Positions 1-64,000 of a stretch of 64,000 nt of DNA are shown one piece after another. The position numbers were made by a program, and so were the translations under genes. The stretch comes from Candidatus Moanabacter tarae (lineage in GTDB: Bacteria > Verrucomicrobiota > Verrucomicrobiia > Opitutales > UBA2987): contig CP029803.1 of assembly GCA_003226295.1 (NCBI GenBank), forward strand, positions 2,361,001 to 2,425,000, written 5' to 3'. Within the stretch, counting starts at the first letter, position 1. The number at the start of each line of letters is the position of its first letter. The notes beneath the pieces are model-generated. The model saw only the letters and a program-made list of their open reading frames with translations, was not told where the DNA came from and made no database searches.

Positions 1-248
1 GCAATCTCCGTTGCTTTACGGCTCTCGTAGTTTGTGAAGAAAACAAAGCCGTTTTGGTTGAAATCCTTGAGCAAAACGGTGCGAGAAGACGGTCTTCCCC
101 TGCTGGAAACAGTAGCGAGAGTCATTGCCGTGGGATCGAGGATTTCCGATTCCCCTGCCTCCTTATACCATTGCTCAAACTGGAGGAAGGGATTCGCGTT
201 AAGATCAACCCTTCTTAACGCGGAGGCTGTATTGTCATGGAGGCTCAT
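1..248 (-). CDS. pdxH: Pyridoxamine 5'-phosphate oxidase, N-terminal part (cut by window edge)
   Basis: FMN-dependent oxidase that makes pyridoxal 5'-phosphate from pyridoxamine or pyridoxine phosphate, the last step of B6 salvage and synthesis. The minus strand is open from an ATG at 246-248 to the window edge, giving 82 codons. The translation begins [15 protein letters not shown] and carries the family's early blocks: [13 protein letters not shown], then [23 protein letters not shown], of which I cite the parts TAMTLATV and [10 protein letters not shown], then [13 protein letters not shown]. These are the FMN- and phosphate-binding strands of PdxH in the right order and spacing. The C-terminal half, including the usual C-terminal R-x-x-P-type motif, lies outside the window. 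The gene sits about 60 nt downstream of the MDR oxidoreductase gene on the same strand, so the two may be cotranscribed. Family assignment is firm from these motifs. Confidence 0.9.
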
Positions 249-267
249 CCTATTCGCAGTTGGTCTT

Positions 268-297
268 GTTACTCTATTGTCTTAAATAGGGAGTAAC
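268..297. repeat. Imperfect inverted repeat between MDR gene and pdxH
   Basis: GTTACTC at 268-274 is matched by GAGTAAC at 291-297, and inside it TATT (275-278) faces AATA (285-288) with a two-base offset. It lies in the gap between the MDR stop codon and the pdxH start. There is no T-run on either side, so it is a weak terminator or an mRNA hairpin at best. Confidence 0.3.
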
Positions 298-308
298 GGT
301 TATGGAGT

Positions 309-1265
309 TCAGTCCCACTCCAAGATCACTCCTAATGCTTCTTGCGGTTTTTGATAGAGGAGGTGGTAGGCTTCGGGCGTTTGCCTCCATGGGAGACGAT
401 GGGTGATCAATTCTGAAGTTCGCAACCGTCCGTCGATAAGCATTTGGGCTGCTTGAGGTAGGCATTCCTCTCTTGGCTGGTCGATACGGATTCCGGCAAT
501 GAGGAGTTTGTTCATAAAATTATCTCCATGGAGAGGAAGCGGGGCTCCTTGGTATTTCGAGATAAGGTGGATCACTCCATTGGAGGCCAGCATTTCTTGT
601 GCTTGTTCAAAGGACTTAATCCCGGCGTCTCCACCTACACACTCAATCACGACATCTGCCCCTTTCCCCTCGGTAAGCTCAAGCACCGCAGTTATCGGAT
701 CTTTTTCCGAGAGGTCGATGACTACATCAACTCCAAGCTTCTTCGAGACCGAGCAGCGCAGAGGGTGGGAGTCAACCGCAATTATTCGACCTGGGGTGCG
801 TGCCCTTAAAGCTTGGGCGCACAGGGCGCCAACCAGTCCCTGTCCGAGTACAACGACTGTTTCACCAGGTTCTATCGGGGTAGAGCGCATCCACATCACA
901 GCGCTGGTAGCGAGGGGAAGAAAAGTTGCTGCTTCGTAGCTCAGCTGATCGGGAAGAGGGAAGAGTCGCCAACTCTTTTCCTCGGCGACGACAAATTGAG
1001 CGTGTGGGGCTGTTACCTCAACGCGCTGACCTACGGAATAAGATTGAACTTGATCACCTATTTCTATCACTTCGCCGGCATCCGAGTAGCCCATAATATC
1101 GGGACTTACTGCTTCATCGAGGATATAGCGGCGGAAGAGTTCAGACCCCCGGCTGATCAAACTCCGTTTGACTTCAACAAGTACTTGGGTTGGACCCGGT
1201 TTGGGATCCGCGACTTCAATCATACGAACATTGCCGAATCCTTCGAGTTTCTCGAGTTGCTTCAT
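309..1265 (-). CDS. Medium-chain dehydrogenase/reductase (MDR), zinc-independent type
   Basis: A 318-residue NAD(P)-dependent oxidoreductase of the MDR superfamily. The N-terminal GroES-like fold spans about residues 1-130 and the Rossmann domain about 130-280, with the nucleotide loop VVVLGQGLVGALCAQ. The usual catalytic-zinc cysteine region reads SLISRGSELFRRY, with no Cys, and the structural-zinc lobe with its four cysteines is missing. It therefore belongs with zinc-free members (quinone-reductase or BchC-like dehydrogenases), not classical alcohol dehydrogenases. I chose the ATG at 1263-1265 (MKQLEKLEGFGNVRM); an upstream in-frame start at 1337 would add 24 residues that do not look like an MDR N-terminus. 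Substrate cannot be told. It is followed by pdxH on the same strand. Confidence 0.8.
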   Translation of the reverse strand: MKQLEKLEGFGNVRMIEVADPKPGPTQVLVEVKRSLISRGSELFRRYILDEAVSPDIMGYSDAGEVIEIGDQVQSYSVGQRVEVTAPHAQFVVAEEKSWRLFPLPDQLSYEAATFLPLATSAVMWMRSTPIEPGETVVVLGQGLVGALCAQALRARTPGRIIAVDSHPLRCSVSKKLGVDVVIDLSEKDPITAVLELTEGKGADVVIECVGGDAGIKSFEQAQEMLASNGVIHLISKYQGAPLPLHGDNFMNKLLIAGIRIDQPREECLPQAAQMLIDGRLRTSELITHRLPWRQTPEAYHLLYQKPQEALGVILEWD

Positions 1266-1415
1266 TTCCCTTTTAGTACTATCTTTTCCCTGTCCTCGAT
1301 CAGGAACTGCGGACCCGTTCCCTCCATAGTTGAGCAAGATGATTTTTTAAAGGTGCCCAAGCTCAAAATACTTGATATTACCTAATCACTTTTCCCAGAA
1401 AATAGAAGAAAGCAA

Positions 1416-1442
1416 CCGGTTGCCCCTCGGGGAGACAACCGG
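1416..1442 (-). terminator. Intrinsic terminator downstream of the DUF5069 gene
   Basis: Read on the minus strand, the stem CCGGTTG / CAACCGG (1436-1442 with 1416-1422) encloses a second stem CCCC-GA-GGGG (1423-1432). It is followed by a T-rich tail (TTGCTTTCTTCTATTTTC, down to about 1396). It lies 34 nt past the stop of the gene at 1476-1916. Stem, loop and T-rich tail fit a Rho-independent terminator. Confidence 0.75.
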
Positions 1443-1475
1443 CTCTATCATCACTTTAAAATCCGAATTAAAAAA

Positions 1476-1916
1476 TTAGGCTATATTCTCCTTATGGAAT
1501 TCAGCCCAGTCTTCGAGATTGTTTAGATTCACCGCATCTTTAACAGATCCGTCATCCGAGCGACCTGCGAGATCACAAATCCCAGCCCGAGTATCGTCGT
1601 CGTGATTATATCCAACGATCGCGTCATTCAACTCCTGTACTGCGTTCTGATCAAGAGAGCCTCCTTTCTGGCATAGGATCCAGCTCTCCATTTGGCAGTA
1701 GCTTGGCTTATTCTCGTTCATGTAAGAGAGAAATTCTTCTTTGTCGATCCCGAGACCATCGAGGACCATTTGATCGAAACCTGCCCCAACCGCAGGATAT
1801 TCGTCATTCAATTGTCCGGTAGAATCGAGTGAGACCTTTAGCCAAAGTCTAGGAAGGTGCAGGACACCTAATGGTCCGGCTGCACCAGAACTGATCATGG
1901 GAATGAATTTTGACAT
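1476..1916 (-). CDS. DUF5069-type small protein of unknown function
   Basis: A 146-residue soluble protein with no signal peptide. The N-terminus, with GPLGVLHLPRLWLKVSLDSTG, matches my memory of DUF5069 proteins, which are common in Verrucomicrobia and related phyla; the key part is LGVLHLPRLWLK at about residues 17-28. The middle is acidic and helical (IDKEEFLSYMNENKP), and the C-terminal half has conserved-looking VGYNHDDDTRAGICDLAG. No catalytic motif is recognised and no function is known to me. The start is an ATG at 1914-1916. It is a single-gene unit ended by the terminator at 1416-1442. Confidence 0.7.
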   Translation of the reverse strand: MSKFIPMISSGAAGPLGVLHLPRLWLKVSLDSTGQLNDEYPAVGAGFDQMVLDGLGIDKEEFLSYMNENKPSYCQMESWILCQKGGSLDQNAVQELNDAIVGYNHDDDTRAGICDLAGRSDDGSVKDAVNLNNLEDWAEFHKENIA

Positions 1917-2202
1917 CGTCTATTCCTTTTTTGAATTGGTTTTGAAGTCCAGCTCCACCACACTAAACGCCCTATGGCAGAGGCGGAGCAATCTACTTAG
2001 AAAGAGCGTCCAGGATCAACAAAATTTTGTCGACCTTTATCTACACTACTTTGCATTTGTTTCTAAATGTCATTCCTTATTAAAATAGGTTAACCGATCG
2101 GGAGTCGTCTATTCTGTAAAATAAACGACTAATCCGGATAAATCATACAAATCGCGATAGAGGATTTGCGGGTTAGCCAAGTGCAGTTTCCGAATATGAG
2201 CG
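1917..2202. other. Intergenic stretch with an imperfect hairpin
   Basis: No gene seen. AGTCGT (2103-2108) pairs with ACGACT (2125-2130), and TATT (2110-2113) with AATA (2120-2123), with one C/A mismatch between and a six-base loop. It lies 73 nt past the stop of the yyaL-type gene (minus strand) and could end its transcript, although no T-run follows. The promoter of the DUF5069 gene must lie here; I could not pick one with confidence. Confidence 0.3.
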
Positions 2203-4209
2203 CTAAAAGCAGAGATGATTCACTATCTCCCCAAGGTCATCCGTTGGGTCGAGGCACTGGGTTCCGATACACAATTGATAGATAGCAGGCTGATGCTTAT
2301 CCGACCGGAGGAGAAAGGTGCGGCGCCAGGGTCTCTGGCTCAGCTCATCCTGAAGAGCGTCGATATTGCCAGTTCCCTTGATCTTGATAGTCGCAACACC
2401 AATCGCATCAGAGACTAGCCCAGCTAAAGCGTACGGGACCCCATTTGGAACCTTCTGTGCCAAGGCAGAATAGCTCCGGCTCAGTGAGATAAGTTTCTCT
2501 ATGTATTGTGAATCGTTCGTGAGAGCATAAAGACTGGAAAGACAATGGACTAGACTAGATGTCCCGGAAGGGATAGCATTATCCCACCAGTCAATTTTGC
2601 GGGTTGCCAGTTTTTCGTGATCGTCGCTCGTGAAGAAAAAATTGTTGGATTCCCCATCCTTAAAGTGTGCTATTGTTGATGCGATTATGTAGCATGCCCG
2701 ATCGATGTAGACTTTACTAGCTCCCGGATGGACCCATTCTGCTTTTGAGGCAATGCTGAGAAGCGCTTCACTATAGAATACATAATCATTCAGATAGCCA
2801 TTGAATCGAGTTTCGCCTTCGTTATGGACGGCGTAAAACCGACACTTATCAAATCGCATCACTTCCCATATCCAGTCGGCAGCTTTTTTCGCAATTTCGA
2901 ACCATTGAGGCTGGTTGAGGTAAAAACCAGCTTCCGAAAGTCCCCGTATGGCGAGACTGTTCCAGGAAGTGAGTTGCTTCTTATCCTTGGCTGGGGGAGG
3001 TCTCTGGTATCGAGCCGCAAGCAGCTTCTCACGAAAATATCGAAGCTTCTCCCGTTCTTCTAATGTGGCTACCGGAAGGACTGGGTTTGACTTCCCCTCT
3101 TCAAAGTTTCCTTTTTCTGAGATCCCATAGAATTGGCAAAATTTGCTGCCTTCTTTCTTCCCAAGAATCTCTTCCAATTCCCTGGGAGTCCAAACATAGT
3201 ACTTGCCCTCAATCCCTTCACTTTCTGAGTCGAGGGATGAGTAGAAGCCTCCATCCGGAGACCTCATATCTCTTTCCAGCCAAGCTACCGTTTCTTCGAT
3301 TACACAGCGATAAAGCGGGTCTCTATATCGTAAATAAGCTTTGGTGTAGATATCAAGGAGAAGGCCGTTATCATAAAGCATTTTCTCGAAGTGAGGAATG
3401 ACCCAGAAGGCATCGGTACTATAACGAGCGAATCCTCCACCGATCTGATCGTAGATTCCACCTCGAGCCATGGCCGTTAGGGTCGACTTGACGGTCTGGT
3501 CAATTTTGTTTCCCAGCTTTTGATGTTTGAAATTGATGGTCGCACTTCCGCGTAACTCGAGAAGAAAGCTTAGAGTCATCGAGGAAGGAAATTTTGGAGC
3601 GTCACCGAACCCCCCATACTTTTCGTCATGCTGTCCTACGATCGTTTGAGCTGCCTCAATTATTGAGGTTGTATTAATCGGCTCCTCTGAAGCCTCAACC
3701 GGCTGATTGCTGGCGGTGAGATTCCCGACGATAGCCCGAGCATTTTGTTCTAGCTCGTTTCGATTGCGTTGGAAGTAATCCGCTACTCTGATGAGGAGTT
3801 GGGGCCAAGGAATAATTCCGCTACCACGGTCATCCGGGGGGAAATAGGTACCACCGGTAAAAGGGCGACCATCTGGTAAACAGAATACATTAAGAGGCCA
3901 TCCTCCATTTCCGTTCAACATTTGGACCGCCTCCATATAAATTTGGTCGATGTCAGGCCGTTCTTCTCGATCCACTTTGATACATATGAAATGCTCGTTC
4001 ATGAGCTGAGAAATGTAATCGTTCTCGAAGCACTCGTGAGCCATAACATGACACCAATGACAAGAGCTGTAGCCTATAGAGACGAGTATCGGTTTCCCAT
4101 TTTCTTTAGCACGCAGGAGAGCTTCTTGGCCCCATGGGTACCAATCAACAGGGTTATCCCCGTGCTGTTGGAGGTATAGACTCTTTTCTTCTGCAAGACG
4201 ATTTGGCAT
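2203..4209 (-). CDS. yyaL: YyaL/SSP411-type thioredoxin-domain protein (DUF255)
   Basis: A 668-residue member of the DUF255/YyaL (spermatogenesis-associated protein 20) family. The N-terminal thioredoxin-like domain (about residues 1-165) has the family start [21 protein letters not shown] and an active-site CHWC at about residues 50-53 ([11 protein letters not shown]-like; here [14 protein letters not shown]). The metal/ligand-like blocks [12 protein letters not shown] and [24 protein letters not shown] follow. The rest is an (alpha/alpha)6-barrel domain like that of N-acylglucosamine epimerases. Its biochemical role is not settled in bacteria. I start it at the ATG at 4209 (MPNRLAEEK); the reading frame extends to 4251, but the extra 14 residues have no family match. 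Divergent from mutL across 132 nt. Confidence 0.9.
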
Positions 4210-4341
4210 CGGAATGCGCAGCGAGCATGTCGCGTAGAGGGACAATAGCAATCGAAAGCGAACTTTTTCCTAGTCTCATTCCCCCAGATGAACGTTGAAG
4301 ATTGCAAAGTTGATTCCCTCAATTCAGAAATTCTAGAAGCG

Positions 4342-6126
4342 ATGCCTGAGATTCGAATATTATCGGATCGAGTAGCGAATCAGATTGCGGCTGGGGAAGT
4401 GGTCGAGCGGCCTGTAGCTGTAGTCAAAGAGCTGGTGGAAAACAGTCTTGATGCCGGTGCCACACGGGTTGAGATTGAGTTTCGTGCCGGCGGGAAGAGC
4501 TATATTCGAGTAGAAGACAACGGGGGTGGCATGAGTCCGGACGAAAGTTTGCTTGCATTGGAAAGACATGCCACCAGCAAAATCCGAGAAGCTAGCGATC
4601 TGTTAGCAATCGGCACTTTCGGATTTCGCGGAGAGGCCCTTCCCTCAATCGCAGGCGTCTCACGGTTTTCGATAAGAACACGAAAAGCGGGATGGGATCA
4701 CGGAACAGAGATTCTTATCAACGGCGGTAGATTTATCCACCGTAAGGATTGTGGTATGCCGGTTGGAACTCGAATTGAGGTTGCGAATCTTTTCAATTCG
4801 GTTCCGGCTCGAAGGAAATTCCTCAAGACGGATAATACAGAAGCTGGGCATATCGTTCATATTGCCCGACTCTATGCTGTAGCACATCCGGAGATAGCCT
4901 TCACTCTTCTGGAAAATGACAAGAAGATTTTTCAATCTCCTGTCACCGAGGATTTCGAAGTTCGTGTGGCAGAGGTTTTTGGACGACAGTTGGCAGACAA
5001 CCTGATTGATCTTCGCGTTGAAACGGATGGATTTTGCCTGCGAGGATTAATTGGAAAACCCGGGGTGGGGCGATCCACTCGCCAGGAACTTATTACCTTT
5101 GTAAATCAACGCTTGGTCAACAGTCGAACGCTTAATCTCGCACTGATTGAAGCTTACCACACCTTTATTCCCAAGGGGCGTTATCCCATAACTTTTCTTT
5201 TTCTCGACATGGATCCCAGTACTGTCGATGTGAATGTGCATCCGGCCAAGAAAGAGGTTCGATTTCGCGAGGAGGGACGGATCCGCCAGTTCGTCATAGG
5301 CGAGGTATTATCACGGCTTCGGGAAATTGCCGGTAGAGGTTCGGAAACGGCCATTAGTTCAGAAGAACGTATCCTTCCCAGAGATTCCCTTCGACCCATA
5401 AACCCTGATTCTCAGGCGGTTTCATCACTAGACGACACTACGCTCCCTGTAATTGGCACTGACGAACCTCCCCGATTAGATAAAGAAATTCAAGCATCTT
5501 CATTGGAAACAGCAGTGTCCAGCAAGACTGACGGTGTCCCTTCCTCGTCTCCTTGGAGATACTTAGGATTGGCTCATGGTGTTTGCGCTATTTACGAGAC
5601 GGATGCGGGCATCGTAATCCTCAATTACAGGGCAGCAATTGAGCGAATTCGTTTCGAGGAGATTTTCGAGGGACTTAGAGATAAGGAGATCATGAAACAG
5701 CAACTACTTTTTCCTGCACATTTGGAGCTGGATTCAGTTCTCGCTGCAACTCTGGAAGAGAATCTTTCATTTTTTGCCGATGCTGGATTCAATATCGAAC
5801 CTTTTGGTAGAAACTTTTATCGAGTCGAGGCCCTGCCTGATTGGCTTAAACCGTCGGAGGCAGAGGATCTCCTGCGGGACCTGTTGGGCTTGATTCAAGA
5901 AAGAGGCCTCAATCCAGTCAATCGTGAGTTTCTACATGAAGAGTTAGCCCGGCGGGCCTCATTTTTGCCCGTTAAGGTTGATCCGAAACCTTCTCGAGAG
6001 GAGATAGAGGCCCTTCCCGTTCGGCTTCTTGTCTGTCAAAATCCCTTGACCGATACCAGTGGCAACCCCACTTTCTTGGAACTCTCTCGAGCTGATCTAG
6101 AGAGAAGGTTAAAGGGTGCTTTCTGA
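4342..6126 (+). CDS. mutL: DNA mismatch repair protein MutL (endonuclease motif lost)
   Basis: A 594-residue MutL. The GHKL ATPase half is complete: NQIAAGEVVERP, ENSLDAGAT, DNGGGM, ATSKI and GFRGEAL, followed by the transducer domain with VNVHPAKKEVRF. A low-complexity linker (about residues 335-400) leads to the C-terminal dimerisation domain. There the usual DQHAxxERxxxE endonuclease motif reads NYRAAIERIRFE (from base 5623), and the terminal CPHGRP zinc/motif block reads CQNPLTDTSGNPT. The nicking activity found in MutL of most bacteria without MutH is therefore probably lost. I chose the ATG at 4342 (MPEIRILSDRVANQI), the classic family start; an in-frame ATG at 4288 is also possible. 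It appears to be transcribed alone. Confidence 0.93.
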   Translation: MPEIRILSDRVANQIAAGEVVERPVAVVKELVENSLDAGATRVEIEFRAGGKSYIRVEDNGGGMSPDESLLALERHATSKIREASDLLAIGTFGFRGEALPSIAGVSRFSIRTRKAGWDHGTEILINGGRFIHRKDCGMPVGTRIEVANLFNSVPARRKFLKTDNTEAGHIVHIARLYAVAHPEIAFTLLENDKKIFQSPVTEDFEVRVAEVFGRQLADNLIDLRVETDGFCLRGLIGKPGVGRSTRQELITFVNQRLVNSRTLNLALIEAYHTFIPKGRYPITFLFLDMDPSTVDVNVHPAKKEVRFREEGRIRQFVIGEVLSRLREIAGRGSETAISSEERILPRDSLRPINPDSQAVSSLDDTTLPVIGTDEPPRLDKEIQASSLETAVSSKTDGVPSSSPWRYLGLAHGVCAIYETDAGIVILNYRAAIERIRFEEIFEGLRDKEIMKQQLLFPAHLELDSVLAATLEENLSFFADAGFNIEPFGRNFYRVEALPDWLKPSEAEDLLRDLLGLIQERGLNPVNREFLHEELARRASFLPVKVDPKPSREEIEALPVRLLVCQNPLTDTSGNPTFLELSRADLERRLKGAF

Positions 6127-6633
6127 CCTTCAGATCTAATTGCTATGCGGTTTCGGGCTTAACAGGGAAAGGGCTTGCTATTATTTTTTAGCTCGGGAAT
6201 CTGACGATCCCTGGGTTAGCCAGTGACAACGCGTAGAGAATTAGACTATTCAGATTGCTTAAATCTTATTACTTGAAAGCAATGCTAGCTCTTGTTTTTC
6301 TGATTACGTCTCCCTTCTTTTATTGTTTTGCCCGCTTTCCCATTGCAAGCCCTCGCGGCTCTGAGAATTTGCTGAATGGGGTGTCAAAGAGAAAGTGAAT
6401 AATGAGGTATATCACCAGTGTGGCCCTACTGCTAACAAGGCTACTGTTTTGAGTTCATCAGGATTCGAGTACGTTGCCTCCAAGCAGGAGAGGTATTCCA
6501 ATCCAATATCAATACCAAACCTGAGATTTTGATGTTCTCGCTTCCGAATTCCCAGGGACACTTATAAGTGAATCATTGTTGAAGATAATACGCTCGTGAA
6601 TTACTGCTGCATCAGCTAGATGTTCAGCCGAAG
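6127..6633. other. 507-base stretch without a recognisable gene
   Basis: Only short overlapping frames without family resemblance, in both strands. No tRNA fold, no strong terminator after mutL and no clear promoter could be found by eye. A small regulatory RNA or the promoter of the DUF3108 gene may lie here, but nothing in the sequence shows it. Confidence 0.4.
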
Positions 6634-7455
6634 ATGTTCGCAACTTTTTTAGTGGCGATTCTTTTCTCAGGCAAAGTAGCATTGGCCTCTGAATCATCGC
6701 AATCGCTTTCTCCCTTTTCCCCAGGAGAGAGGCTGACGTACAAGCTAAGTTGGGGTCCATTTGGTGTGGGAAGTGCGGTTTCAGAAGTGAAGGAGTTTCG
6801 GAATGTTGACGATGAATGCGCCTACAAGTTTGCTTTTTTCGTCAAGACTAACCCTTTTGGAGATTTATTCTACAAAGTGCGCAATAGGTACACCAGCCTT
6901 GCCGGACTGGGCCTAAAACGAGCCCTTGTTTATACAAGACGGGAGAATGAGCACAAGAAAAGCCGAAATGTTGACATTGTCTTCAACTGGCACACGCAGA
7001 GTGTTCAATACATTCGAGAAGGCGTGAGGCGTGATCCCGTGCCGTTACCCGAGTCAGCTCTCGACCCTCTATCCTCAATCTTCGCGGCCCGGTTGTTAGA
7101 GTTAAAAAAAGGTGCGAATTACTCAATGAATGTGACTGATGGTAAGTATGTGGAGAAAGTCAAAATCGAAGTCGGGAAAGAACGCCGGCATAGGAATAAG
7201 GCAGGTGATTTCAATGTCCAGATCGTTACCTTGGATTTTGGAATGATTGCGACTGCATTTGGGAAGAAAAAACGAGCTTTCGCCGAAGTTTGGGTATCAA
7301 ACGATCAGTACCGGGTTCCTGTTAGGATGCAAGGAAGAGCCATGTGGGGAACTTTCCGAGCAGAGCTAGTTGCTGTTAAACGTGACGCTCTACCTCAAAT
7401 CACATTTGCCCAAGCTGGCCACCCAAAGATGGGGTGCCCTGAAGTAACTGATTAG
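6634..7455 (+). CDS. DUF3108 exported protein
   Basis: A 273-residue protein that opens with a short signal peptide (MFATFLVAILFSGKVALASE, cleavage likely after about residue 19). The mature part has the hallmarks of DUF3108: FSPGERLTYKLSWGPFGVGSA, then TNPFGDLFYKVRNRYTSL. I cite the cores GERLTYKLSWG and FYKVRNRYTS. The C-terminal half is a beta-rich repeat (KVKIEVGKERRHRN, AEVWVSNDQYRVPVRM) typical of this periplasmic beta-barrel-like family. The function of DUF3108 is not established; members are exported and often stand alone. Start at ATG 6634. It runs towards the aldo/keto reductase gene. Confidence 0.78.
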   Translation: MFATFLVAILFSGKVALASESSQSLSPFSPGERLTYKLSWGPFGVGSAVSEVKEFRNVDDECAYKFAFFVKTNPFGDLFYKVRNRYTSLAGLGLKRALVYTRRENEHKKSRNVDIVFNWHTQSVQYIREGVRRDPVPLPESALDPLSSIFAARLLELKKGANYSMNVTDGKYVEKVKIEVGKERRHRNKAGDFNVQIVTLDFGMIATAFGKKKRAFAEVWVSNDQYRVPVRMQGRAMWGTFRAELVAVKRDALPQITFAQAGHPKMGCPEVTD

Positions 7456-7574
7456 CTGATCTTGGTATCTGGGATCTGACTATCGCATAAAGTTATTTAG
7501 AATCTTCAGTTAGTAACCTGATGGTGTCTATTCGAGTTGCGCCCCCAGTGTTAGTGGTGTGTGAAAAACCCATG

Positions 7575-8594
7575 CTAGGGGTACCAACGGAATAAATTGG
7601 TCTCATCTGGTAGTAACTCCTGAAGTCGATTGCTTATTGCTGTAACATCACTGAAGGCTTTTTCCGAAAACCGAGAGTTCAGGGCGGAAAAGTTTACTGC
7701 TGACTGCTCAGTGCTGCGAGATCCGATCACTGCTGTTGTAATTCCCGGCTGACGGAGATTCCACTGTATTGTCAGGTGGTGGAGGGGGAGTTCCAGGGGA
7801 AGAACTATTGCCTTCATCTCCTCTATCAATGGGTGGATCTTGGACCAGAGTTGTTGATCAAATAAAACATTGCGTGAGCGGACATCATCTTCTCGAAACC
7901 TAGGGTCCAGCGAAAACTTTCCGGTCAGAATTCCCTGCCCGATCGAGCTGTGGGTTACAACAGGTATCCCATGTTTCCTACAGTAAGGTAGGATATCCGC
8001 ATCCGGTTTTCTCCAGATGGGGTTGTATCCGATCTGACAGACGTCAATTTCTCCTACTTCGCGCAGCGATTCCATTTCTTCCAGAGAGAAATTGCTTACA
8101 CCAATGGCTCCGATCAGGCCCCTTTCTTTCTCACGTCCTAGTAACTCCATGTGGGGACGCATATCAACGCCTCTCTTTGGGTAGTGGAGATAATAGAGAT
8201 CAATCCTCTCCGTTTTCAAATTCGAAAGAGACTTATAAAGTGCGCGGACAATCGACCCAGGTTTCTTTCCTACACTTGCTTTAGAAGCGACGAATGCTTC
8301 GTCGTATTTATCTTTTAGGAACAATCCACAAAGTCTTTCCGAGTGGCCGCTTCCGTAGGCGATGGCCGTGTCCCAATGTCGCACTCCATGATCCCAAGCT
8401 TCTTTCATAGCTCCTAGCGAATCCCTGTCATCTTGGCTACCCCAATCATTTCCTGCGAATGCCCAACAGCCCAGTGCTAGCATCAGCGTCTTTTCCCCCT
8501 CCGATCCGATGCGAGTATAGGGAGGAAGGAAGATTTTGTTTGTTGAACTCAATGAAGCTGAAATCTCATTAATTTGCGGCCACTGCGACCGCAA
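7575..8594 (-). CDS. Aldo/keto reductase
   Basis: A 339-residue (alpha/beta)8-barrel NADPH-dependent carbonyl reductase of the AKR superfamily. The catalytic tetrad is visible: Asp75 and Tyr80 in HWDTAIAYGSGHSE, Lys105 in VASKASVG, and His137 in LYYLHYPK. GAIGVSNFSLEEM and AVIGSRSTEQ are the family's substrate-loop and cofactor-phosphate motifs. The N-terminal 30 residues are not conserved, so translation may begin further in (for example ATG at about 8483, MLALGCWAFAG), but PPYTRIGS before it resembles the usual AKR opening strand, so the longer form is kept. Substrate unknown. Same strand as the methyltransferase upstream (91 nt gap). Confidence 0.88.
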   Translation of the reverse strand: MRSQWPQINEISASLSSTNKIFLPPYTRIGSEGEKTLMLALGCWAFAGNDWGSQDDRDSLGAMKEAWDHGVRHWDTAIAYGSGHSERLCGLFLKDKYDEAFVASKASVGKKPGSIVRALYKSLSNLKTERIDLYYLHYPKRGVDMRPHMELLGREKERGLIGAIGVSNFSLEEMESLREVGEIDVCQIGYNPIWRKPDADILPYCRKHGIPVVTHSSIGQGILTGKFSLDPRFREDDVRSRNVLFDQQLWSKIHPLIEEMKAIVLPLELPLHHLTIQWNLRQPGITTAVIGSRSTEQSAVNFSALNSRFSEKAFSDVTAISNRLQELLPDETNLFRWYP

Positions 8595-8685
8595 GTTTAA
8601 GTGACAAACGCCTTGATGTTGGAAGTAAGATCAGATTTTCCCGAGAAAAATGCCATGTATAGGAATAGCAAAGTCCAACAGATTA

Positions 8686-9264
8686 CTACAGTTTTCGCAT
8701 CACCCGCATCTCTTCAAGATGTTCCCGCCCTTCATAGGCCTTTGTCGGCACCCACGCCTTGACAGTTTCAAATCGATCTCCGAACAACTGATCAATTTCT
8801 TTAGTAGAAACAGGGAAGGGTGGACCCTCCGGGTCTTCAATCTCCACAAAAAAAATGGCAAGGAAATAGCATCGTGTTTTCAGTAAAGAGTGAGTCCTTG
8901 TAACATAATCCCTCCGAAGTGATGGATCGAAGGCACAAAAGAAGGTGTGCTCGAAAATCCAGTCGAAGGTTTCAAAGTAATTAGCAGGAGGTTCGAAATA
9001 GTTCCCGAGCACGTATTTTTCCTTTCCAACCTGAGGGAAGCTGTGCGCTTGGTCCAAAGCACATTGAGAAAGATCGAATCCAATGGGAGTACAACCAGCA
9101 CGAGCTAGGAGGCGGACGTCATGACCTAACCCACAGCCGGGCACTAGGACCTTCCCCTTTACCTCATTCGAATCCAAGTATTCTGCAAGCGGGGGAGCAG
9201 GACCTCCCTTTTCCCAAGGAGTGTCTCCGATAACATATCTCGCATTCCAGTCCACAATGTTCAA
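8686..9264 (-). CDS. SAM-dependent methyltransferase, thiopurine methyltransferase (TPMT) family
   Basis: A 192-residue class I methyltransferase. It begins WNARYVIGDTPWEKGGPAPPL, the hallmark opening of the TPMT / methyl-halide-transferase (HOL) family; key parts are WNARY and TPWEKGGPAPPL. The SAM-binding motif I reads VLVPGCGLGHDVRLLA, and motif II includes GIDLS-like GFDLSQCALDQA. The block FDWIFEHTFFCAFDP matches the E-x-x-FFCA-DP motif of the family. Members methylate thiols, thiocyanate or halides; which substrate is used here cannot be read from sequence. Start is an ATG at 9264. About 200 nt separates it from the divergent ABC ATPase. Confidence 0.85.
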   Translation of the reverse strand: MNIVDWNARYVIGDTPWEKGGPAPPLAEYLDSNEVKGKVLVPGCGLGHDVRLLARAGCTPIGFDLSQCALDQAHSFPQVGKEKYVLGNYFEPPANYFETFDWIFEHTFFCAFDPSLRRDYVTRTHSLLKTRCYFLAIFFVEIEDPEGPPFPVSTKEIDQLFGDRFETVKAWVPTKAYEGREHLEEMRVMRKL

Positions 9265-9462
9265 TGCTTAGCGCCCTATCGGGGCAACCCCGAATTCAAA
9301 TATTGCCAACTTTATATATTCCACTTGGTAAGTTTTGTCGATATGGTTTGATAGTTAGGTCGAGGATGAGGAATGAAGTGTGGTGGGATACCCTAGCAGA
9401 TCAAGCGGGAATCTTTATTTGGCAGAACTCATATCACTGAGAAAGGAACAGATCGCTATACG

Positions 9463-10923
9463 ATGAACCTTAATAACCTAATCGAGCTCGATCAGGTCAA
9501 TGTAGCTCTGGATGGGCAATCAGTACTTCGAAATATTTCCTGGAGACTGCAAAAGGGCGAGAGTTGGTTTGTCTCTGGTCCGAATGGGAGTGGCAAATCC
9601 ACCTTTTTGCGACTTCTCAAGGGGTTTGTTGGGCCGGATCCAAACGGCGGAGGACGACGCACATATAATGTTGGCGGCGAAGTGACTGAGAGTTCTGTGG
9701 GCTTGGATGGAAAGATAGCACTAGTATCCCCCGAGTTACAGATGCGCTACCAGCGAAGCGATTGGAATCTTTCTGCCGAGGCAGTTATCCTGACCGGATT
9801 CGAGGATACCGACCTCCTTTATCAACGCCCGAGTAGATCTCAAAAGCAGCGGACCCATGCTCTCCTTTCTACTTACGGCCTGATGTCTCTAAGGAAGTCC
9901 CTAATTTCGGAGCTTTCGCAGGGAGAGTTGAGGAGAATTCTCATTTTACGGGCGTTGGTACAATCGCCAATTGTTCTTCTACTTGATGAAATGAGTGGGG
10001 GATTGGATTGCTACGTTCGTAACCAAATAGTCGATTTGATCGCCGAGGTGATTCGAAACGGTTCTCAAGTAGTGATGACGACCCACAGGGAAGATGAAAG
10101 GGTTGCTGGAATTACCCGGATAGCAGAATTGAAGGAGGGGATGCTGCTGAGAAAAGATGACCCTAAAGAAGATCTTCCCAAAGCTGGATTTCTAAAGCAG
10201 CCTCCATTGCCAATAATTTCTGGGATCAAGAAAGGCCTTGGAAGTCTGTCTCAACCAATTTCTATAAGAATCGAAAAAGCCGACGTTTTTCGCAAAGGAC
10301 GGAAGATCCTTAAGAAAATTAATTGGGTGGTCAAACCCCATGAAAATTGGTCAATCAACGGTCCCAATGGCTCTGGCAAGAGCACTTTACTTCGGCTCAT
10401 TTACGGTGACTTTACTCCTGCCTTTGGCGGAGTGATCGAACGAATAGAAGGACAATGCATCCTCAGTGCTCAAGAAGCAAAAAATCGAATAGGGTTGGTC
10501 TCTCCGGACCTTCAGGCTGCCCACAAATTGTCCTCGCGCGTCATTGAAGTTGTGGCTAGTGGTTTTTTTTCCAGCATAGGCCTGATTGAAAGTCCAACGG
10601 ATGATCAATGGAGCCATGCTCGCGGTCTTCTAGAAGCAATGGGCCTCACCAACCTCGCTGAGCAATCGATCGCTGCGCTCTCCTACGGAGAGGTACGCCT
10701 TATCATGATTGCTCGAGCACTAGTCAATTCCCCTTCAATGCTCCTGCTTGACGAACCCCTCGAAGGTCTCGATGCAAATAACCGCGAGACCATACGTGCT
10801 TGCCTTGACCTTTTCGTTTGCCAAGGGGTCCAGGTGATTATGGTTTCCCATCATCCAGGTGACCTCTTGGATTCTATCTCTAACTTCTTGGAAATCAAAG
10901 AAGGAAAGATCATTAACTATTAG
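9463..10923 (+). CDS. modF: Duplicated ABC ATP-binding protein, ModF type
   Basis: A 486-residue soluble protein with two complete ABC ATPase halves. The first Walker A is GPNGSGKSTFLRLLKG, the signature LSQGELRRILI and Walker B VLLLDEMSGGLD. The second Walker A is GPNGSGKSTLLRLIYG, the signature LSYGEVRLIMIARAL and Walker B MLLLDEPLEGLD. Length and two-domain order match E. coli ModF (PhrA), whose role in molybdate use or photorepair has never been settled. No membrane partner, binding protein or molybdenum gene lies nearby, so a transport role is not supported here. The first signature is LSQGE rather than LSGGQ, common in this subfamily. Start ATG at 9463. Confidence 0.8.
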   Translation: MNLNNLIELDQVNVALDGQSVLRNISWRLQKGESWFVSGPNGSGKSTFLRLLKGFVGPDPNGGGRRTYNVGGEVTESSVGLDGKIALVSPELQMRYQRSDWNLSAEAVILTGFEDTDLLYQRPSRSQKQRTHALLSTYGLMSLRKSLISELSQGELRRILILRALVQSPIVLLLDEMSGGLDCYVRNQIVDLIAEVIRNGSQVVMTTHREDERVAGITRIAELKEGMLLRKDDPKEDLPKAGFLKQPPLPIISGIKKGLGSLSQPISIRIEKADVFRKGRKILKKINWVVKPHENWSINGPNGSGKSTLLRLIYGDFTPAFGGVIERIEGQCILSAQEAKNRIGLVSPDLQAAHKLSSRVIEVVASGFFSSIGLIESPTDDQWSHARGLLEAMGLTNLAEQSIAALSYGEVRLIMIARALVNSPSMLLLDEPLEGLDANNRETIRACLDLFVCQGVQVIMVSHHPGDLLDSISNFLEIKEGKIINY

Positions 10924-10958
10924 TCCAAATTCCATTGAAAGCTGAATTAGCGGGCGAC

Positions 10959-11483
10959 TTAAAGATCTAATTTCCTCATTAGCATCTCTACTGCGTCTGC
11001 CTCCTCCTGATCGAGGGTTTTCAATACTTCCAATTCCTCTCTGGCCTTCTCCCGATACAAAGCAGCAAGCTCAGCGTAGGCCTCGGCTAGGTATTCTCGT
11101 GCTTCTACCAGATCGGGTTTGAGCCTTATCGCTTCAAGATAGGCGGAAATCGCTTTTCCATAGAGTTTCTGTTTCCGGTAGCAATATCCGAGATTGCTGT
11201 GAGCTTCCGCTAAATCTGGCCATAATCGCACTGACAATTTCAACTTTGTAATGGCCCGACTGTACTCCTCTGATGTCATCAATTTCGTGCCATCCTTGAA
11301 AAAACGTTCTGCCCGAGTCTCTTTCTGGGTTCGAACTGCCTCTCGAGCTTGCTTCAGGGCCGTGTTTGGCTCCGCCGGCAGTGATGTCTCGGATCCATTC
11401 GATAGTCCCGGAATCAAAAAAAAGCCGAAACCGAATAGAATCCTCTTTATAATAAGCGATACGTACTTTTGATGAATCTTCAT
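10959..11483 (-). CDS. Exported TPR-repeat protein
   Basis: A 174-residue protein with an N-terminal hydrophobic segment (about residues 10-28, IIKRILFGFGFFLIPGLSNG) that looks like a signal peptide. Two or three tetratricopeptide repeats follow: EEYSRAITKLKLSVRLWPDLAEAHSNLGYCY and KLYGKAISAYLEAIRLKPDLVEAREYLAEAY; consensus parts are AEAHSNLGYCYR and AISAYLEAIRLKPD. A charged helical C-terminus (REKAREELEVLKTLD) ends the protein. It probably mediates protein contacts in the periplasm or at the inner membrane. Specific role unknown. Convergent with the ModF-type gene. Confidence 0.8.
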   Translation of the reverse strand: MKIHQKYVSLIIKRILFGFGFFLIPGLSNGSETSLPAEPNTALKQAREAVRTQKETRAERFFKDGTKLMTSEEYSRAITKLKLSVRLWPDLAEAHSNLGYCYRKQKLYGKAISAYLEAIRLKPDLVEAREYLAEAYAELAALYREKAREELEVLKTLDQEEADAVEMLMRKLDL

Positions 11484-11586
11484 AACTTTTAGGATAAGGA
11501 ACTAGCTCAATCAAGGATTGCAGTTAACCGGAGTAAAAATAGATTGTTACGTGCATTTCCCGTCTATCTTCTCAGCCGATGGATTC

Positions 11587-13041
11587 CTAATAGAGCCAAT
11601 ACTTCCTGCTCATAGCCTGAAACGCCTTCGCTTGATTTTGCCATTGGTTAATAAATAAATCCAAATCTACCGTGATCCCATTACGGGTGATTGCCCTCCA
11701 CCACTTAGTCGAGCCAACATGTTTATTGAAGAGAATTTGTTCCTTCTCGCCAGCAGAATTGAAGGGATTCCCGCTACTCCATCTAATGGCGATTTGCATC
11801 ATATGAAAACTAACCTCGGTTGGCCGGAGCGTATGCCAGTTGTCGACCTTCAGATAGGCGCCCTGCCCATGCCTTCCATCAGATTGACGAACAGGAATAA
11901 TAACCACTTGGAGGCCTGGTATCCTCCTTTCCAACAGTGCGGTTCGAATTTCCTCCGGACTTTTATTTGGATATCGTACAATTCGGAAAAGATGTTGCCA
12001 CCCGTAGCCGTGGGAGAAGTTTCCCAATTGGCAGCCTAGTCCGGTCATCGCGTATCCTAGGACCGCTGAAAGATCCTTGATCGCAGGTGATGTTTGAATC
12101 CATTTTAGTCCGGTGTCAGGCCACATCATGTCGCGTCGCCATCCTCGCATTGGAATGACGGTTAGTTTACCCCGCCGCTGTGTCTTATGGTCTACTTCCA
12201 TCCACCCAGGAATTTTTTTGGCCATATTGGCTAATTCTCCAATTGTGAGCCCATGAACATATGGTACGCGGAAGGCGCCGACATAACTCATCCAACGTTT
12301 TTCCAGATAAGGGCCATCCACTTTCAGTCCACCCAGGGGGTTAGGACGGTCCAGAACCACTACTTCCACGCCTTTTTCGAAGCAGGCTTCCATACTTAAA
12401 CGCATGGCGCTGACAAAAGTGTAGGAGCGGACCCCTATGTCCTGCAGATCGATGACAAAGACATCAATCCCATCTAGCATTAGCGGGGTTGGTTTTCTGA
12501 ATTTACCGTAGAGAGAGCGAACCGGTAAACCAGTCTTGAGATCGAACTGATTCTCAACCGGAATGCTTGCCTTCTCATTACCATAGATACCATGCTCTGG
12601 CCCGAAGAGCGCCACTAGACTAACATTCTTATTGTTTCGAAGAATATCAATCGTGCTTAACCCTCTATGATTGACTCCAGCTGGATGCGTTAGAAGTCCA
12701 ACCCGCTTTCCTTTGAGGATCTGAAAATCGCGTTGCTCTAAAACATCAATTCCAAGGTAAACGGTCGCTTCGCACTTGGTTCCATTGAGAAGTGTGTTCG
12801 ATAGGAAAAATGCGAATAGAAGGACGGATTGATTTAACCGGGCGAGACTCCTGAGTGCTCTAAATCGCTCTATAAGCTCTACGACGAGATTTACCTTTTG
12901 GGGACTTGAGAGGTCCTGAAGTAACCGATGCAACTGAATCCACCGAAATCTGGCCCAACTTACGCACAGTGAGATCGTTGATGCCAGAACTGAAAAGGCA
13001 ACGTCGACTAACCTAGTAGGTGTTTCTCGAGTCTTGTCCAC
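11587..13041 (-). CDS. namZ: DUF1343 protein, NamZ-type exo-beta-N-acetylmuramidase
   Basis: A 484-residue protein of the DUF1343 family. Its B. subtilis member NamZ releases terminal MurNAc from peptidoglycan fragments, so a role in cell-wall recycling is likely. Family blocks: GIDVLEQRDFQILKGKRVGLLTHPAG, of which KRVGLLTHPAGV is diagnostic; LVALFGPEHGIYG; DVFVIDLQDIGVRSYTF; VVVLDRPNPLGG; and YVHGLTIGELA. The family domain starts at about residue 95. The first 70 residues precede a hydrophobic segment (about 72-90, NQSVLLFAFFLSNTLLNG) that would normally be the signal sequence. Either the true start lies further in, or this copy has an unusual N-terminal extension. I keep the first in-frame start. 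Confidence 0.82.
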   Translation of the reverse strand: MDKTRETPTRLVDVAFSVLASTISLCVSWARFRWIQLHRLLQDLSSPQKVNLVVELIERFRALRSLARLNQSVLLFAFFLSNTLLNGTKCEATVYLGIDVLEQRDFQILKGKRVGLLTHPAGVNHRGLSTIDILRNNKNVSLVALFGPEHGIYGNEKASIPVENQFDLKTGLPVRSLYGKFRKPTPLMLDGIDVFVIDLQDIGVRSYTFVSAMRLSMEACFEKGVEVVVLDRPNPLGGLKVDGPYLEKRWMSYVGAFRVPYVHGLTIGELANMAKKIPGWMEVDHKTQRRGKLTVIPMRGWRRDMMWPDTGLKWIQTSPAIKDLSAVLGYAMTGLGCQLGNFSHGYGWQHLFRIVRYPNKSPEEIRTALLERRIPGLQVVIIPVRQSDGRHGQGAYLKVDNWHTLRPTEVSFHMMQIAIRWSSGNPFNSAGEKEQILFNKHVGSTKWWRAITRNGITVDLDLFINQWQNQAKAFQAMSRKYWLY

Positions 13042-13264
13042 TGAGCTTTGTCCAATAGGAAATAGATTATTAGTGCTCTTTCAATATCATCTCAGCGGGA
13101 ATCATTCCTAACGAATAGGGTGTACCCTTTGAAATTTGCTAACCGTTGTATTCCTTAAGCTAGTCAAATTACTGGGAATGTTTAAGTCATATCTGCTTTC
13201 ATCTTTTTCGCGATTAGGGAGAATTGCTGGAGATCAATGATAGTCCATTTCCCGCCGAGGTCTT

Positions 13265-13984
13265 CTATAAGTCAGAGGGGTTTTTCATCGGTGCAGCTGC
13301 TGCCTTTCGAAATTCGCTAGGGGGATGAAAAGTCTTAGCGGCTCTATAGACGGCGATTCGGTAAACCACGCTACTCAGGACGCCCGCGAAGTAGCCTATG
13401 ATTATTCCGCCTACAACTGTAGCCGTCACAGTGTAAACAGATTCCATCAGAAGGGTTTTCTCTCCATCTGTTCCCCAAAAAGCGATCATGCTGTTACTGT
13501 CACCAAAAATGCCTAGAAGAAAATCTCCGATACCGTAGGCCGAAAGATATATGATTGGCAGAGTAAGTGGGTTAGAAAGGAATTGCAGGCCTACCAGAAT
13601 CGGCAAATTGCATCGGATAACTAATGCTGTGACCAGGGCCAGCGGAACCTGAGCTCCGTAGAGAGGCATAAAAGCCAGAATGCAACCTGCATAAAGGGAG
13701 GGTACGACATGGGTGGTGCGAAAAGACCAGAGAAAGGACCGGTTGCGCGCCGTCTTGGCAAACCATTTGATGAAAGGGTACCGATGCAGATTTGCTCGCC
13801 GCGGAAGTGGGCGAAGGAGTCGTTTGACCCGGCGAATGCGAGAAAAATGCTTTTCTTTAAGATTTGTGAATTCAGGAGGCATCGCCTTGATCATCTGATC
13901 GTTTAGGGAACTTAAAATTTCACATCTAAGGATATTCAATTTTTCCAGTATATCGACATCAAAGTTTGAGAAATCATCAGTCAC
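13265..13984 (-). CDS. DUF2062 membrane protein
   Basis: A 239-residue integral membrane protein with a soluble N-terminal part (about 95 residues, partly basic) and two or three membrane segments. The DUF2062 core is visible: FRTTHVVPSLYAGCILAFMPLYGAQ, then ALVIRCNLPILVGLQFLSNPLT, then PIIYLSAYGIGDFLLG. Short diagnostic parts are FIPLYGAQ-like FMPLYGAQ and NPLTLPIIY. Function unknown; the family is widespread in Gram-negative bacteria. It stands alone between namZ and the glycerate kinase gene, same strand. Confidence 0.78.
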   Translation of the reverse strand: MTDDFSNFDVDILEKLNILRCEILSSLNDQMIKAMPPEFTNLKEKHFSRIRRVKRLLRPLPRRANLHRYPFIKWFAKTARNRSFLWSFRTTHVVPSLYAGCILAFMPLYGAQVPLALVTALVIRCNLPILVGLQFLSNPLTLPIIYLSAYGIGDFLLGIFGDSNSMIAFWGTDGEKTLLMESVYTVTATVVGGIIIGYFAGVLSSVVYRIAVYRAAKTFHPPSEFRKAAAAPMKNPSDL

Positions 13985-14145
13985 CGGAGTTTCCTGACTT
14001 GAAAATGGTTTGCTCTTCGGTCACGGCTGACCCAAGGAGGCTAATGTTACAGTGAGCTTGAGGCTGATTTTTTTAAACTTATAGCTGCCAAAGTCGGGAT
14101 TTTTGTTGGCAACCCTAGATCAAATCAGCCGAACGGGACAGTTAG

Positions 14146-15324
14146 TCACCCAATTGTTCTTATTTTCTCCCGAACTGCTTCCTTTAGCAATCCCTTCCCT
14201 TCAGCAATTGACTGCTCGAGCAAGTATCCAGCCGGAGCAATCTGTACTAGGTCACTTGCTTTAAGTCCTTTCGGCAACTGCCCCAGCAGATCCCCGGCGA
14301 GTACTCCTGCAAAAACCCAGGCGCTTTTCCCTTGTTCTAGTGCCTCCCGGACCATCGTTCCTGGCCCCTTGCCTTGAAGTGAGCTACGATCGAATCTCCC
14401 CTCTCCTGTTATAACCAGATCTGCCCATTCCATCTTCTCTTTCAACTTGAGCCATCGAGACACTAGCTCAATTCCCGGCACCAGGGTGGCACCGCATGCT
14501 GCACGGAGCCCAAAAGAAATTCCGCCTGCTGCCCCGCTACCTTTCTCTTCACAGAGAGATTTACTTACGCTGTGATAATGGCAATGCATACGTGCCATCC
14601 GTTTTCCACCCTCTTCGATCTTTATCCAATCCTCAGCTTCCAAACCCTTTTGTGGCCCGAAGATTGCCGCCGCACCGTTTTTCCCAAAAAGTGGATTCTC
14701 AACGTCGCAAGCAATTCGGATTGGCGGTAGATCCGAGGGTACCCCTGCGCTGAAAGTTGCGACTTTGTCCCATTTCGATGGTGATAGTTTCTCGATTGAA
14801 TGCTTTTCAGAATCGAGAAACTTTAGTCCAAGAGCTTCCAGTGCACCTAGGCCTAGGTCGTTAGTTGCGCTGCCTCCGATTCCGAGAAGGATTGCCTCTG
14901 CCCCGCATTGATGCGCTTCATCGATTAGCTCCCCTGTGCCGAAGCTAGAGGTCACCCCTGGATCCCGCGCCTCCATTGGGACTCGCTCCAGCCCGCTTGC
15001 CTCTGCCATCTCAATGATGGCGATTTTCCCCGAAGTTGGGAATCTTAGCCAATCACAAAACTCTTTTCCCAGCGTTTCTAGATCCACTAGACCAAACTGT
15101 GCGGTGATTTCCTCAAAGCGCGGCCCCCGAACAACCTTTTCTACCAGCTCGCCATCCATCGATTCCGTAAGAATTGTGCAAAACCCCTCACCCCCGTCGG
15201 TTAGTGGTGTGCTCGTCACTTCCCAGTCCGGCTTTTCCAACTTAATCACATCAACTGCTATTTGACAGGCTGTTGCCGCAGCCATCGAGTCCTTGAAAGA
15301 GTCAAATGCTAAGAGTAATCGCAA
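14146..15324 (-). CDS. Glycerate 2-kinase (GarK/GlxK family)
   Basis: A 392-residue kinase that phosphorylates D-glycerate, feeding the product of glyoxylate or serine breakdown into glycolysis. Family blocks: LLAFDSFKDSMAA at the N-terminus, PLTDGGEGF, EMAEASGLERVP, SSFGTGELI, LLGIGGSATNDLGLG, CDVENPLFGKNGAAAIFGPQKG (core PLFGKNGAAAIFGPQ), and TGEGRFDRSSLQGKGPG. All are in normal order and the length is normal. The start ATG at 15322-15324 gives MRLLLAFDSFKDS, the usual N-terminus. Single gene on this strand. It could serve the C1/glycine/serine metabolism encoded near 46.7-59.3 kb, which is inference. Confidence 0.92.
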   Translation of the reverse strand: MRLLLAFDSFKDSMAAATACQIAVDVIKLEKPDWEVTSTPLTDGGEGFCTILTESMDGELVEKVVRGPRFEEITAQFGLVDLETLGKEFCDWLRFPTSGKIAIIEMAEASGLERVPMEARDPGVTSSFGTGELIDEAHQCGAEAILLGIGGSATNDLGLGALEALGLKFLDSEKHSIEKLSPSKWDKVATFSAGVPSDLPPIRIACDVENPLFGKNGAAAIFGPQKGLEAEDWIKIEEGGKRMARMHCHYHSVSKSLCEEKGSGAAGGISFGLRAACGATLVPGIELVSRWLKLKEKMEWADLVITGEGRFDRSSLQGKGPGTMVREALEQGKSAWVFAGVLAGDLLGQLPKGLKASDLVQIAPAGYLLEQSIAEGKGLLKEAVREKIRTIG

Positions 15325-15698
15325 TGGTGAAGAATCAGGTTAACGGTTTAATCACTGAACCGGTAGCGATCTCGGAGAGAATCAGATTGAGAAAGAAAGC
15401 CGGCCATGACATAATACATGATGGTAGGTCTTAAATTGCTGATATGAGGATTTAGTTTCTATTTCTAACCATTTTCAAGGCCTGAGCTGTCTTAGTTGAA
15501 GCTTCTTGCTCATGTTCGCTACCCGTTCAGCTCTCCAGTGAGCCGTAGTAGGGCATGGCGTTGGCGTACATATAAAGCATAATAAGCGTATGAAATTGGA
15601 TGCCAGATACTGGGAGCTGAGGGAGATTTACCGTTGAGGAAATAAATCAGAATGGGATTGTAGGTCGAAAACCATTCCTGTGGGCTGGATGCGATTGC
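15325..15698. other. 374-base gap without a gene
   Basis: No coding frame with family resemblance, no tRNA. It must hold the end of the rodA-RNase E/G transcript and the promoter of the glycerate kinase gene (both minus strand). Only a 5-bp inverted repeat next to the RNase E/G stop codon is visible, too weak to call a terminator. Confidence 0.4.
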
Positions 15699-17444
15699 CT
15701 AAAGCAATTCTTGACCGGTCTCAGCGTCGAGGATTTTGAAGTTTTCGGAGTGATAGACGGGATCGCCGCGGAAGGCCAAGCGAACGTTGTAAAGGTCTTC
15801 GATCTCAATAAGGAGATTTTCGTCTTCGGATCGGAGCCGTTCCAGCGCGTTGGGATGGCAGAGAATACGAAGGACCATGGGCTTATCGGGATCTTCGATC
15901 TGGGAGCGGAGGCGACGGAGGACACTTATGATACGGCGTTGAATTTCGACGCTCATGGTACGAGCCGATTTGACAATGCCGCGGGCATTGCAATAGGGGC
16001 AACCAGAGTAGATTCCCGAAGAGACGCTTTCCTGGTGTCTCTGGCGAGTCATTTGCATGATACCGAGTTGAGAAATCGGGAGGATGTTGCTCTTGGCTTT
16101 ATCCTTTTCCATTTCATCGCGCATTTTTCTGTGGACTGCATTCCGGTCTCGACGTTGCTTCATGTCTATGAAGTCGATAATAATGAGCCCCCCGATGTTG
16201 CGAAGGCGGATCTGGCGCGTGATTTCCTGGGCCGCTTCGAGGTTGACTTGAAGGATGTAATCCTTGCCGTCTCCGGGTTTTTGTTTGTGAGAGCCAGTAT
16301 TGACGTCGATTGCGACGAGAGCTTCAGTTTCCTCAATGACAATCTCGCCTCCTGAGGGAAGAGGAACAGTACGCTGAAAGGTCTGCTCGATCTGTTTCTC
16401 GATATTGAACCTTTCAAAGACCGGAATGCTCTCTGTGAAGCGTACAATCTTTTTCTTTGAGCGAGGCGAGATACGATCAACGAGGGCGTGAATACGTTCA
16501 AGATCCTCATCACTGTCGATAAGCACGCGATCGACTTCTTCGGTAAGGAAGTCTCGGACTGTTCGCTCGATTATATCTGGTTCTTCGTAAAGGCATATTG
16601 GTTGGGAGGAAGTTTCCATTTGGGCCTGGATCTCTTCCCACTGGTGGAGGAGAATGTGAAGGTCGCGGACAAAATATCGAAGCTTCTTTCGATCACCAGC
16701 GGTGCGTATAATGACTCCCATTCCCTCGGGGATGGTGAGAGTGCGAAGGATCTGCTTGAGGCGCTGCCGTTCCTTTCCCGTCTCTATCTTGCGGGATATT
16801 CCGCATTGCCCGGAGAAGGGCATCAGAACGAGGTAACGTCCGGGAATAGCGATATTAGTGGTGGTGCGAGGTCCTTTGCTCCCAATCTGAGCCTTCGTCA
16901 CCTGAATGACGATTTCTTTGCCTACGGGGTAATGCTTGGGTATGTCTTTTAGAGTGATTTTATCTTTGCTGTTCCTCTGTGCCGCGCTCCGGGTGTCCCG
17001 GACGATTTCAATGGAGGAATCGTTGGCGGCGGGGAGAATGTCCCAGTAGTGGAGAAAGGCGTTCTTAAGCATACCAATATCGACGAACGCGGCCTTTAAC
17101 CCCGGCTCGAGATTCTGAATGCGACCCTTGTAAATACTCCCGACAACTCGATCCTCGCCCAGTTGTTCGAGTTCGAATTTTTGGAGTATACCGTCAACTA
17201 GGAGAGCGACGCGATGCTGAAGGGGCTCCGAATTAATGATAATCTCGCGGAAGGGAGAATCATCCCGCTTTAATGCTTTGACCAATCGCTGGACGATGGG
17301 GCGCTCCTTGGAGCGCTCTTCAGCTTCTTGGGCAAGCCTTCCGGGACTTACATCTATAACCGGATTTTCTTTGGGTGCGTGTTGAAGGTCTTCTTCAATT
17401 TCTGAAGAAATCTCTGTACCGCGAAGGGCATCTGATGAGTTCAT
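15699..17444 (-). CDS. rng: Ribonuclease E/G family endoribonuclease
   Basis: A 581-residue RNase G/E catalytic core, which cuts single-stranded RNA with a preference for 5'-monophosphate ends. After about 65 variable residues comes the S1 domain ([23 protein letters not shown], core [18 protein letters not shown]). The 5'-sensor region and DNase-I-like domain follow, with the magnesium ligands in [10 protein letters not shown] and IIIDFIDM, and the zinc-link CPYC ([10 protein letters not shown]). There is no long C-terminal degradosome scaffold, so it is RNase G-like in length despite the N-terminal extension. It lies 89 nt downstream of rodA on the same strand, an arrangement often seen in mre/rod gene clusters (rng also known as cafA). 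Confidence 0.92.
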
Positions 17445-17533
17445 AATGCATCAGTAATAAAGGGGTTAATGGGCCCGTTTCTTGGGTTGCATTCCCATCT
17501 CAGGGTATGGATGTGCTTTTGCGCAGAATTGCC

Positions 17534-18790
17534 TCACGAGAAGTCCCTCCTATAACGGTAGACACTCTGGACAAGACCCTGAAGAATGCAGCAGCTCAAA
17601 ATAAAGGACCCTCCGTAACTTAGAAATGGAAGCGGTAGGCCGGTGATAGGCATTAGACCGATTGTCATGCCGATATTGACAAAGACGTGTACCATAAAAA
17701 TAATGCTAACACCGACGGCGAGAAGCATTCCGAAGCGGTCTCTAGCGCTTCTGGCTATTCGAATGCCGTTCCCCAGCATCAGCATGTACAAACCTATCAC
17801 AACCACACTTCCGAGAAATCCCTTTTCCTCTGCCAGTACCGAGAAAATGAAATCGTTATGGGCAACCGATTGGGGAAGGTAGCCCAGTTTTGCTTGCGTG
17901 CCCTCACTCCAACCTTTTCCGGTGAGGCCACCAGAACCGACAGAGATGAGCGACTGGCGAAGGTTCCAGCTCACCCCGATACCTCTGGGATCGACAGCAT
18001 TAGGAGCCACGAAGCCAAGAATTCGATTGCGCTGGAAGTCCTTGAGAGGAACCCACGAATGTTTTTCAAACCGTCCGCCAATTTGAAAGGCAGGGATATC
18101 ATTCTCTTTCAGAAAGACGTTGTATCGATAAATGTCCACCGTTAGTATCCCCATTAACAGGAGGAAGATAACAAAGACGGCGGCAAAGAACCGCTTGGAT
18201 AGTTTCGATACGTATAGAAGAGCAAACACCACGGGGGGAAATACGAGGGCCGATCCTAAGTCCGGTTGCATAAAAATCAATAAAATTGGTATAAGGACGA
18301 CGAGACCGACTTTTCCTAAGACAACTAGGGACTCGCGAAAAGTTCCTATCTCTGACCGAGCGAGTAGACTTGAGACTATGATGAGGACGCCAATCTTAGC
18401 CGCTTCGGAGGGCTGTATATAGGCTACACCGAAGTCAAGCCAGCGCCAAGCGTTGAATCGTTTGATACCGAGGAAGGGAAGATTAAAAGGGGGAGAGGAG
18501 AGTTCCAGCATAAGGAGGAGTCCGATGCACGCATAATATATGAGATGCCCTTTTTCCAGGAAGAGATTGTAATCGATCCTAGCAAGAGTGAGATAGATAC
18601 TGGCACCAATAAAAAGCCAGACGATTTGTCTCATCCACTGGGAGTATTCGCTATAAGCTTGGGCCGAATAGATGAAAAACACGCCAGTAATTCCCAGTAT
18701 CACAATGCAAACTGGTTGCACCCAATCGGTCCTTTGATGGGAGGCCTGGGCGAAAAGTTCTTGGTAATTTTTTCGTAGACGAAAAGGCAT
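17534..18790 (-). CDS. rodA: Rod shape-determining peptidoglycan polymerase RodA (SEDS)
   Basis: A 418-residue polytopic SEDS glycosyltransferase, with about ten membrane segments, that polymerises lipid II during side-wall growth together with a PBP2. Seen: the early ARIDYN motif (LARIDYNLF), WLDFGVAYIQPSEAAKIG (core QPSEAAKI), FMQPDLGSAL, the long periplasmic loop with RQSLISVGSGGLTGKGW, QSVAHNDFIFSVLAEEKGF, and GLPLPFLSYGGS near the C-terminus. The lack of an FtsZ-linked N-terminal tail and the SVAHNDFIF loop favour RodA over FtsW. Start ATG at 18790. The usual partners mreBCD and mrdA are not adjacent; only the RNase E/G gene follows. Confidence 0.92.
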   Translation of the reverse strand: MPFRLRKNYQELFAQASHQRTDWVQPVCIVILGITGVFFIYSAQAYSEYSQWMRQIVWLFIGASIYLTLARIDYNLFLEKGHLIYYACIGLLLMLELSSPPFNLPFLGIKRFNAWRWLDFGVAYIQPSEAAKIGVLIIVSSLLARSEIGTFRESLVVLGKVGLVVLIPILLIFMQPDLGSALVFPPVVFALLYVSKLSKRFFAAVFVIFLLLMGILTVDIYRYNVFLKENDIPAFQIGGRFEKHSWVPLKDFQRNRILGFVAPNAVDPRGIGVSWNLRQSLISVGSGGLTGKGWSEGTQAKLGYLPQSVAHNDFIFSVLAEEKGFLGSVVVIGLYMLMLGNGIRIARSARDRFGMLLAVGVSIIFMVHVFVNIGMTIGLMPITGLPLPFLSYGGSFILSCCILQGLVQSVYRYRRDFS

Positions 18791-19190
18791 TTGAGGAGAT
18801 TGTCGATAGATCTAAGAGTGCTTCTCGGAAACCTCAAGCTCTGCGTCGTTGGGCCTTGATCAAAGCTGGGCCATCGAATTCGATGGAAAGATGCTTTGGG
18901 AGCTGAATAAGCAATTTTGGTATGGTATAATTGAAAAAGGGAAGCGTCCCCGAATAAATTTGACGTGAGAGGATGTTTTACAAGCCCGATGGGAAAGTAT
19001 CAGCAAAAATTAGATCTCTTCTCCGTAGTTACTGTCCGGTAAGGTAATACCGTTTCGAGGTAGGCCAAACATGGAAAGAGGGGAGGTAAAGTTAAAGAAC
19101 TGGAACAGAGAGTAGGATAAAGAAAGAGATAATGAAATCTAATATGCCTTATTAGTAATGGTGAGGAAGCGCAAACAATAGGCAGAGAAG
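18791..19190. other. 400-base divergent gap upstream of rodA and the HAD-UbiA gene
   Basis: No gene or RNA is recognised. It must carry promoters for rodA (minus) and for the 19.2 kb gene (plus). The stretch from about 19070 to 19140 is purine-rich on the plus strand (repeated AAAGAG/AGAGAG motifs), which looks compositionally biased rather than coding. Confidence 0.4.
18923..18931 (+). promoter_or_regulatory. Candidate extended -10 promoter element
   Basis: TGGTATAAT at 18923-18931 is a perfect TGnTATAAT extended -10 box on the plus strand, pointing to the HAD-UbiA gene about 260 nt downstream. No good -35 box precedes it, which extended -10 promoters tolerate. Confidence 0.35.
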
Positions 19191-20702
19191 GTGACAGAAA
19201 AAGAAGAGAAATCAACAGGAGCTAGAGAAGATCTAAGATCAAAGTCGACAGATTCACATTTTGAGGAATCTAATGAGGTCCCATTGTGTGTGGATCTCGA
19301 TGGTACACTGGTTTACTCGGACACTTCGTGGGAAAGCGTAATCAGGTTGCTACGACGTTGGCCATGGATGGTTGTTTGCTTTCCCTTCTGGTTGTTGCGG
19401 GGGAGAGCCCACTTTAAGGCTGAGGTCGCTTCGAGGGTCAATTTCGAGCCCGAATGCTTGGGGTACATCGAGGAGATTTTAGAGTTTCTCAACGATGAGA
19501 AGGCAAAGGGCCGCCTTCTCGTCCTGGCAACAGCAGCCAACCAGTCGGTTGCGGACATCGTATCGCGGTATCTTGGTCTTTTTGATCGGGCTTTAGGTAG
19601 TGATGAGAAGATCAATTTGAAGGGACCACGAAAAGCAGAGGCCCTGGTTGGTTCCTATGGGAAGCAAGGTTTCGACTATGTTGGAAATGACCAAGCCGAT
19701 ATCGCCGTTTGGGAACAGGCTCGAATAGCCTATGTAGTCAACGCTTCAGAAGGATTGAGGAGGCGGATGAGCGATATGGGAAGTCATATCGAGAAGATGC
19801 CAATGTTAAATCTTAATTTGTGCGATTTTGCCCGTGCTCTGCGGATGCACCATTGGATCAAGAACGCTTTGTTGCTTGTGCCGCTTGTGGCGGCCCATCG
19901 CTTTGCTGATATTTCGGAATGGACCAAACTGATGATAGGGGTTATTGCATTTGGGTTTTGCGCTTCGAGTACCTACTTGGTAAATGATCTGCTTGATATA
20001 GAATCAGATCGGCGGCACCGATCGAAGCGAGCTCGAGTGATCGCTTCGGGTAAGCTTCGGATTTCAAAGGGGATTTATCTCGCTTTAGGGCTATTAGCAG
20101 TAGGTGTTTTACTATCGCTGGGTTTACCTGAGAGCTTTCTTGCCTGTTTGTTGATTTATTGGCTGGGAGCTAATCTTTATTCGCTTTTTTTAAAGCAGAT
20201 TTATCTGGTCGACGTGGTTGTTTTGACAGGCCTCTACTTCATAAGGATTCTTTCAGGAGCTGAAATAGTGGATGTTGTTGTATCTCCTTGGCTATTTGTT
20301 TTTTCCCTTTTCTTCTTTCTGAGTCTGGCTCTGTCAAAGCGTTATGTTGAGTTGCTTCGAATTGCGGATCTTCCAGTTACAAAAATCCCAGGACGGGGCT
20401 ATGGGACTGGAGATGGCTGGGTTGTTCTTTTTTTGGGGGTGGGGAGCGGAGTCCTCTCTATAGTAGTTTTAGCTTTCTATATGAACAGCGGTCATATTGA
20501 TACGCTGTACCGCAAGGCAGAATTCATTTGGATCGGGGTACTCTTGACGCTTGTCTGGATCTCGAGAGTCTGGTACCGGGCAAAGCGTGGCTTATTGGAT
20601 GACGATCCCATAATTTTTGCTATCAAAGATCGAACTAGCTATGTCATTTTGGGGTTGATTATAGTTTGTGTGCTACTTTCGAGTCCGATATTGGGACGAT
20701 GA
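19191..20702 (+). CDS. HAD phosphatase-UbiA prenyltransferase fusion (DPPR-synthase-like)
   Basis: A 503-residue fusion. Residues about 30-200 are a HAD-type hydrolase with DxDGT (LCVDLDGTLVYSDTSW) and a late acidic motif (YVGNDQADIAVW). From about 215 a UbiA-family membrane prenyltransferase follows with about eight membrane segments. It has RMHHWIKNALLLVPL, the metal site NDLLDIESDRRH (NDxxDxxxD), and DRTSYVILGL at the end. UbiA proteins of this subgroup (M. tuberculosis Rv3806c) transfer phosphoribose to polyprenyl phosphate; the HAD domain could then remove the 5'-phosphate. The next two genes are DprE1- and DprE2-like, which supports this. The start is GTG at 19191. Substrate inferred from family and neighbours. 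Confidence 0.85.
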   Translation: MTEKEEKSTGAREDLRSKSTDSHFEESNEVPLCVDLDGTLVYSDTSWESVIRLLRRWPWMVVCFPFWLLRGRAHFKAEVASRVNFEPECLGYIEEILEFLNDEKAKGRLLVLATAANQSVADIVSRYLGLFDRALGSDEKINLKGPRKAEALVGSYGKQGFDYVGNDQADIAVWEQARIAYVVNASEGLRRRMSDMGSHIEKMPMLNLNLCDFARALRMHHWIKNALLLVPLVAAHRFADISEWTKLMIGVIAFGFCASSTYLVNDLLDIESDRRHRSKRARVIASGKLRISKGIYLALGLLAVGVLLSLGLPESFLACLLIYWLGANLYSLFLKQIYLVDVVVLTGLYFIRILSGAEIVDVVVSPWLFVFSLFFFLSLALSKRYVELLRIADLPVTKIPGRGYGTGDGWVVLFLGVGSGVLSIVVLAFYMNSGHIDTLYRKAEFIWIGVLLTLVWISRVWYRAKRGLLDDDPIIFAIKDRTSYVILGLIIVCVLLSSPILGR

Positions 20703-20775
20703 CGCCCCAAGAATCCATCGGATCACTTTCAAAATTATACTATAATTAAACGAGACCGCCCGATAGATTCCTAAT

Positions 20776-22116
20776 ATGATGGCCGAATTCAAATCTTGGG
20801 GGAGGACGGTAGAGTGTGAGGCAGAAGCAAAACCCGTTTATTGGCGAAATGAATCATTCCCGTATTTGCGTGAAGGTGAAACATGCCTATCCTACGCTTT
20901 CGGTCGCAGTTATGGTGATTCCTGTCTGAATCCCGGTGGGGCCATGTTGAAGACAGAAGGTTTAGATCGATTTATAGAATTCGATGACCAGCAAGGGATT
21001 CTCCGGTGTGAGGCTGGGGTATCACTGAGCTCAATTTTGAAAGTTATTGTGCCACGTGGTTGGTTCTTGCCGGTTTGCCCCGGGACGAAAAATGTTAGTG
21101 TAGGAGGAGCGATTGCTAACGATGTACACGGGAAGAATCATCATGTTGCAGGAACCTTTGGGTGTCACGTGGAGCGATTTGAGCTACTGCGATCAAATGA
21201 CCAGAGACTAATCTGTTCCTCGAAGGAGAACCCCGACTACTTTTCTGCCACTATTGGCGGTCTGGGGCTCACTGGGCTGATCACTGGGGTAGATTTGCGA
21301 TTGAAGAAGATCGAAACCGCGTACGTCGATTCAGAGGTGATTCCATTTCGGGATCTCAGTGAATTTTTCAGACTGATTAAAGATGAGGAAGAGTACGAGT
21401 ATTCTGCGGCTTGGGTGGATGGGATGGCGAGGAGAGGTCAGGTTGGCCGGGGAGTTTACTTTCGTGCCAATCACTGTTCCTCCGCTACTGGGAAAAGACT
21501 GACTGCCCATTCAAGCGGCGGATTGCCCGGGATGATTATACCTCGGTGGTTACTGAATCGTCATAGCACAAGAATGTTTAATGGGCTCTATTGTTATCGC
21601 CAGCGTTTAGAAGGGAAGGTACGACAGGTGCACTATGATTCCTTTCTCTTCCCGCTGGATGGTTTTACCAATTGGAACCGCATCTATGGTGGCAGAGGAT
21701 TTCATCAGTATCAGCTTGTCGTTCCTGAATCGTGCGACGAGGGGGAAATGCTTGAAATTCTGAATTTCATGGCTGGTTCTCACCTCCCAATCCCGCTTGT
21801 GACAATTAAGAGATTCGGAACTATCAAGTCACCGGGAATGCTTTCCTTCCCGATGCCCGGCCTCACTTTTACTATTGATTTCCCAAATCAAGGAGAGGGA
21901 ACGAAGCGTCTCCACCGGCAGTTGGACGATTGGGTCATAGGTCACCACGGGAGGCTCTATCCAGCGAAAGACACGAGGATGTCAGCCGATATGTTTTTGC
22001 AGGGCTATAGCGCAGTTGAAAAATTCGTCAGGTTTGTTGATCCGCGGTTCAATTCGGGGTTTTGGAAAAGGGTAACGAGTAAGCCGGGTACTAAAGACAA
22101 TTGTTTTCGAGTTTAA
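20776..22116 (+). CDS. dprE1: DprE1-like FAD-dependent decaprenylphosphoryl-ribose 2-oxidase
   Basis: A 446-residue VAO-type flavoprotein. Seen: the FAD loop GRSYGDSCLNPGG, SVGGAIANDVHGKNHHVAGTFG (core DVHGKNHHVAG, as in mycobacterial DprE1), IGGLGLTGLITGVDL, and YPAKDTRMSADMF, whose Lys398 aligns with the catalytic Lys418 of M. tuberculosis DprE1. The mycobacterial Cys387, attacked by benzothiazinones, aligns with Thr366 here (PGLTFTIDFP). It would oxidise the 2'-hydroxyl of polyprenyl-phosphoribose to the keto form, with DprE2 finishing the epimerisation to the arabinose donor. It begins 73 nt after the HAD-UbiA gene. The TATAAT at 20742-20747 may be an internal promoter, but its -35 is poor. 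Confidence 0.87.
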   Translation: MMAEFKSWGRTVECEAEAKPVYWRNESFPYLREGETCLSYAFGRSYGDSCLNPGGAMLKTEGLDRFIEFDDQQGILRCEAGVSLSSILKVIVPRGWFLPVCPGTKNVSVGGAIANDVHGKNHHVAGTFGCHVERFELLRSNDQRLICSSKENPDYFSATIGGLGLTGLITGVDLRLKKIETAYVDSEVIPFRDLSEFFRLIKDEEEYEYSAAWVDGMARRGQVGRGVYFRANHCSSATGKRLTAHSSGGLPGMIIPRWLLNRHSTRMFNGLYCYRQRLEGKVRQVHYDSFLFPLDGFTNWNRIYGGRGFHQYQLVVPESCDEGEMLEILNFMAGSHLPIPLVTIKRFGTIKSPGMLSFPMPGLTFTIDFPNQGEGTKRLHRQLDDWVIGHHGRLYPAKDTRMSADMFLQGYSAVEKFVRFVDPRFNSGFWKRVTSKPGTKDNCFRV

Positions 22117-22212
22117 CGATTTGCCATAGAATACCCCAATTAAAATTTCTACATAGTCCGGGCCTAACATCCTTTGAGGAAACGCTCCTAGAAACAGCCC
22201 TCTACTTCACGC

Positions 22213-22238
22213 AGCTGTCAACCACTTGGTTGACAGCT
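22213..22238. repeat. Perfect 12-bp-arm palindrome between dprE1-like and dprE2-like genes
   Basis: AGCTGTCAACCA (22213-22224) and TGGTTGACAGCT (22227-22238) are exact reverse complements around CT. As RNA it could form an 11-bp stem with a four-base loop, stable enough for a terminator after the dprE1-like gene, but no T-run follows. As DNA it is a symmetrical site that could bind a dimeric regulator; its right arm contains TTGACA. Confidence 0.7.
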
Positions 22239-22257
22239 ATACAGCTCCCAATAGAAG
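22230..22257 (+). promoter_or_regulatory. Candidate promoter for the dprE2-like gene
   Basis: TTGACA at 22230-22235 is a consensus -35 box and is followed after 16 bases by TAGAAG (22252-22257), a 4/6 match to the -10 box. The gene starts about 100 nt further on. The -35 lies in the right arm of the palindrome, so binding there would block it. By-eye call only. Confidence 0.35.
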
Positions 22258-22364
22258 ATTAACAAAGGCAGACAAAATCCCTTGAAAATAAGTACGCCAT
22301 TACATAGAACCTTGCCATAGCTTTCTCCGTTAATTATTGCTCAGAACTGGAACAATTGGACTAG

Positions 22365-23117
22365 ATGGAGCCCAGGGAGCGAAAGAAGGCGCTGATATTG
22401 GGCGCTACATCAAGTATTGCGCAGGCGGTTGCACGGGAGTTGGCGCGAATGGATTATGATTTTCATTTGGTGGCCCGCGATAGGGAGCGTCTTAAAGCGG
22501 TTGGCGCTGACTTGAGGGCGCGCAGTACTTGTCGTTGTTCGGAACAAGTTTTTGATTTTGTGGAGATGGAGCGACATTCTGAAGTCATGGAGGGCGCTAA
22601 GGAGGCACTTGGAGGATTAGATTTGGCTCTCATTGCCTACGGCACCATGGGTAATCAGCGGGAATGCGAGACGAATTTTGGGCGTGTACAGGAGGAGGTC
22701 ACAACCAACTTCACGAGCGTTGCCTCTATCCTAAATCTATTAACCGGTTTTTTCGAGAAGCAAGGTAGCGGATCACTTGCTATTATCACCTCTGTGGCAG
22801 GTGATCGGGGAAGAAAGCGCAACTATATCTACGGTTCCACCAAGGGAGCGATTTCGATCTACGCGCAGGGGCTGCGCAACCGACTCTGTCGAAAGGGCGT
22901 TCATGTTCTTACGATTAAGCCAGGATTTGTTGACACACCGCTAACCGCGCACCTAGTTAAGAATCGTTTCTACGTGAAGCCGGAGGTCATAGCCAAGGAT
23001 ATTGTTAAGGCGCTTCGGAAAAAGCGAGAGGTTGTTTATACGCCTTGGTACTGGTTTTGGATTATGTGGGGGATTAGAATAATTCCGGAGAGAATCTTTA
23101 AGCATTTTCAGCTTTAG
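22365..23117 (+). CDS. dprE2: DprE2-like short-chain dehydrogenase
   Basis: A 250-residue SDR. The cofactor loop reads ILGATSSIAQAVARELA (GxTSSI-type, as in DprE2, which has GASSG-like variants), and the catalytic set is Ser in AIITSVAGDRG and YxxxK in YIYGSTKGAISIYAQGL. The long C-terminal tail (VVYTPWYWFWIMWGIRIIPERIF) is rich in aromatic residues and typical of DprE2-like reductases that act on a membrane lipid. It would reduce the 2'-keto intermediate made by the DprE1-like enzyme with NADH to polyprenyl-phospho-arabinose. ATG at 22365. Family placement rests partly on the adjacent dprE1-like gene; SDR membership is certain. Confidence 0.85.
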   Translation: MEPRERKKALILGATSSIAQAVARELARMDYDFHLVARDRERLKAVGADLRARSTCRCSEQVFDFVEMERHSEVMEGAKEALGGLDLALIAYGTMGNQRECETNFGRVQEEVTTNFTSVASILNLLTGFFEKQGSGSLAIITSVAGDRGRKRNYIYGSTKGAISIYAQGLRNRLCRKGVHVLTIKPGFVDTPLTAHLVKNRFYVKPEVIAKDIVKALRKKREVVYTPWYWFWIMWGIRIIPERIFKHFQL

Positions 23118-23290
23118 TTAGAAAATACCAGCGACTCCTGTTCAGAGGCCCAAATTCACATCGAAGTTAAGCTTTGCAGCGAACCATTGGGGGATTACCT
23201 AATATGAGAGTTGAGGGCCCTAGATTTTATTTGCTCCCATTGGAGGGAGTATTGTAGTTTCCTTGCGCAACGGTAGTATTATCAAGGTCG

Positions 23291-23983
23291 ATGAGATTTT
23301 CTAATTTGAGAAAGGGAGTGCTTTGGGTTCTGGTGATATTTGGTCCTTCCCTCGGAGTCATGGGGGCCGCTGACCAGAATAAACTAGACGAACGTATCCG
23401 GAAGCTGACCGACCGGTTCGAATTGATCGCCGGAAAGTCGCGGACCAAAATTCCCAGCTATGTTCTCCGTCGTGCCCAGGGGATCGTGATTTTCCAGGAG
23501 TTCGAGGCTGGGCTTCTCGTTGGTGTTCGAGGTGGCAATGGAGTTGCGCTAGCACGGGATCCCAAAACCGGAAAGTGGAGTCTTCCCTCTTTCATTAAGA
23601 CAGGGAAGGGAAGTTTTGGTCTGCAAGCCGGAGGGCATGAGATCTCAGCTGTTATGGTAGTTTTTGATTCCAGTGTGATGCGACAGCTTGCACGGGCGAG
23701 ATTTAAGATCGGGGTTAATGCGGCAGCCACTGGGGGGCCTGTGGGATTCGAAGCCGATACAAGAGTCGGACTTCCTCCGATCGTCGTTTATTCAAATGCT
23801 ACAGGACTGTTTGCGGGAGTTTCTATCGAGGGTGGTGTTTTGACACCAGGCAACAGAGCGAATCAGAGGTATTACCGCATGGGAGGGGTTACCATGTATG
23901 AAATCCTCTACGAAGGCACGGGGGCCGGAACTCCGACTACACAGAGACTGCTCGAGACGATTGGTCGGTATGAACGTGACTAG
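23291..23983 (+). CDS. SYLF-domain lipid-binding protein (YSC84-like), exported
   Basis: A 230-residue protein with a signal peptide (MRFSNLRKGVLWVLVIFGPSL..., cleavage about residue 25-27) followed by a SYLF/DUF500 domain filling the rest. Visible blocks: PSYVLRRAQGIVIFQEFEAGLLVG (core RRAQGIVIF), GNGVALARDPKTGKWSLPSFI, GLQAGGHEISAVMVVFDS (core GLQAGG), and GLFAGVSIEGGVLTPG, typical of the SYLF core. Eukaryotic members bind phosphoinositides; the bacterial ones are outer-membrane or periplasmic and poorly understood. Start ATG 23291. It is 173 nt after the dprE2-like gene, so cotranscription is possible but not shown. Confidence 0.87.
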   Translation: MRFSNLRKGVLWVLVIFGPSLGVMGAADQNKLDERIRKLTDRFELIAGKSRTKIPSYVLRRAQGIVIFQEFEAGLLVGVRGGNGVALARDPKTGKWSLPSFIKTGKGSFGLQAGGHEISAVMVVFDSSVMRQLARARFKIGVNAAATGGPVGFEADTRVGLPPIVVYSNATGLFAGVSIEGGVLTPGNRANQRYYRMGGVTMYEILYEGTGAGTPTTQRLLETIGRYERD

Positions 23984-24342
23984 ATCGCAAGATATTCGTG
24001 ACTTTTCTGTCGCATGGAAACCCATCTATATCGAGTTTTACAACGAACAGAAAAGTGAGCTACCCTATAAAGGGACCACGAATGCTGGGTGTTGTTTCCG
24101 GTAAGATTCAGACTTTGGAAATGCTTTCCCTTAAAAGCGTAAGCACTGAACCGCAACTTCTTTAGACTCTATTCCATTCCTAGTTGTCGCCGGAAAGTAC
24201 GAAATGGGGGATGTTTCACTTTTTATTCGATTAGTATTTGCTTAAAGTGGTGCTAAGAGAATTTTCTTGGCATATGGGGTGGTTTTTTTTAGAGGTAACC
24301 CTCGCAATTTGTAATAACATATTGTTTGGGGGAACTAGTTCT
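23984..24342. other. 359-base gap with a long-arm inverted repeat
   Basis: No gene is supported. ACTTTTCTGT (24001-24010) and ACAGAAAAGT (24047-24056) are perfect 10-bp inverted repeats separated by 36 bases, just past the SYLF gene's stop; they could form a large hairpin at the transcript end. The rest is AT-rich and probably carries the glutaredoxin promoter. Confidence 0.5.
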
Positions 24343-24684
24343 ATGGAAATTCAAGCTTATCTTAAACCGACATGTGGATGGAGCAAGGGTGTGCGAGCGA
24401 TCTTTGCAAAGTATGATTTGGAGTACGAAGACAAGGACATTATTAACCACCCGGCGATCTATGCTGAGATGGTTGAAAAATCTGGCCAAATGCTTTCCCC
24501 GTGTGTGGAGATTGATGGCGTAATGCTGGCTGATGTGAGTGGTGAGGAAGTTGAAAACTATCTTCTGGGTAATGGGCTAGTGAACCCCAGTGATACGGAG
24601 GCCGGCGTGCCGATTGATGCTCCTTGCACAGATGAACAGCATGCGCAAATGAACGCGCAATCCCAATCTGTTCGGTTTTTTTAG
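24343..24684 (+). CDS. Glutaredoxin-like protein with CxxS active site
   Basis: A 113-residue thioredoxin-fold protein. The first strand and active site read MEIQAYLKPTCGWSKGVRA, so the motif is CGWS, a monothiol type. The cis-proline loop is LSPCVEIDGV, and VSGEEVENYL near residue 65 is the glutathione-binding end of the fold. A 35-residue tail with an extra Cys (IDAPCTDEQHAQMNAQ) follows the domain. I chose the ATG at 24343, preceded by GGGGGA 9-14 bases upstream; a longer frame opens at 24238 but its first 35 residues are hydrophobic and unlike the family. Probably cytoplasmic, glutathione- or iron-sulphur-linked. Convergent with the NUDIX gene. Confidence 0.82.
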   Translation: MEIQAYLKPTCGWSKGVRAIFAKYDLEYEDKDIINHPAIYAEMVEKSGQMLSPCVEIDGVMLADVSGEEVENYLLGNGLVNPSDTEAGVPIDAPCTDEQHAQMNAQSQSVRFF

Positions 24685-24707
24685 GATTCCGTCCGAATTG
24701 GGATGAG

Positions 24708-24731
24708 CCATCGTTAATTCATTAACGATGG
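24708..24731. terminator. Perfect palindrome between convergent genes, possible bidirectional terminator
   Basis: CCATCGTTAAT (24708-24718) and ATTAACGATGG (24721-24731) are exact reverse complements around TC. It lies 24 bases past the glutaredoxin stop and 34 bases past the NUDIX stop, where a shared terminator is expected. No T-run follows on either strand, so a protein-binding site is also possible. Confidence 0.5.
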
Positions 24732-24764
24732 TGAGTTTCGAGTAGGCCGAGAGGAAGCGAGATC

Positions 24765-25259
24765 CTAATAGATCTCTTCGATTGTAATCCGAATATCTGA
24801 ATCAGGGCTGCAGTCGGCTCGTATGGAAACGAAACGGTGCCGATATTTGAAGTAGGCTGGCCAGAGCGCCTTGCGGTCGGTTTCAGGTACGGATATATGA
24901 TTAATCGCATCAGGGGAATGGAAATCAAAATCCCCCTCTGGGATATTTCTTGGGAGGTTAACCATTCGCTTTTTGCAGTCGAAGAGGAACATCAACCAGT
25001 GGTTGGCTGATTCGTAGTTTTTCTCCGCAACCATGCCAAAGAGGTGGAGATCTTTTTCACAGAGGATCAGTCCCGCCTCCTCCCGCGCCTCGCGGATGGC
25101 ACATTCAAAAGGACTCTCTCCAGTGTCCATTTCAAGTTTGCCTCCGATCCCGCTCCAAAGCCCAAGATTGGGCTGCTTTCGTCTCTTCAGCAGAAGAAAA
25201 CTGCCTCTAGTATTCCGAACATATAGCAAGACACTAATTTTGTAGGGGAGCGATACCAT
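24765..25259 (-). CDS. NUDIX hydrolase
   Basis: A 164-residue NUDIX protein. The Nudix box is complete: GGKLEMDTGESPFECAIREAREEAGL fits Gx5Ex7REUxEExGU; the key end is REAREEAGL. The early strand LLKRRKQPNLGLWSGIGGKLE is like MutT/8-oxo-dGTP-type or ADP-ribose members. It probably hydrolyses a nucleoside diphosphate derivative in a magnesium-dependent way, but the substrate cannot be told. Start ATG at 25259. Alone on its strand. Confidence 0.9.
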   Translation of the reverse strand: MVSLPYKISVLLYVRNTRGSFLLLKRRKQPNLGLWSGIGGKLEMDTGESPFECAIREAREEAGLILCEKDLHLFGMVAEKNYESANHWLMFLFDCKKRMVNLPRNIPEGDFDFHSPDAINHISVPETDRKALWPAYFKYRHRFVSIRADCSPDSDIRITIEEIY

Positions 25260-25689
25260 TGTATTTTATTTAAGGGTCACAGACTCGATTGTATACCGGA
25301 TGGATCCTTCCGATCGAGTATTAGTTATTGCGAATAATATGGAAAGACTATAGGTTGATATTGAGTGGTAGGGGATTGACGGGATTTCGTTCAAGTAGTT
25401 GATGAGTGATGCAGGCCCGATAATAAAAGCCTTGCCACCGCCTAAGTTACTGTCAGTGGCTTGGTGGTCAGATCAGTTGATGCTCATCTTCAGCTCTGAG
25501 AATCAGCAAGTTTGGTCTCGTAACCTCGTTCCTGCGTAATAGGCTGGGCACGGATCGATTTTTAATTGGGGAAGCTTATATTTTACAATGTTTTTATCTA
25601 GTTTTTACTTGTCGGTCGTATCCAATTAAACACCATCATGCGGCCTGACAACATACCTTGGACGACTAAAGCAAAAGGTTATCAAAGAG
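25260..25689. other. 430-base gap upstream of hisG
   Basis: No coding frame or tRNA recognised. A weak hairpin (CCACC near 25435 with GGTGG near 25466) is visible. The AT-rich part at 25560-25640 probably holds the hisG promoter; no confident -35/-10 pair was found. Confidence 0.4.
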
Positions 25690-26574
25690 ATGACTGAAGG
25701 ACAATTTAGACTTAAGATAGGCTTGCCAAGTGGCAGCCTTGAAAAGGCAACCTTAGCCCTTTTTGCGAAAGCAGGCTGGAAAGTCTCAGCCAGCGCGCGC
25801 TCCTACAAACCAGCAATCGACGACCCCGAATTGGAAGGACATTTCCTGCGCTCCCAAGAGATCAGTATGAATGTTGAGATGGGGCATTTTGATTGCGGTC
25901 TTTGCGGACACGATTGGATTGTGGAAAATGGATCCGATGTGGTGGAGGTATGTGAGCTCCCGTACAGTAAAGCTTCGAATAGATCTTCAAGATGGGTGTT
26001 GGTAGTTCCTGAGTCATCGGGGATCCGTGATATTGAAGATCTAAAGGGAAAACGTATTGCTACAGAATTAGTTGGGGTCACGCAGCGGTATCTGGAAACC
26101 AAGGGAATTGAGGCAAAAGTCGAATTCTCTTGGGGCGCGACCGAGGGGAAAGTCCCTGATCTGGTGGATGCAATTGTAGATATTACCGAGACTGGGGCTT
26201 CAATTCGTGCAAATCAGCTGCGCATCGTGGAGACCCTGCTTGAGACAAGCACTAGGGTCATTGCGAACCGAGAGAGCTGGAAAGATCGGAAGAAGCGCGA
26301 TAAGATCGAGACAATTGCCTTACTTCTAAAGGCAGCTTTGGAAGCCGAGGACAAGGTCGGGTTGAAGCTGAACTGTCGAAAAAGCAACCTTGATAGTATT
26401 TTAAAAAACCTGCCCGCTTTGCGTAACCCTACGGTGAATCAGCTAGCGGATCCAGAATGGGTGGCACTGGAAACGATTATCGACGAGACAATAGTACGGG
26501 AAATCATTCCGGTTCTGAAATCCAACGGGGCGGAGGGGATTATCGAGTACGCATTGAATAAAGTTATCTACTAG
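25690..26574 (+). CDS. hisG: ATP phosphoribosyltransferase, long form
   Basis: First enzyme of histidine synthesis; it joins ATP and PRPP. At 294 residues with a C-terminal ACT-like regulatory domain (from about residue 215) it is the long, self-regulated form, which needs no HisZ. Seen: IGLPSGSLEKATLALFAKAGW (core GLPSGSLEKAT), FDCGLCGHDWI (the GxxGxDW motif), ATELVGVTQRYLETKGI, and the PRPP loop region DAIVDITETGASIRAN (core VDITETGASI). The C-terminal block includes LPALRNPTVNQLAD, typical of the regulatory domain. Start ATG at 25690. No other his gene lies nearby; S1 follows after 265 nt. Confidence 0.95.
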   Translation: MTEGQFRLKIGLPSGSLEKATLALFAKAGWKVSASARSYKPAIDDPELEGHFLRSQEISMNVEMGHFDCGLCGHDWIVENGSDVVEVCELPYSKASNRSSRWVLVVPESSGIRDIEDLKGKRIATELVGVTQRYLETKGIEAKVEFSWGATEGKVPDLVDAIVDITETGASIRANQLRIVETLLETSTRVIANRESWKDRKKRDKIETIALLLKAALEAEDKVGLKLNCRKSNLDSILKNLPALRNPTVNQLADPEWVALETIIDETIVREIIPVLKSNGAEGIIEYALNKVIY

Positions 26575-26839
26575 AAATCGTCCGCCACTGAATTGGTCTT
26601 ATTTCTGTCTCATCGACCTGCAATTTGTAGAGTCAGTTTGGTCCGGAGTTCAAAGTCCCACAAAAGTGCAGACCGCTTTTTCCTTGCACGAATCAATGTT
26701 TAGGGCCAGTTTGTTTGCTTTTTCGCGTATTTAGAATGCCGTGCGAGATCTATTTGTTTGGGGGCATTATCTCTCGCGGCCTAATAACATTAATCCCTTC
26801 GGTCAATTTGACGAAGAGTATTTGAACTGAAAAGAGCCT

Positions 26840-28498
26840 ATGAGTTCGACTATAATGGAGGAATTGCTCGCTGAGAGCAGCTTTGAAAATCTCAAAGAGG
26901 GTGCGATCGTAACAGGAACGATCACTGAGATCCGCGATAGCGATGTGGTGATTGATATTGGGGCCAAGGCCGAAGGCGAGATTTCCGCTTCTGAATTCAT
27001 TGATGTGGGGGAGTTGCAGATTGGGGCCGAAATCGAAGTTTTCCTTGAAAAACTAGAGGATCGAGATGGTAATCCAATCCTTTCCTATGACAAAGCCGAA
27101 CAGAAGAAAAACTGGGAGCATATCCTAACCAAGTGTGAAGAAGGAACGGTCATGTCGGGCCGTGTTAAGGCTAAAGTCAAGGGGGGGTTAATTGTCAATA
27201 TTGGCGTTGATTCCTTTCTTCCTGCTTCACAGATCGATGTTCAACCTCCCAAGAATCTTGATCAATATGTAGGGCAGACATTCGACTTTAAGGTTCTAAA
27301 AATTAATCAGGATCGCCGGAATATTGTAGTATCCCGCCGTGAACTAATTGAAGAGCAGCGACAGGTAAAGCGGCGGCAACTCCTAGAAGAGGTGAATCCA
27401 AATGATATTCGAACAGGAGTGGTAAAGAACATCACTGACTACGGCGCTTTTATCGATCTCGACGGACTTGACGGCCTATTGCACATCACGGATATGAGCT
27501 GGGGCCGAATTTCACATCCAAGCGAAATGGTTACGGTGGGGGAAGAAGTCAATGTGATGATTATCGAAGTGGATCAGGAGCGAGAGCGCGTCTCGCTTGG
27601 GCTTAAACAGACGACGCCGAATCCTTGGGAAGGTATCGACAGCCGCTATCCAGTCGGCGTGCAAGTTCGGGGGAAAGTTGTAAACCTCGTGCCCTACGGT
27701 GCTTTCGTCGAGCTGGAGGAAGGTGTCGAGGGCTTAGTTCACGTCACTGAACTCTCCTGGACCAAACGAGTTAATAAGCCTAGCGAGATACTCAATGTGG
27801 GGGACGAAGTGGAAGCAGTTGTCTTGGGGATCCAAAAAGAGGAGCAAAAGATTTCGTTGAGTGTTCGTCAGCTGGAACCGAATCCATGGGACATGACGAA
27901 ACACAATTACCCAGTTGGGGCCAGGGTGCGTGGAAGGATTCGTAATCTGACCAGTTACGGAGCCTTTGTTGAATTGGAAGAGGGGATCGACGGAATGATC
28001 CATGTTTCTGACATGTCATGGACTCGGAAGGTCAACCATCCGAGTGAAATCGTAAAGAAGGGGGATGAGGTCGATGCTATTGTGCTCGACGTTATTCCTG
28101 AAGATCAGCGCATTGCGCTGGGAATGAAGCAATTGGCGGCCGATCCTTGGAGCGAAATAGATACCCATTATAAGATTGGAGATGTGGTCAACGGGAAGAT
28201 TGGTAAGATTACGTCCTACGGATGTTTTGTCGAATTGGAGCATGGAATTGATGGGCTCGTTCACATAAGCCAGATCAGCGAGGAGAGGGTAGAAAAGGTA
28301 AAGGACGTGCTCGAAACTGGGCAGGAAGTTACTTCTAGGGTGATTCAGATTGATCGCGATGAACGGCGCATAGGTCTTAGTATCAAGGCTGCTCACTATG
28401 ACGCCGAGCAGCTGGCGGCTGAGACTGCTGTCTACGAGTCGATTGGACGAGAAGAACTAACAAATCTCGGCGATATTTTAGACGAAGCCACGAAATAA
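26840..28498 (+). CDS. rpsA: 30S ribosomal protein S1
   Basis: A 552-residue protein made of six S1 (OB-fold) repeats, which brings mRNA to the 30S subunit. Repeats start at about residues 21, 105, 190, 277, 364 and 451. Repeats 3-6 share the tight pattern GxVxxxTxYGAFVELEEGxxGLxHxxxxSW. Examples are NITDYGAFIDLDGLDGLLH and LTSYGAFVELEEGIDGMIH. Length matches E. coli S1 (557). The start is an ATG at 26840 (MSSTIMEELLAES). A hairpin terminator overlaps the stop codon. Confidence 0.96.
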   Translation: MSSTIMEELLAESSFENLKEGAIVTGTITEIRDSDVVIDIGAKAEGEISASEFIDVGELQIGAEIEVFLEKLEDRDGNPILSYDKAEQKKNWEHILTKCEEGTVMSGRVKAKVKGGLIVNIGVDSFLPASQIDVQPPKNLDQYVGQTFDFKVLKINQDRRNIVVSRRELIEEQRQVKRRQLLEEVNPNDIRTGVVKNITDYGAFIDLDGLDGLLHITDMSWGRISHPSEMVTVGEEVNVMIIEVDQERERVSLGLKQTTPNPWEGIDSRYPVGVQVRGKVVNLVPYGAFVELEEGVEGLVHVTELSWTKRVNKPSEILNVGDEVEAVVLGIQKEEQKISLSVRQLEPNPWDMTKHNYPVGARVRGRIRNLTSYGAFVELEEGIDGMIHVSDMSWTRKVNHPSEIVKKGDEVDAIVLDVIPEDQRIALGMKQLAADPWSEIDTHYKIGDVVNGKIGKITSYGCFVELEHGIDGLVHISQISEERVEKVKDVLETGQEVTSRVIQIDRDERRIGLSIKAAHYDAEQLAAETAVYESIGREELTNLGDILDEATK

Positions 28499-28512
28499 AA
28501 ATTGCGTGGCTT
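28485..28512 (+). terminator. Hairpin terminator across the rpsA stop codon
   Basis: AAGCCACG (28485-28492) pairs with CGTGGCTT (28505-28512) around an A-rich 12-base loop that contains the rpsA stop codon. A moderately T-rich tail (TTAACCTTTATCTCTTT) follows. The stem begins inside the coding sequence, so stop codon and terminator are merged. Confidence 0.6.
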
Positions 28513-28663
28513 TAACCTTTATCTCTTTGGAGGGAAGGGAGGTCTAACCTGTGACAAAAAGATAGGGAGTTTGGGTCTTCCTGTTTGAGAAGGCGTGGTT
28601 GTCTAGGCGCGAAGTTTTGTAGGATTGGATCATTTTCTCGGAGTTCTCGCTTCTTTAAATGAG

Positions 28664-30151
28664 TTACGAATCCAATTTTTTTGCCATTTTTACGGCGGAG
28701 AACATAGCTTTGGCTTTGTTCAGTGTCTCTTGAAACTCTAAATAAGGCTCTGAATCGGCCACAAGTCCAGCGCCCGATTGGATATATACGGTATTATCCT
28801 TTAGAAGAGCAGTTCGAAGTGCGATGCAAGAGTCTAGATTCCCGTCGTAGCTGAAATAGCTAACCGCGCCTGCATAAGGGCCTCTCTGTTGACGTTCCAA
28901 CTCACTAATGATCTGCATAGCTCGTATTTTTGGGGCTCCACTCACGGTTCCCGCAGGGAACGTTGCGCGCATAAGGTCGTAGGCAGTCCGGCCTAGGGAG
29001 AGCCTTCCTTCCACCTGTGACACTATATGCATTACGTGGCTATAGCGTTCGACTACCATGTATTCCGGCACTGTCACGCTTCCAAATTCGCAGACTCGAC
29101 CCAGATCATTACGGGAGAGATCTACCAACATAAGATGCTCCGCTCTTTCTTTATCGTCTGACAGAAGGTCTTCTTCATAATCAAGATCTTCCTTGGAGGA
29201 ATTGCCACGAGGCCGTGTTCCCGCTATTGGTCGCGTTTCAGCTCGACCATCGGTAAGCCGTACGTGTACTTCCGGCGAGGCGCCGACCAAGGCAAATTCG
29301 GCAGCTTCATAGAGAAACATGTAGGGGGAGGGATTTACTGTCCGAAGAGTGCGGTAAAGGTCGAGTGGAGAATGGGAGAAGGGTTCTTCGAACCGCTGCG
29401 AGAGCACGGCTTGGATGATGTCCCCTTCAACTATATACTCTTTGCTGCGAAGGACCAGATTCTCGAACTCCTGTTTTCTAAAATTGCTTGGCGGGAGAGC
29501 GATCTTCCCGGGATCGGAAAGTGGAATAGGAGCAAGACGTCTTTCCTGTTGAAGAGTGGTGTAGAGATTTTCGATTCCGGCAATCGCGGTGGCGTAAGCG
29601 GACGCAGCATCATCTTCGATATGCGCGTTGATAAGGAGACGCAAAGTTTGTTTGGCCCGATCAAAAATCACAACCGTGTCCGTGATCATAAAGTGAAGTA
29701 TTGGCATATTATGGGGATCACATTCAGCAGGAGGGACGGTGGGCTCAATACAATGAATATACTCGTAACCAAGAAAACCCACAGCGCCACCGATAAATCT
29801 CGGCATACCTTCGATTGCGACAGGGCGGTAATCTCGCATCTCCTTTTCAACCACCGTCAAGGGATCGGCAGGGGTCTTGATTTGCGTTATCTGGCCGTTG
29901 CGGTCTATCAACTCGGTGTGGTCGAGATAAATATTAAGGATTTTCCTCGGTTGGCAGCCAATGATCGAATAGCGAAAAAGGTTGGCCCCTCCTTCAATTG
30001 ATTCGAGCAGGAAAGCAGGTCCGGTTCGATTCAGTTTGGAATAAACCGAGACGGGAGTCTCAAAATCGGCCATTAGATCGGAGTAGACAGGTATGAGATT
30101 GCCTTTTTGCGCGAGGCGCAGGAACTCCTCTTTGGAAGGGAAGATTTTCAT
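28664..30151 (-). CDS. trpE: Anthranilate synthase component I
   Basis: Makes anthranilate from chorismate and ammonia, the committed step to tryptophan, with TrpG supplying ammonia. The 495-residue product has the N-terminal regulatory region with LLES (AFLLESIEGG, part of the tryptophan site) and the chorismate-binding core. Core blocks: LVGASPEVHVRL, RPIAGTRPRG, LMLVDLSRNDLGRV, FPAGTVSGAPKIRAMQ and IQSGAGLVADS. Length and the LLES element favour TrpE over PabB. The ATG at 30151 (MKIFPSKEEFLRLA) is chosen; the frame runs on to 30268, but those 39 residues have no family likeness. trpG is not adjacent. It lies 166 nt downstream of glmS; no Trp-codon-rich leader peptide was seen there. Confidence 0.94.
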   Translation of the reverse strand: MKIFPSKEEFLRLAQKGNLIPVYSDLMADFETPVSVYSKLNRTGPAFLLESIEGGANLFRYSIIGCQPRKILNIYLDHTELIDRNGQITQIKTPADPLTVVEKEMRDYRPVAIEGMPRFIGGAVGFLGYEYIHCIEPTVPPAECDPHNMPILHFMITDTVVIFDRAKQTLRLLINAHIEDDAASAYATAIAGIENLYTTLQQERRLAPIPLSDPGKIALPPSNFRKQEFENLVLRSKEYIVEGDIIQAVLSQRFEEPFSHSPLDLYRTLRTVNPSPYMFLYEAAEFALVGASPEVHVRLTDGRAETRPIAGTRPRGNSSKEDLDYEEDLLSDDKERAEHLMLVDLSRNDLGRVCEFGSVTVPEYMVVERYSHVMHIVSQVEGRLSLGRTAYDLMRATFPAGTVSGAPKIRAMQIISELERQQRGPYAGAVSYFSYDGNLDSCIALRTALLKDNTVYIQSGAGLVADSEPYLEFQETLNKAKAMFSAVKMAKKLDS

Positions 30152-30317
30152 AGGAGATCCGGAGATCGATAAATGCCTGGTCCAAAAATGATTACGATTC
30201 AAGTGGGAGCAGGTGAGCGAGTGGTACGAAGATATCGGAATGCGGGGTAATTCACGGTAAGGAAGCAAATTTTAACAACGAATCAATCAGATTATTCGAC
30301 TGCCCCATCTGTAGAGT

Positions 30318-32171
30318 CTATTCAACGGTTACAGACTTGGCTAGATTACGGGGTTTGTCGACGTCACATCCCCTTTCAGCGGCAATAAAATAGGCAAAAA
30401 GCTGGAGAGGGATTGTAGCAAGAATTGGCAGTACGCAAAGGTGACAATCGGGAATGTGGATAATTTCATCAGCAACATTTTCCGGGAATTCTACTCCTGC
30501 CGAGGTAATTGCGATTATTGGGCCCTTGCGTGCTCGTATCTCCTGAATGTTGGATAAACTCTTATTGAAAATTTCTCCTTTGTTGGCGAGGAAAACAGTT
30601 GGACATTTGGGACTGATTAGAGCAATTGGACCATGTTTCATCTCGGCTGCAGGATACCCTTCAGCATGAATGTAAGATATCTCTTTGAGCTTGAGAGCAC
30701 CTTCCAGAGCTAAGGGAAACATCAATTGCCTTCCTAAAAATAGAAAATTTTCAAAGTGTGCATATCTTTGAGCAATCTCCTGAATCCGGTCAGCTTGATC
30801 AAGAACCTGACTGGCCTGGCCCGGTAGCTGTCGAAATGCATTAACCATTGCGACTCCATCGCTAAAACTTAGATCCCGAAGCCGGCCCAAGTAAAGTGCC
30901 ACCATCGAGGCAATAAGGATTTGGGAGCTGAAGGCTTTGGTTGAGGCAACCCCGATCTCAGGGCCAGCATGTTGGTAAATTCCATCATCGGAATCCCGCG
31001 CGATGGTGGATCCGACAACATTAGTGATAGCGAAGGTACGGTAACCCTTTCTCTTAGATTCTCGCAAAGCTTCGAGAGTATCTGCGGTCTCTCCGCTTTG
31101 ACTGATGACGAAAACAAGGGTATTTTTGTCGAGAGGTGAATTTCTGTAACGGAATTCTGACGCATACTCAACTTCAACAGGGATGCGCGCAAATCGTTCA
31201 ATAAGGTGTTCTGCGATTAGGGATGCGTGCCAAGAAGTTCCACAAGCGCAAAAGAGTATGCGGTCTATCTGTCTTAACTCACGAGGCCCGATATTATTGA
31301 GACCGTCGAACAAAGCGGTTGAGCCGTCATTAGAAAACCGGCCGCGCATACTATTTTCTAAAGCTGTTGGTTGCTCGAAGATTTCCTTCTCCATGTAGTG
31401 AGAGAACCGGCCCAAATCTGAATCTTCGGTTTGCCAGTTAACTCGATCGATAACCGGTTCGACGGTCTCCTCTGAGACCGTTAGGATGGAGAAGGTGTCA
31501 GGGGATAAAAGGACAACTTGGTTGTCATCTAGATAAGCGACGTTCTGCGTCCGACCGGCAAGGGCGGAGATATCGCTGGCCAGGATATTTTCTCCGGACC
31601 CAATGCCAACGACAAGAGGAGATCCTTTCCGGGCACCCACGATCTCGTTAGGGTGATCGGTGCAGATTACCCCGATCCCATAGGTTCCTTCCACGTGAAG
31701 GAGGCTCTTGCGCACACTTTCGAGAAAGCGATTTTTCCCATTTATCGGCTCTTCCTTGTCATAATGATAGGCAATCAGATTAGCAAGAGTCTCAGTATCA
31801 GTTTCGGAAGCAAACTGGATGTCTCTGTCTTCGAGAAATCTCTTAATACTGAGATAATTCTCGATTACACCGTTGTGGACGAGGGCCACCTTGCGGTCGT
31901 GGCTTAGGTGAGGATGAGCGTTGGTGTCGCTGACACTACCGTGGGTTGCCCAGCGGGTATGACTGATGCCAAGATTTGAGTTGAGCTCGACCTTACGAAT
32001 CTCGTTAACGAGTGTCTGTACGCGGCCGCTTTTCTTGATTGTTTGGAGACCGTCCTTTTTCCAAACAGTGAGGCCTGCAGAATCGTAGCCGCGGTATTCC
32101 AGTTTCTTTAGGCCCTCAAGAAGGATCGGGGTGGCATTCTGTTTTCCAACATATCCGACAATCCCACACAT
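30318..32171 (-). CDS. glmS: Glutamine-fructose-6-phosphate aminotransferase (isomerizing)
   Basis: Makes glucosamine-6-phosphate for peptidoglycan and LPS. The 617-residue protein starts MCGIVGYVG, and the Cys must become residue 1 after Met removal as the Ntn nucleophile, so I set the start at 32171 and reject the frame extension to 32210. The glutaminase domain (about 1-230) has LEYRGYDSAGL and HTRWATHG. Two SIS sugar-isomerase domains follow (ISQSGETADTLEALR; FLGRQLMFPLALEGALKLKE). The C-terminus ends NLAKSVTVE with the conserved lysine. No glmS ribozyme core was recognised upstream. Divergent from glgC across 126 nt. Confidence 0.96.
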   Translation of the reverse strand: MCGIVGYVGKQNATPILLEGLKKLEYRGYDSAGLTVWKKDGLQTIKKSGRVQTLVNEIRKVELNSNLGISHTRWATHGSVSDTNAHPHLSHDRKVALVHNGVIENYLSIKRFLEDRDIQFASETDTETLANLIAYHYDKEEPINGKNRFLESVRKSLLHVEGTYGIGVICTDHPNEIVGARKGSPLVVGIGSGENILASDISALAGRTQNVAYLDDNQVVLLSPDTFSILTVSEETVEPVIDRVNWQTEDSDLGRFSHYMEKEIFEQPTALENSMRGRFSNDGSTALFDGLNNIGPRELRQIDRILFCACGTSWHASLIAEHLIERFARIPVEVEYASEFRYRNSPLDKNTLVFVISQSGETADTLEALRESKRKGYRTFAITNVVGSTIARDSDDGIYQHAGPEIGVASTKAFSSQILIASMVALYLGRLRDLSFSDGVAMVNAFRQLPGQASQVLDQADRIQEIAQRYAHFENFLFLGRQLMFPLALEGALKLKEISYIHAEGYPAAEMKHGPIALISPKCPTVFLANKGEIFNKSLSNIQEIRARKGPIIAITSAGVEFPENVADEIIHIPDCHLCVLPILATIPLQLFAYFIAAERGCDVDKPRNLAKSVTVE

Positions 32172-32297
32172 AGAGGTGTGGAAAGATATTGGAATTTGAT
32201 TTGGATTCAAGCAGAATGCTAGAAGTCTGTAGGTATCCTCCTATTGGGTTCGGGTGCTACGGTCGATACAATTACTATTGGAGGCGATATACAAAGA

Positions 32298-33569
32298 ATG
32301 AAACCGCGAGTTGTCAGTGTGGTTATGGGTGGTGGCCGAGGGACACGGTTACAGCCGCTGACAAGCTTGCGTTGCAAACCGGCAGTTCCATTAGCGGGAA
32401 AATATCGGTTGGTCGATATTCCAATCAGCAACTGCCTAAATTCTGGGCTGAATCAGATCTATGTATTAACTCAATTTAACACTGCTTCGTTACATCGCCA
32501 CATCCGAGAATCATATGTTTTTGATGCCTTCGGAGGGGGGTTCGTCGACATTCTCTCGGCGGAACAGACAGAAGCGGGAGATAATTGGTATCAAGGAACT
32601 TCTGATGCGGTAAGGCAGAATCTCCACCATTTTCACGCAGGAGAAAAAGATCTATTTCTTATTGTGTCCGGGGATCAGCTCTACCAAATGGACTTCCGGC
32701 ACATTATTGAGCAGCATCAGCGCAGCGGTGCCGAAGTGACGATAGCCGCGAAACCGGTTCCGATCTCTCAGGTTGAGAGCCTAGGGATCATGAGGGTTGG
32801 AAAGAGTCTAGAGATAGAGGAATTTTTTGAAAAGCCAAAGGAGCCCGGGGTGATCAATGGACTTAAGATGATCGGTAAAGTGGATAGAGAGAGTGATGAA
32901 GAACGCTGTCTCGCTTCAATGGGAATCTACATATTTAATAAATCGACTCTTTTCCATGCACTTGAGCATTCCAATGCTGACGATTTTGGGAAGGAGATCA
33001 TTCCGGGGCTCCTCGGGAGAGCGAAGTTACATGCCTTCATTTTCGATGGGTACTGGGAAGATATTGGGACCGTGGGTGCCTTTTTCGAAGCTAATCTCCG
33101 ATTTACTGAGCGGGTTCCTCCTTTCAACTTCTTCGATCGGGACAGAGTTATTTACACCCATGCTCGATTCTTGCCCGCTTCAAAACTGAATCGATGTCGG
33201 ATTGAGCAAGGAGTGGTAGCCGATGGATGTGTAATCTCGGATGCGGAGGTCATTCACAGTGTTATTGGTATCCGTTCCGAGATTCGCGAAGAAGGTCTCT
33301 TGGAGAATGTTGTCATGATGGGTGCCGATTTCCGTGAGTCCCCTGAAGATCGGGAGAGCAATGTCGAAAAGGGAATCCCCCATATTGGAATCGGGCGGGG
33401 AGCTGTTATCAGAAATGCCATTATCGATAAAAATGCTCGTATTGGTGCTAATGTTAAACTTTCTCCTGAAGGGAAGCCTGATTTCTATGAGGACGGTGGA
33501 ATTGTGATCCGGGATGGGGTCCTCGTCGTCCCAAAAGACACGGTAGTGCCGGACAATACAGATTTTTAG
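32298..33569 (+). CDS. glgC: Glucose-1-phosphate adenylyltransferase (ADP-glucose pyrophosphorylase)
   Basis: Makes ADP-glucose for glycogen. The 423-residue protein shows VVMGGGRGTRLQPLTSLRCKP (core GGGRGTRLQPLT), PLAGKYRLVDIPISNCLNSG (core GKYRLVDIPISN), YQGTSDAVRQNL, FLIVSGDQLYQMDF and YWEDIGTVGAFFEAN. C-terminal left-handed beta-helix repeats follow (VIRNAIIDKNARIGANV). I start at ATG 32298 (MKPRVVSVVMGGG); an upstream TTG at 32244 would add 18 residues. No other glycogen gene is in the window. Followed 61 nt later by dinB. Confidence 0.95.
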   Translation: MKPRVVSVVMGGGRGTRLQPLTSLRCKPAVPLAGKYRLVDIPISNCLNSGLNQIYVLTQFNTASLHRHIRESYVFDAFGGGFVDILSAEQTEAGDNWYQGTSDAVRQNLHHFHAGEKDLFLIVSGDQLYQMDFRHIIEQHQRSGAEVTIAAKPVPISQVESLGIMRVGKSLEIEEFFEKPKEPGVINGLKMIGKVDRESDEERCLASMGIYIFNKSTLFHALEHSNADDFGKEIIPGLLGRAKLHAFIFDGYWEDIGTVGAFFEANLRFTERVPPFNFFDRDRVIYTHARFLPASKLNRCRIEQGVVADGCVISDAEVIHSVIGIRSEIREEGLLENVVMMGADFRESPEDRESNVEKGIPHIGIGRGAVIRNAIIDKNARIGANVKLSPEGKPDFYEDGGIVIRDGVLVVPKDTVVPDNTDF

Positions 33570-33630
33570 ATTAATATAGATCAGGGGACTGTCAGGTAAA
33601 CATTGGGACTTTGCTAGCTTTCCAAATAAA

Positions 33631-34710
33631 ATGTCCGAAACATTTTCATCCCAGGCAAATTTGGAGCGCTGCATCATACATATTGATATGGATTGTTTCT
33701 ATGCGGCGGTTGAGATTCGCGAGCGGCCCGAATTAATGGGAAAGCCCGTGGCCGTTGGTGGCCAAAGGCGTGGGGTTCTCACAACTTGCAATTATGAGGC
33801 GCGCAAATTTGGTTGTTGCTCTGCTATGCCCAGCTATCGAGCCCGCCAACTTTGTCCAGAACTGATCGTCCTTTCTCCCCGGTTTCAGCTCTATCGCAGA
33901 GAATCTGAAAAAATCAGGGAAATCTTTAAAGATTATACAAAATTGGTTGAACCGCTCTCTCTCGACGAGGCCTATCTTGACATAACTTCACTACCTGGGG
34001 ATGGGTGGACAACTGCGAAGGAGATTAGAAAACGCATTTGGAAAGCTACTGCTCTGACCGCATCTGCGGGGATCGGCCCCAATAAACTCTTAGCAAAAAT
34101 AGCTAGTGACTGGCGCAAACCTGATGGACAGTTTGAGATAAAATTGGAAGAGACAACTGCATTCATGCATGAGCTCCCTGTTGAGAATATCTGGGGAATC
34201 GGACCAAAAAGTACGACTCTTTTGAAAGGGAGTGGTATAGAGACCTGTGGTGAACTACAAAAGCTCACTCTGTTACAATTGCATAGTCTTATGGGAAAGT
34301 TCGGAGCAGAAATCTTTCGACTTTGCCGTGGACTAGATTCCCGTAAAGTGGAACCTCGCCGAATCCGGAAATCGATGAGCACCGAACGGACATTTGACGA
34401 AGATCTCCGCAGTCTCGAGGAAAGTATTCACGAATTGAAAAAGCTTCACCATGCACTAGCAAAGGATCTCAAGGGGAAAGGTGCTCAGCGTGCTATACAC
34501 AAGATATTTGTAAAACTGAAATTCTCCAATTTTCGTCAAACGACGAGAGAATGTGTGAGCAAAGAGTTCTCATTTCCTGTTTTACACCGGCTTCTCGAAG
34601 AGGCTTATACGCGCAGCAATGAAGGGATTCGGCTATTGGGGGCTGGAGCGCGTTTTCAAGAAGATTCACCAGAGAACATCGAGCAGCTCGAAATTCCATT
34701 TGAAATTTAG
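33631..34710 (+). CDS. dinB: DNA polymerase IV
   Basis: Y-family translesion polymerase of 359 residues. Seen: IIHIDMDCFYAAVEIRERPEL (core HIDMDCFYAAVE) with the first metal Asp, KPVAVGGQRRGVLTTCNYEAR (core RGVLTTCNYEAR), the catalytic pair in EPLSLDEAYLDIT, and SAGIGPNKLLAKIASDWRKPDG (core SAGIGPNKLLAK). The helix-hairpin-helix and little-finger domains follow. There is a C-terminal EQLEIPFEI tail that resembles the beta-clamp-binding motif (QxxLPF type). Start ATG 33631. Not preceded by a recognised LexA box. Confidence 0.95.
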   Translation: MSETFSSQANLERCIIHIDMDCFYAAVEIRERPELMGKPVAVGGQRRGVLTTCNYEARKFGCCSAMPSYRARQLCPELIVLSPRFQLYRRESEKIREIFKDYTKLVEPLSLDEAYLDITSLPGDGWTTAKEIRKRIWKATALTASAGIGPNKLLAKIASDWRKPDGQFEIKLEETTAFMHELPVENIWGIGPKSTTLLKGSGIETCGELQKLTLLQLHSLMGKFGAEIFRLCRGLDSRKVEPRRIRKSMSTERTFDEDLRSLEESIHELKKLHHALAKDLKGKGAQRAIHKIFVKLKFSNFRQTTRECVSKEFSFPVLHRLLEEAYTRSNEGIRLLGAGARFQEDSPENIEQLEIPFEI

Positions 34711-34821
34711 GAATTGGTGGGAGGAGAATTCCTAAAACAAAATTATTGCGGACCCCTAACTCTAAATCGGAATCGCTTGGTGCTTGACCAGCTACCAGCA
34801 AAAACCATCCTTTGGGCGCTC

Positions 34822-36327
34822 ATGGCTTCTTCTCCACAGAACGAGTCTAGGATGGATCGCATTGTCGGGCTTTGTCGTCGCCGGGGGTTTATTTTTCAGT
34901 CTTCCGAAATCTATGGCGGAATCAATGGGTTTTTTGACTACGGTCCGGTCGGAGTAGAATTGCGCCGAAATATCAAGGAAGCTTGGTGGCACGATATGGT
35001 TCAGCTCCGTGATGATATCGTCGGCTTGGATTCTTCAATTATTATGCACGGTGACGTATGGAAAACATCAGGCCATGCTGATGGATTCGCCGATCCTATG
35101 GTTGACTGTAGAGAATCAAAGTTACGGTACAAAGCGGACCAGATTTTCTTTTCCGATGTTGTGGTTGACGGTGAGACGATAGGTTATGTTTCGGTTCTTG
35201 AATCTCCTGCGATGACTGAGGAGGCTCAGGAGGAGGCGGATAGACTAAAGCGGAAACTTGGTGCCCGAGGGCAACTGGACCCGATCAACTTGCGTGATTT
35301 TACTAAGGCCAAAATAGAGGAAATCGAATTGATTCCCTCGCCGGCCACCGGGAAGCCGGGGTCTCTCACTCCACCGCGTGATTTTAACATGATGTTTCAG
35401 ACCTATGTTGGAGCCCTGCGCGATGAATCTGCAATCACCTATCTCCGGCCGGAGACTGCCCAAGGGATCTTTGTCAACTTTAGGAACATCGTTGATTCCG
35501 GCCGCCTGAAAATTCCCTTTGGCATCGCCCAGATTGGAAAGGCTTTTCGTAACGAGATAACCCCACGTAACTTCATCTTTCGCTCCCGAGAATTCGAGCA
35601 GATGGAGATTGAATACTTCATACCCCCTGGCGATGAGTGGGAGAAGTACCATGAAGAATGGATTGGCGTTCGGCTGGATTGGTTTGATGCTATCGGGTTG
35701 GAGAGGAAGCGCTTAGGTTGTGATGTTCACGGACAGGACAGTCTCGCCCACTATGCGAAGGCTTGCACTGATATTACTTTCGAATTTCCTTTCGGTGTCC
35801 AAGAGTTGGAAGGGATTGCGGCGAGGGGCGATTTTGACCTTAGCCGTCATAGCGAGGGATCTGGAAAGTCGATGGAATATTTTGATGATGCCACCGGCAA
35901 ACGCTATGTTCCCCATGTGATCGAGCCTTCTCTGGGGGTAGACCGGACTCTGCTTGCGCTTCTTTGCAGTGCTTATCAAACCGATGAGATTGGTGGTGAA
36001 AAGCGGGATGTACTTCGGTTCCATCCGCGAATTGCGCCCTACAAAGCTGGGGTTTTCCCTCTGCTAAAAAATAAACCTGAGCTGGTGAACAGGGCTCGTG
36101 GGATATACGACTGTCTCCGCTCGCGCTGGAACGTATTCTACGACGAAACCGGAGCGATCGGTCGTCGTTATCGAAGACAGGACGAAATTGGCACTCCTTA
36201 TGGGGTGACGGTAGACTTCCAGACACTTGAGGACGGAACAGTTACGCTCCGAAATCGAGATTCCACCGAACAAGTGCGGATTTCGGAGGAGGGAATAGTT
36301 ACTTATATAGCGGAGCGTATTTCCTAG
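34822..36327 (+). CDS. glyS: Glycyl-tRNA synthetase, dimeric type
   Basis: Class II aminoacyl-tRNA synthetase of 501 residues charging tRNA-Gly. It is the alpha2 (eukaryote/archaeon/PVC-like) type, not the alpha2beta2 form. Seen: [24 protein letters not shown] (core [14 protein letters not shown]), [19 protein letters not shown] (core [13 protein letters not shown]), [24 protein letters not shown] (core [17 protein letters not shown]; motif 2), and the motif 3 region [18 protein letters not shown] (core EPSLGVDRT). The anticodon-binding domain follows ([19 protein letters not shown]). I start at ATG 34822 ([15 protein letters not shown]); the frame opens at a TTG at 34714 directly after dinB, but the extra 36 residues are not conserved. 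Confidence 0.95.
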
Positions 36328-36332
36328 GCTCA

Positions 36333-36350
36333 AAATCCCATTTAGGATTT
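36333..36350. terminator. Short hairpin between convergent glyS and recJ
   Basis: AAATCC (36333-36338) and GGATTT (36345-36350) flank a six-base loop, in the 28-base gap between the two stop codons. It is the only symmetrical element there and could end both transcripts; the short AT-rich stem makes this weak. Confidence 0.3.
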
Positions 36351-36355
36351 CAAGG

Positions 36356-38065
36356 TTAAGAAATACGCCAGTCAACTAATTCAACTTGGGGATTCCGGCG
36401 ACCGTTCCACGTATTCCAGTTGGCCCTCACTGCTAGATCGAGGGAATCTCCAACTGGTGGGCGCCTTTGCGACATCTTCCATGCTACTCCAGCAAGTGGG
36501 CGGCGGGAGGAATCATTTAGTTGAAAGCGTAGGTGCCCATTACCGAATTCTGAGGGCGTTCGATTCAGGGAAACTCTCTTAAGTCCGAAGATGGGTTCAG
36601 GATTGTTTTGGCCATAGGGGTGAAGGCATTCGAGGTCGTCAAGAAGCCTCTCATCAATATCCTCAAGTTGGATCCACTGGGTTAATTCCAGCTCTTTTTC
36701 AGGGATAGAGCCACCCAGCTCGTGGGTTGCTACTTGGTTGAAGGCTGTTCGAAATTTCTCAACGTTTTCAGCCTTTAGAGAAACCCCCGTAGCCATTGGG
36801 TGTCCACCCCAGCTATCGAGAAGATGATGACATGATCGCAGTAAATCGACGAGATTGACTCCCGATATGCTGCGTCCAGAACCTTTGGCGAAGCCACCCT
36901 CTTCTCCCAGAACGATGCTAGGTCTGTTGAAGAGTTGAGCAAGTCGGCTAGCGACAATTCCGACTACTCCTGGGTGCCAGGAAGAGTTGTGAAGGACAAG
37001 CCCTGAACTTCCGGCGAGCTCCGTATTAACCTGCTCTTCAGCTTGGAGGAAGACTGCTTTTTCAATTTCCTGTCTTTTGCGATTGAAAGAGTCTACCTTA
37101 CGAGCCGCCTTGCTGCATTCCGTCCAGTTTTCACTGAGAAGCATATTGATTGGCAAGAGTGCGTTGGCCAACCGGCCGCAAGCGTTAATGCGCGGCCCAA
37201 GACGAAAAGAGACATCAAAAGGGGATATGTCCTCACCGATCGATTTTCCACTCACCTCCAGAAGGGCGTTTATTCCAGGCCGGTGTGCACTTCGCAGTCG
37301 TAGGAGACCATGGCTAGCGAGAATTCGATTTTCCCCTAACAGAGGTACTAGGTCCGCAATGGTGCCCAGAGCAACTAAATCTAGGTGGTCCTTGAGCTCA
37401 AATTCATGAGCGGCTTCGTCTCCTACATCGCGGAGTTGTTTAATGAGTCCGTGGACCAGCTTGAAAACCAGACCGACGCTTGAGAGATGACGCCAGGGTG
37501 CACTCGGGCTGTCATGAACGTGCGGATTGACCAGGATGCAATCTTTTGGGAGACTGTCTTTTGAAGAGTGGTGATCAAGAATGATCACATCAACCCCCAG
37601 ACTCCTCAGGTGAGCAATATCTCCGCTGGAGTTTGTTCCGCAGTCTACCGCTACTAGAAGATCAGGGCGGTCTTGTGCAAGGGCGCGATTGATGGCGCTG
37701 GGCGAGAGCCCATAGCCATCAGAAAGACGTTGAGGGACAACATACCGAGGGAAAATTCCTAAATGTCTTAGAGAACTTACGAGCAAAGTAGTACTGGTTA
37801 CTCCATCGACGTCGTAGTCCCCGAAAACAAGAATTGATTCCCGTTCCCTCATGGCGCGCTGGAGGCGTTCGACAGCTAGATCAAGATTTCTGATCTCGAA
37901 AGGATTACGAAGATTCCGGAGCTTCGGATTGAGAAAATCATGGGCAGCAGATGCTTCCGTGAATCCGAGTCGATAAAGTATGCGAGCAACGATTGGGTTA
38001 ATAGACAGACTGTTCCGGAGGATTTCTATTCGATGATCCGGGACAGGAGAATAGCACCAGCGCAT
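36356..38065 (-). CDS. recJ: Single-stranded-DNA-specific exonuclease RecJ
   Basis: 5'-3' ssDNA exonuclease of the DHH family, for recombination and mismatch repair. The 569-residue protein shows VFGDYDVDGVTSTTLLVSSL (core FGDYDVDGVTST), VAVDCGTNS, VIILDHHSSK (the DHH motif) and a DHHA1 domain with SGGHPMATGVS-like DSWGGHPMATGV. It ends with an OB fold. Start ATG at 38063-38065. It begins only six bases after the end of secDF, so it is very probably translated from the yajC-secDF-recJ transcript, a known gene order in several phyla. Confidence 0.95.
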   Translation of the reverse strand: MRWCYSPVPDHRIEILRNSLSINPIVARILYRLGFTEASAAHDFLNPKLRNLRNPFEIRNLDLAVERLQRAMRERESILVFGDYDVDGVTSTTLLVSSLRHLGIFPRYVVPQRLSDGYGLSPSAINRALAQDRPDLLVAVDCGTNSSGDIAHLRSLGVDVIILDHHSSKDSLPKDCILVNPHVHDSPSAPWRHLSSVGLVFKLVHGLIKQLRDVGDEAAHEFELKDHLDLVALGTIADLVPLLGENRILASHGLLRLRSAHRPGINALLEVSGKSIGEDISPFDVSFRLGPRINACGRLANALLPINMLLSENWTECSKAARKVDSFNRKRQEIEKAVFLQAEEQVNTELAGSSGLVLHNSSWHPGVVGIVASRLAQLFNRPSIVLGEEGGFAKGSGRSISGVNLVDLLRSCHHLLDSWGGHPMATGVSLKAENVEKFRTAFNQVATHELGGSIPEKELELTQWIQLEDIDERLLDDLECLHPYGQNNPEPIFGLKRVSLNRTPSEFGNGHLRFQLNDSSRRPLAGVAWKMSQRRPPVGDSLDLAVRANWNTWNGRRNPQVELVDWRIS

Positions 38066-38071
38066 CGTTTC

Positions 38072-40678
38072 TCAGGTGACGTTTTTCTTCGATGTTTCCC
38101 ACTCATACTTGGGAAGCATATCCCCTCGTTCCTCAACATGGCGTCGATCGCCCTTGTGCCACCAGAAAAATACCGGACTAGCGATAAAGATCGATGAGAA
38201 CGTTCCGGTGAAGATACCTATTATGAAAACAAGAGCAAAATCGACAACAACACCAGCTCCAAATAAGAAGAGAGGACATGTGGCGAGGAGTGTGGTAATA
38301 CTAGTCAGAATTGTTCGGGCCAGGGTGCGATTAATGGCGACGTTGACGATTCTTTCGAGTCGGGTGCCGGGGTTCAGAGTGAGTTCCTCTCGGATCCGGT
38401 CGAAAACAACGATGGTATCGTTAAGGGAGTATCCGATAATCATTAGAACCGCAGCCACCATGGGAGCAGTGAATTGTCCACTCCCGATTCCCCCCATTCC
38501 TAATAGGACGTAGAGCCCAATGCTCATGAAAATATCGTGAACTGTAGCTATAACCGCACCAATCCCGTAACCAATCTCAAACCGAAGGGCGACATAAACG
38601 AGAATGGCGAGAAGAGCTAAGATAACGGACAGAACGGCACCGATTTTGATTTCATTTCCCACTGAAGGACTGATCTCAGACTTGCCCAGAAGCTCAAGTC
38701 CGGCATCAGGAAATGCATTATTGAGGGCTTGGAACACTTCGCCGCCTCTTTTACCTTCAGTTTGTATTTTGAGGGTTTCTTTTGCCTGGCCGAGGGAAGT
38801 TTGAGAGAGGGTGTTGATTTCGCCTAGATCGTTATTCTGGGCTACGGCGTCAATCTCTTGCGAGGTGAGCTTCGTTTCAAAGTTCACGGTTAACTCATCA
38901 CCGCCCAGAAAATCAATTCCAAAGATTTGGTTCCAATTGACGGCAATGGCGCCAATCCCAATGAGAACAACTACCCAAGAGGATTGGAAGGCAATCTTGC
39001 GGTAGCTGAGAAAGGGCACCCCTTCAATACGGAAGAGGCTCTTTTTCATCATACTCTTCACAAAACCGGTATTGATAATCAGTTCCAGCAATGCTCGACT
39101 AACAATAAGAGCACAGAAAATTGAGGAGATAATTCCGATAGCCAAAGTCACACCAAATCCTCGGACTGGACCGGACCCTAACCATATAAGAATTGAGGCG
39201 GTGATAAGGGTGGTCACATTGGCGTCAACGATAGTGGAAAGCGCTTTGTCGTAACCGGATACTAGGGCGGCAGGGAGTGTCTTCCCCTCCCTTAGCTCTT
39301 CGCGAATACGTTCAAAGATAAGGATATTAGCATCGACTGCCATACCGAGGGTGAGGACCAGAGCGGCTACTCCTGGAAGTGTGATTGTTGCACCAAAGCT
39401 GGAAAGAGTGCCGAAGACGATTACAATATTAATGATTACGGAAATGACCGCTATCATGCCCGCTGACATGTAGTAGAGCAGCATGAAGCCGATCACGACA
39501 CAGGCGCCAATTTGAAAGGCGGTAAAGGAGGAGTCTCGGGCGTCAGCCGCCATGGTCGGACCAATATCATTCAACTCGTCGACCTCAAGTCCGATTTTAA
39601 GGGGATTGTTCAGAACATTGGAAAGCTCTTGCGCTTCTCGCTGTGTGAATTGGCCAGAAATTTCGGCTCCTCCACGAATCTCCTCTCTAACGGTTGGGGC
39701 GCTGTAGAGTTCTCCATCTAGGATAATAGCCAGTTGGCCCACAGTTTGTGTGCGTTCATTTTCCTCTGCGATTCTTCGGGTGGCACTAGCAAAGGCTTCT
39801 TCTCCATCTGATGTAAATCGGAGCAACACTCGAAAGCTTCCAAACTCGGTTGGTGCGGCAAATGCTTCATCTATGATATCCCCCTCCATTTCCGGAATTT
39901 TCTTGATATAATATGGTGTCTGCGTGATTTGTCCGGTTTTACGGTCTTCTCGCAGCTCAACCATGGAACGGTATCCGATCGGCGGATCCTGTTCCAGAGA
40001 GGGGACAGCAGTGCGGTGGACAAGACTGAATACGAGGAGTGCCGGTTTGCCGATATCAGCGACCATCCCTGGATCTTTGCTCAGTTCTAGGCCAGGCAAC
40101 TGTACCTCGATGTGTTTGTCCCCAATAAGGCGTATTACTGGTTCTGCTACTCCAAATCCGTCAACCCGTTTACGCAGGATCTCCACTGCTTTATTTAATT
40201 CGGCCTCTCTAAAAAATTCTTTTTCGGCTGCGGTTAGTTCTTCTCTTTCGCCAACCCCTAGATTTATTTCAGCATTTTCTGTATCCTTTACTCTGTAAGT
40301 GACTGATACTCCTCCTTTTAGATCTAAGCCAGGCTTAATTTTTCCTTTGGAACGCAGGCGCAGCTCGTCTAACAAAATTTGGTTTCTTTTCTCTAGGTTC
40401 CGAATGTCCCGTGCATTGATCTCGGGAAAGAATTTCTGCAGGTCGATTTTCTCGTTCTTCAGAATGTTGCGAAAAGCGATGAAGAAGGAGTTGGCCTCAC
40501 CGGCTGAGACCTGGGTAATTGCTCTTTCGTGCAGTTGCTTAAATTCCTCCAGCTCAGCCGTTGCCTGGCTCAGGATAAAGCTGTCGAAGGGTGAGTCCTG
40601 AACCGGGATTATATTGAGGATCGCCCATGCCAGGATTGCCATGGCAAGAGCGCTCTTCCATATGATGCTACCAGCCAT
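38072..40678 (-). CDS. secDF: Protein translocase subunits SecD and SecF, fused
   Basis: An 868-residue inner-membrane RND-type protein that uses the proton gradient to pull exported proteins through SecYEG. The SecD half has a first membrane segment (about 8-26), GLDLKGGVSVTYRV, the large periplasmic P1 domain (about 90-370), and LGMAVDANILIFERIREEL with the proton-path Asp. The SecF half begins near residue 575 (RKIAFQSSWVVVLIG), with FGIDFLGGDELTV and GYSLNDTIVVFDRIRE. Separate secD/secF genes are commoner; the fused form is known in Bacillus and in Bacteroidota and PVC-group bacteria. secDF begins one base from the end of yajC. Confidence 0.95.
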   Translation of the reverse strand: MAGSIIWKSALAMAILAWAILNIIPVQDSPFDSFILSQATAELEEFKQLHERAITQVSAGEANSFFIAFRNILKNEKIDLQKFFPEINARDIRNLEKRNQILLDELRLRSKGKIKPGLDLKGGVSVTYRVKDTENAEINLGVGEREELTAAEKEFFREAELNKAVEILRKRVDGFGVAEPVIRLIGDKHIEVQLPGLELSKDPGMVADIGKPALLVFSLVHRTAVPSLEQDPPIGYRSMVELREDRKTGQITQTPYYIKKIPEMEGDIIDEAFAAPTEFGSFRVLLRFTSDGEEAFASATRRIAEENERTQTVGQLAIILDGELYSAPTVREEIRGGAEISGQFTQREAQELSNVLNNPLKIGLEVDELNDIGPTMAADARDSSFTAFQIGACVVIGFMLLYYMSAGMIAVISVIINIVIVFGTLSSFGATITLPGVAALVLTLGMAVDANILIFERIREELREGKTLPAALVSGYDKALSTIVDANVTTLITASILIWLGSGPVRGFGVTLAIGIISSIFCALIVSRALLELIINTGFVKSMMKKSLFRIEGVPFLSYRKIAFQSSWVVVLIGIGAIAVNWNQIFGIDFLGGDELTVNFETKLTSQEIDAVAQNNDLGEINTLSQTSLGQAKETLKIQTEGKRGGEVFQALNNAFPDAGLELLGKSEISPSVGNEIKIGAVLSVILALLAILVYVALRFEIGYGIGAVIATVHDIFMSIGLYVLLGMGGIGSGQFTAPMVAAVLMIIGYSLNDTIVVFDRIREELTLNPGTRLERIVNVAINRTLARTILTSITTLLATCPLFLFGAGVVVDFALVFIIGIFTGTFSSIFIASPVFFWWHKGDRRHVEERGDMLPKYEWETSKKNVT

Positions 40679-41002
40679 CTAATTCTCGATTTTAGACTGT
40701 ACCGCGTTTTTGCTCAGCTCGATCTTCGTATTCTCAGCGATCTTCACAACGAACCGGTCCTCTTTCACGTTGGTGATTTCACCATAGATTCCACTAGAGG
40801 TGATAACATAGTCGCCCGATTGAAGTTCTGAGAGGAGTTTGGCATGCGCCTTTTGCCTTTTCCTCTGGGGGGCCAATAGCAAAAACCAGAGTCCGGCAAA
40901 GAGAAGGATATAGAAGAAGATGATTGATCCTCCTCCAGATCCTGCTCCTCCTGCCTGTGCAAGAGTCGGAAGTAATTGAATAGGATTATGAAATAAGCTC
41001 AT
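40679..41002 (-). CDS. yajC: Preprotein translocase subunit YajC
   Basis: A 107-residue single-pass membrane protein of the SecDF-YajC holotranslocon. The membrane segment (about residues 27-43, IIFFYILLFAGLWFLLL) is followed by the conserved APQRKRQKAH and the basic-beta domain LQSGDYVITSSGIYGEITNV (core GDYVITSSGIYG). Its stop codon directly abuts the secDF start codon, so the two are cotranslated. The first 25 residues are glycine-rich (AQAGGAGSGGGS), a common feature of YajC. Confidence 0.93.
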   Translation of the reverse strand: MSLFHNPIQLLPTLAQAGGAGSGGGSIIFFYILLFAGLWFLLLAPQRKRQKAHAKLLSELQSGDYVITSSGIYGEITNVKEDRFVVKIAENTKIELSKNAVQSKIEN

Positions 41003-41193
41003 TTTCGCGGCTGTAGTTGAAATTAAAACAATGAAGATAAGTGATATTCAGAATGCAAGCCAAAGGAATTGTTCAAAAAACTGTTGAATGTAGTCTTGAT
41101 GATATTAACTGGTCGCTTTGTATTCCTTGGTCTGGTTGAATACCGTCCATTTATCAACAGACTGGGGAAGATAGCAAGGAGACTACCTAAAAT

Positions 41194-41222
41194 TTGCCAG
41201 CATTTCTACACTATAACATAAT
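41194..41222 (+). promoter_or_regulatory. Candidate promoter for korAB
   Basis: TTGCCA (41194-41199) and CATAAT (41217-41222) are each 5/6 matches to the -35 and -10 boxes with a 17-base spacer. The expected start of transcription is near 41229, some 57 bases before korA. AGGAAGGG at 41266-41273 could be the ribosome site for the GTG start. Confidence 0.45.
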
Positions 41223-41285
41223 ATTGTAGTTCGCCAATTCGATTGACATTTAACGCGGACAATTTAGGAAGGGCGATCTTTAAAG

Positions 41286-43103
41286 GTGACCACTTCCGAT
41301 TCGAGTCAGACTTCGGTCTTTGACCGCAGTTCTCTCCGAGAGGAGACGATTACGGATGCTGTTATCCGGCTGGCTGGAGATTCGCAGGACGGAATACAGA
41401 CGATCGGGGGATTCCTGGCGCGGCTGGCTGGACGGAGCGACCAGGATGTCATGACTTATATGACCATCCCGTCAACCATCGCGGGAGGCCCTTCTATTTT
41501 CCAGGTTAGAATAGGATCGGGAGATGTTCTTTCAGCCGGCGATGCGGCTGATTTCCTCGTTGCATTCTACCAACACAGCTACGATGAGCATATAGAATCC
41601 CTTAAGGAAGGAGGCGTGCTCATCTATGATGCGGATCATGTTGAGCCGGATGTTGAAGACCGACGGTTTGTCAATGTTGCTGTCCCGATATCTGGGCTCA
41701 CCATTGAATCACTAGGTGGTAATGCTAAAAGCAAGGGGAAGAATATTTTTGTGCTGGGGTTGATCGCTCGGATTTTTAATTTACATGTAGAGAAGCTGAA
41801 GCTTCTAATGAAGGAGCGATTCGGGGGGAAAGGTAAGGGGATATTGCGCAATGCCTACCTAGCGTTCGACGCTGGGTTTGGCTATCCGATGGATAACGTC
41901 CTGACCCGTTATTACCAATTCGATAAATCGATTCGAAGAGCAGGTAGGCCCCAGGTTACGATGGATGGTAATCAGGCTCTCGCGTATGGATTAATCGCGG
42001 CGGGGGTGCGCTATGGAGCAGGTTACCCAATTACGCCCTGGTCCAGCATAATGGAATTGTTACGGGTCGAACTATCAAAATATGGAGGTGTCTTTGTCCA
42101 GGCGGAGGATGAACTTGCGGCCATATCGATCGCGTTAGGGTTCGCCTACAGCGGACATCTTGCGGTTACCGGCAGTGCCGGTCCGGGTATCTCTCTTAAG
42201 ATGGAGGCTCTGGGTTGGGCCGTGATGGCGGAGATTCCTTTAGTGGTGGTGAATGTGCAGAGGGGAGGGCCCAGTACTGGATTACCGACCAACGTAGAGC
42301 AAAGTGATCTTATGCAGGCGATATATGGCAGCCATGGGGATACTCCAAGAGTTGTTGTGGCGCCTCGGCATGTTGAGGATTGCTTCTACGTGGCCTTGGA
42401 AGCCGGACAAATTGCCCGCAAGTACAGTACCCCAGTAATCATACTAAGCGATCAGGCACTAGCTACTCGTATCGAGGCATTCGACGAACCCAACTTGGAG
42501 GAATTGGTAGTTGATCCGGTGCTCGATCTCAGCTCCCGAGGAAGCGATTTCCTGCCATATGATCTTGACGCGATTACGAATCATGCCCCTCCGGGGTCGG
42601 TTATGGAAGGGGGTAAGTATCCAGTGGTGACCGGCCTCGAGCACGATGAGAAAGGTCATCCTACGGCTAATCCCCGCCTCCACTCGCAGATGACCGCCAA
42701 GCGAAGGGAAAAATTGAAAAATCTTTCCGAAGAGATCGGAATCCCTGAAGTGTATGGTGACGTAAAAGGAGACATTTTATTGGTAGGATGGGGATCGACG
42801 TTCGGCCCCATACATGAGGCAGTAGATCAAGCTCGCTCCAATGGTCGCAGGGTTGGATGTATTCACCTACATCATTTACATCCGTTTCCCAAGGGTATAG
42901 AGCAAATACTCAGTTGCTATCGCGAGACCTTCGTCGTTGAGATGAATGACGAGGGTCTGTACGGCTATGGCCAGTTAGCAGGGTTGCTCCGAGCCCGATA
43001 TTGCCACCCCGGCATTCGAAGTATTACTAAAACTGATGGACTTACGTTTAAAGTGAAGGAGATACTAGAAGGCATCTCTCATTTTCCTAAAGATTCTGTG
43101 TAG
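41286..43103 (+). CDS. korA: 2-oxoacid:ferredoxin oxidoreductase, fused gamma-alpha subunit
   Basis: A 605-residue subunit of a thiamine-diphosphate and ferredoxin-linked 2-oxoacid oxidoreductase, probably 2-oxoglutarate to succinyl-CoA. Residues about 20-190 are the gamma domain (DGIQTIGGFLARLAGRSDQDVMTY, core GGFLARLAGRSD; FVNVAVPISGLT). From about 215 comes the alpha domain (GNQALAYGLIAAGVRYGAGYPITPWSS, core GAGYPITPWSS; PGISLKMEALGWAVMAEIPLV, core GPGISLKMEALG). The C-terminal domain follows. The fused gamma-alpha architecture with a separate beta subunit is the KorAB type. Starts with GTG at 41286. korB lies 90 nt downstream. Confidence 0.93.
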   Translation: MTTSDSSQTSVFDRSSLREETITDAVIRLAGDSQDGIQTIGGFLARLAGRSDQDVMTYMTIPSTIAGGPSIFQVRIGSGDVLSAGDAADFLVAFYQHSYDEHIESLKEGGVLIYDADHVEPDVEDRRFVNVAVPISGLTIESLGGNAKSKGKNIFVLGLIARIFNLHVEKLKLLMKERFGGKGKGILRNAYLAFDAGFGYPMDNVLTRYYQFDKSIRRAGRPQVTMDGNQALAYGLIAAGVRYGAGYPITPWSSIMELLRVELSKYGGVFVQAEDELAAISIALGFAYSGHLAVTGSAGPGISLKMEALGWAVMAEIPLVVVNVQRGGPSTGLPTNVEQSDLMQAIYGSHGDTPRVVVAPRHVEDCFYVALEAGQIARKYSTPVIILSDQALATRIEAFDEPNLEELVVDPVLDLSSRGSDFLPYDLDAITNHAPPGSVMEGGKYPVVTGLEHDEKGHPTANPRLHSQMTAKRREKLKNLSEEIGIPEVYGDVKGDILLVGWGSTFGPIHEAVDQARSNGRRVGCIHLHHLHPFPKGIEQILSCYRETFVVEMNDEGLYGYGQLAGLLRARYCHPGIRSITKTDGLTFKVKEILEGISHFPKDSV

Positions 43104-43193
43104 ATGAGGACAGTTTTTTCTGAGGGATACACGATATACACGCAATCGCCTTGAGTTTTACCTATTTTAAAATTGTAGTTAGGACGATTATCG

Positions 43194-44144
43194 ATGGGAA
43201 GCGACCTCTTAGCAGGAAAAGAAGATTTGGCAGAAGGAATACAGCCGCGGGTAGACAAGAAAATCTTGACCGCCGACAAACCGACCTGGTGTGCCGGATG
43301 TGGAGACTTTGCAGTTTTGGCTGCTTTCTATAGGGTTTTGGAAAAGTTACAGTTGAGACATGAGAACATCGTGACTCTTGCCGGAATCGGGTGTTCCTCC
43401 CGGTTTCCTTATTTTGTTAATACCCACGGTGGGCACTTTATCCATGGGCGGGCGGTTCCTTTTGCGACAGGTGTCAGTATATCTCGACCGGATCTACATG
43501 TCTTTCTCTTCGGTGGGGACGGTGATGGATTCTCAATGGGGGGTAATCATCTCGATCACGGAGCTCGAAAGAATATCCAGATGACTTATGTCATTATGGA
43601 CAATTTCGTTTACGGGTTGACTAAAAAGCAGACCTCTCCCACCTCTTTTATTGGGTTTAAGTCGAAAACAGACCCAGAGGGATCCGTAGATCAACCGATC
43701 AATCCCATGAAAAAGCTGGTCACCAGTGGTGCCACTTTTATCGCTCGTACTCACGCCACCCAAGTAAAACACATGACGGAGATGTATGAGCGGGCGATTG
43801 CTCATGACGGATTTTCCGTCATTGAGTGTCTATCTGAATGTACTGAGTTCTACCGAGGCGCTTTCGATGCCAGCGTTCCCAGAAAGGGGGGAGAGTTCGA
43901 GTTGATTAAGGAAAAGAGACATGATGGCTCTCCTGAGGATGAGAAAAGACATGACGTTTCAGACGAAACGGAAGCCTATCGATTGGCTGATCTGCCATGG
44001 CCGGGTGTTTTCGGTGTTTTTTACCAGGCAGAGCGGCCGACCAAGAATGCCCTTGAGTCTAATCTGATCGCACGTGCTCGTGAGAAGTCACAGGGGCGCT
44101 CCTCGTTGCAAATGCTGCAAGAAACGTTTACGAGGTTTAAATAG
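43194..44144 (+). CDS. korB: 2-oxoacid:ferredoxin oxidoreductase, beta subunit
   Basis: A 316-residue thiamine-diphosphate-binding subunit, partner of KorA. Seen: KPTWCAGCGDFAVLAAFYR (core PTWCAGCGDF), GIGCSSRFPYFVNTHGGHFIHGRA (core GCSSRFPYFVNT), and the TPP motif FGGDGDGFSMGGNHLDHGARKN (core GDGDGFSMGGNHL). MDNFVYGLTKKQTSPTS is the Mg/TPP-loop continuation. It has no cluster-binding ferredoxin domain, as in KorB. Near residues 240-262 a short repeat-like insert is visible (KEKRHDGSPEDEKRHDVS). ATG at 43194, with a possible GGAAG-type site upstream. Confidence 0.93.
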   Translation: MGSDLLAGKEDLAEGIQPRVDKKILTADKPTWCAGCGDFAVLAAFYRVLEKLQLRHENIVTLAGIGCSSRFPYFVNTHGGHFIHGRAVPFATGVSISRPDLHVFLFGGDGDGFSMGGNHLDHGARKNIQMTYVIMDNFVYGLTKKQTSPTSFIGFKSKTDPEGSVDQPINPMKKLVTSGATFIARTHATQVKHMTEMYERAIAHDGFSVIECLSECTEFYRGAFDASVPRKGGEFELIKEKRHDGSPEDEKRHDVSDETEAYRLADLPWPGVFGVFYQAERPTKNALESNLIARAREKSQGRSSLQMLQETFTRFK

Positions 44145-44564
44145 CCTGATTGTTCCGGTCCTCGAGGTTATTCCATAAAGGACGGTAGGCGGTGGTTCCC
44201 GATTGCTTCATCGACGGGATCTCCGTGTTCCAGATGTCTGGTATCCGATACCTGCTAAGGAGTTTTGCAGTACAACAAGATGGGTACATCAAATGTTATA
44301 CGGAAAACTACGTTCGGGAAAGGACCATTAAACCATCATTGTAATCTTATCTCGAACTTTGCTGATTATGCCCAGTAGCAAGGTTCACGCCAGAGCCCAC
44401 GATAAAAATTGATTGAGATCGAGGGTTAAAATCCCCGAAACAGGGTACACTAAAATGAGCATTAATAGATATTCCCATTAAGAGAGAGCATTCAGTTTAT
44501 GGATCGATTTTGTGGAGATCGGCCTAAGGATCTTTCTTTCAAGAAGATTTGGTGATAGAGAAGA
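44145..44564. other. 420-base gap between convergent korB and lgt
   Basis: No gene recognised. A GGGTTAAAATCCC sequence near 44421 superficially recalls a tRNA T-arm, but no cloverleaf can be drawn around it. No T-tailed hairpin was found for either transcript end. Confidence 0.4.
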
Positions 44565-45413
44565 TTACTCGCGAGTTGCTGGAAAAGGATTAGTCTTACG
44601 GACCCAAACTACCCAAAAGACGCCGAGGGTGCCTAAGATGATAGAATAGAAGACACCGCGGCTAAGACCGAGGATGAGACCGGCTGGATCGGGTTCACGA
44701 AAAACCTCCCCAATTATGCGAAGAATTGAATAGGCTATAAGGAATTCACCAGAAAGCTGACCAGCCGGCATTCGTTGCGGATTGGATCGCCAGAAGCGTA
44801 TCTGTATATAGACCCCTAAAACAAGGCCCTCGAGAGCTGCTTCATAGAGCTGGGATGGGTGTCGGGGAGCAACAAGTTCCAGGGGAGTATTAGGCAGTGT
44901 GCTCGTTGGGAAAATTACAGCCCAGGGAACGTCGGAAAGTTTACCCCAAAGTTCGCCATTGATGAAATTGGCAATTCGGCCAAAAAGGAGTCCCGGAGGA
45001 GCAACGGTAACAATTAGGTCAGTCGTTTTGAGGAAAGGAGTTTTATTTCTTCTGGCAATAAGGAAAGCAGCTACAAGGCAGCCTGCAAAACCGCCGTGGC
45101 TAGCCATTCCCCCCTTCCAAAATTCGAAGAAAGAAAGAGGATTGCGGAGGAATGTGTTCAGGTCGTAGAGGAGCATGAAGCCCAGCCGGCCTCCGATCAT
45201 TGTCCCCATGGCAAGGTAGAGGATGGCGTTTATTTGGGCTTCGGAATTCCAGGTTGACCGTTGCGTCTTGAAATAGAGTTTAAGAAGTCCGCAGGCGGTG
45301 ATAAATCCTAGTATGTAAGCAATTCCGTACCATCGGATAGCAAAATCTCCATAAATTGGAAGAAGAACCGGATTCAGGTCATGCTGGAAGTAGGCTAAAA
45401 AATTTGAAGACAC
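44565..45413 (-). CDS. lgt: Prolipoprotein diacylglyceryl transferase
   Basis: Inner-membrane enzyme that puts diacylglycerol on the lipobox Cys of prolipoproteins. 282 residues, seven membrane segments. Signature: FGRIANFINGELWGK (GRxxNFINxExxG), GGMASHGGFAGCLVAAFL (the HGG loop), ARHPSQLYEAALEG-like APRHPSQLYEAALEG, and GEFLIAYSILRIIGEVFREPD (core RIIGEVFREPD). Length normal. Start ATG at 45413. It lies 105 nt downstream of the CNNM/CBS gene on the same strand. Confidence 0.96.
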   Translation of the reverse strand: MSSNFLAYFQHDLNPVLLPIYGDFAIRWYGIAYILGFITACGLLKLYFKTQRSTWNSEAQINAILYLAMGTMIGGRLGFMLLYDLNTFLRNPLSFFEFWKGGMASHGGFAGCLVAAFLIARRNKTPFLKTTDLIVTVAPPGLLFGRIANFINGELWGKLSDVPWAVIFPTSTLPNTPLELVAPRHPSQLYEAALEGLVLGVYIQIRFWRSNPQRMPAGQLSGEFLIAYSILRIIGEVFREPDPAGLILGLSRGVFYSIILGTLGVFWVVWVRKTNPFPATRE

Positions 45414-45518
45414 GTGCTTTTTGAGACCTTCGCGGAGCGCGAGTTATGATTAATTTTGTTCAGAGACTGAGCGAGAGGTCCCGTTTGCGTGCCTGCAGAT
45501 GTAGATGTCTAACGCTAT

Positions 45519-46577
45519 TTATTGAGGCGCGTTGCTTGGGGGGGACTCCTCAGCCTTTTTTTGCTCAGCTTGGTTCCGTGCGAGCTCGCGCATATCGACT
45601 GCAACATCTGTTTCCTCGTAGATTTCTCTTCCGAGGATGTGTTCAATGGTGTCTTCCACGGTAACAACACCTACAGTGGAACCGAATTCATCTACCACCA
45701 TGGCAAGTTGTTGATGCGTTCTAAGAAAATGCTGCAACGCGGCAGCGGCTGAAGATGTCTCAGGAACGAAGGTCATTTCACCCATCAGTTCACTGACCTT
45801 CTTGTTATTTTGATCATTTGCCATAGCTTGTAAGAGGTCGCGACGGCGGACTAGACCGACAACGTTATCAATGCTCTCTTGATATACAGGCAGGCGGCCG
45901 AAAGGGATATTGCGAAACTGGATGAAAACTTCCTCTACAGTGAGGTTAGCATCTAACGCCGTAACAACAGTACGTGGAGTCATAATTTCACTAATATGCA
46001 CGTCATCGAGACTGAGTGCATTGCGGATCATATCCCGCTCGCTGTTTGTCAACGAACCGTCCTTAGCATGTTTATCGGCCAACAGTGTTATTTCTTCATC
46101 TTCGTCAGCCACTGCTTCTACTGCTTCTTTGTCGACTACCAACCGAATCGAGTGCATCGTCAGGTAAGCTAAGGGGTACATAGAATAGCGGACTAGCTGA
46201 AGAGGGTAGACAAGACGCTTCTGAAGAACCCTTCGATAAATCACACCCATATTCTTAGGAAGGATCTCAGAAAGAATAAGGATGCCTAGAACCATGAAAA
46301 ACGAAATTATCCCGACTAGATTTCCTGCTACATCCTTAGCCACGCTCGCGACCCACATCGCTCCCATGGTGTTGGCAATTGTGTTGAGCGTCAGAATAGC
46401 CGAACTGGTCAATTCTATGTCATTCTTAAAAGTTTCAAGAAGACTCCCCTGCCTTGGGGATTCCTTTCTCAGCGCTTCGATTTCCGAGGTCGTAGTACTG
46501 AGTATGAAGGCCTCAAGAAGGGAGCAGAAGCCGGAAACGCCGAGAGTAAAACAAATTGGCAATATAAGGCCTGTCAT
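45519..46577 (-). CDS. CNNM/CBS-domain membrane protein (hemolysin C / CorC-like)
   Basis: A 352-residue protein with the CNNM (DUF21) domain of about four membrane segments (residues 1-165) followed by a pair of CBS domains (VSEIMTPRTVVTALDAN-like HISEIMTPRTVVTALDANLT, core SEIMTPRTVV; and VTVEDTIEHILGREIYEE near the end, core VEDTIEHILGREI). It stops after the CBS pair, without the C-terminal CorC_HlyC domain found in many members. The family is linked to magnesium and cobalt efflux or resistance (MpfA, CorC); the actual ion here is not known. Divergent from gcvH with 132 nt between. Confidence 0.88.
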   Translation of the reverse strand: MTGLILPICFTLGVSGFCSLLEAFILSTTTSEIEALRKESPRQGSLLETFKNDIELTSSAILTLNTIANTMGAMWVASVAKDVAGNLVGIISFFMVLGILILSEILPKNMGVIYRRVLQKRLVYPLQLVRYSMYPLAYLTMHSIRLVVDKEAVEAVADEDEEITLLADKHAKDGSLTNSERDMIRNALSLDDVHISEIMTPRTVVTALDANLTVEEVFIQFRNIPFGRLPVYQESIDNVVGLVRRRDLLQAMANDQNNKKVSELMGEMTFVPETSSAAAALQHFLRTHQQLAMVVDEFGSTVGVVTVEDTIEHILGREIYEETDVAVDMRELARNQAEQKKAEESPPSNAPQ

Positions 46578-46709
46578 GAGTGCGACGGAATCACCCTTAA
46601 AGGGGCCGCCGAAAATCCACTGTGTATGTGGATACTTTGATCAATATGGACAGCGACATGAGATTGACAAGTAAATCTTTGAAATCAGCATTTATTAATC
46701 TTCAAACTA

Positions 46710-47099
46710 GTGGATCAAATTTTACCACATCTACAATTTACGAAAGAGCATGAGTGGATTCGGATTGATGGCGAATCCGGTCTGGTAGGCATTACGGATT
46801 TTGCTCAGGAGGAACTTGGTGATGTTACCTTCGTAGAACTTCCCGAGATTGGATTGGTTCTCGATAGAGGAGATGTCATTGGAGTGGTGGAATCGGTTAA
46901 AGCCGCATCTGATATCTTCACCCCTTTAAGTGGGGAAATCCTCGAGATTAACACTGCTGTGGAGGACAGACCTGAGTTAGTCAACAGTGATCCCTATGGA
47001 GAAGGCTGGTTGGTACGGTTGAGAATCAAGAATCCTGAAGAGGTACAGTCCCTCCTTTCGAGTGAGGAATATGAGCGATTGATTAAGGGAGAATCATGA
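46710..47099 (+). CDS. gcvH: Glycine cleavage system H protein
   Basis: Lipoyl carrier protein of glycine cleavage, 129 residues. The lipoyl-accepting Lys64 is in ESVKAASDIF, flanked by GVVESVKAA and PLSGEILEINTAVEDRPELVNSDPYGEGW (core PLSGEILEIN and PELVNSDPYG). N-terminal HEWIRI is typical. Starts with GTG at 46710. Its stop overlaps the start of the next gene (ATGA at 47096-47099), so they are translationally coupled. First gene of the long string to 59250. No gcvP or gcvL is in the window. Confidence 0.95.
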   Translation: MDQILPHLQFTKEHEWIRIDGESGLVGITDFAQEELGDVTFVELPEIGLVLDRGDVIGVVESVKAASDIFTPLSGEILEINTAVEDRPELVNSDPYGEGWLVRLRIKNPEEVQSLLSSEEYERLIKGES

Positions 47100-48148
47100 A
47101 GTCCTTTAGAATAGCTTTGTACCCAGGTGATGGTATTGGGGTTGAAGTAACTGAGGCGACGGTTCGAGTAATTAAGGCACTGGAGTCCAAGCTATGCGAA
47201 TTCCAACTCGAAATGGTAACTTTTAATTGGGGCGTCGATTACTATGACCGACATGGCATAGTGGTGCCAGACGACTTTATTCAGACGCTCGATTCCTTTG
47301 ATGCAATATTTCTCGGTGCCGTTGGATTTCCTGAGAGATTACCTGACCATATTACCCTTTCACCGTTGATAAAGCTTCGACAAGCTTTCGATCTTTACGC
47401 CTGCGTGCGGCCGGCTAGGACCTTCCAAGGGGTTCCCAAGCCGTTGGCTGGAGGGGCTGATATTGACTTAGTTGTGGTCCGAGAGAATTCAGAGGGAGAG
47501 TATGTTAACAACGGTGGGCGGTTCCATCAGGGTAAGGCCGAGGAGGTAGCTCTGCAAACGGCGGTACACACAAGACGCGGGATCGAGAGAATTCTGCGTT
47601 TCAGCTTCGACCTCGCTCAAAAAAGACGCAATCGGCTCACCATGATCACAAAATCGAACGCGCAGCGCTACGGGTTTGTCCTTTGGGATGAAATTCTAGA
47701 AGAGGTAAGGGCTGACTACACCGCAGTCGAAGTTAACAAACAACATATCGATGCCGCCTCGATGAATTTTGTAAGGTGTCCTGAGACATTTGACGTGGTT
47801 GTTGCCTCGAATCTTTTCGGGGATATTTTAACCGACCTCTCTGGCGCTGTCACTGGTAGTCTTGGGCTTAATCCGTCGGCCAATCTCGATCCTGAAAGAA
47901 GGCATCCTTCCCTCTTTGAGCCGGTACACGGATCTGCGCCCGATATTGCCGGAAAGGGGATAGCTAATCCAGTTGCCGCTATCCTAAGTGGTTCTATGAT
48001 GCTCGATTGGTTAGGTCTCAAACCGGCCGGTGAAGTTTTACGAGACGCGGTTGAGAGAGTGTTAGCAGTTGGGATTTCAACTCCAGACGTAGGAGGCTCT
48101 CTCACGACTGAAAGGGTCACACAATCGATCATCGAGGAGCTCAATTAG
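47096..48148 (+). CDS. Tartrate/D-malate/isopropylmalate-type dehydrogenase
   Basis: A 350-residue NAD-dependent beta-decarboxylating dehydrogenase. Blocks: IALYPGDGIGVEVTEA, FLGAVGFPERLPDHITL, ENSEGEYVNNGGRFH (ENxEGEY substrate loop), TKSNAQRYGFVLWDE, and the signature NLFGDILTDLSGAVTGSLGLNPSANL (core NLFGDILTDLSG). SAPDIAGKGIANP is in the adenine site. The ITKSNAQRYGFVLWDE block is more like tartrate dehydrogenase/D-malate dehydrogenase (TtuC, DmlA) than LeuB. Its role in a C1 operon is unclear. Coupled to gcvH by an ATGA overlap and 25 nt before the fusion gene. Confidence 0.85.
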   Translation: MKSFRIALYPGDGIGVEVTEATVRVIKALESKLCEFQLEMVTFNWGVDYYDRHGIVVPDDFIQTLDSFDAIFLGAVGFPERLPDHITLSPLIKLRQAFDLYACVRPARTFQGVPKPLAGGADIDLVVVRENSEGEYVNNGGRFHQGKAEEVALQTAVHTRRGIERILRFSFDLAQKRRNRLTMITKSNAQRYGFVLWDEILEEVRADYTAVEVNKQHIDAASMNFVRCPETFDVVVASNLFGDILTDLSGAVTGSLGLNPSANLDPERRHPSLFEPVHGSAPDIAGKGIANPVAAILSGSMMLDWLGLKPAGEVLRDAVERVLAVGISTPDVGGSLTTERVTQSIIEELN

Positions 48149-48173
48149 AACTTATCTTCAAGCTTGTTGTACT

Positions 48174-50837
48174 GTGCCCACCGCTGGATTGAGAAGGACT
48201 CCTATCCATTCTTGGCATCTGGAAAAAGGTGCCAAGATGATGGATTTCGGAGGGTGGGATATGCCGTTGCATTACACCGGAATCTTAGCTGAACACCTTG
48301 CAACACGCAGATACGGAGGGTTGTTTGATGTCAGCCATATGGGACGGATATTGGTTCAGGGAAAAGACAGTATGCGATTTCTTCAGCGAGTTCTCTCCAA
48401 CAATGCAGCAGCCCTAAAGCCGTGGCGGGCCCAGTACACACTGATTCCTAATGAAACGGGGGCGCTGATCGATGATGCCTACCTCTACCGTTTTGGAGAT
48501 GCCGAATTCGTTATTGTCGTGAATGCGGTTAACCTCGAAGCAGATCTAAGGCACCTCCGTGAAGAAGGTGCGGGGTTCTCGAACCTTGAACTGAAGGATG
48601 AAACCGAAGATTCGGCTATGTTTGCTTTTCAGGGTGCTCTAACTCGGGAGATACTCAAGGGAGAGTTAGAGTTTGGGAAATTGCCTGATCCATTCCGCAA
48701 CTGTCTTTCCGAAGTTGTCTTGAGCGGGGTGGAAGTTCGTGTTAGCCGTACAGGATATACTGGTGAACCAATCGGCTTTGAACTTTTCCTTGGAGCTGAT
48801 CGAGCTCTAGAGGTTTGGGAGCGACTCTACTTGGCAGGCGTTGAGAGGGGAGTTTTGCCGGTTGGTTTAGGAGCAAGGGACACGCTTCGAATGGAAGCTG
48901 GACTGCCGCTCTATGGACACGAGTCGGGCAGAGTTTTGGATGGAGAGGAAATTCCTGCTATGGCTGTCCCCGCAGCGAGGGGCGCGGTCAGTTTCTCCGA
49001 GGAGAAGGGTGAATTCATTGGCGGAGAAGCACTGGCCGAACAAGCATCCGATTTACGTAGAATTCGCCGAGGCCACCCTGGGCAAACCAAAATTCTCCAA
49101 AGGCGGATTCGTTTGTTCGCGCTAATGGATAAAGGAGTAGCTCGACAGGATGACCGTATATTTATTGATGAAAAAGATGTAGGGGTGGTGACTAGCGGCA
49201 CCATGATTCCCTACTGGGAATTTATTGATGAGGGTGTAACGATGCGCATCGCAGATGAAATAAAAAGGCGCCCCATCGGAATAGCTTACGTCGATATTGG
49301 CCTTCGAATTGGTCAGGAGATGACGATTAAAGTGCGAAATCGCTCACTTCATGCCAGGATTGTGTCCTGGCACGGACGGACGGAAGCTCCTCCCCATTTT
49401 CACCCAATACTAGTCGATCAGGTTATGAAGAAAAAATCGAAAAGGAAAGAGAGAGATTTAGCCTATGATGCGGAGACTCTACTGCATAAGAGTCTCGAAA
49501 ATCACGGGTGGCGGCAACGGCGTTGCGTCAATCTAATCCCTTCGGAAATGACGACATCACCTTTAGTGCGGTTGCTCCAGGTCTCAGATCCGGTGGGTCG
49601 ATATGCGGAACATAAAGAGCTACTCACCGCATTGGGGAAGGAGGTTTTCTTTTACCAAGGAACAGATTTTATTGGGTGGGTAGAAAACCAACTGATTGAG
49701 GAGATGGCGAATTTTCTAGGCTGCGGCCTGATTGAGGCGCGGCTGATGAGCGGTCAGATGGCGAATATGACGGTTTTTGGTGCCCTTCTGGACCATCGAA
49801 ATCTAGGAGATCGACAGAGCGAACCGAAACGTATCCAGTCGGTATTGAATAATCACCTTGGGAAAGGTGGGCATCTCAGTGCTCAACCACTGGGAGCACT
49901 ACGGGATTTTGTGGCCAAGAATCCCAAAACGGAACGGTTCGCGGTGGAAAATTTCCCTGTGTGCGACGATAACCCATTTCGAATCGACCTTGAAGCCACG
50001 GAGCGTGTTCTGGAAAGCCTTAACCCAGAGTTGATAATATTTGGTAAGAGTATGGTTCTGCATCCCGAGCCGGTTGCCGCAATTAGAGAAATAGTATCCG
50101 CGAAAAAAGAGAAGCCTATCATTCTTTATGACATGGCTCACGTCCTAGGTCTTATAGGGCCATCTTTCCAGTATCCTTTTAAGGAGGGTGCAGATTTTGT
50201 CACTGGGTCAACGCACAAGACATTCTTCGGTCCACAGCGCGGGATAATCGGAGCCGATTTTGAGGATGGCAACGTGAAACATCCGCTCTGGAAAGCAGTC
50301 AGGAGACGTGCTTTCCCGGGTATGGTAAGCAACCATCACTTGGGAACTTTGCTTGCTCTGTTCATGGCTGCTTTGGAGATGAATGCATATAAATCGGAAT
50401 ACCAACCGCTGGTTATTGCTAACGCCAAAGCATTTGCCCGAGCTTTGAATAAAGAAGGGCTTGAGGTCATGGGAGATCCAGATTTAGATTTTACGGAGAC
50501 CCACCAAGTGATCGTGTACGTCGGTTATGCTAAGGGCTGCGAGGTTGCCCGAACTTTGGAAGAGAACAATATTGTTGTTAACTATCAGGCCGTTCCGGGC
50601 GATGAGAGTTTTACAACCAGTTCCGGGCTGCGGCTTGGGGTTTCGGAGATGACTCGTTTCGGGATGAGAGAGAAAGACTTCGAGGAGCTTGCCTCGCTTT
50701 TTAGTGATGCGGTAAGGAATAAGAAGGGGGTTGGCGATGAAATTGCTCGTTTGCGATCCCGATTCCAGGCTATACACTTCTGTTTTAACGGTGAGCCTTT
50801 TGATTCCTTAAAGACCGAACTTCTAAAAACTTTTTAA
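48174..50837 (+). CDS. gcvT-glyA: Aminomethyltransferase (GcvT)-serine hydroxymethyltransferase (GlyA-like) fusion
   Basis: An 887-residue fusion. Residues about 1-410 are a full GcvT: RRTPIHSWHLEKGAKMMDFGGWDMP (core KMMDFGGWDMP), FDVSHMGRI, DD at 100-101 (catalytic region GALIDDAYLY), RTGYTGEPIGFELF, and ARDTLRMEAGLPLYGHE. A short basic linker (418-427, MKKKSKRKER) follows. From about 430 a divergent GlyA begins: NLIPSEMTTSPLV (Glu457), RYAEHKE, SGQMANMTVFGAL, YDMAHVLGLIGP, the PLP lysine Lys682 in TGSTHKTFFGPQRG, and the carboxylate-binding Arg820 in SGLRLGVSEMTRFG. Both halves use THF, so methylene-THF made by GcvT could pass to the GlyA half for serine. GTG start at 48174. I know of no described fusion of this type; unverified. 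Confidence 0.93.
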   Translation: MPTAGLRRTPIHSWHLEKGAKMMDFGGWDMPLHYTGILAEHLATRRYGGLFDVSHMGRILVQGKDSMRFLQRVLSNNAAALKPWRAQYTLIPNETGALIDDAYLYRFGDAEFVIVVNAVNLEADLRHLREEGAGFSNLELKDETEDSAMFAFQGALTREILKGELEFGKLPDPFRNCLSEVVLSGVEVRVSRTGYTGEPIGFELFLGADRALEVWERLYLAGVERGVLPVGLGARDTLRMEAGLPLYGHESGRVLDGEEIPAMAVPAARGAVSFSEEKGEFIGGEALAEQASDLRRIRRGHPGQTKILQRRIRLFALMDKGVARQDDRIFIDEKDVGVVTSGTMIPYWEFIDEGVTMRIADEIKRRPIGIAYVDIGLRIGQEMTIKVRNRSLHARIVSWHGRTEAPPHFHPILVDQVMKKKSKRKERDLAYDAETLLHKSLENHGWRQRRCVNLIPSEMTTSPLVRLLQVSDPVGRYAEHKELLTALGKEVFFYQGTDFIGWVENQLIEEMANFLGCGLIEARLMSGQMANMTVFGALLDHRNLGDRQSEPKRIQSVLNNHLGKGGHLSAQPLGALRDFVAKNPKTERFAVENFPVCDDNPFRIDLEATERVLESLNPELIIFGKSMVLHPEPVAAIREIVSAKKEKPIILYDMAHVLGLIGPSFQYPFKEGADFVTGSTHKTFFGPQRGIIGADFEDGNVKHPLWKAVRRRAFPGMVSNHHLGTLLALFMAALEMNAYKSEYQPLVIANAKAFARALNKEGLEVMGDPDLDFTETHQVIVYVGYAKGCEVARTLEENNIVVNYQAVPGDESFTTSSGLRLGVSEMTRFGMREKDFEELASLFSDAVRNKKGVGDEIARLRSRFQAIHFCFNGEPFDSLKTELLKTF

Positions 50838-50839
50838 CT

Positions 50840-52582
50840 ATGGCGAAATCCAATTTAGAGGGAGCGGTTGGTAGGACCAAGTCATTCGAAGGGGCTCTCC
50901 CTCTTCCCTCAGACATAGAAATCGCGCGAAAGGCAACGCTAGAGCCAATAGCCAGCGTTGGGCGGGAGATCGGACTTAACGATGATGAATTGGAACTTTA
51001 TGGTGAATTCAAGGCCAAGGTAAAACAGAATGCGTTCGACCGCTTGGTTGACCGAGAGGACGGGAAATTGATCCTCGTTACAGGGATGACTCCAACCCGG
51101 TCCGGAGAGGGTAAAACGCTAACTAGTATCGGGCTTGCTCAGGCTTTTGGGAAATTGAACCATTTACATCTTCTTGTACTAAGGGAACCTTCTCTGGGAC
51201 CAACTTTCGGGATTAAAGGCGGGGCTACTGGGGGTGGATTTGCTCAAGTTCTGCCGATGGAGGAAATCAATATACATTTTACAGGCGACCTTCATGCTGT
51301 GACGGCCGCACATAATTTACTGGCGGCAACGGTTGATAATCATGTATTCCAGGGAAACGAACTCGGGATTGATCCCGATAAGATTATATTGCGACGTGTC
51401 ATGGATCTTTGCGATCGTCAACTTAGAGATTGCAAGATTGGACTCGGGCCACCAACTAATGGATTTCCCCATCGAAACGGGTTCGATATAACAGCCGCAT
51501 CCGAAGTCATGGCCATCCTGGCCCTTGCTTCCCAGGCCAGGGACCTGCGGGAAAGGTTGGGGAAAATCATCGTTGCTTATACGAGGAAGGACGAACCTGT
51601 CTTCGCCGACCAGTTTGGTTGCATTGGTGCCATGATGGTTCTGTTAAAAGATGCCCTCAACCCTAATCTGGTGCAAACGATTGAGAATACTCCAGCACTG
51701 ATTCATTGTGGACCTTTTGCGAATATCGCACATGGATGTAATAGCGTCAGGGCCACACGACTGGCCCTCAAGTTAGCAGATTATGTTGTTACCGAATCGG
51801 GTTTCGCTGCTGATCTTGGGGCCGAGAAGTTCATAAACATAAAGTGTCGTGCTTCCGGAATCCAACCGAATGCAGCTGTATTTGTCGTTAGCTGTAAGGC
51901 CTTGAAAAGACACGGGGGTGTAAGGGAGAAAAAACTTTCTGGGGTCGATATAGAAGCCCTGAAACGGGGCTTCGAAAATGTCCGTTGCCACTTGAAAAGT
52001 CTTGCCGAATTTGGAATTCCCGTAATTGTCGCAATAAATCGTTTTCCAGAAGATAAGTGTAGTGAACTTGATACGGTTTTCAACCTCTGCCAAGACGAAG
52101 GGGTCGAAGCTGCTCTCTCTGAAGTAGCAAGTTTAGGGAGTAATGGAGGACTTGAACTTGCCCAAAAAGTCCTCACTGTTCTACATGCTTGGAGAGGTAA
52201 GGCGTCCTCATTTCAGTTCCTCTACGAGCAAGACGCACCTGTTCGTGAAAAGATTGAGATTGTTGCCAGGAAGGTCTATCACGCTGACGGTGTCGAATTT
52301 CATGAAGAAGCTGAAGCGGACATTCGGCGCCTCGAGCGCCTCCATCTGGATGCATTGCCAATATGCATTGCCAAAACTCAATTCTCCATATCGGATGATC
52401 CCAAGAAGTTGGGAGCACCAAAAGGATGGCGCCTCAAAGTGAGGAATGTAAAGTTGAATAATGGTGCAGGGTTTTTGGTCGCCATTACGGGTCAGACAAT
52501 GCTGATGCCTGGAATGCCAAAACAGTCCAATTTGGAGAACATCGGAATAGATGATGAAGGAAAGATATTTGGACTCTCTTAG
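50840..52582 (+). CDS. fhs: Formate-tetrahydrofolate ligase
   Basis: Makes 10-formyl-THF from formate, THF and ATP, or runs in reverse to give ATP and formate. 580 residues, near the usual 555-560. The P-loop is TPTRSGEGKTLTSIGLAQ, then LREPSLGPTFGIKGGATGGGFAQV (core EPSLGPTFGIKGGATGGG), LTGDLHAV-like HFTGDLHAVTAAHNLL, and RNGFDITAASEVMAILALA (core GFDITAASEVMAI). HGCNSVRATRLALKLADYVVTESGF closes the nucleotide pocket. The start codon is two bases after the stop of the fusion gene, so expression is coupled. In this operon it could oxidise methyl-derived C1 units onward to formate once a methylene-THF dehydrogenase acts. Confidence 0.95.
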   Translation: MAKSNLEGAVGRTKSFEGALPLPSDIEIARKATLEPIASVGREIGLNDDELELYGEFKAKVKQNAFDRLVDREDGKLILVTGMTPTRSGEGKTLTSIGLAQAFGKLNHLHLLVLREPSLGPTFGIKGGATGGGFAQVLPMEEINIHFTGDLHAVTAAHNLLAATVDNHVFQGNELGIDPDKIILRRVMDLCDRQLRDCKIGLGPPTNGFPHRNGFDITAASEVMAILALASQARDLRERLGKIIVAYTRKDEPVFADQFGCIGAMMVLLKDALNPNLVQTIENTPALIHCGPFANIAHGCNSVRATRLALKLADYVVTESGFAADLGAEKFINIKCRASGIQPNAAVFVVSCKALKRHGGVREKKLSGVDIEALKRGFENVRCHLKSLAEFGIPVIVAINRFPEDKCSELDTVFNLCQDEGVEAALSEVASLGSNGGLELAQKVLTVLHAWRGKASSFQFLYEQDAPVREKIEIVARKVYHADGVEFHEEAEADIRRLERLHLDALPICIAKTQFSISDDPKKLGAPKGWRLKVRNVKLNNGAGFLVAITGQTMLMPGMPKQSNLENIGIDDEGKIFGLS

Positions 52583-52589
52583 CTAATCG

Positions 52590-53831
52590 ATGCCTTACCG
52601 TCTACTTCGATTTGCGTTAAAGCAAAGGTATCCGGAGCCAAGAATGTTCCGAAGGCCGGATCTTTTAAAGAAGAAATATGATGCGGTTATTATTGGCGGA
52701 GGCGGGCATGGTCTGGCTACTGCCTACTATTTGGCGCGCGATCACGGGATTTCCAATGTTGCTGTACTGGAAAAGAATTATATTGGAAGTGGAGGGACCG
52801 GACGAAACACGGCGATCATTCGTTCCAACTACCTCACGCCTGAGGGCACCCTGCTTTACGAGGAGAGCGTCAAGCTTTATCGGGATCTCTCGACGGAATT
52901 CGACCTCAACCTTTTCTATTCAGAACGTGGCCATTTTACGTTAGCCCATTCCGATGCAGCAATGCGTACGATGCGATGGCGAGCCGAGGTAAACAAGCAT
53001 CTAGGAGTTCAAAGCGAAGTTGTTGATCGGGGGTTTATCAAGGAGAGATGTCCACAGATTAATCTCGATTGCGGGAATAATATGCCGATCCAGGGTGCGC
53101 TTTACCACGCACCCGGTGCGATTGCTCGGCATGATGCTGTTGCATGGGGCTATGGCCGTGGAGCCGATATGCGGGGAGTTGAAATTCATCAGAATACGGC
53201 TGTTACTGGAATTAGGGTACGAAATGGCAGGGTAGAGGGAGTTGAGACAACTAAAGGATATATCGAGACAAGAACAGTTCTGTCTGCGGTAGCAGGGTAT
53301 ACCCCGCGGATAACAGAAATGGTCGACCTTCGGACCCCTATTGTTGTTTATCCACTTCAGGCTTGTGTGACTGAACCTTTAAAGCCATGGCTGGATGCAA
53401 TCATCGTATCGGCGAGCTTGCATCTTTACGTTAGCCAGTCGGCGCGGGGAGAATTAGTAATGGGCGCGGCTCTTGACCCCTACGAAGTGCACTCGACTCG
53501 ATCAACCCTTGATTTCGCAGAGGGACTAGCAGACCATCTACTGGAATTGTTTCCTTTTCTCGGTGATGTTAAAGTGCTGAGACAGTGGGCCGGACTTGCC
53601 GATATGACTCCAGACTTTGCCCCTATTATGGGGAAGACAATAATTGACGGGTTTTACATTGATGGTGGATGGGGAACTTATGGATTTAAAGCAACCCCGG
53701 TATGTGGCAAGACGATGGCCTACACAATTGCCCATAACGAAGAACATGAACTGATAAGACCGTTTAGTCTCTCGAGATTTGAGAACTTCAATTTGGTTGC
53801 TGAAAAAGGAGCGGCTTCAATAGGGCATTAA
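52590..53831 (+). CDS. soxB: Sarcosine oxidase / N-methylglutamate dehydrogenase, beta-type FAD subunit
   Basis: A 413-residue FAD-dependent amine oxidase subunit. FAD motif: AVIIGGGGHGLATAYYLARDHGI (core GGGGHGLATAYYLA), then SGGTGRNTAIIRSNYLTPEG, TMRWRAEVNKH. GAIARHDAVAWGYGRG contains His181, in the place where covalent FMN is attached (His173 in the Stenotrophomonas enzyme; alignment by eye). C-terminal GGWGTYGFKATPVCGKTMAYTIA (core GGWGTYGFKATP) and PFSLSRFENF end the fold. This is the SoxB of heterotetrameric sarcosine oxidase or its paralogue MgdA of N-methylglutamate dehydrogenase; sequence alone does not separate these here. Seven bases follow the fhs stop. Confidence 0.9.
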   Translation: MPYRLLRFALKQRYPEPRMFRRPDLLKKKYDAVIIGGGGHGLATAYYLARDHGISNVAVLEKNYIGSGGTGRNTAIIRSNYLTPEGTLLYEESVKLYRDLSTEFDLNLFYSERGHFTLAHSDAAMRTMRWRAEVNKHLGVQSEVVDRGFIKERCPQINLDCGNNMPIQGALYHAPGAIARHDAVAWGYGRGADMRGVEIHQNTAVTGIRVRNGRVEGVETTKGYIETRTVLSAVAGYTPRITEMVDLRTPIVVYPLQACVTEPLKPWLDAIIVSASLHLYVSQSARGELVMGAALDPYEVHSTRSTLDFAEGLADHLLELFPFLGDVKVLRQWAGLADMTPDFAPIMGKTIIDGFYIDGGWGTYGFKATPVCGKTMAYTIAHNEEHELIRPFSLSRFENFNLVAEKGAASIGH

Positions 53832-53898
53832 CCCGTTTTCCCTTTTATAGGGAATCATATTTAGGAGAGCTGACGCCCAGTCTGAAAGGATCTTAACA

Positions 53899-54150
53899 AT
53901 GAAAGTATTACGATGTCCAATTAACGGGGTCAGGCCGTTGCAGGAGTTTGCCTTTGGAGGTGAGGACCGCCCACTTTCTGAACCCGACAAGAAGAGCGAT
54001 CCAGAGTGGGCAAATTATGTCTTCAATCGTTCGGGCCAGCCAAGTGTAAAAAAGGAGTGGTGGTACCATGTCGCTAGCGGGGTTTGGTTTATCGCTGAGC
54101 GTGACACTCTGAAAGACGAGTTTGTTCGGACTTATCTTCCCGAGAGATGA
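53899..54150 (+). CDS. soxD: Sarcosine oxidase / N-methylglutamate dehydrogenase, delta-type subunit
   Basis: An 83-residue subunit by position and by pattern: MKVLRCPINGVRPLQEFAFGGE, then DPEWANYVFNRSG, EWWYHVASGVWFIAERDT and LKDEFVRTYLPER. The family's zinc site is normally CPxCG near the start and an H...C pair near the W-F-block. Here the first motif is CPING (Cys6 only) and the later one has His57 but no Cys, so the zinc site looks lost. Its stop codon overlaps the start of soxA (ATGA), which is strong evidence that the subunits are made together. A 67-nt gap with a TTCCC/GGGAA hairpin and an AAAGGA site precedes it. Confidence 0.87.
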   Translation: MKVLRCPINGVRPLQEFAFGGEDRPLSEPDKKSDPEWANYVFNRSGQPSVKKEWWYHVASGVWFIAERDTLKDEFVRTYLPER

Positions 54151-57059
54151 AAGACCGATTGCCTAAACAGTTCTATGAAATTATCGACCGGAGCCAACCG
54201 GTACAGTTCTCTTTTGAGGGCCGAAGTTACCAAGGGTACAAAGGGGATACGATTAGTTCTGCGCTTTGGGCTAACGGAGTGCGAGTTTTGGGACGCAGTT
54301 TCAAGTACCATCGTCCTCGAGGTATCTTCAGCATGGCTGACATTGATTGCAATGCGATGATGGAGTCGGCTGACGAGACAAATATACGAGGTGATATCAC
54401 ACCTATTGAAAGAGGGATGGACTTATGGGCGGTGAACACGCGTGGTGGTGTGGATAGAGATGCTCTGGGCATACTGGATCGATTTAGCGCATTCACGCCT
54501 GTAGGATTCTACTACAAGGCATTTCATACTCCGAGGAGGCTATTTCCCTTTTACGAAAGAGGGATTAGAAAGATTGCTGGATTAGGTGAGGTTAATACTC
54601 TCAAGCGTAATCGGCTGACACCAAAGGAATATGGGGTTTGTGATATTTTGGTGATTGGTGCTGGGCCTTCAGGTTTATCGGCGGCGGGTGCGGCGGGTGC
54701 GGCGGGTGCCCGCGTTGTCCTGGTGGACGAAAGCCCAGTAGTAGGGGGGAGTTGTCTCCGTCGGCATGTTGGCGCCGGGCGGCTGGGCGAATTGCGGGAG
54801 CAAATCGATCAGAGTCCGAAGATCAAAGTGATAGCGCCGGCGTTGGCAGCTGGCTATTATTCTGACCATTGGGTTGCTTTGGTAGAGAAGACACGGCTCA
54901 CAAAAATGCGAGCTGGAGCGGTGGTAATGGCAACAGGTTGCTACGAGCAGCCGGCCGTTTTCCGTAATAATGATTTGCCTGGTGTCATGCTGACGTCTGC
55001 TGCTCAAAGGCTGATCCAGCTTTACTCCGTAAAACCCTTCGAGCGTCCAGTGATCCTGACGGCCAACACCGGTGGCTATGAAGCCGCGATTCAGTTTACC
55101 AGAGCAGGTATCGAAGTAGCTGCAATAGTCGATCTCCGTCCTGATGGTGCTGATACGATAGGAGAGGATGAGCTGAACAAAATTGGAGTTGTGGTTCATA
55201 AGGGAAACGCTGTTTCAGAAGCTCTTCCAGGCCCTGGAAAGAGATCGGTAGCAGGAGTGAAAATAAGCCGTATTCTCGAGGATGGGGCAACAGTCTCTGA
55301 GGAGTGGAAACGGATAGAGTGTGACGGTATTGCTATGAGTGTGGGTTGGACTCCGGCAGATGGGCTTTTGCGGCAGGCAGGCATCACAATGGAGTACGAT
55401 AATAAATACGAACGGTTTGTCCCGAGGTCGAGACCGTCCGGAGTTTATTTGGCGGGTTCGGTTAATGGCATATTTGGATTGGAGAAAAGAATGGAAGATG
55501 GCCGGAACGCTGGTCTGGAAGCAGCACAGTGGTGCGGATTTTCAAGTGGCCAGGGACTTGCAAAACAGACCGAAAGGGAGGCACGCTCATGGAGCCATTC
55601 ATACCCGATATTCAGTCATCCCCGAGGAAAGTGTTTTGTTGATTTTGATGAAGATGTAACCTTAAAGGACATAGAGAATGCTCATTCCGAAGGCTTTGAC
55701 ACTCCGGAGCTACTCAAAAGATACGCAACGGTTGGAATGGGGCCTAGCCAGGGTAAACACTCCAACCTTCTCGCTTTGAGAATCCTTGCTCAACTGAGAG
55801 GAGAAGGTATGGCCGGGATACAAAATACAACTGCGCGCCCATTTGTTAGCCCGGTAAAATTAGGGTTCCTGGCAGGTCGAAATTTTACTCCTATTCGACG
55901 GACATCAGCGCAGCCCTATCACAAGGCTAGTGGAGCGAAGTTTATGGATGCCGGTAATTGGAAACGCCCGGAGTTCTTCGCGGTGGAAGGGAAGTCACGA
56001 GAAGACTGTATCTATTCTGAAGCCAAGAATGTTCGAAAGAGAGCAGGTCTGATCGATCTCGGAACTCTGGGAAAGATTGAAGCGAGCGGTCCCAACGTTG
56101 TGGAATTTCTGGAACGCATATATACTGGTGTGGTTAAACGAATGAGGGTCGGCACGACTCGTTACGGAGTTTTGTGCGATGAATCGGGTGTGGTGATCGA
56201 TGATGGTATCGTAGGAAGATTGGCTGATAATCGTTTCTACCTCAGCACCACGACAGCCGGTGCGGACGGGATCTATCGTATGATGCAGCGTTGTATAATC
56301 GAGTGGAAGATGAAGGTGAGCTTGTTCAATGCGACTAGTCACTATTTCGCCTGTAACGTCGCTGGGCCACGATCAATCGATATCCTACAAAGCCTCACTG
56401 ACGTGGATTTAGATCCAAAGTCCTTTCCTTATCTTGGCTTACGAGAGGGCAGAGTGGCAGGGGTTCCAGCACGGCTTTCGCGTGTTGGTTTCGTGGGAGA
56501 AATGGGTTTCGAGATTCACCTTAATGCGGATGGAGGGCTGCATGCCTGGAATTCGATAATGGAAACGGGTAGAAAATTTGGGATACGGCCCTTCGGAGTC
56601 GAAGCACAGCGTCTCTTACGTTTGGAAAAGGGACACTTAATCGTCGGTCAGGATACGGACGGGTTAGCAAACCCTTTCGAGGTCGGTTTGAACTGGGCAA
56701 TCAGGATGAACAAGCCTTTCTTTGTAGGTAAAAGAAGTCTAATGATTTTAAAAAAGAAGGAGCCTTTACGCGAATTAGTGGGTTTCGTTCTTCCCTCTGA
56801 CGGTAGGCGGTCACTTCCCAAAGAATGTAATCTCGTCATCCATAAAGGAGAAATCACGGGCCGCGTAACAAGCATCGGGCGAAGTCCTGCGCTGGGTTGT
56901 CCTATCGGTTTGGCATATGTGGCTCCTTTCCAGAAAGAACCTGGTTCGCAGCTGAATATTAAACTCGATGATGGGGACAGGATTCAAGCTACTGTAGTCG
57001 CAATTCCTTTCTTTGATCCTGATAATTACCGGCAGAAACCAAGTAGTTCGATTATATAA
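54147..57059 (+). CDS. soxA: Sarcosine oxidase / N-methylglutamate dehydrogenase, alpha-type subunit
   Basis: A 970-residue subunit. Residues about 15-105 form a ferredoxin-like (2Fe-2S fold) domain, FSFEGRSYQGYKGDTISSALWANG (core GRSYQGYKGDTISSAL), here without the Cys set. An NAD(P)-binding flavin-type Rossmann region follows (DILVIGAGPSGLSAAGAAGAAGARVVLVDESP, core VIGAGPSGLSAAG). From about residue 600 a C-terminal GcvT-type folate domain (SGPNVVEFLERIYTGVVKRMRVGTTRYGVL, core TRYGVLCDESGVVIDDG; and RLLRLEKGHLIVGQDTDGLANPFEVG, core EKGHLIVGQDTDG) receives the methyl group as methylene-THF. Length and domain order match SoxA/MgdC. A 27-bp tandem repeat lies in the Rossmann region. Confidence 0.93.
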   Translation: MKDRLPKQFYEIIDRSQPVQFSFEGRSYQGYKGDTISSALWANGVRVLGRSFKYHRPRGIFSMADIDCNAMMESADETNIRGDITPIERGMDLWAVNTRGGVDRDALGILDRFSAFTPVGFYYKAFHTPRRLFPFYERGIRKIAGLGEVNTLKRNRLTPKEYGVCDILVIGAGPSGLSAAGAAGAAGARVVLVDESPVVGGSCLRRHVGAGRLGELREQIDQSPKIKVIAPALAAGYYSDHWVALVEKTRLTKMRAGAVVMATGCYEQPAVFRNNDLPGVMLTSAAQRLIQLYSVKPFERPVILTANTGGYEAAIQFTRAGIEVAAIVDLRPDGADTIGEDELNKIGVVVHKGNAVSEALPGPGKRSVAGVKISRILEDGATVSEEWKRIECDGIAMSVGWTPADGLLRQAGITMEYDNKYERFVPRSRPSGVYLAGSVNGIFGLEKRMEDGRNAGLEAAQWCGFSSGQGLAKQTEREARSWSHSYPIFSHPRGKCFVDFDEDVTLKDIENAHSEGFDTPELLKRYATVGMGPSQGKHSNLLALRILAQLRGEGMAGIQNTTARPFVSPVKLGFLAGRNFTPIRRTSAQPYHKASGAKFMDAGNWKRPEFFAVEGKSREDCIYSEAKNVRKRAGLIDLGTLGKIEASGPNVVEFLERIYTGVVKRMRVGTTRYGVLCDESGVVIDDGIVGRLADNRFYLSTTTAGADGIYRMMQRCIIEWKMKVSLFNATSHYFACNVAGPRSIDILQSLTDVDLDPKSFPYLGLREGRVAGVPARLSRVGFVGEMGFEIHLNADGGLHAWNSIMETGRKFGIRPFGVEAQRLLRLEKGHLIVGQDTDGLANPFEVGLNWAIRMNKPFFVGKRSLMILKKKEPLRELVGFVLPSDGRRSLPKECNLVIHKGEITGRVTSIGRSPALGCPIGLAYVAPFQKEPGSQLNIKLDDGDRIQATVVAIPFFDPDNYRQKPSSSII
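54681..54707 (+). repeat. Three-copy 9-bp tandem repeat inside soxA
   Basis: GCGGCGGGT is repeated exactly three times (54681-54689, 54690-54698, 54699-54707) and is followed by GCCCGCG. It codes for the AAGAAGAAG stretch right after the FAD/NAD GxGxxG loop. In-frame units of three codons can change copy number by slippage without breaking the frame. Confidence 0.9.
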
Positions 57060-57180
57060 TATGCCATTAAGGTATTTATATTTTCAGGCCTCAGCTAAGG
57101 CGTGTAGAAATATACCCGGAGAACTGAAAGCTGAAACTGGAAATTTATGAATTAGCTTCAACTCTTCATCAAGATTCGCC

Positions 57181-57858
57181 ATGGATAGCAGTCAAGGAAG
57201 TTCCTACCCACGAACCAGTCCCTTACGGAGCGAATGGGAGACGATGAATCCCATTTTAGGCGAATATTTCTCTATGTCCGTTCCTGAGCAATTTTACAGC
57301 ATTGAGAGAGAGAGGGAATATTTAAAGGATCTTGCTCTATGTGACCTCAGTGCTTTCCCAAAAATTGGAATAAAAGGAGACGGAGCAACTGAATGGTTGG
57401 AACAGCAGGAAATCAAGATCCCTAAGGGAATATACCAACATCTGGCTCTTCCGAATAACGGGTTAGTGGTTCGGTTGGATCATCACGAGTACTTCCTCGA
57501 GGAAGGGTTCGAGGGTACGACGGTCAAACGGCTATCCGGTGTAGTTGGAGAGGAAACTGGGAGGGTCTTCTATTTTAACCGACAGGATGCCAGTCTCCTT
57601 CTCTGCGGGAACCGAGCACTCGATGTTTTACAACAGAGTTGTTCCTTTGATTTCTCGGGAGACGGGAGCAATTTAACAATGACCCAAGTCGCAGGTGTAT
57701 CGTGCATGGTTTTACCCATGACGGATGGATTTGCTCCAGGTTTCAGAATCTGGTTGATACCTAGTTACGCAATTTACCTATGGAGAGTGCTATTCGAAAT
57801 TGTAAGAGATTGCAACGGGCACGCTGTTGGCATGGGGAGTGTAAGAGATTTCACTTAA
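57181..57858 (+). CDS. soxG: Sarcosine oxidase / N-methylglutamate dehydrogenase, gamma-type subunit
   Basis: A 225-residue GcvT-fold protein that in the tetramer sits next to the SoxA folate domain. Family signs are thinner: CDLSAFPKIGIKGDGATEWLEQQ matches the LCDLSALPRFGVKGPGAADWL-like start (core DLSAFPKIGIKG), and DGFAPGFRIWLIPSYAIYLWR and LLLCGNRALDVLQQSC are weak. Length (225) and position after soxA match SoxG/MgdD. A 121-nt gap separates it from soxA with no gene in it; I cannot see a promoter. It begins at ATG 57181. Alternative start ATG at 57244 would be shorter. Confidence 0.75.
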   Translation: MDSSQGSSYPRTSPLRSEWETMNPILGEYFSMSVPEQFYSIEREREYLKDLALCDLSAFPKIGIKGDGATEWLEQQEIKIPKGIYQHLALPNNGLVVRLDHHEYFLEEGFEGTTVKRLSGVVGEETGRVFYFNRQDASLLLCGNRALDVLQQSCSFDFSGDGSNLTMTQVAGVSCMVLPMTDGFAPGFRIWLIPSYAIYLWRVLFEIVRDCNGHAVGMGSVRDFT

Positions 57859-57894
57859 TTAAATTGGAAATTCAAACAGTAGTAATAGAACGTT

Positions 57895-59250
57895 ATGATA
57901 GGTAAGAAGGATGAAATGACGATTAGAGAGGCCAAACAGTTCCTCAAAGAGAACGAAGTAAAGTTCGTCCTCGCTCAATTCGTGGATGTCCACGGAGTTG
58001 CGAAAACAAAGGCCGTTCCCGTAGCTCACTTTGAAGACATTTTGACGGATGGAGCTGGATTCGCTGGATTTGCGGTTTGGGGATTAGGGCAGGAGCCCCA
58101 CGACCCGGATTTCATGGCAATTGGTGATCTTAGCACGCTCTCTCTCGTGCCCTGGCAACCTGGATTTTCCAGGATTGTTTGTGATGGACGAGTAAACGGT
58201 GAACCTTGGCCCTTCGACACACGTTACATTCTGTCCCAACAGGTTAACAGGATGGCCGATAAAGGATGGATATTCAACACCGGACTTGAGCCTGAATTCA
58301 TGCTCCTAGTGAAAAATGAAGACGGATCAGTGAAGCCGGCCGACGAAAGCGACCAGTTGGACAAGCCTTGTTACGACTACAAGGGGTTGTCTCGGAGTCG
58401 GGGATTCATTGAGAAATTAGTAGATTCACTCCTGGCGGTGGGGTTTGACGTCTACCAGGTCGACCATGAAGACGCGAATGGGCAATTCGAAATAAATTTT
58501 ACTTACACCGATGCTATGACCTCGGCTGACCGCTATGTTTTCTTTCGGATGGCGGCTGGTGAGATTGCCCGTGAATTCGGGGTCATCTGTTCCTTTATGC
58601 CCAAGCCTATGGCTAAGAGAACAGGCAGCGGTATGCATATGCATTGTTCGATTGACGATGGAAACGGCATTTCACTATTTGGGGATGACTCCGATAAGAA
58701 TGGACTAGGTCTTTCGGAACTGGCCTATCATTTTCTTGGAGGCTTATTTGAACATGCTGCTGCCCTAACCGCTCTTGTTGCTCCCTCGGTGAACTCCTAT
58801 AAGCGTTTGGTAGTTGGAAGGGCGCTCTCCGGTGCCACTTGGGCTCCTGCATATATTTCCTACGGCGATAACAATCGCACCACTATGGTTCGGGTTCCCT
58901 ATGGGCACCTTGAGCTTAGGTTGAGTGATTCGAGTTGTAATCCATATCTGGCCACAGCAGCTGTCATCTGTGCCGGACTCGATGGGATCGATCGCAAGCT
59001 TGATCCGGGCAAGCCGCAGAACTTTAATCATTACAATTATTCGTTGGATGAGATTCGGAGGTTGGGTATAGGAATACTTCCCCAGTCCTTGAAAGAGGCG
59101 ATCAATGCACTTGAAGCAGATACGCTTTTTAGCCAACAACTAGGCAGCGAATTCATCCAAGAATTCATAGAAGTAAAAAACATGGAGTGGCTCGAATACG
59201 AGCGTCATGTTTCGAATTGGGAGATTGAACGCTACCTCGAATACTTCTAG
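57895..59250 (+). CDS. gmaS: Gamma-glutamylmethylamide synthetase-like glutamine synthetase (type III/GlnT group)
   Basis: A 451-residue glutamine-synthetase fold enzyme. Blocks: [38 protein letters not shown], the metal site [46 protein letters not shown] (core [15 protein letters not shown]), [29 protein letters not shown] (core [16 protein letters not shown]), and [28 protein letters not shown] (core NPYLA). The whole pattern closely follows what I recall of gamma-glutamylmethylamide synthetase (GmaS), which joins methylamine to glutamate. It is 36 nt after soxG. With mgsABC absent, whether it works on methylamine, ethylamine or ammonia is not shown. Confidence 0.83.
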
Positions 59251-59305
59251 AAGAAGGGCCCAAGTTTGAGCGGGAACTTGCTCTAGACTAGACGTCTCGG
59301 AGATA

Positions 59306-59328
59306 CTCAAGCAAGAGATTCGCTTGAG
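59306..59328. terminator. Hairpin between convergent gmaS and dapL
   Basis: CTCAAGC (59306-59312) and GCTTGAG (59322-59328) pair across a 9-base loop, in the 87-base gap between the two stop codons. No strong T-run follows on either strand. A terminator for the long C1 operon and for dapL is the obvious role. Confidence 0.45.
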
Positions 59329-59337
59329 GCTTGCAGA

Positions 59338-60558
59338 TTAAAGGATTCTACGAATCCGACTAAGTCCCTCTTCAACATTCTCCCTGCTGTTAAAGGCGCT
59401 AATTCTGATATGACCCTCGCCGCAGAATCCAAAACCCGCACCCGGTGTGCAAACAACTCCAGCTTCGTTAAGTAGTCGGTCGAAGAATTCCCAAGAATCG
59501 CCGCCCACGTTGATCCAAACATAAGGTGAATTCTCCCCTCCTACACATGAGAAGCCGGCATCTCCCATAGCCTTGCGTACCAGCCTAGCGTTTGCCATGT
59601 AATAGTTAACAAGCTCCCGGACCTGTTGCTTCCCATCCTGTGAGTATACTGCCTCTGCAGCCCGTTGCACTGGGTAGGAGACTCCGTTGAATTTGGTGGC
59701 ATAACGGCGACTCCAAAGAGCGTGTAAGGATTGCTCTTTTCCTTTTTCATCGATTGCGAAAAGATCTTTTGGAATGACTGTAAAAGCGCATCTAACGCCA
59801 GTGAAACCGGCATTTTTAGAGTAACTTCGAAACTCAATCGCAACCTTTCGGGCGCCGTCGATTTCATAAATCGAATGGGGTAATGATTCATCGGCGATAA
59901 AAGCTTCATAAGCTGCATCAAAGAGGATGATCGACTGATTTTTGAGGGCGTACTGGACCCACATTTCGAGTTGTTCTCGCGTGGCCGTAGCGCCGGTTGG
60001 ATTATTGGGGAAACAGAGATAGATTAGGTCAACCTTGAAATCTGGAACTTCGGGGATGTAATCATTTTGCGGGGTTGATTCAAGATATGTAATCCCCCTA
60101 TATTTCCCGTTCTCATTAATTCCGGATCGGCCAGCCATGACATTGGAATCGAGGTAGACGGGGTAGACCGGATCGGGAATCGCGATTCTCGTTTCAAGGG
60201 AAAAGATCTCCTGGATATTTCCTGTGTCGCACTTTGCCCCGTCACTAAGGAAAATTTCATCGCTAGAAATCGGGGCATCATGCAACTTAAAATCGTTCTC
60301 CACGATTGCCTTGCGAATAAAGGAATATCCGGGGGTATCGTCGTATCCTCGGAAGGTTGACCGATCTCCCATCTCATCAACTGCCTTGTGAAAAGCATCA
60401 CGGCAGGCCTTTGGGAGGGGCTCAGTAACATCTCCGATCCCTAGGCGGACAACGGGTTGTCCAGGATTCCTTTCTTCATAAGCCAGGATTCGATCCGCTA
60501 TATCCTTGAATAGGTAGGATGTCTTCAGCTTTAGGAAGTTCTCATTGATTTTTGTCAT
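59338..60558 (-). CDS. dapL: LL-diaminopimelate aminotransferase
   Basis: PLP enzyme that turns tetrahydrodipicolinate directly into LL-diaminopimelate, the short route to peptidoglycan DAP and lysine. 406 residues, near the usual 405-410. Seen: SYLFKDIADRILAYEERNPG, RLGIGDVTEPLPKACRDAFHKAVDEM (core LGIGDVTEPLP), FLSDGAKCDTGNIQEIF (core SDGAKCDTGNIQ), CFPNNPTGATATREQLE, ILFDAAYEAFI, and the PLP lysine in FRSYSKNAGFTGVRCAFTV (core SYSKNAGFTGVR). This DapL form is typical of Chlamydiae, Verrucomicrobia, plants and some others and is one reason for placing the organism. Start ATG at 60558. Confidence 0.96.
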   Translation of the reverse strand: MTKINENFLKLKTSYLFKDIADRILAYEERNPGQPVVRLGIGDVTEPLPKACRDAFHKAVDEMGDRSTFRGYDDTPGYSFIRKAIVENDFKLHDAPISSDEIFLSDGAKCDTGNIQEIFSLETRIAIPDPVYPVYLDSNVMAGRSGINENGKYRGITYLESTPQNDYIPEVPDFKVDLIYLCFPNNPTGATATREQLEMWVQYALKNQSIILFDAAYEAFIADESLPHSIYEIDGARKVAIEFRSYSKNAGFTGVRCAFTVIPKDLFAIDEKGKEQSLHALWSRRYATKFNGVSYPVQRAAEAVYSQDGKQQVRELVNYYMANARLVRKAMGDAGFSCVGGENSPYVWINVGGDSWEFFDRLLNEAGVVCTPGAGFGFCGEGHIRISAFNSRENVEEGLSRIRRIL

Positions 60559-60720
60559 GACAGGTTTTTTAGGGAAATCTGGGGGACTCGGGAGCGACTA
60601 ACAAGCTTCAAGTCGGATAGATATCTAAACAGTACGTAAACCCAAGAGAATAATTGGGCTGAATCAAATGGATTGAGAGTCCATCCTTGTTTCTGACTGG
60701 AGCATGTTTACAGTGTCTTT

Positions 60721-61476
60721 ATGGGTAATGGTGAATTGCTGGATGTGGCTGAAGATGCCGCAAGGAACGCGGGAGCTTTGTTGCGAAAAGAAGTTGAAGA
60801 GCTTCGATTGGTCAAATTCGAAGACAGGAGAGATGTTAAACTTAAAGCTGATTTTGAATCTGAGACCCTAATTCGATTGTCGCTTGAAAGGTCAACAGGG
60901 TTGCCCATTATCGGTGAGGAAGAAGGGGGAGACGCAAGCCTTTATAAGCGAGACGAGCTTTACTGGGTGATTGATCCACTCGATGGCACCCAGAATTACT
61001 TGCGCGAGATTCCTCAGACTTGTGTCAGTATCGGTTTGATGCGAGGAGCGAATGCGGAGGCTGGAGTGGTCTACGACTTTAATCGAGATGAGATATTCAC
61101 AGCGACACAGGATGATCCTCTGAAAATCGACGGTAGAAAAATTGAACCTTGCTGGGAGAAGGTTCCAGAGAGAGCGATTCTCGCGATGGGATTTGCTGCC
61201 GGAGGGATTTATAGTAAAGGAAATTTAAAGGATTTAATCACGCGAACGCGGCGCTTTAAAAAAACCCGCCAAATTGGTAGCGCTGCGCTCTGCCTAGCCT
61301 ACGTAGCGGCTGGTCGTTTTGATGCTTATTGCGAGGAGGGTATTAAGCTGTGGGACATTGCTGCTGGCGTTGCTCTTGTAGAATCTGTTGGTGGCCTGGT
61401 CAAGTTGCAGCCAATCTCAGATCTACCACTTACCTATAGTATCTGGGCCGCAGCGGACGAATGCCTGATTTTTTGA
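60721..61476 (+). CDS. Inositol-monophosphatase-family phosphatase
   Basis: A 251-residue Mg-dependent phosphatase. Motifs: IIGEEEGGD (metal Glu), WVIDPLDGTQNYL (core DPLDGTQNY; two metal Asp), and GIKLWDIAAGVALVESVGG (core WDIAAGVALVE), plus GSAALCLAYVAAGRFDAY. It could be an inositol-1-phosphatase, a histidinol-phosphatase, a fructose-1,6-bisphosphatase or a CysQ-like 3'-phosphatase; the motifs do not decide, and length (251) fits all. Start ATG at 60721. Between dapL (divergent) and the YugP peptidase (convergent). Confidence 0.86.
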   Translation: MGNGELLDVAEDAARNAGALLRKEVEELRLVKFEDRRDVKLKADFESETLIRLSLERSTGLPIIGEEEGGDASLYKRDELYWVIDPLDGTQNYLREIPQTCVSIGLMRGANAEAGVVYDFNRDEIFTATQDDPLKIDGRKIEPCWEKVPERAILAMGFAAGGIYSKGNLKDLITRTRRFKKTRQIGSAALCLAYVAAGRFDAYCEEGIKLWDIAAGVALVESVGGLVKLQPISDLPLTYSIWAAADECLIF

Positions 61477-61617
61477 TTTCGGATCGGAGTGTTTTTAGCC
61501 ACTTTTGATGCGCAGATTCTGATTGGGCTCAAAGCTTGCCTTTCGTTGTAGTACGGGTTAGCCAAGATTCTGAATACTACTAAGGAAACCTTTTCTTATA
61601 GCGGGGTGCGTTTTCGA

Positions 61618-62283
61618 TTAATCGCGCGAGAGGAGGAAGAGATATGCTAGATTCCCGATCGATGCTACGAATGCCGCGACGTAAGTGAGGCTGGCAGCAT
61701 TAAGAGTTTGGTTCACTCCAGACACTTCATCTGGTCCGATAATTCCGAGGGTGGCGAGCTCTGCCTTTGCCCGGCGACTGGCGTCGAACTCAACCGGCAA
61801 GGTCACGAGTTGGAAGACGGAGAGGACTAGGTAAACTAGAACTCCTAGCTTGATCAGCCCCAACATCCCGAAAAAGAACCCCCCAATGATGACAAATGGA
61901 AGCAAGCTGGAAGCAAAATTCGTGATTGGGATCAGGCTCATTCTAAGCTTTAAAGCCTTGTAACCCACGGCGTGCTGTATGGCATGTCCTGCTTCGTGGG
62001 CAGCGACACCGACAGCTGCGAGATTAGTTCCGGTATAGTTTTCTTCGCTCAACGCCAATCTTTTGTGTATTGGGTCGTAATGATCCGTTAAGTGGCCCGG
62101 TATCGGAACGATTTCAACGTCATCGATTCCCGCATTCTGCATTACGTATTTGGCTGCCTCTTTTCCTGAAATGCGGCTTCTCGCCAGTATGCTGGAATTA
62201 CGCTTATACGCCCCCCGCACCTTCATTTGAGCCCAGATCCCTAGTATCAGCGGTACTCCAATTAAAATGAACCAAACTCCCAT
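61618..62283 (-). CDS. Neutral zinc metallopeptidase, YugP type (membrane)
   Basis: A 221-residue membrane protein. Zinc motif HEAGH in AVGVAAHEAGHAIQHAVGYKALKLR (core VAAHEAGHAIQHA). An N-terminal membrane segment (about residues 3-19) and two to three more in the second half (FASSLLPFVIIGGFFFGMLG; LIKLGVLVYLVLSVFQLVTLPVEFDASRRA, core LVTLPVEFDASRRA), the last followed by FLLSRD at the end. VEFDASRRAKAELATLGI is the family's tail. The peptide substrate is unknown. ATG at 62283. Upstream of the M3 peptidase gene, same strand, 153 nt between. Confidence 0.88.
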   Translation of the reverse strand: MGVWFILIGVPLILGIWAQMKVRGAYKRNSSILARSRISGKEAAKYVMQNAGIDDVEIVPIPGHLTDHYDPIHKRLALSEENYTGTNLAAVGVAAHEAGHAIQHAVGYKALKLRMSLIPITNFASSLLPFVIIGGFFFGMLGLIKLGVLVYLVLSVFQLVTLPVEFDASRRAKAELATLGIIGPDEVSGVNQTLNAASLTYVAAFVASIGNLAYLFLLSRD

Positions 62284-62436
62284 AACTATCCTTTGCCGAA
62301 TTTTATGTTAGGATCGTTATATACTCTTAAATACGGTATTAGCAAGTCCGGTTCTATCTATGTGCAGACTGAAATAATGAAGATCTAGCTGTCGAATTCG
62401 CCCCAGCTTGGTATAGGAAGAAGCTCACTAATAAAG

Positions 62437-64000
62437 TTATTCTGACTCGTAATACTTTAGTCCGCTTTGTTTCAGGAGAGCATCGATTTTTGGATTGCGG
62501 CCCATGAAATTGTGGAACAGGACGCCCGGATTTACGCTGTTCCCTTTCGAGAGGACTTCCTTCCTGAACTCACGTCCAATCCTATTGTCCAGAATCCCTG
62601 CAGCCTGGAAACGCGTAAAGGCGTCGGCTGCGAGGACTTCAGCCCACTTGTAAGAATAGTATCCAGCGGCATAGCCTGTACTACTTGAGAAAAGATGGCT
62701 AAAGCGACGGATGATAGCTGGCGATTTGGTTTTGCTTGGGGGCTGGTAGGAGCAAAGCATGTCCTCGAGCAGGGTATCAAGGTTCCTTCCATTGTAGTCG
62801 GTGTACCGGAGATGGAGCTCAAGATCCATTTTGCCGAAGGAAAGCTGCCGCATCGTTAGTCGGGCAGCATGGAAATTGCGTGCCTGATGCATCTTTGTGA
62901 AAAGATCATCTGGAATAGGTTTGCCAGTTTCATAATGGCGGGCAAAAAGATCGAGACTCTCGCGGTCCCAACACCAATTTTCCATGATTTGAGAGGGTAG
63001 CTCGACAAAGTCCCATGCTACGTTGATTCCGTTGAGCGATTTAATTGGAACGTCGCCTAGTAGATGGTGGAGGAGATGGCCAAACTCGTGAAAAATTGTC
63101 TGGACTTCGTCATGACTTAACAGGGCGGGTATATCCCCAATCGGCGGAGTCAAGTTGCCGCAGATCAATCCTAGGTGCGGCTCCCTGTCGGCCCCGTTAG
63201 GTGGCTGCCCGGTGCGAAGGGAGTTCATCCAGGCTCCTCCTCTTTTGGCTTCTCTCGGATACCAATCGGTATAAAATGCGCCTAATCGATCTCCACACGA
63301 GTTTAAAACATCATAATATCTAACTTCAGGGTGCCAGGTTTCGATTGCCTTATCCTGGTTTTTTGGTGGGGAGGATTGTAATTTTTTGGTTTCCTCAAGG
63401 CTACAATATATGGTCGGCCTCTCCTCTACGCGAATATCGAAGATTTTTTCCGCGATACGAAACATTCCTTTCTCGACTTGCTTGAGCGAAAAGTAAGGAC
63501 GTAGGGATTCATCATCGAAGTCGAACCTATCCCGTCTCAATTTTTCAGACCAATAGGGAGAATCCCAAGGTTCAATTGGTTCCCGTTTCCCACCGCGACA
63601 TTCGGCGCTATACATCTCCAACTCGCAGCACTCGCGGTCGAAGGGAGCCTTCACCCGGCCATAAAAATCTTCTACAAAGGCCAACGCCAGTTGACCGGTT
63701 TGAGCCATTCTTCGCTGCAATACAAAATCGGCAAAATGATCTTTTCCCAGCAAGCGCGCTTTCTCATCGCGGAGGGAGAGAATATCCCAGATTAGATTGG
63801 TATTGTCGTGTTTCTTGGTATGGCCGATCCGGATAGATCCCTCCCAAAGTTTTCTTCGCGTCCCTTCGTCATGAAGGTGCTTCATGGCTGGGAGAATCGA
63901 AGGCATCTGTTGAGTTAGCCGCCACTTTGGGTTTCTTTCCGTCCCGTATCCTTTTCTCAACGCGTCACGCCGAGCTTGTTCTTTAGAGAGTTTTGGCAAG
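62437..64000 (-). CDS. M3-family oligopeptidase (OpdA/PrlC-like), N-terminus beyond window
   Basis: Only the C-terminal part is in the window, with about 521 codons open to the right edge; the usual full length is about 680-700, so the first 170-180 residues are missing. The zinc site is [16 protein letters not shown] (core HEFGHLLHH), the third ligand Glu is in the nearby [13 protein letters not shown] (core QIMENW). [36 protein letters not shown] (core [20 protein letters not shown]) is the family's C-terminal hallmark. These enzymes cut short peptides in the cytoplasm. No start codon in the window can be trusted. Confidence 0.93.
   Translation of the reverse strand, partial: [520 protein letters not shown]

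Follow-up and report, generated by a model that had tools for sequence, protein, structure and literature searches.

A MutL without its nuclease site in Candidatus Moanabacter tarae and its order, probably retained as a matchmaker

The mutL locus and its nuclease motifs

The window, that is the whole stretch of 64,000 nucleotides analysed here, belongs to Candidatus Moanabacter tarae (class Verrucomicrobiia, order Opitutales; 'the class' and 'the order' below). It lies on a single contig of 2.63 Mb, which is 98.2% complete and holds one MutL copy. The mutL reading frame is intact, and an upstream start at 4288 is possible (Table 1). In Pfam the protein matches the MutL domains (MutL_C with E 3.3e-22) and it scores above the cut-off of the NCBIfam family TIGR00585 (mutl). 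Both marks of MutL membership, the GHKL ATPase motifs of the N-terminal half and the MutL_C domain, are present.

Table 1. Features of the mutL locus (positions within the window)
Feature	Position	Strand	Description
mutL	4342..6126	+	594 aa; open reading frame with Pfam and NCBIfam matches
ATPase half	4438..5265	+	four motifs, all intact
ENSLDAGA	4438-4461	+	ATPase motif, intact
DNGGGM	4516-4533	+	ATPase motif, intact
GFRGEAL	4621-4641	+	ATPase motif, intact
NVHPAKKEVRF	5233-5265	+	ATPase motif, intact
C-terminal dimerisation domain	5536..6123	+	AlphaFold2 pLDDT 93.8; fold most similar to B. subtilis MutL-CTD
NYRAAIERIRFE	5623..5658	+	at the place of DQHAxxExxxxE; catalytic D to N, zinc-ligand H to R, both E kept
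QQLLFP	5698..5715	+	putative sliding-clamp-binding motif; matches Qxh(L/I)xP
ASF	5956..5964	+	at the place of ACR; Cys lost
CQNPLTDTSGNPT	6034-6072	+	terminal block; contains DTSGNP
DTSGNP	6052..6069	+	CPHGRP expected here; its Cys, His and Arg are gone

The endonuclease activity of PMS2-like MutL proteins is tied to three motifs, DQHA(X)2E(X)4E, ACR and CPHGRP, and the window MutL carries none of them in working form. According to PMC10366529, these motifs bind two catalytic metal ions, and the Arg of CPHGRP is called catalytic; the roles given in Table 1 to the Asp and His of DQHA follow PMC10366529 and PMC2965676. In the window DQHAxxE reads NYRAAIE. The same exchange of Asp for Asn at the first position abolished nicking by B. 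subtilis MutL (PMC2965676), and Caulobacter MutL with this exchange supported no mismatch repair at all (PMC8034640). For the terminal motif the available accounts are mixed. In T. thermophilus MutL a change of the Cys left nicking in place (PMC2744016), and A. aeolicus MutL R406A is described as still nicking in PMC2744016 and as severely impaired in PMC10366529. Loss of the CPHGRP His abolished nicking by A. aeolicus MutL (PMC2744016). Once purified, the window MutL would presumably not nick DNA.

The original prediction, made from the letters alone, held that the DQHA and CPHGRP motifs are lost while the ATPase motifs are perfect, and that the organism is a probable verrucomicrobium. All of this stands: the residues quoted are exact (NYRAAIERIRFE and CQNPLTDTSGNPT), the four ATPase motifs read intact, and the nearest named relatives are mostly Opitutae/Opitutaceae records. 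The loss of ACR is an addition to that account, which omitted this motif.

We also considered a second MutL as nuclease partner, which is ruled out in this genome by one MutL and one MutL_C match. Homopolymer runs of at least 7 number 15 in the window, and a first-order simulation gives 26 of them (range 17-38); as a mutator signature this count says nothing, since coding sequence may shun such runs anyway.

Loss of the site and retention of the domain

The nuclease site is broken in 77 of the 77 genomes of the order with a readable MutL C-terminus, including the present one (76 are tabulated, with G316 taken by eye from its second frame, and G298 was added by eye). Since this holds throughout, the loss is neither chance nor an assembly fault, and the clade-wide loss for which the original prediction proposed an alignment of Verrucomicrobia MutLs extends to every order member read. 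In all, 80 order genomes were searched; G294, G301 and G304 (50-82% complete) gave no MutL_C match. Among the order genomes searched with the MutL_C profile, all but about 15, only G299 has two MutL_C matches, and the motif is gone in both (L132, and L356 by eye). In G316 a frameshift within the linker divides MutL (L357) in two, so that either the assembly is wrong there or the gene is broken.

Full residue counts were made for 75 order sequences. L159 (frame-split N-terminus) and L113 (partial) took no part in the residue counts. The DQHA His is kept in 1/75 and the CPHGRP His in 3/75, and no sequence keeps both (0/75). The Cys of ACR remains in 5/75, vs 100/100 canonical relatives. D428, which the window MutL has lost, is found in 36/75 order sequences and in 99/100 canonical ones, and E434 in 46/75. 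Near the old site, E439 (72/75) and E580 (70/75) are almost always retained. In these comparisons a sequence was labelled 'lost' by its DQHA His, its E434 and the Cys/Ser and His of CPHGRP, so that canonical sequences are canonical there by construction; the ACR Cys took no part in the definition.

The DQHA His is most often replaced by Arg (55/75). Arg or Lys occupies this position in 26 of the 32 rows from other class families labelled as motif-less, one of the 32 being a truncated canonical sequence (L216). Across 132 motif-less sequences, which are related and not independent, E434 is kept in 81/99 of those with Arg or Lys at the DQHA His vs 20/33 of those without. Because retention of E434 goes with the basic residue, the pattern suggests that a positive charge has replaced the metal at the site.

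Despite the lost motifs, the C-terminal domain (CTD) is far from eroded. The clamp-binding consensus which QQLLFP matches is that of PMC8034640. In motif-less MutLs its first Gln is present in 133/133 and the full Q..L.P in 111/133, beside 91/100 for Q..L.P in canonical MutLs. Among the 25 closest pairs listed, CTD dN/dS lies between 0.063 and 0.222 in 21, and dS is saturated in the other 4. The AlphaFold2 model, built from 79 order CTDs of which some were assigned to the order by title or tree, reaches pTM 0.87. Its best fold matches in the PDB are 3kdg, 3kdk and 3gab chains of B. subtilis MutL-CTD (TM 0.74-0.79), followed by N. gonorrhoeae, with E. coli lower (TM 0.72-0.73). The CTD profile ranks likewise (E 2.3e-34 vs 3gab, E 2e-8 vs E. 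coli 1x9z). With its fold and clamp motif kept and purifying selection still at work, the MutL protein is not decaying. Relative to the N-terminal domain (NTD), the CTD diverges faster where the site is gone: the median CTD/NTD ratio is 1.69 in 395 order pairs and 1.69 in 153 other motif-less pairs, vs 1.21 in 788 canonical pairs. This is as expected after loss of an active site. Three sequences cut by contig ends and mislabelled as lost (L084, L106, L216) were excluded from the clamp-motif and divergence counts and from the counting of changes below.

Outside the order, 77 MutLs fetched from class genomes comprise 45 with the full site, 31 without it and 1 cut by a contig end, in a non-random sample for which low scorers were fetched on purpose. 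By family, 30 were read: 21 are canonical, 8 lack the site (f8, f11, f14, f16, f93, f96, f101 and f105) and 1 is cut (f15). In f8 the site is absent from 18/18 sequences read. Named Verrucomicrobiales records are canonical in 33/35 cases, the remaining two being L106, which is cut, and L107, which is without the site. In named Kiritimatiellales records the DQHA His departs in 3/3, and CPHGRP is intact in one. Family f93 (L264, L266) reads DQRAAHER and CPRGRP; both zinc-ligand His are exchanged for Arg, and the DQ, Glu and CP/GRP residues are kept. This state possibly represents an early stage of loss. Four genomes that belong to motif-less class families, G036 and G057 (0.9 Mb each), G387 and G395, gave no MutL_C match, and G036 and G057 are also without MutL in another MutL search.

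A tree built on the N-terminal half puts the order in one clade (SH-aLRT 99), f8 with L107 in a second (100) and f11/f14/f16/f101 in a third (100). The fewest changes on this tree are 6 after removal of truncated rows. A fixed number of independent losses was nevertheless dropped: the tree needs at least 6 changes, yet a topology that unites the three largest motif-less groups passes the AU test (p 0.327), and we therefore make no claim on the number of independent losses.

MutS and the search for a source of the nick

The genome encodes one intact MutS, which shows a single MutS_V match, five Pfam MutS domains, the mismatch-reading FxE (GDFYE) and a C-terminal QLDLF; with domains I-V and FxE it reads as a MutS1. 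No MutS2 was seen in this genome, given the single MutS_V match. Among 52 relatives (a set which, like that of 150 class genomes used below, includes the present genome), all 46 near-complete genomes have both MutL_C and MutS_V. The MutS C-termini read mostly end, by eye, in clamp-like QLxLF or similar.

The original prediction asked for a search of the genome for MutH and reasoned that another nicking source would be needed unless strands are told apart in some other way. MutH (PF02976) gave no match in the genome by profile search and no first-look candidate; because of this, a nick source besides MutL and MutH would indeed be needed, provided that mismatch repair runs there. The NucS C-terminal nuclease domain (PF01939) and a D12/Dam-type methylase (PF02086) likewise found no match in this genome by profile. 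A methyl-directed MutHLS system is represented only by its MutL without nuclease motif, MutH and Dam being absent from the matches. In the relatives, MutH matches occur in 2/52 genomes (1 over the cut-off) and in 6/150 class genomes, partial-length NucS matches over the cut-off in 2/52, and a D12 methylase match in 14/52.

The MutH-family matches from lineages without the MutL motif (L111, L112, L280 and L284) have an N6/N4 or D12 methylase within the same 3-kb locus and for this reason are read as restriction-modification genes. The L112 protein has no Pfam match at E 0.001, and G196, the genome of L280, probably belongs to these lineages, as its MutL_C score (86 bits) falls within the low-scoring group. 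A MutH hidden as a distant homologue was rejected on these grounds, the profile search being negative in the present genome and the hits from motif-less lineages sitting beside methylases. Three further MutH-family open frames of 227-231 aa (L281, L282, L283), with no methylase seen by eye in their 3-kb loci, come from genomes with a canonical MutL (G364, G398 and G392, with L228, L239 and L219, respectively). Another match, L285 in G365, was left unassigned.

Smr is present in the genome as a stand-alone reading frame (G000:C1:2348689-2348916, 107 aa open frame), some 12 kb to the left of the window. Such stand-alone Smr matches occur in 29/52 genomes (28 over the cut-off) and in 27/46 near-complete ones, which rules it out as an order-wide replacement nickase; for the present species it is still possible.

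RNase HII is of interest as a maker of nicks at ribonucleotides. Two genes of this family lie in tandem outside the window (G000:C1:579664-581072, L295), one of which, from its longer frame and signature, we read as HIII-like. The tandem pairing is also seen in other order genomes, and the family match in order RNase HII is more extended than that in the remaining class genomes listed, as if by an insertion. The family is found in 48/52 relatives and 149/150 class genomes. As a marker of the loss it is ruled out, being present in the class whatever the MutL. Two near-complete order genomes, G295 (93%) and G306 (97%), have MutS and MutL and no RNase HII-family match, so RNase HII is not needed everywhere. 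A clamp-like C-terminal motif was counted in 13/31 tails from the order (1.8 expected from shuffling) and 15/28 from the rest of the class (1.4 expected), a lead only, since the regular expression was written after viewing the first 20 loci, one gene was counted twice (L294 and L315) and L322 and L324 carry no RNase HII signature. The tails (L294-L354) read QLEFY in the present species and QMNLF, QLALPL and others elsewhere; the motif appears in 28/59 verrucomicrobial tails and is absent from E. coli RNase HII.

No conserved nuclease adjoining mutL or mutS was seen by eye among families present in at least 3 loci (16 mutS and 11 order-type mutL loci), in a clustering that is a weak test where many frames are wrong-frame calls in GC-rich loci. 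Among MutH, NucS, Smr and RNase HII, none was confined to motif-less genomes and at the same time general in them, and none of MutH, NucS and Smr occurs throughout the 52 relatives searched.

Possible starts of repair

The order MutL shares features with several known systems. Like the E. coli type, it combines the MutL_C fold and an intact ATPase half with the absence of DQHA, ACR and CPHGRP (L193), and has a clamp-type QxxLxP (QPLLIP in E. coli). However, E. coli depends on MutH, for which, as for a Dam-type methylase, the present genome has no match. The order CTD profile is nearer to B. subtilis 3gab than to E. coli 1x9z, and the motif helix, reported to be 8 residues shorter in E. coli (PMC2965676), is long in the order model (residues 31-48). 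With the endonucleases of B. subtilis, N. gonorrhoeae and A. aeolicus it shares the CTD fold and the clamp motif, but not most of the zinc ligands and catalytic residues. Eukaryotic subunits such as MLH1 and human PMS1 also lack the nuclease motif; in contrast to the single MutL gene found here, MLH1 partners the nuclease-bearing PMS2 and MLH3 (PMC2965676).

Judged from sequences and the predicted fold, the three nuclease motifs are gone from every order member read, whereas MutS, the MutL fold and the ATPase and clamp motifs are still there. MutL is very probably a dead nuclease kept as a matchmaker, and mismatch repair probably still runs in the order. As the best overall explanation, at a probability of about 0.5, we propose a clamp-bound ATPase matchmaker which supports excision from strand ends of an origin other than MutL. 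A dimeric, clamp-bound MutL ATPase, its own nuclease absent, would link MutS to the excision machinery. Excision could start at ends of the new strand which are already there, namely Okazaki ends, the growing 3′ end and RNase HII incisions at ribonucleotides, and the oriented clamp would tell MutL which strand is new. For Pseudomonas, PMC8744996 mentions a proposal in which Okazaki ends or nicks by RNase HII could distinguish the strands. Entry at such pre-existing ends is our tentative choice, held at somewhat less than even odds.

Nearly as likely is entry at a cut in the new strand made by a dedicated MutH analogue, as yet unnamed and called by MutL. Working repair with a nuclease-dead MutL is well studied in E. 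coli, which has MutH (PMC8034640 and PMC8744996), and selection on a CTD that has lost its catalytic site is what a docking platform would experience. On the other hand, MutH and NucS match nothing in the genome, Smr is patchy among the relatives and the neighbourhoods of mutL and mutS, a weak test as noted, reveal no conserved nuclease; a nickase of an undescribed family would, however, have escaped these searches. We regard it as unlikely that classical mismatch correction is gone and that MutS and MutL serve another task, such as blocking recombination between diverged sequences. The four genomes of motif-less families without a MutL_C match look as if MutL had low selective value there, and the raised CTD/NTD ratio points the same way; yet MutL_C and MutS_V are retained by all 46 near-complete relatives, as are the clamp motif of MutL and, mostly, the clamp-like MutS tails.

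Least probable of all is a relocated or residual metal site through which the CTD would still nick DNA. The retained E439, E580 and E434 and, in order members other than the present one, D428 speak for it, and the conflicting reports on the need for the CPHGRP Cys and Arg (PMC2744016, PMC10366529) would leave room for it. Against it, conservation in the alignment of 79 sequences stays below 90% for every Asp, His and Cys of the CTD, canonical MutLs have E439 just as often and E580 is variable in other motif-less class lineages; moreover, loss of the CPHGRP His was enough to abolish A. aeolicus nicking, as cited above. AlphaFold itself does not place metals in a model.

Our preferred reading, excision from ends not made by MutL, bears on a general rule. 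According to a review, MutL homologues without the motif are confined to some MutH-bearing gammaproteobacteria (PMC3848065). The motifs are described as conserved in all MutL endonucleases and not in MutLs without activity (PMC10366529), and in most other organisms the cutting activity is said to reside in MutL (PMC8034640). A whole order read without the MutL nuclease site, in a genome of which MutH is not found, would depart from the rule as given in PMC3848065. In titles and abstract beginnings, with subscription papers outside the scope, we found no report of motif loss in Verrucomicrobia, Opitut- or Akkermansia MutL and none in literature on motif distribution; Putnam's survey, cited in PMC8744996, may touch on that distribution.

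PMC3848065 and PMC8034640 treat as open how the new strand is recognized where Dam and MutH are missing. Because the MutL site is lost and no MutH match was found in the genome, mismatch repair, if it runs in the order, must start by a route not yet described. We consider it rather probable that this order and other verrucomicrobial lineages practise MutS-MutL repair without a nick by MutL or MutH. This would be a third way for bacteria to discriminate strands, and it would use either clamp-presented nascent ends with RNase HII as a helper or an unnamed nickase family. Where MutL cuts DNA itself, the contribution of pre-existing ends is difficult to single out, and in this order the MutL nick looks absent. 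Such a lineage would offer a natural test, against sister families which keep the site, of whether strand ends and an oriented clamp suffice.

Follow-up and report, generated by a model that had tools for sequence, protein, structure and literature searches.

A predicted T-protein/serine hydroxymethyltransferase fusion in Candidatus Moanabacter tarae and other bacteria

The aminomethyltransferase of the glycine cleavage system (T-protein or GcvT) and serine hydroxymethyltransferase (SHMT or GlyA) are normally separate proteins. Glycine cleavage and SHMT have methylene-tetrahydrofolate (methylene-THF) in common, and channelling of one-carbon units between them is a long-standing question. GcvT obtains its one-carbon unit from the aminomethyl group on the H-protein, which derives from the alpha carbon of glycine. 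The products of sarcosine oxidase, glycine and methylene-THF, are both substrates of SHMT. Archaeal SHMT uses tetrahydromethanopterin as its one-carbon carrier.

Several described systems come close to the gene that we report here. A GcvT-type domain is fused to a partner in DMGDH/DMGO, in the alpha subunit of sarcosine oxidase, and in TMAO demethylase; in all of these, the partner is the upstream one-carbon donor, whereas in our fusion it is SHMT, a downstream user of methylene-THF. Also, a glyA-soxBDAG-purU sarcosine operon is known in Corynebacterium and Colwellia (PMC3691474). T-protein and SHMT are each well known, but their covalent joining appears to be undescribed. We found no description of a GcvT-GlyA fusion in the open-licence literature (subscription journals and domain databases were outside the scope of this search), and neither "fusion" nor "GcvT" occurs in the main text of a 2026 study on glycine-pathway enzymes of Desulfobacterota.

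The fusion gene and its neighborhood

We analyzed a 64,000-nucleotide stretch of the genome of Candidatus Moanabacter tarae (the window). One unbroken frame of 887 codons, with a GTG start and no internal stops, encodes a complete GcvT and, after it, a complete SHMT. The open reading frame and its Pfam domains confirm the initial annotation of a single-gene fusion. The homologues align from residue 6 onward. The gene belongs to a cluster (46710-59250) of close-set genes on one strand, several of which overlap or are separated by a few bases:

46710..47099, + strand: gcvH, with no second copy found in the genome
47096..48148, + strand: tartrate dehydrogenase family (isopropylmalate/isocitrate dehydrogenase superfamily), overlapping gcvH by 4 nt
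48174..50837, + strand: gcvT::glyA fusion gene, 887 amino acids (reading of the open frame; start uncertain, GTG at 48174 or TTG at 48189)
48207..48950, + strand: GcvT folate-binding domain (GCV_T), residues 12-259 (Pfam, 2.9e-73)
49269..49367, + strand: GcvT C-terminal barrel (GCV_T_C), residues 366-398, a weak match (Pfam, 8e-7)
49395..49484, + strand: basic linker of about 30 residues, 408-437 (comparison of fusions)
49485..50696, + strand: archaeal-type SHMT domain, residues 438-841 (Pfam SHMT, 4.6e-36, and fold comparison)
49608..49610, + strand: catalytic Glu479 in RYAE, E57 in E. coli SHMT (alignment)
49611..49652, + strand: lengthened active-site loop, residues 480-493, about 7 residues longer than in E. 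coli (alignment)
50217..50219, + strand: Schiff-base Lys682, K229 in E. coli (alignment)
50840..52582, + strand: formate--tetrahydrofolate ligase (FTHFS), starting 2 nt past the stop codon of the fusion
52590..53831, + strand: soxB-like, sarcosine oxidase beta
53899..54150, + strand: soxD-like, sarcosine oxidase delta (below the model's cutoff)
54147..57059, + strand: soxA-like, sarcosine oxidase alpha, which carries a C-terminal GcvT domain of its own
57181..57858, + strand: soxG-like GcvT-domain protein
57895..59250, + strand: type III glutamine synthetase (TIGR03105)

As in the known sarcosine operon, an SHMT gene lies upstream of the genes for heterotetrameric sarcosine oxidase. However, in the window, the SHMT is fused to GcvT, gcvH lies inside the cluster, and FTHFS is present where PurU would act. 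The sox genes could alternatively be read as N-methylglutamate dehydrogenase, of the methylamine pathway. The tartrate dehydrogenase family gene has no obvious role in the cluster.

The genome contains a single gcvH, two genes upstream of the fusion, and a single GcvP gene, away from both. The GcvP homologue (L106, C1:1562086-1564332) is encoded in one open frame, 1043 codons long.

The GcvT and SHMT halves

The N-terminal half resembles known aminomethyltransferases (TIGR00528 and NF001567; structures 1yx2, 1wos, and 3a8i). It exceeds the curated cutoffs of both models (246.3 versus 235.85 bits for TIGR00528 and 304 versus 300 bits for NF001567), and in the predicted structure of the whole protein it matches the T-proteins 1yx2 and 1wos with a Z score of 47.0. 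Its catalytic Asp100 corresponds to D97 of E. coli GcvT, and 54 alignment columns are invariant among E. coli GcvT, Priestia GcvT, and all of the fusions. The operon partners of GcvT (gcvH-gcvPA-gcvPB) are likewise present beside relatives of the fusion. Unlike GcvT, the fusion has a whole SHMT at its C terminus and two clade-specific insertions in its GcvT half, after GHE.G.D..G and after SGTM.PY, and the fused T-halves group in a clade of their own (100/100). In the window protein, insertions at about residues 249-276 and 346-366 of this half are common to the fusions that we compared, while GcvT of E. coli and Priestia lacks them; they may mark where the GcvT half contacts the SHMT half.

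The C-terminal half matches the SHMT family in Pfam (PF00464, 124.7 bits, gathering score 27). It shares the PLP and catalytic residues with canonical bacterial GlyA, but it is not a member of that subfamily: it scores 254.6 bits against the NCBI subfamily model (PRK00011), which is under the cutoff of 335, and it falls in a separate clade (support of 100 for the split from E. coli GlyA and its kin). Two positions of E. coli GlyA are altered. R235 is replaced by Q688, and the same glutamine is found in the SHMT of Methanocaldococcus jannaschii, while N347 is replaced by Q805, a glutamine that is particular to the fusions and their near relatives.

The M. jannaschii enzyme (4bhd/4uqv) is the nearest solved relative both by sequence (2e-53) and by fold. 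When modeled alone (pLDDT 89.2, pTM 0.91), the SHMT half aligns to 4bhd over 395 residues at 2.1 Å (Z = 44.0). The window protein differs from it in being fused to GcvT, in the Q in place of N347, and in a Glu-Tyr catalytic loop that is about 7 residues longer. Also, the likely one-carbon carrier in the window genome is folate, given the adjoining FTHFS, rather than the tetrahydromethanopterin of archaeal SHMT.

The key residues of the SHMT half are K682, D653, H567, H656, R820, E479, and Y494. Across 49 aligned fusions, the equivalents of E. coli S35, E36, Y55, E57, Y65, H126, S175, D200, H203, H228, K229, and R363 are retained and nearly invariant, and the glutamate of RYAE is present in all 49. 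Together with D100 of the GcvT half, this bears out the statement in the initial annotation that both sets of catalytic residues are retained. Its assignments of Lys682 and Arg820 were correct (K229 and R363 in E. coli), but the glutamate that it placed at position 457 was not: residue 457 is a serine, E458 (E. coli E36) is the last residue of the motif NLIPSE, and E479 is the catalytic glutamate.

The initial annotation had also described the GlyA half as divergent and of uncertain activity, on account of an insertion after RYAEHKE. The insertion is real, at about 7 residues relative to both E. coli and M. jannaschii. However, all of the fusions share it with their near stand-alone relatives, which makes it a feature of the clade and not a sign of decay. 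Decay is also hard to reconcile with five other genomes in which no SHMT-family gene besides the fusion was found (see below). The GlyA half is an archaeal-type SHMT that has been conserved, rather than a bacterial GlyA that has decayed.

A model of the whole protein as a monomer had a pLDDT of 82.9 and a pTM of 0.83, with pLDDT below 50 in the SHMT active-site loops. Across the fusions, the linker is 34-41 amino acids from APP to ENHxWRQ; its length is nearly constant and its sequence is unconserved. We considered Met418, in the linker of the window protein, as an internal start for a free SHMT, but only 5 of 44 relatives have a methionine in the linker, so such a start is not conserved.

Distribution and origin

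We used the SHMT half as the query in a scan of genome contigs, which yielded 80 loci. Together with a protein search of plasmid records, which identified WP_212821284.1 from Vescimonas fastidiosa MM35 (51% identity, 98% covered), this revealed GcvT and SHMT in one frame at 55 other loci. The architecture is therefore not unique; where we saw annotations, they named GcvT only, as for WP_212821284.1. Carriers include SAR324, other Deltaproteobacteria, Desulfobacterota, Armatimonadota, Actinomycetota, bacterium UASB270, and, among the Clostridia, many Lachnospiraceae, Oscillospiraceae, and Christensenellaceae. Besides V. fastidiosa MM35, the isolates include Desulfatitalea alkaliphila M08but. 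In one clostridial family, 14 of 200 genomes have the fusion in one open frame, one further genome has it in split form, and another matches over the GcvT half alone. We found no relative of the fusion in viral contigs.

The relatives often lie in glycine cleavage operons, among them those of many gut and anaerobic bacteria. At 26 loci, the gene order is fusion-gcvH-gcvPA-gcvPB, and at 4 others the fusion comes last, for 30 loci in such an operon; at 3 more loci, the fusion is divergent from gcvH-gcvPA-gcvPB. The Vescimonas gene lies directly before gcvH-gcvPA-gcvPB-lpdA-5-formyl-THF cyclo-ligase.

In the window genome, the fusion is the only GcvT apart from the tail of SoxA and the only SHMT-family protein with the catalytic glutamate, and no canonical GlyA was found. 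In contrast, two genomes from the same family (G001 and G002) encode a canonical GlyA (555 and 541 bits) and a separate GcvT. Thus, the fusion appears to replace both separate genes, and the window lineage appears to run both functions on it. More broadly, the fusion gave the top GcvT match in each of 28 other fusion genomes, none of which had a separate protein at or above the NF001567 cutoff. In G419, G420, G421, G429, and G439, we found no SHMT-family gene other than the fusion; these are metagenome-assembled genomes (MAGs) that may be incomplete, and each of them alone is weak evidence. The main SHMT of a carrier is not always the fused half, as many fusion genomes additionally retain a canonical GlyA.

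The window genome does have a second SHMT-family protein (L109, C1:353798-354913, 412-415 amino acids). It has lost the catalytic glutamate (E57 is N, with RYGN for RYAE), and S175 is replaced by G. Among solved structures, M. jannaschii SHMT and the threonine transaldolase 7k34 come closest to it, and it is perhaps an aldolase or transaldolase; by eye, we recognized no folate-pathway genes around it.

In a tree of SHMTs, the 49 full-length fusions form one group, with low support (13) for the branch that unites them without a Thermogutta protein (L037). Their neighbors, moving outward, are stand-alone proteins from Fermentibacterota and Acidobacteriota, then Woesearchaeota, and then proteins from Thermogemmatispora and SAR324 and M. 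jannaschii SHMT; canonical bacterial GlyA is separated at 100. Long branches limit exact placement. In a tree of GcvTs, the fused T-halves and the Thermogutta protein form a clade at 100/100. The trees of both halves have the same main split, between the side with the window and SAR324 and the side with Clostridia and Desulfobacterota, a pattern that fits a single fusion event long ago and horizontal spread since then. Among 388 genomes of its phylum, the window genome alone carries the SHMT half, which points to horizontal gain.

Three relatives have other layouts. In a Thermogutta sp. MAG (L037:1-3140), fusion-type GcvT and SHMT are adjacent but separate open reading frames, about 180 nt apart; this is possibly the pre-fusion state or a split state. 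One clostridial fusion (G602:C20:7115-9729) is broken near residue 512 into two frames that overlap, and another clostridial match (G457:C3:27484-28710) covers the GcvT half only and has two internal stops (TGA and TAA). In addition, for Thermogemmatispora isolates, Fermentibacteria, an Acidobacteria MAG, and a Woesearchaeota genome (L098, L102, L077, L087, and L093), a stand-alone archaeal-type SHMT of the wider clade was the sole member of the SHMT family that we found.

Proposed function and alternatives

We propose that the fusion is a bifunctional T-protein/archaeal-type SHMT, to which we assign a probability of roughly 85%; both activities are predicted. The GcvT half would convert the aminomethyl group on lipoyl H-protein to 5,10-methylene-THF and NH3, or the reverse, and the PLP-dependent SHMT half would combine methylene-THF, from the pool that it shares with the GcvT half, with glycine to form serine, or the reverse. 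The net local reaction would be 2 glycine <-> serine + CO2 + NH3, with NAD being reduced via GcvP/GcvH/Lpd. In the window cluster, sarcosine oxidase would supply glycine and methylene-THF, and the GcvT half would add a second methylene-THF from glycine. The initial annotation had instead invoked a methyl-derived one-carbon unit for the GcvT half, which does not fit with the H-protein as its donor; a methyl-derived unit would stem from the sarcosine oxidase encoded next door. The direction from glycine to serine seems likelier in the window organism, and the reverse is equally possible in other carriers.

As the initial annotation had plausibly suggested, methylene-THF might also be passed directly from the T-half to the SHMT site of the same protein or dimer, but we hold this putative channelling only tentatively. 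We see about an even chance that both halves are active without any direct transfer, and that the fusion merely fixes the stoichiometry and the co-expression of operon neighbors. That would suit a linker that keeps its length but not its sequence, as well as the separate GlyA in many of the fusion genomes. Also, the two proteins are encoded by separate neighboring genes in Thermogutta, so this clade does not depend on their being covalently joined. However, the fused frame has stayed intact over several phyla and through horizontal spread, which suggests that the link is beneficial but not which benefit it brings.

Other explanations concern the C-terminal half or the gene itself. We think it unlikely that this half is an L-threonine/allothreonine aldolase or transaldolase, with glycine chemistry that does not involve THF. 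The L-threonine transaldolase 7k34 is the nearest non-SHMT structure (Z = 41.5), and the fluorothreonine transaldolase model TIGR04506 scores 137.5 bits, but this is below its equivalog cutoff of 650, and the matches to SHMT are better (254.6 bits for PRK00011 and Z = 44.0 for 4bhd). Furthermore, 7k34 lacks YAE where all 49 fusions have the glutamate of RYAE (in one printed alignment), the half is the sole SHMT-family gene found in several genomes, and it is physically joined to an enzyme that produces methylene-THF. We therefore rejected a threonine transaldolase identity, given the higher scores of the SHMT models and structures and the retained glutamate. It is very unlikely that the half is catalytically silent and has only a structural or oligomerizing role for the T-protein: a second, canonical SHMT in many fusion genomes would permit this, but the catalytic residues are almost invariant, and the lack of another SHMT-family gene in some genomes, as well as of any canonical GlyA found in the window genome, argues against it. 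Finally, there is next to no chance that an assembly or frame artefact joined two adjacent genes. Nothing in the window points to one, although the split clostridial frame and the two Thermogutta genes show such layouts in relatives; the same fused frame at 55 further independent loci, including the isolates MM35 and M08but, can be neither chance nor assembly error, so we rejected this reading for the family.

If channelling does occur, then the fusion, GcvP, and GcvH would make up a dedicated machine for 2 glycine <-> serine, with an ancient covalent link that joins glycine cleavage to SHMT. As a natural covalent fusion that is kept over several phyla and is common enough in gut Clostridia, at about 15 of the 200 genomes from one family, it makes channelling directly testable, and it is a ready part for engineering of the reductive glycine pathway. 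Also, because the annotations that we saw name GcvT only, genomes whose sole SHMT is the fused half would be scored as lacking SHMT.

GcvT domains are numerous in the SAR324 genomes (G415-G418), which encode 7-11 GcvT-domain proteins each. Many of these are in frames of 780-980 amino acids and are probably of the dimethylglycine/sarcosine dehydrogenase types, and their abundance suggests heavy use of methylated amines.
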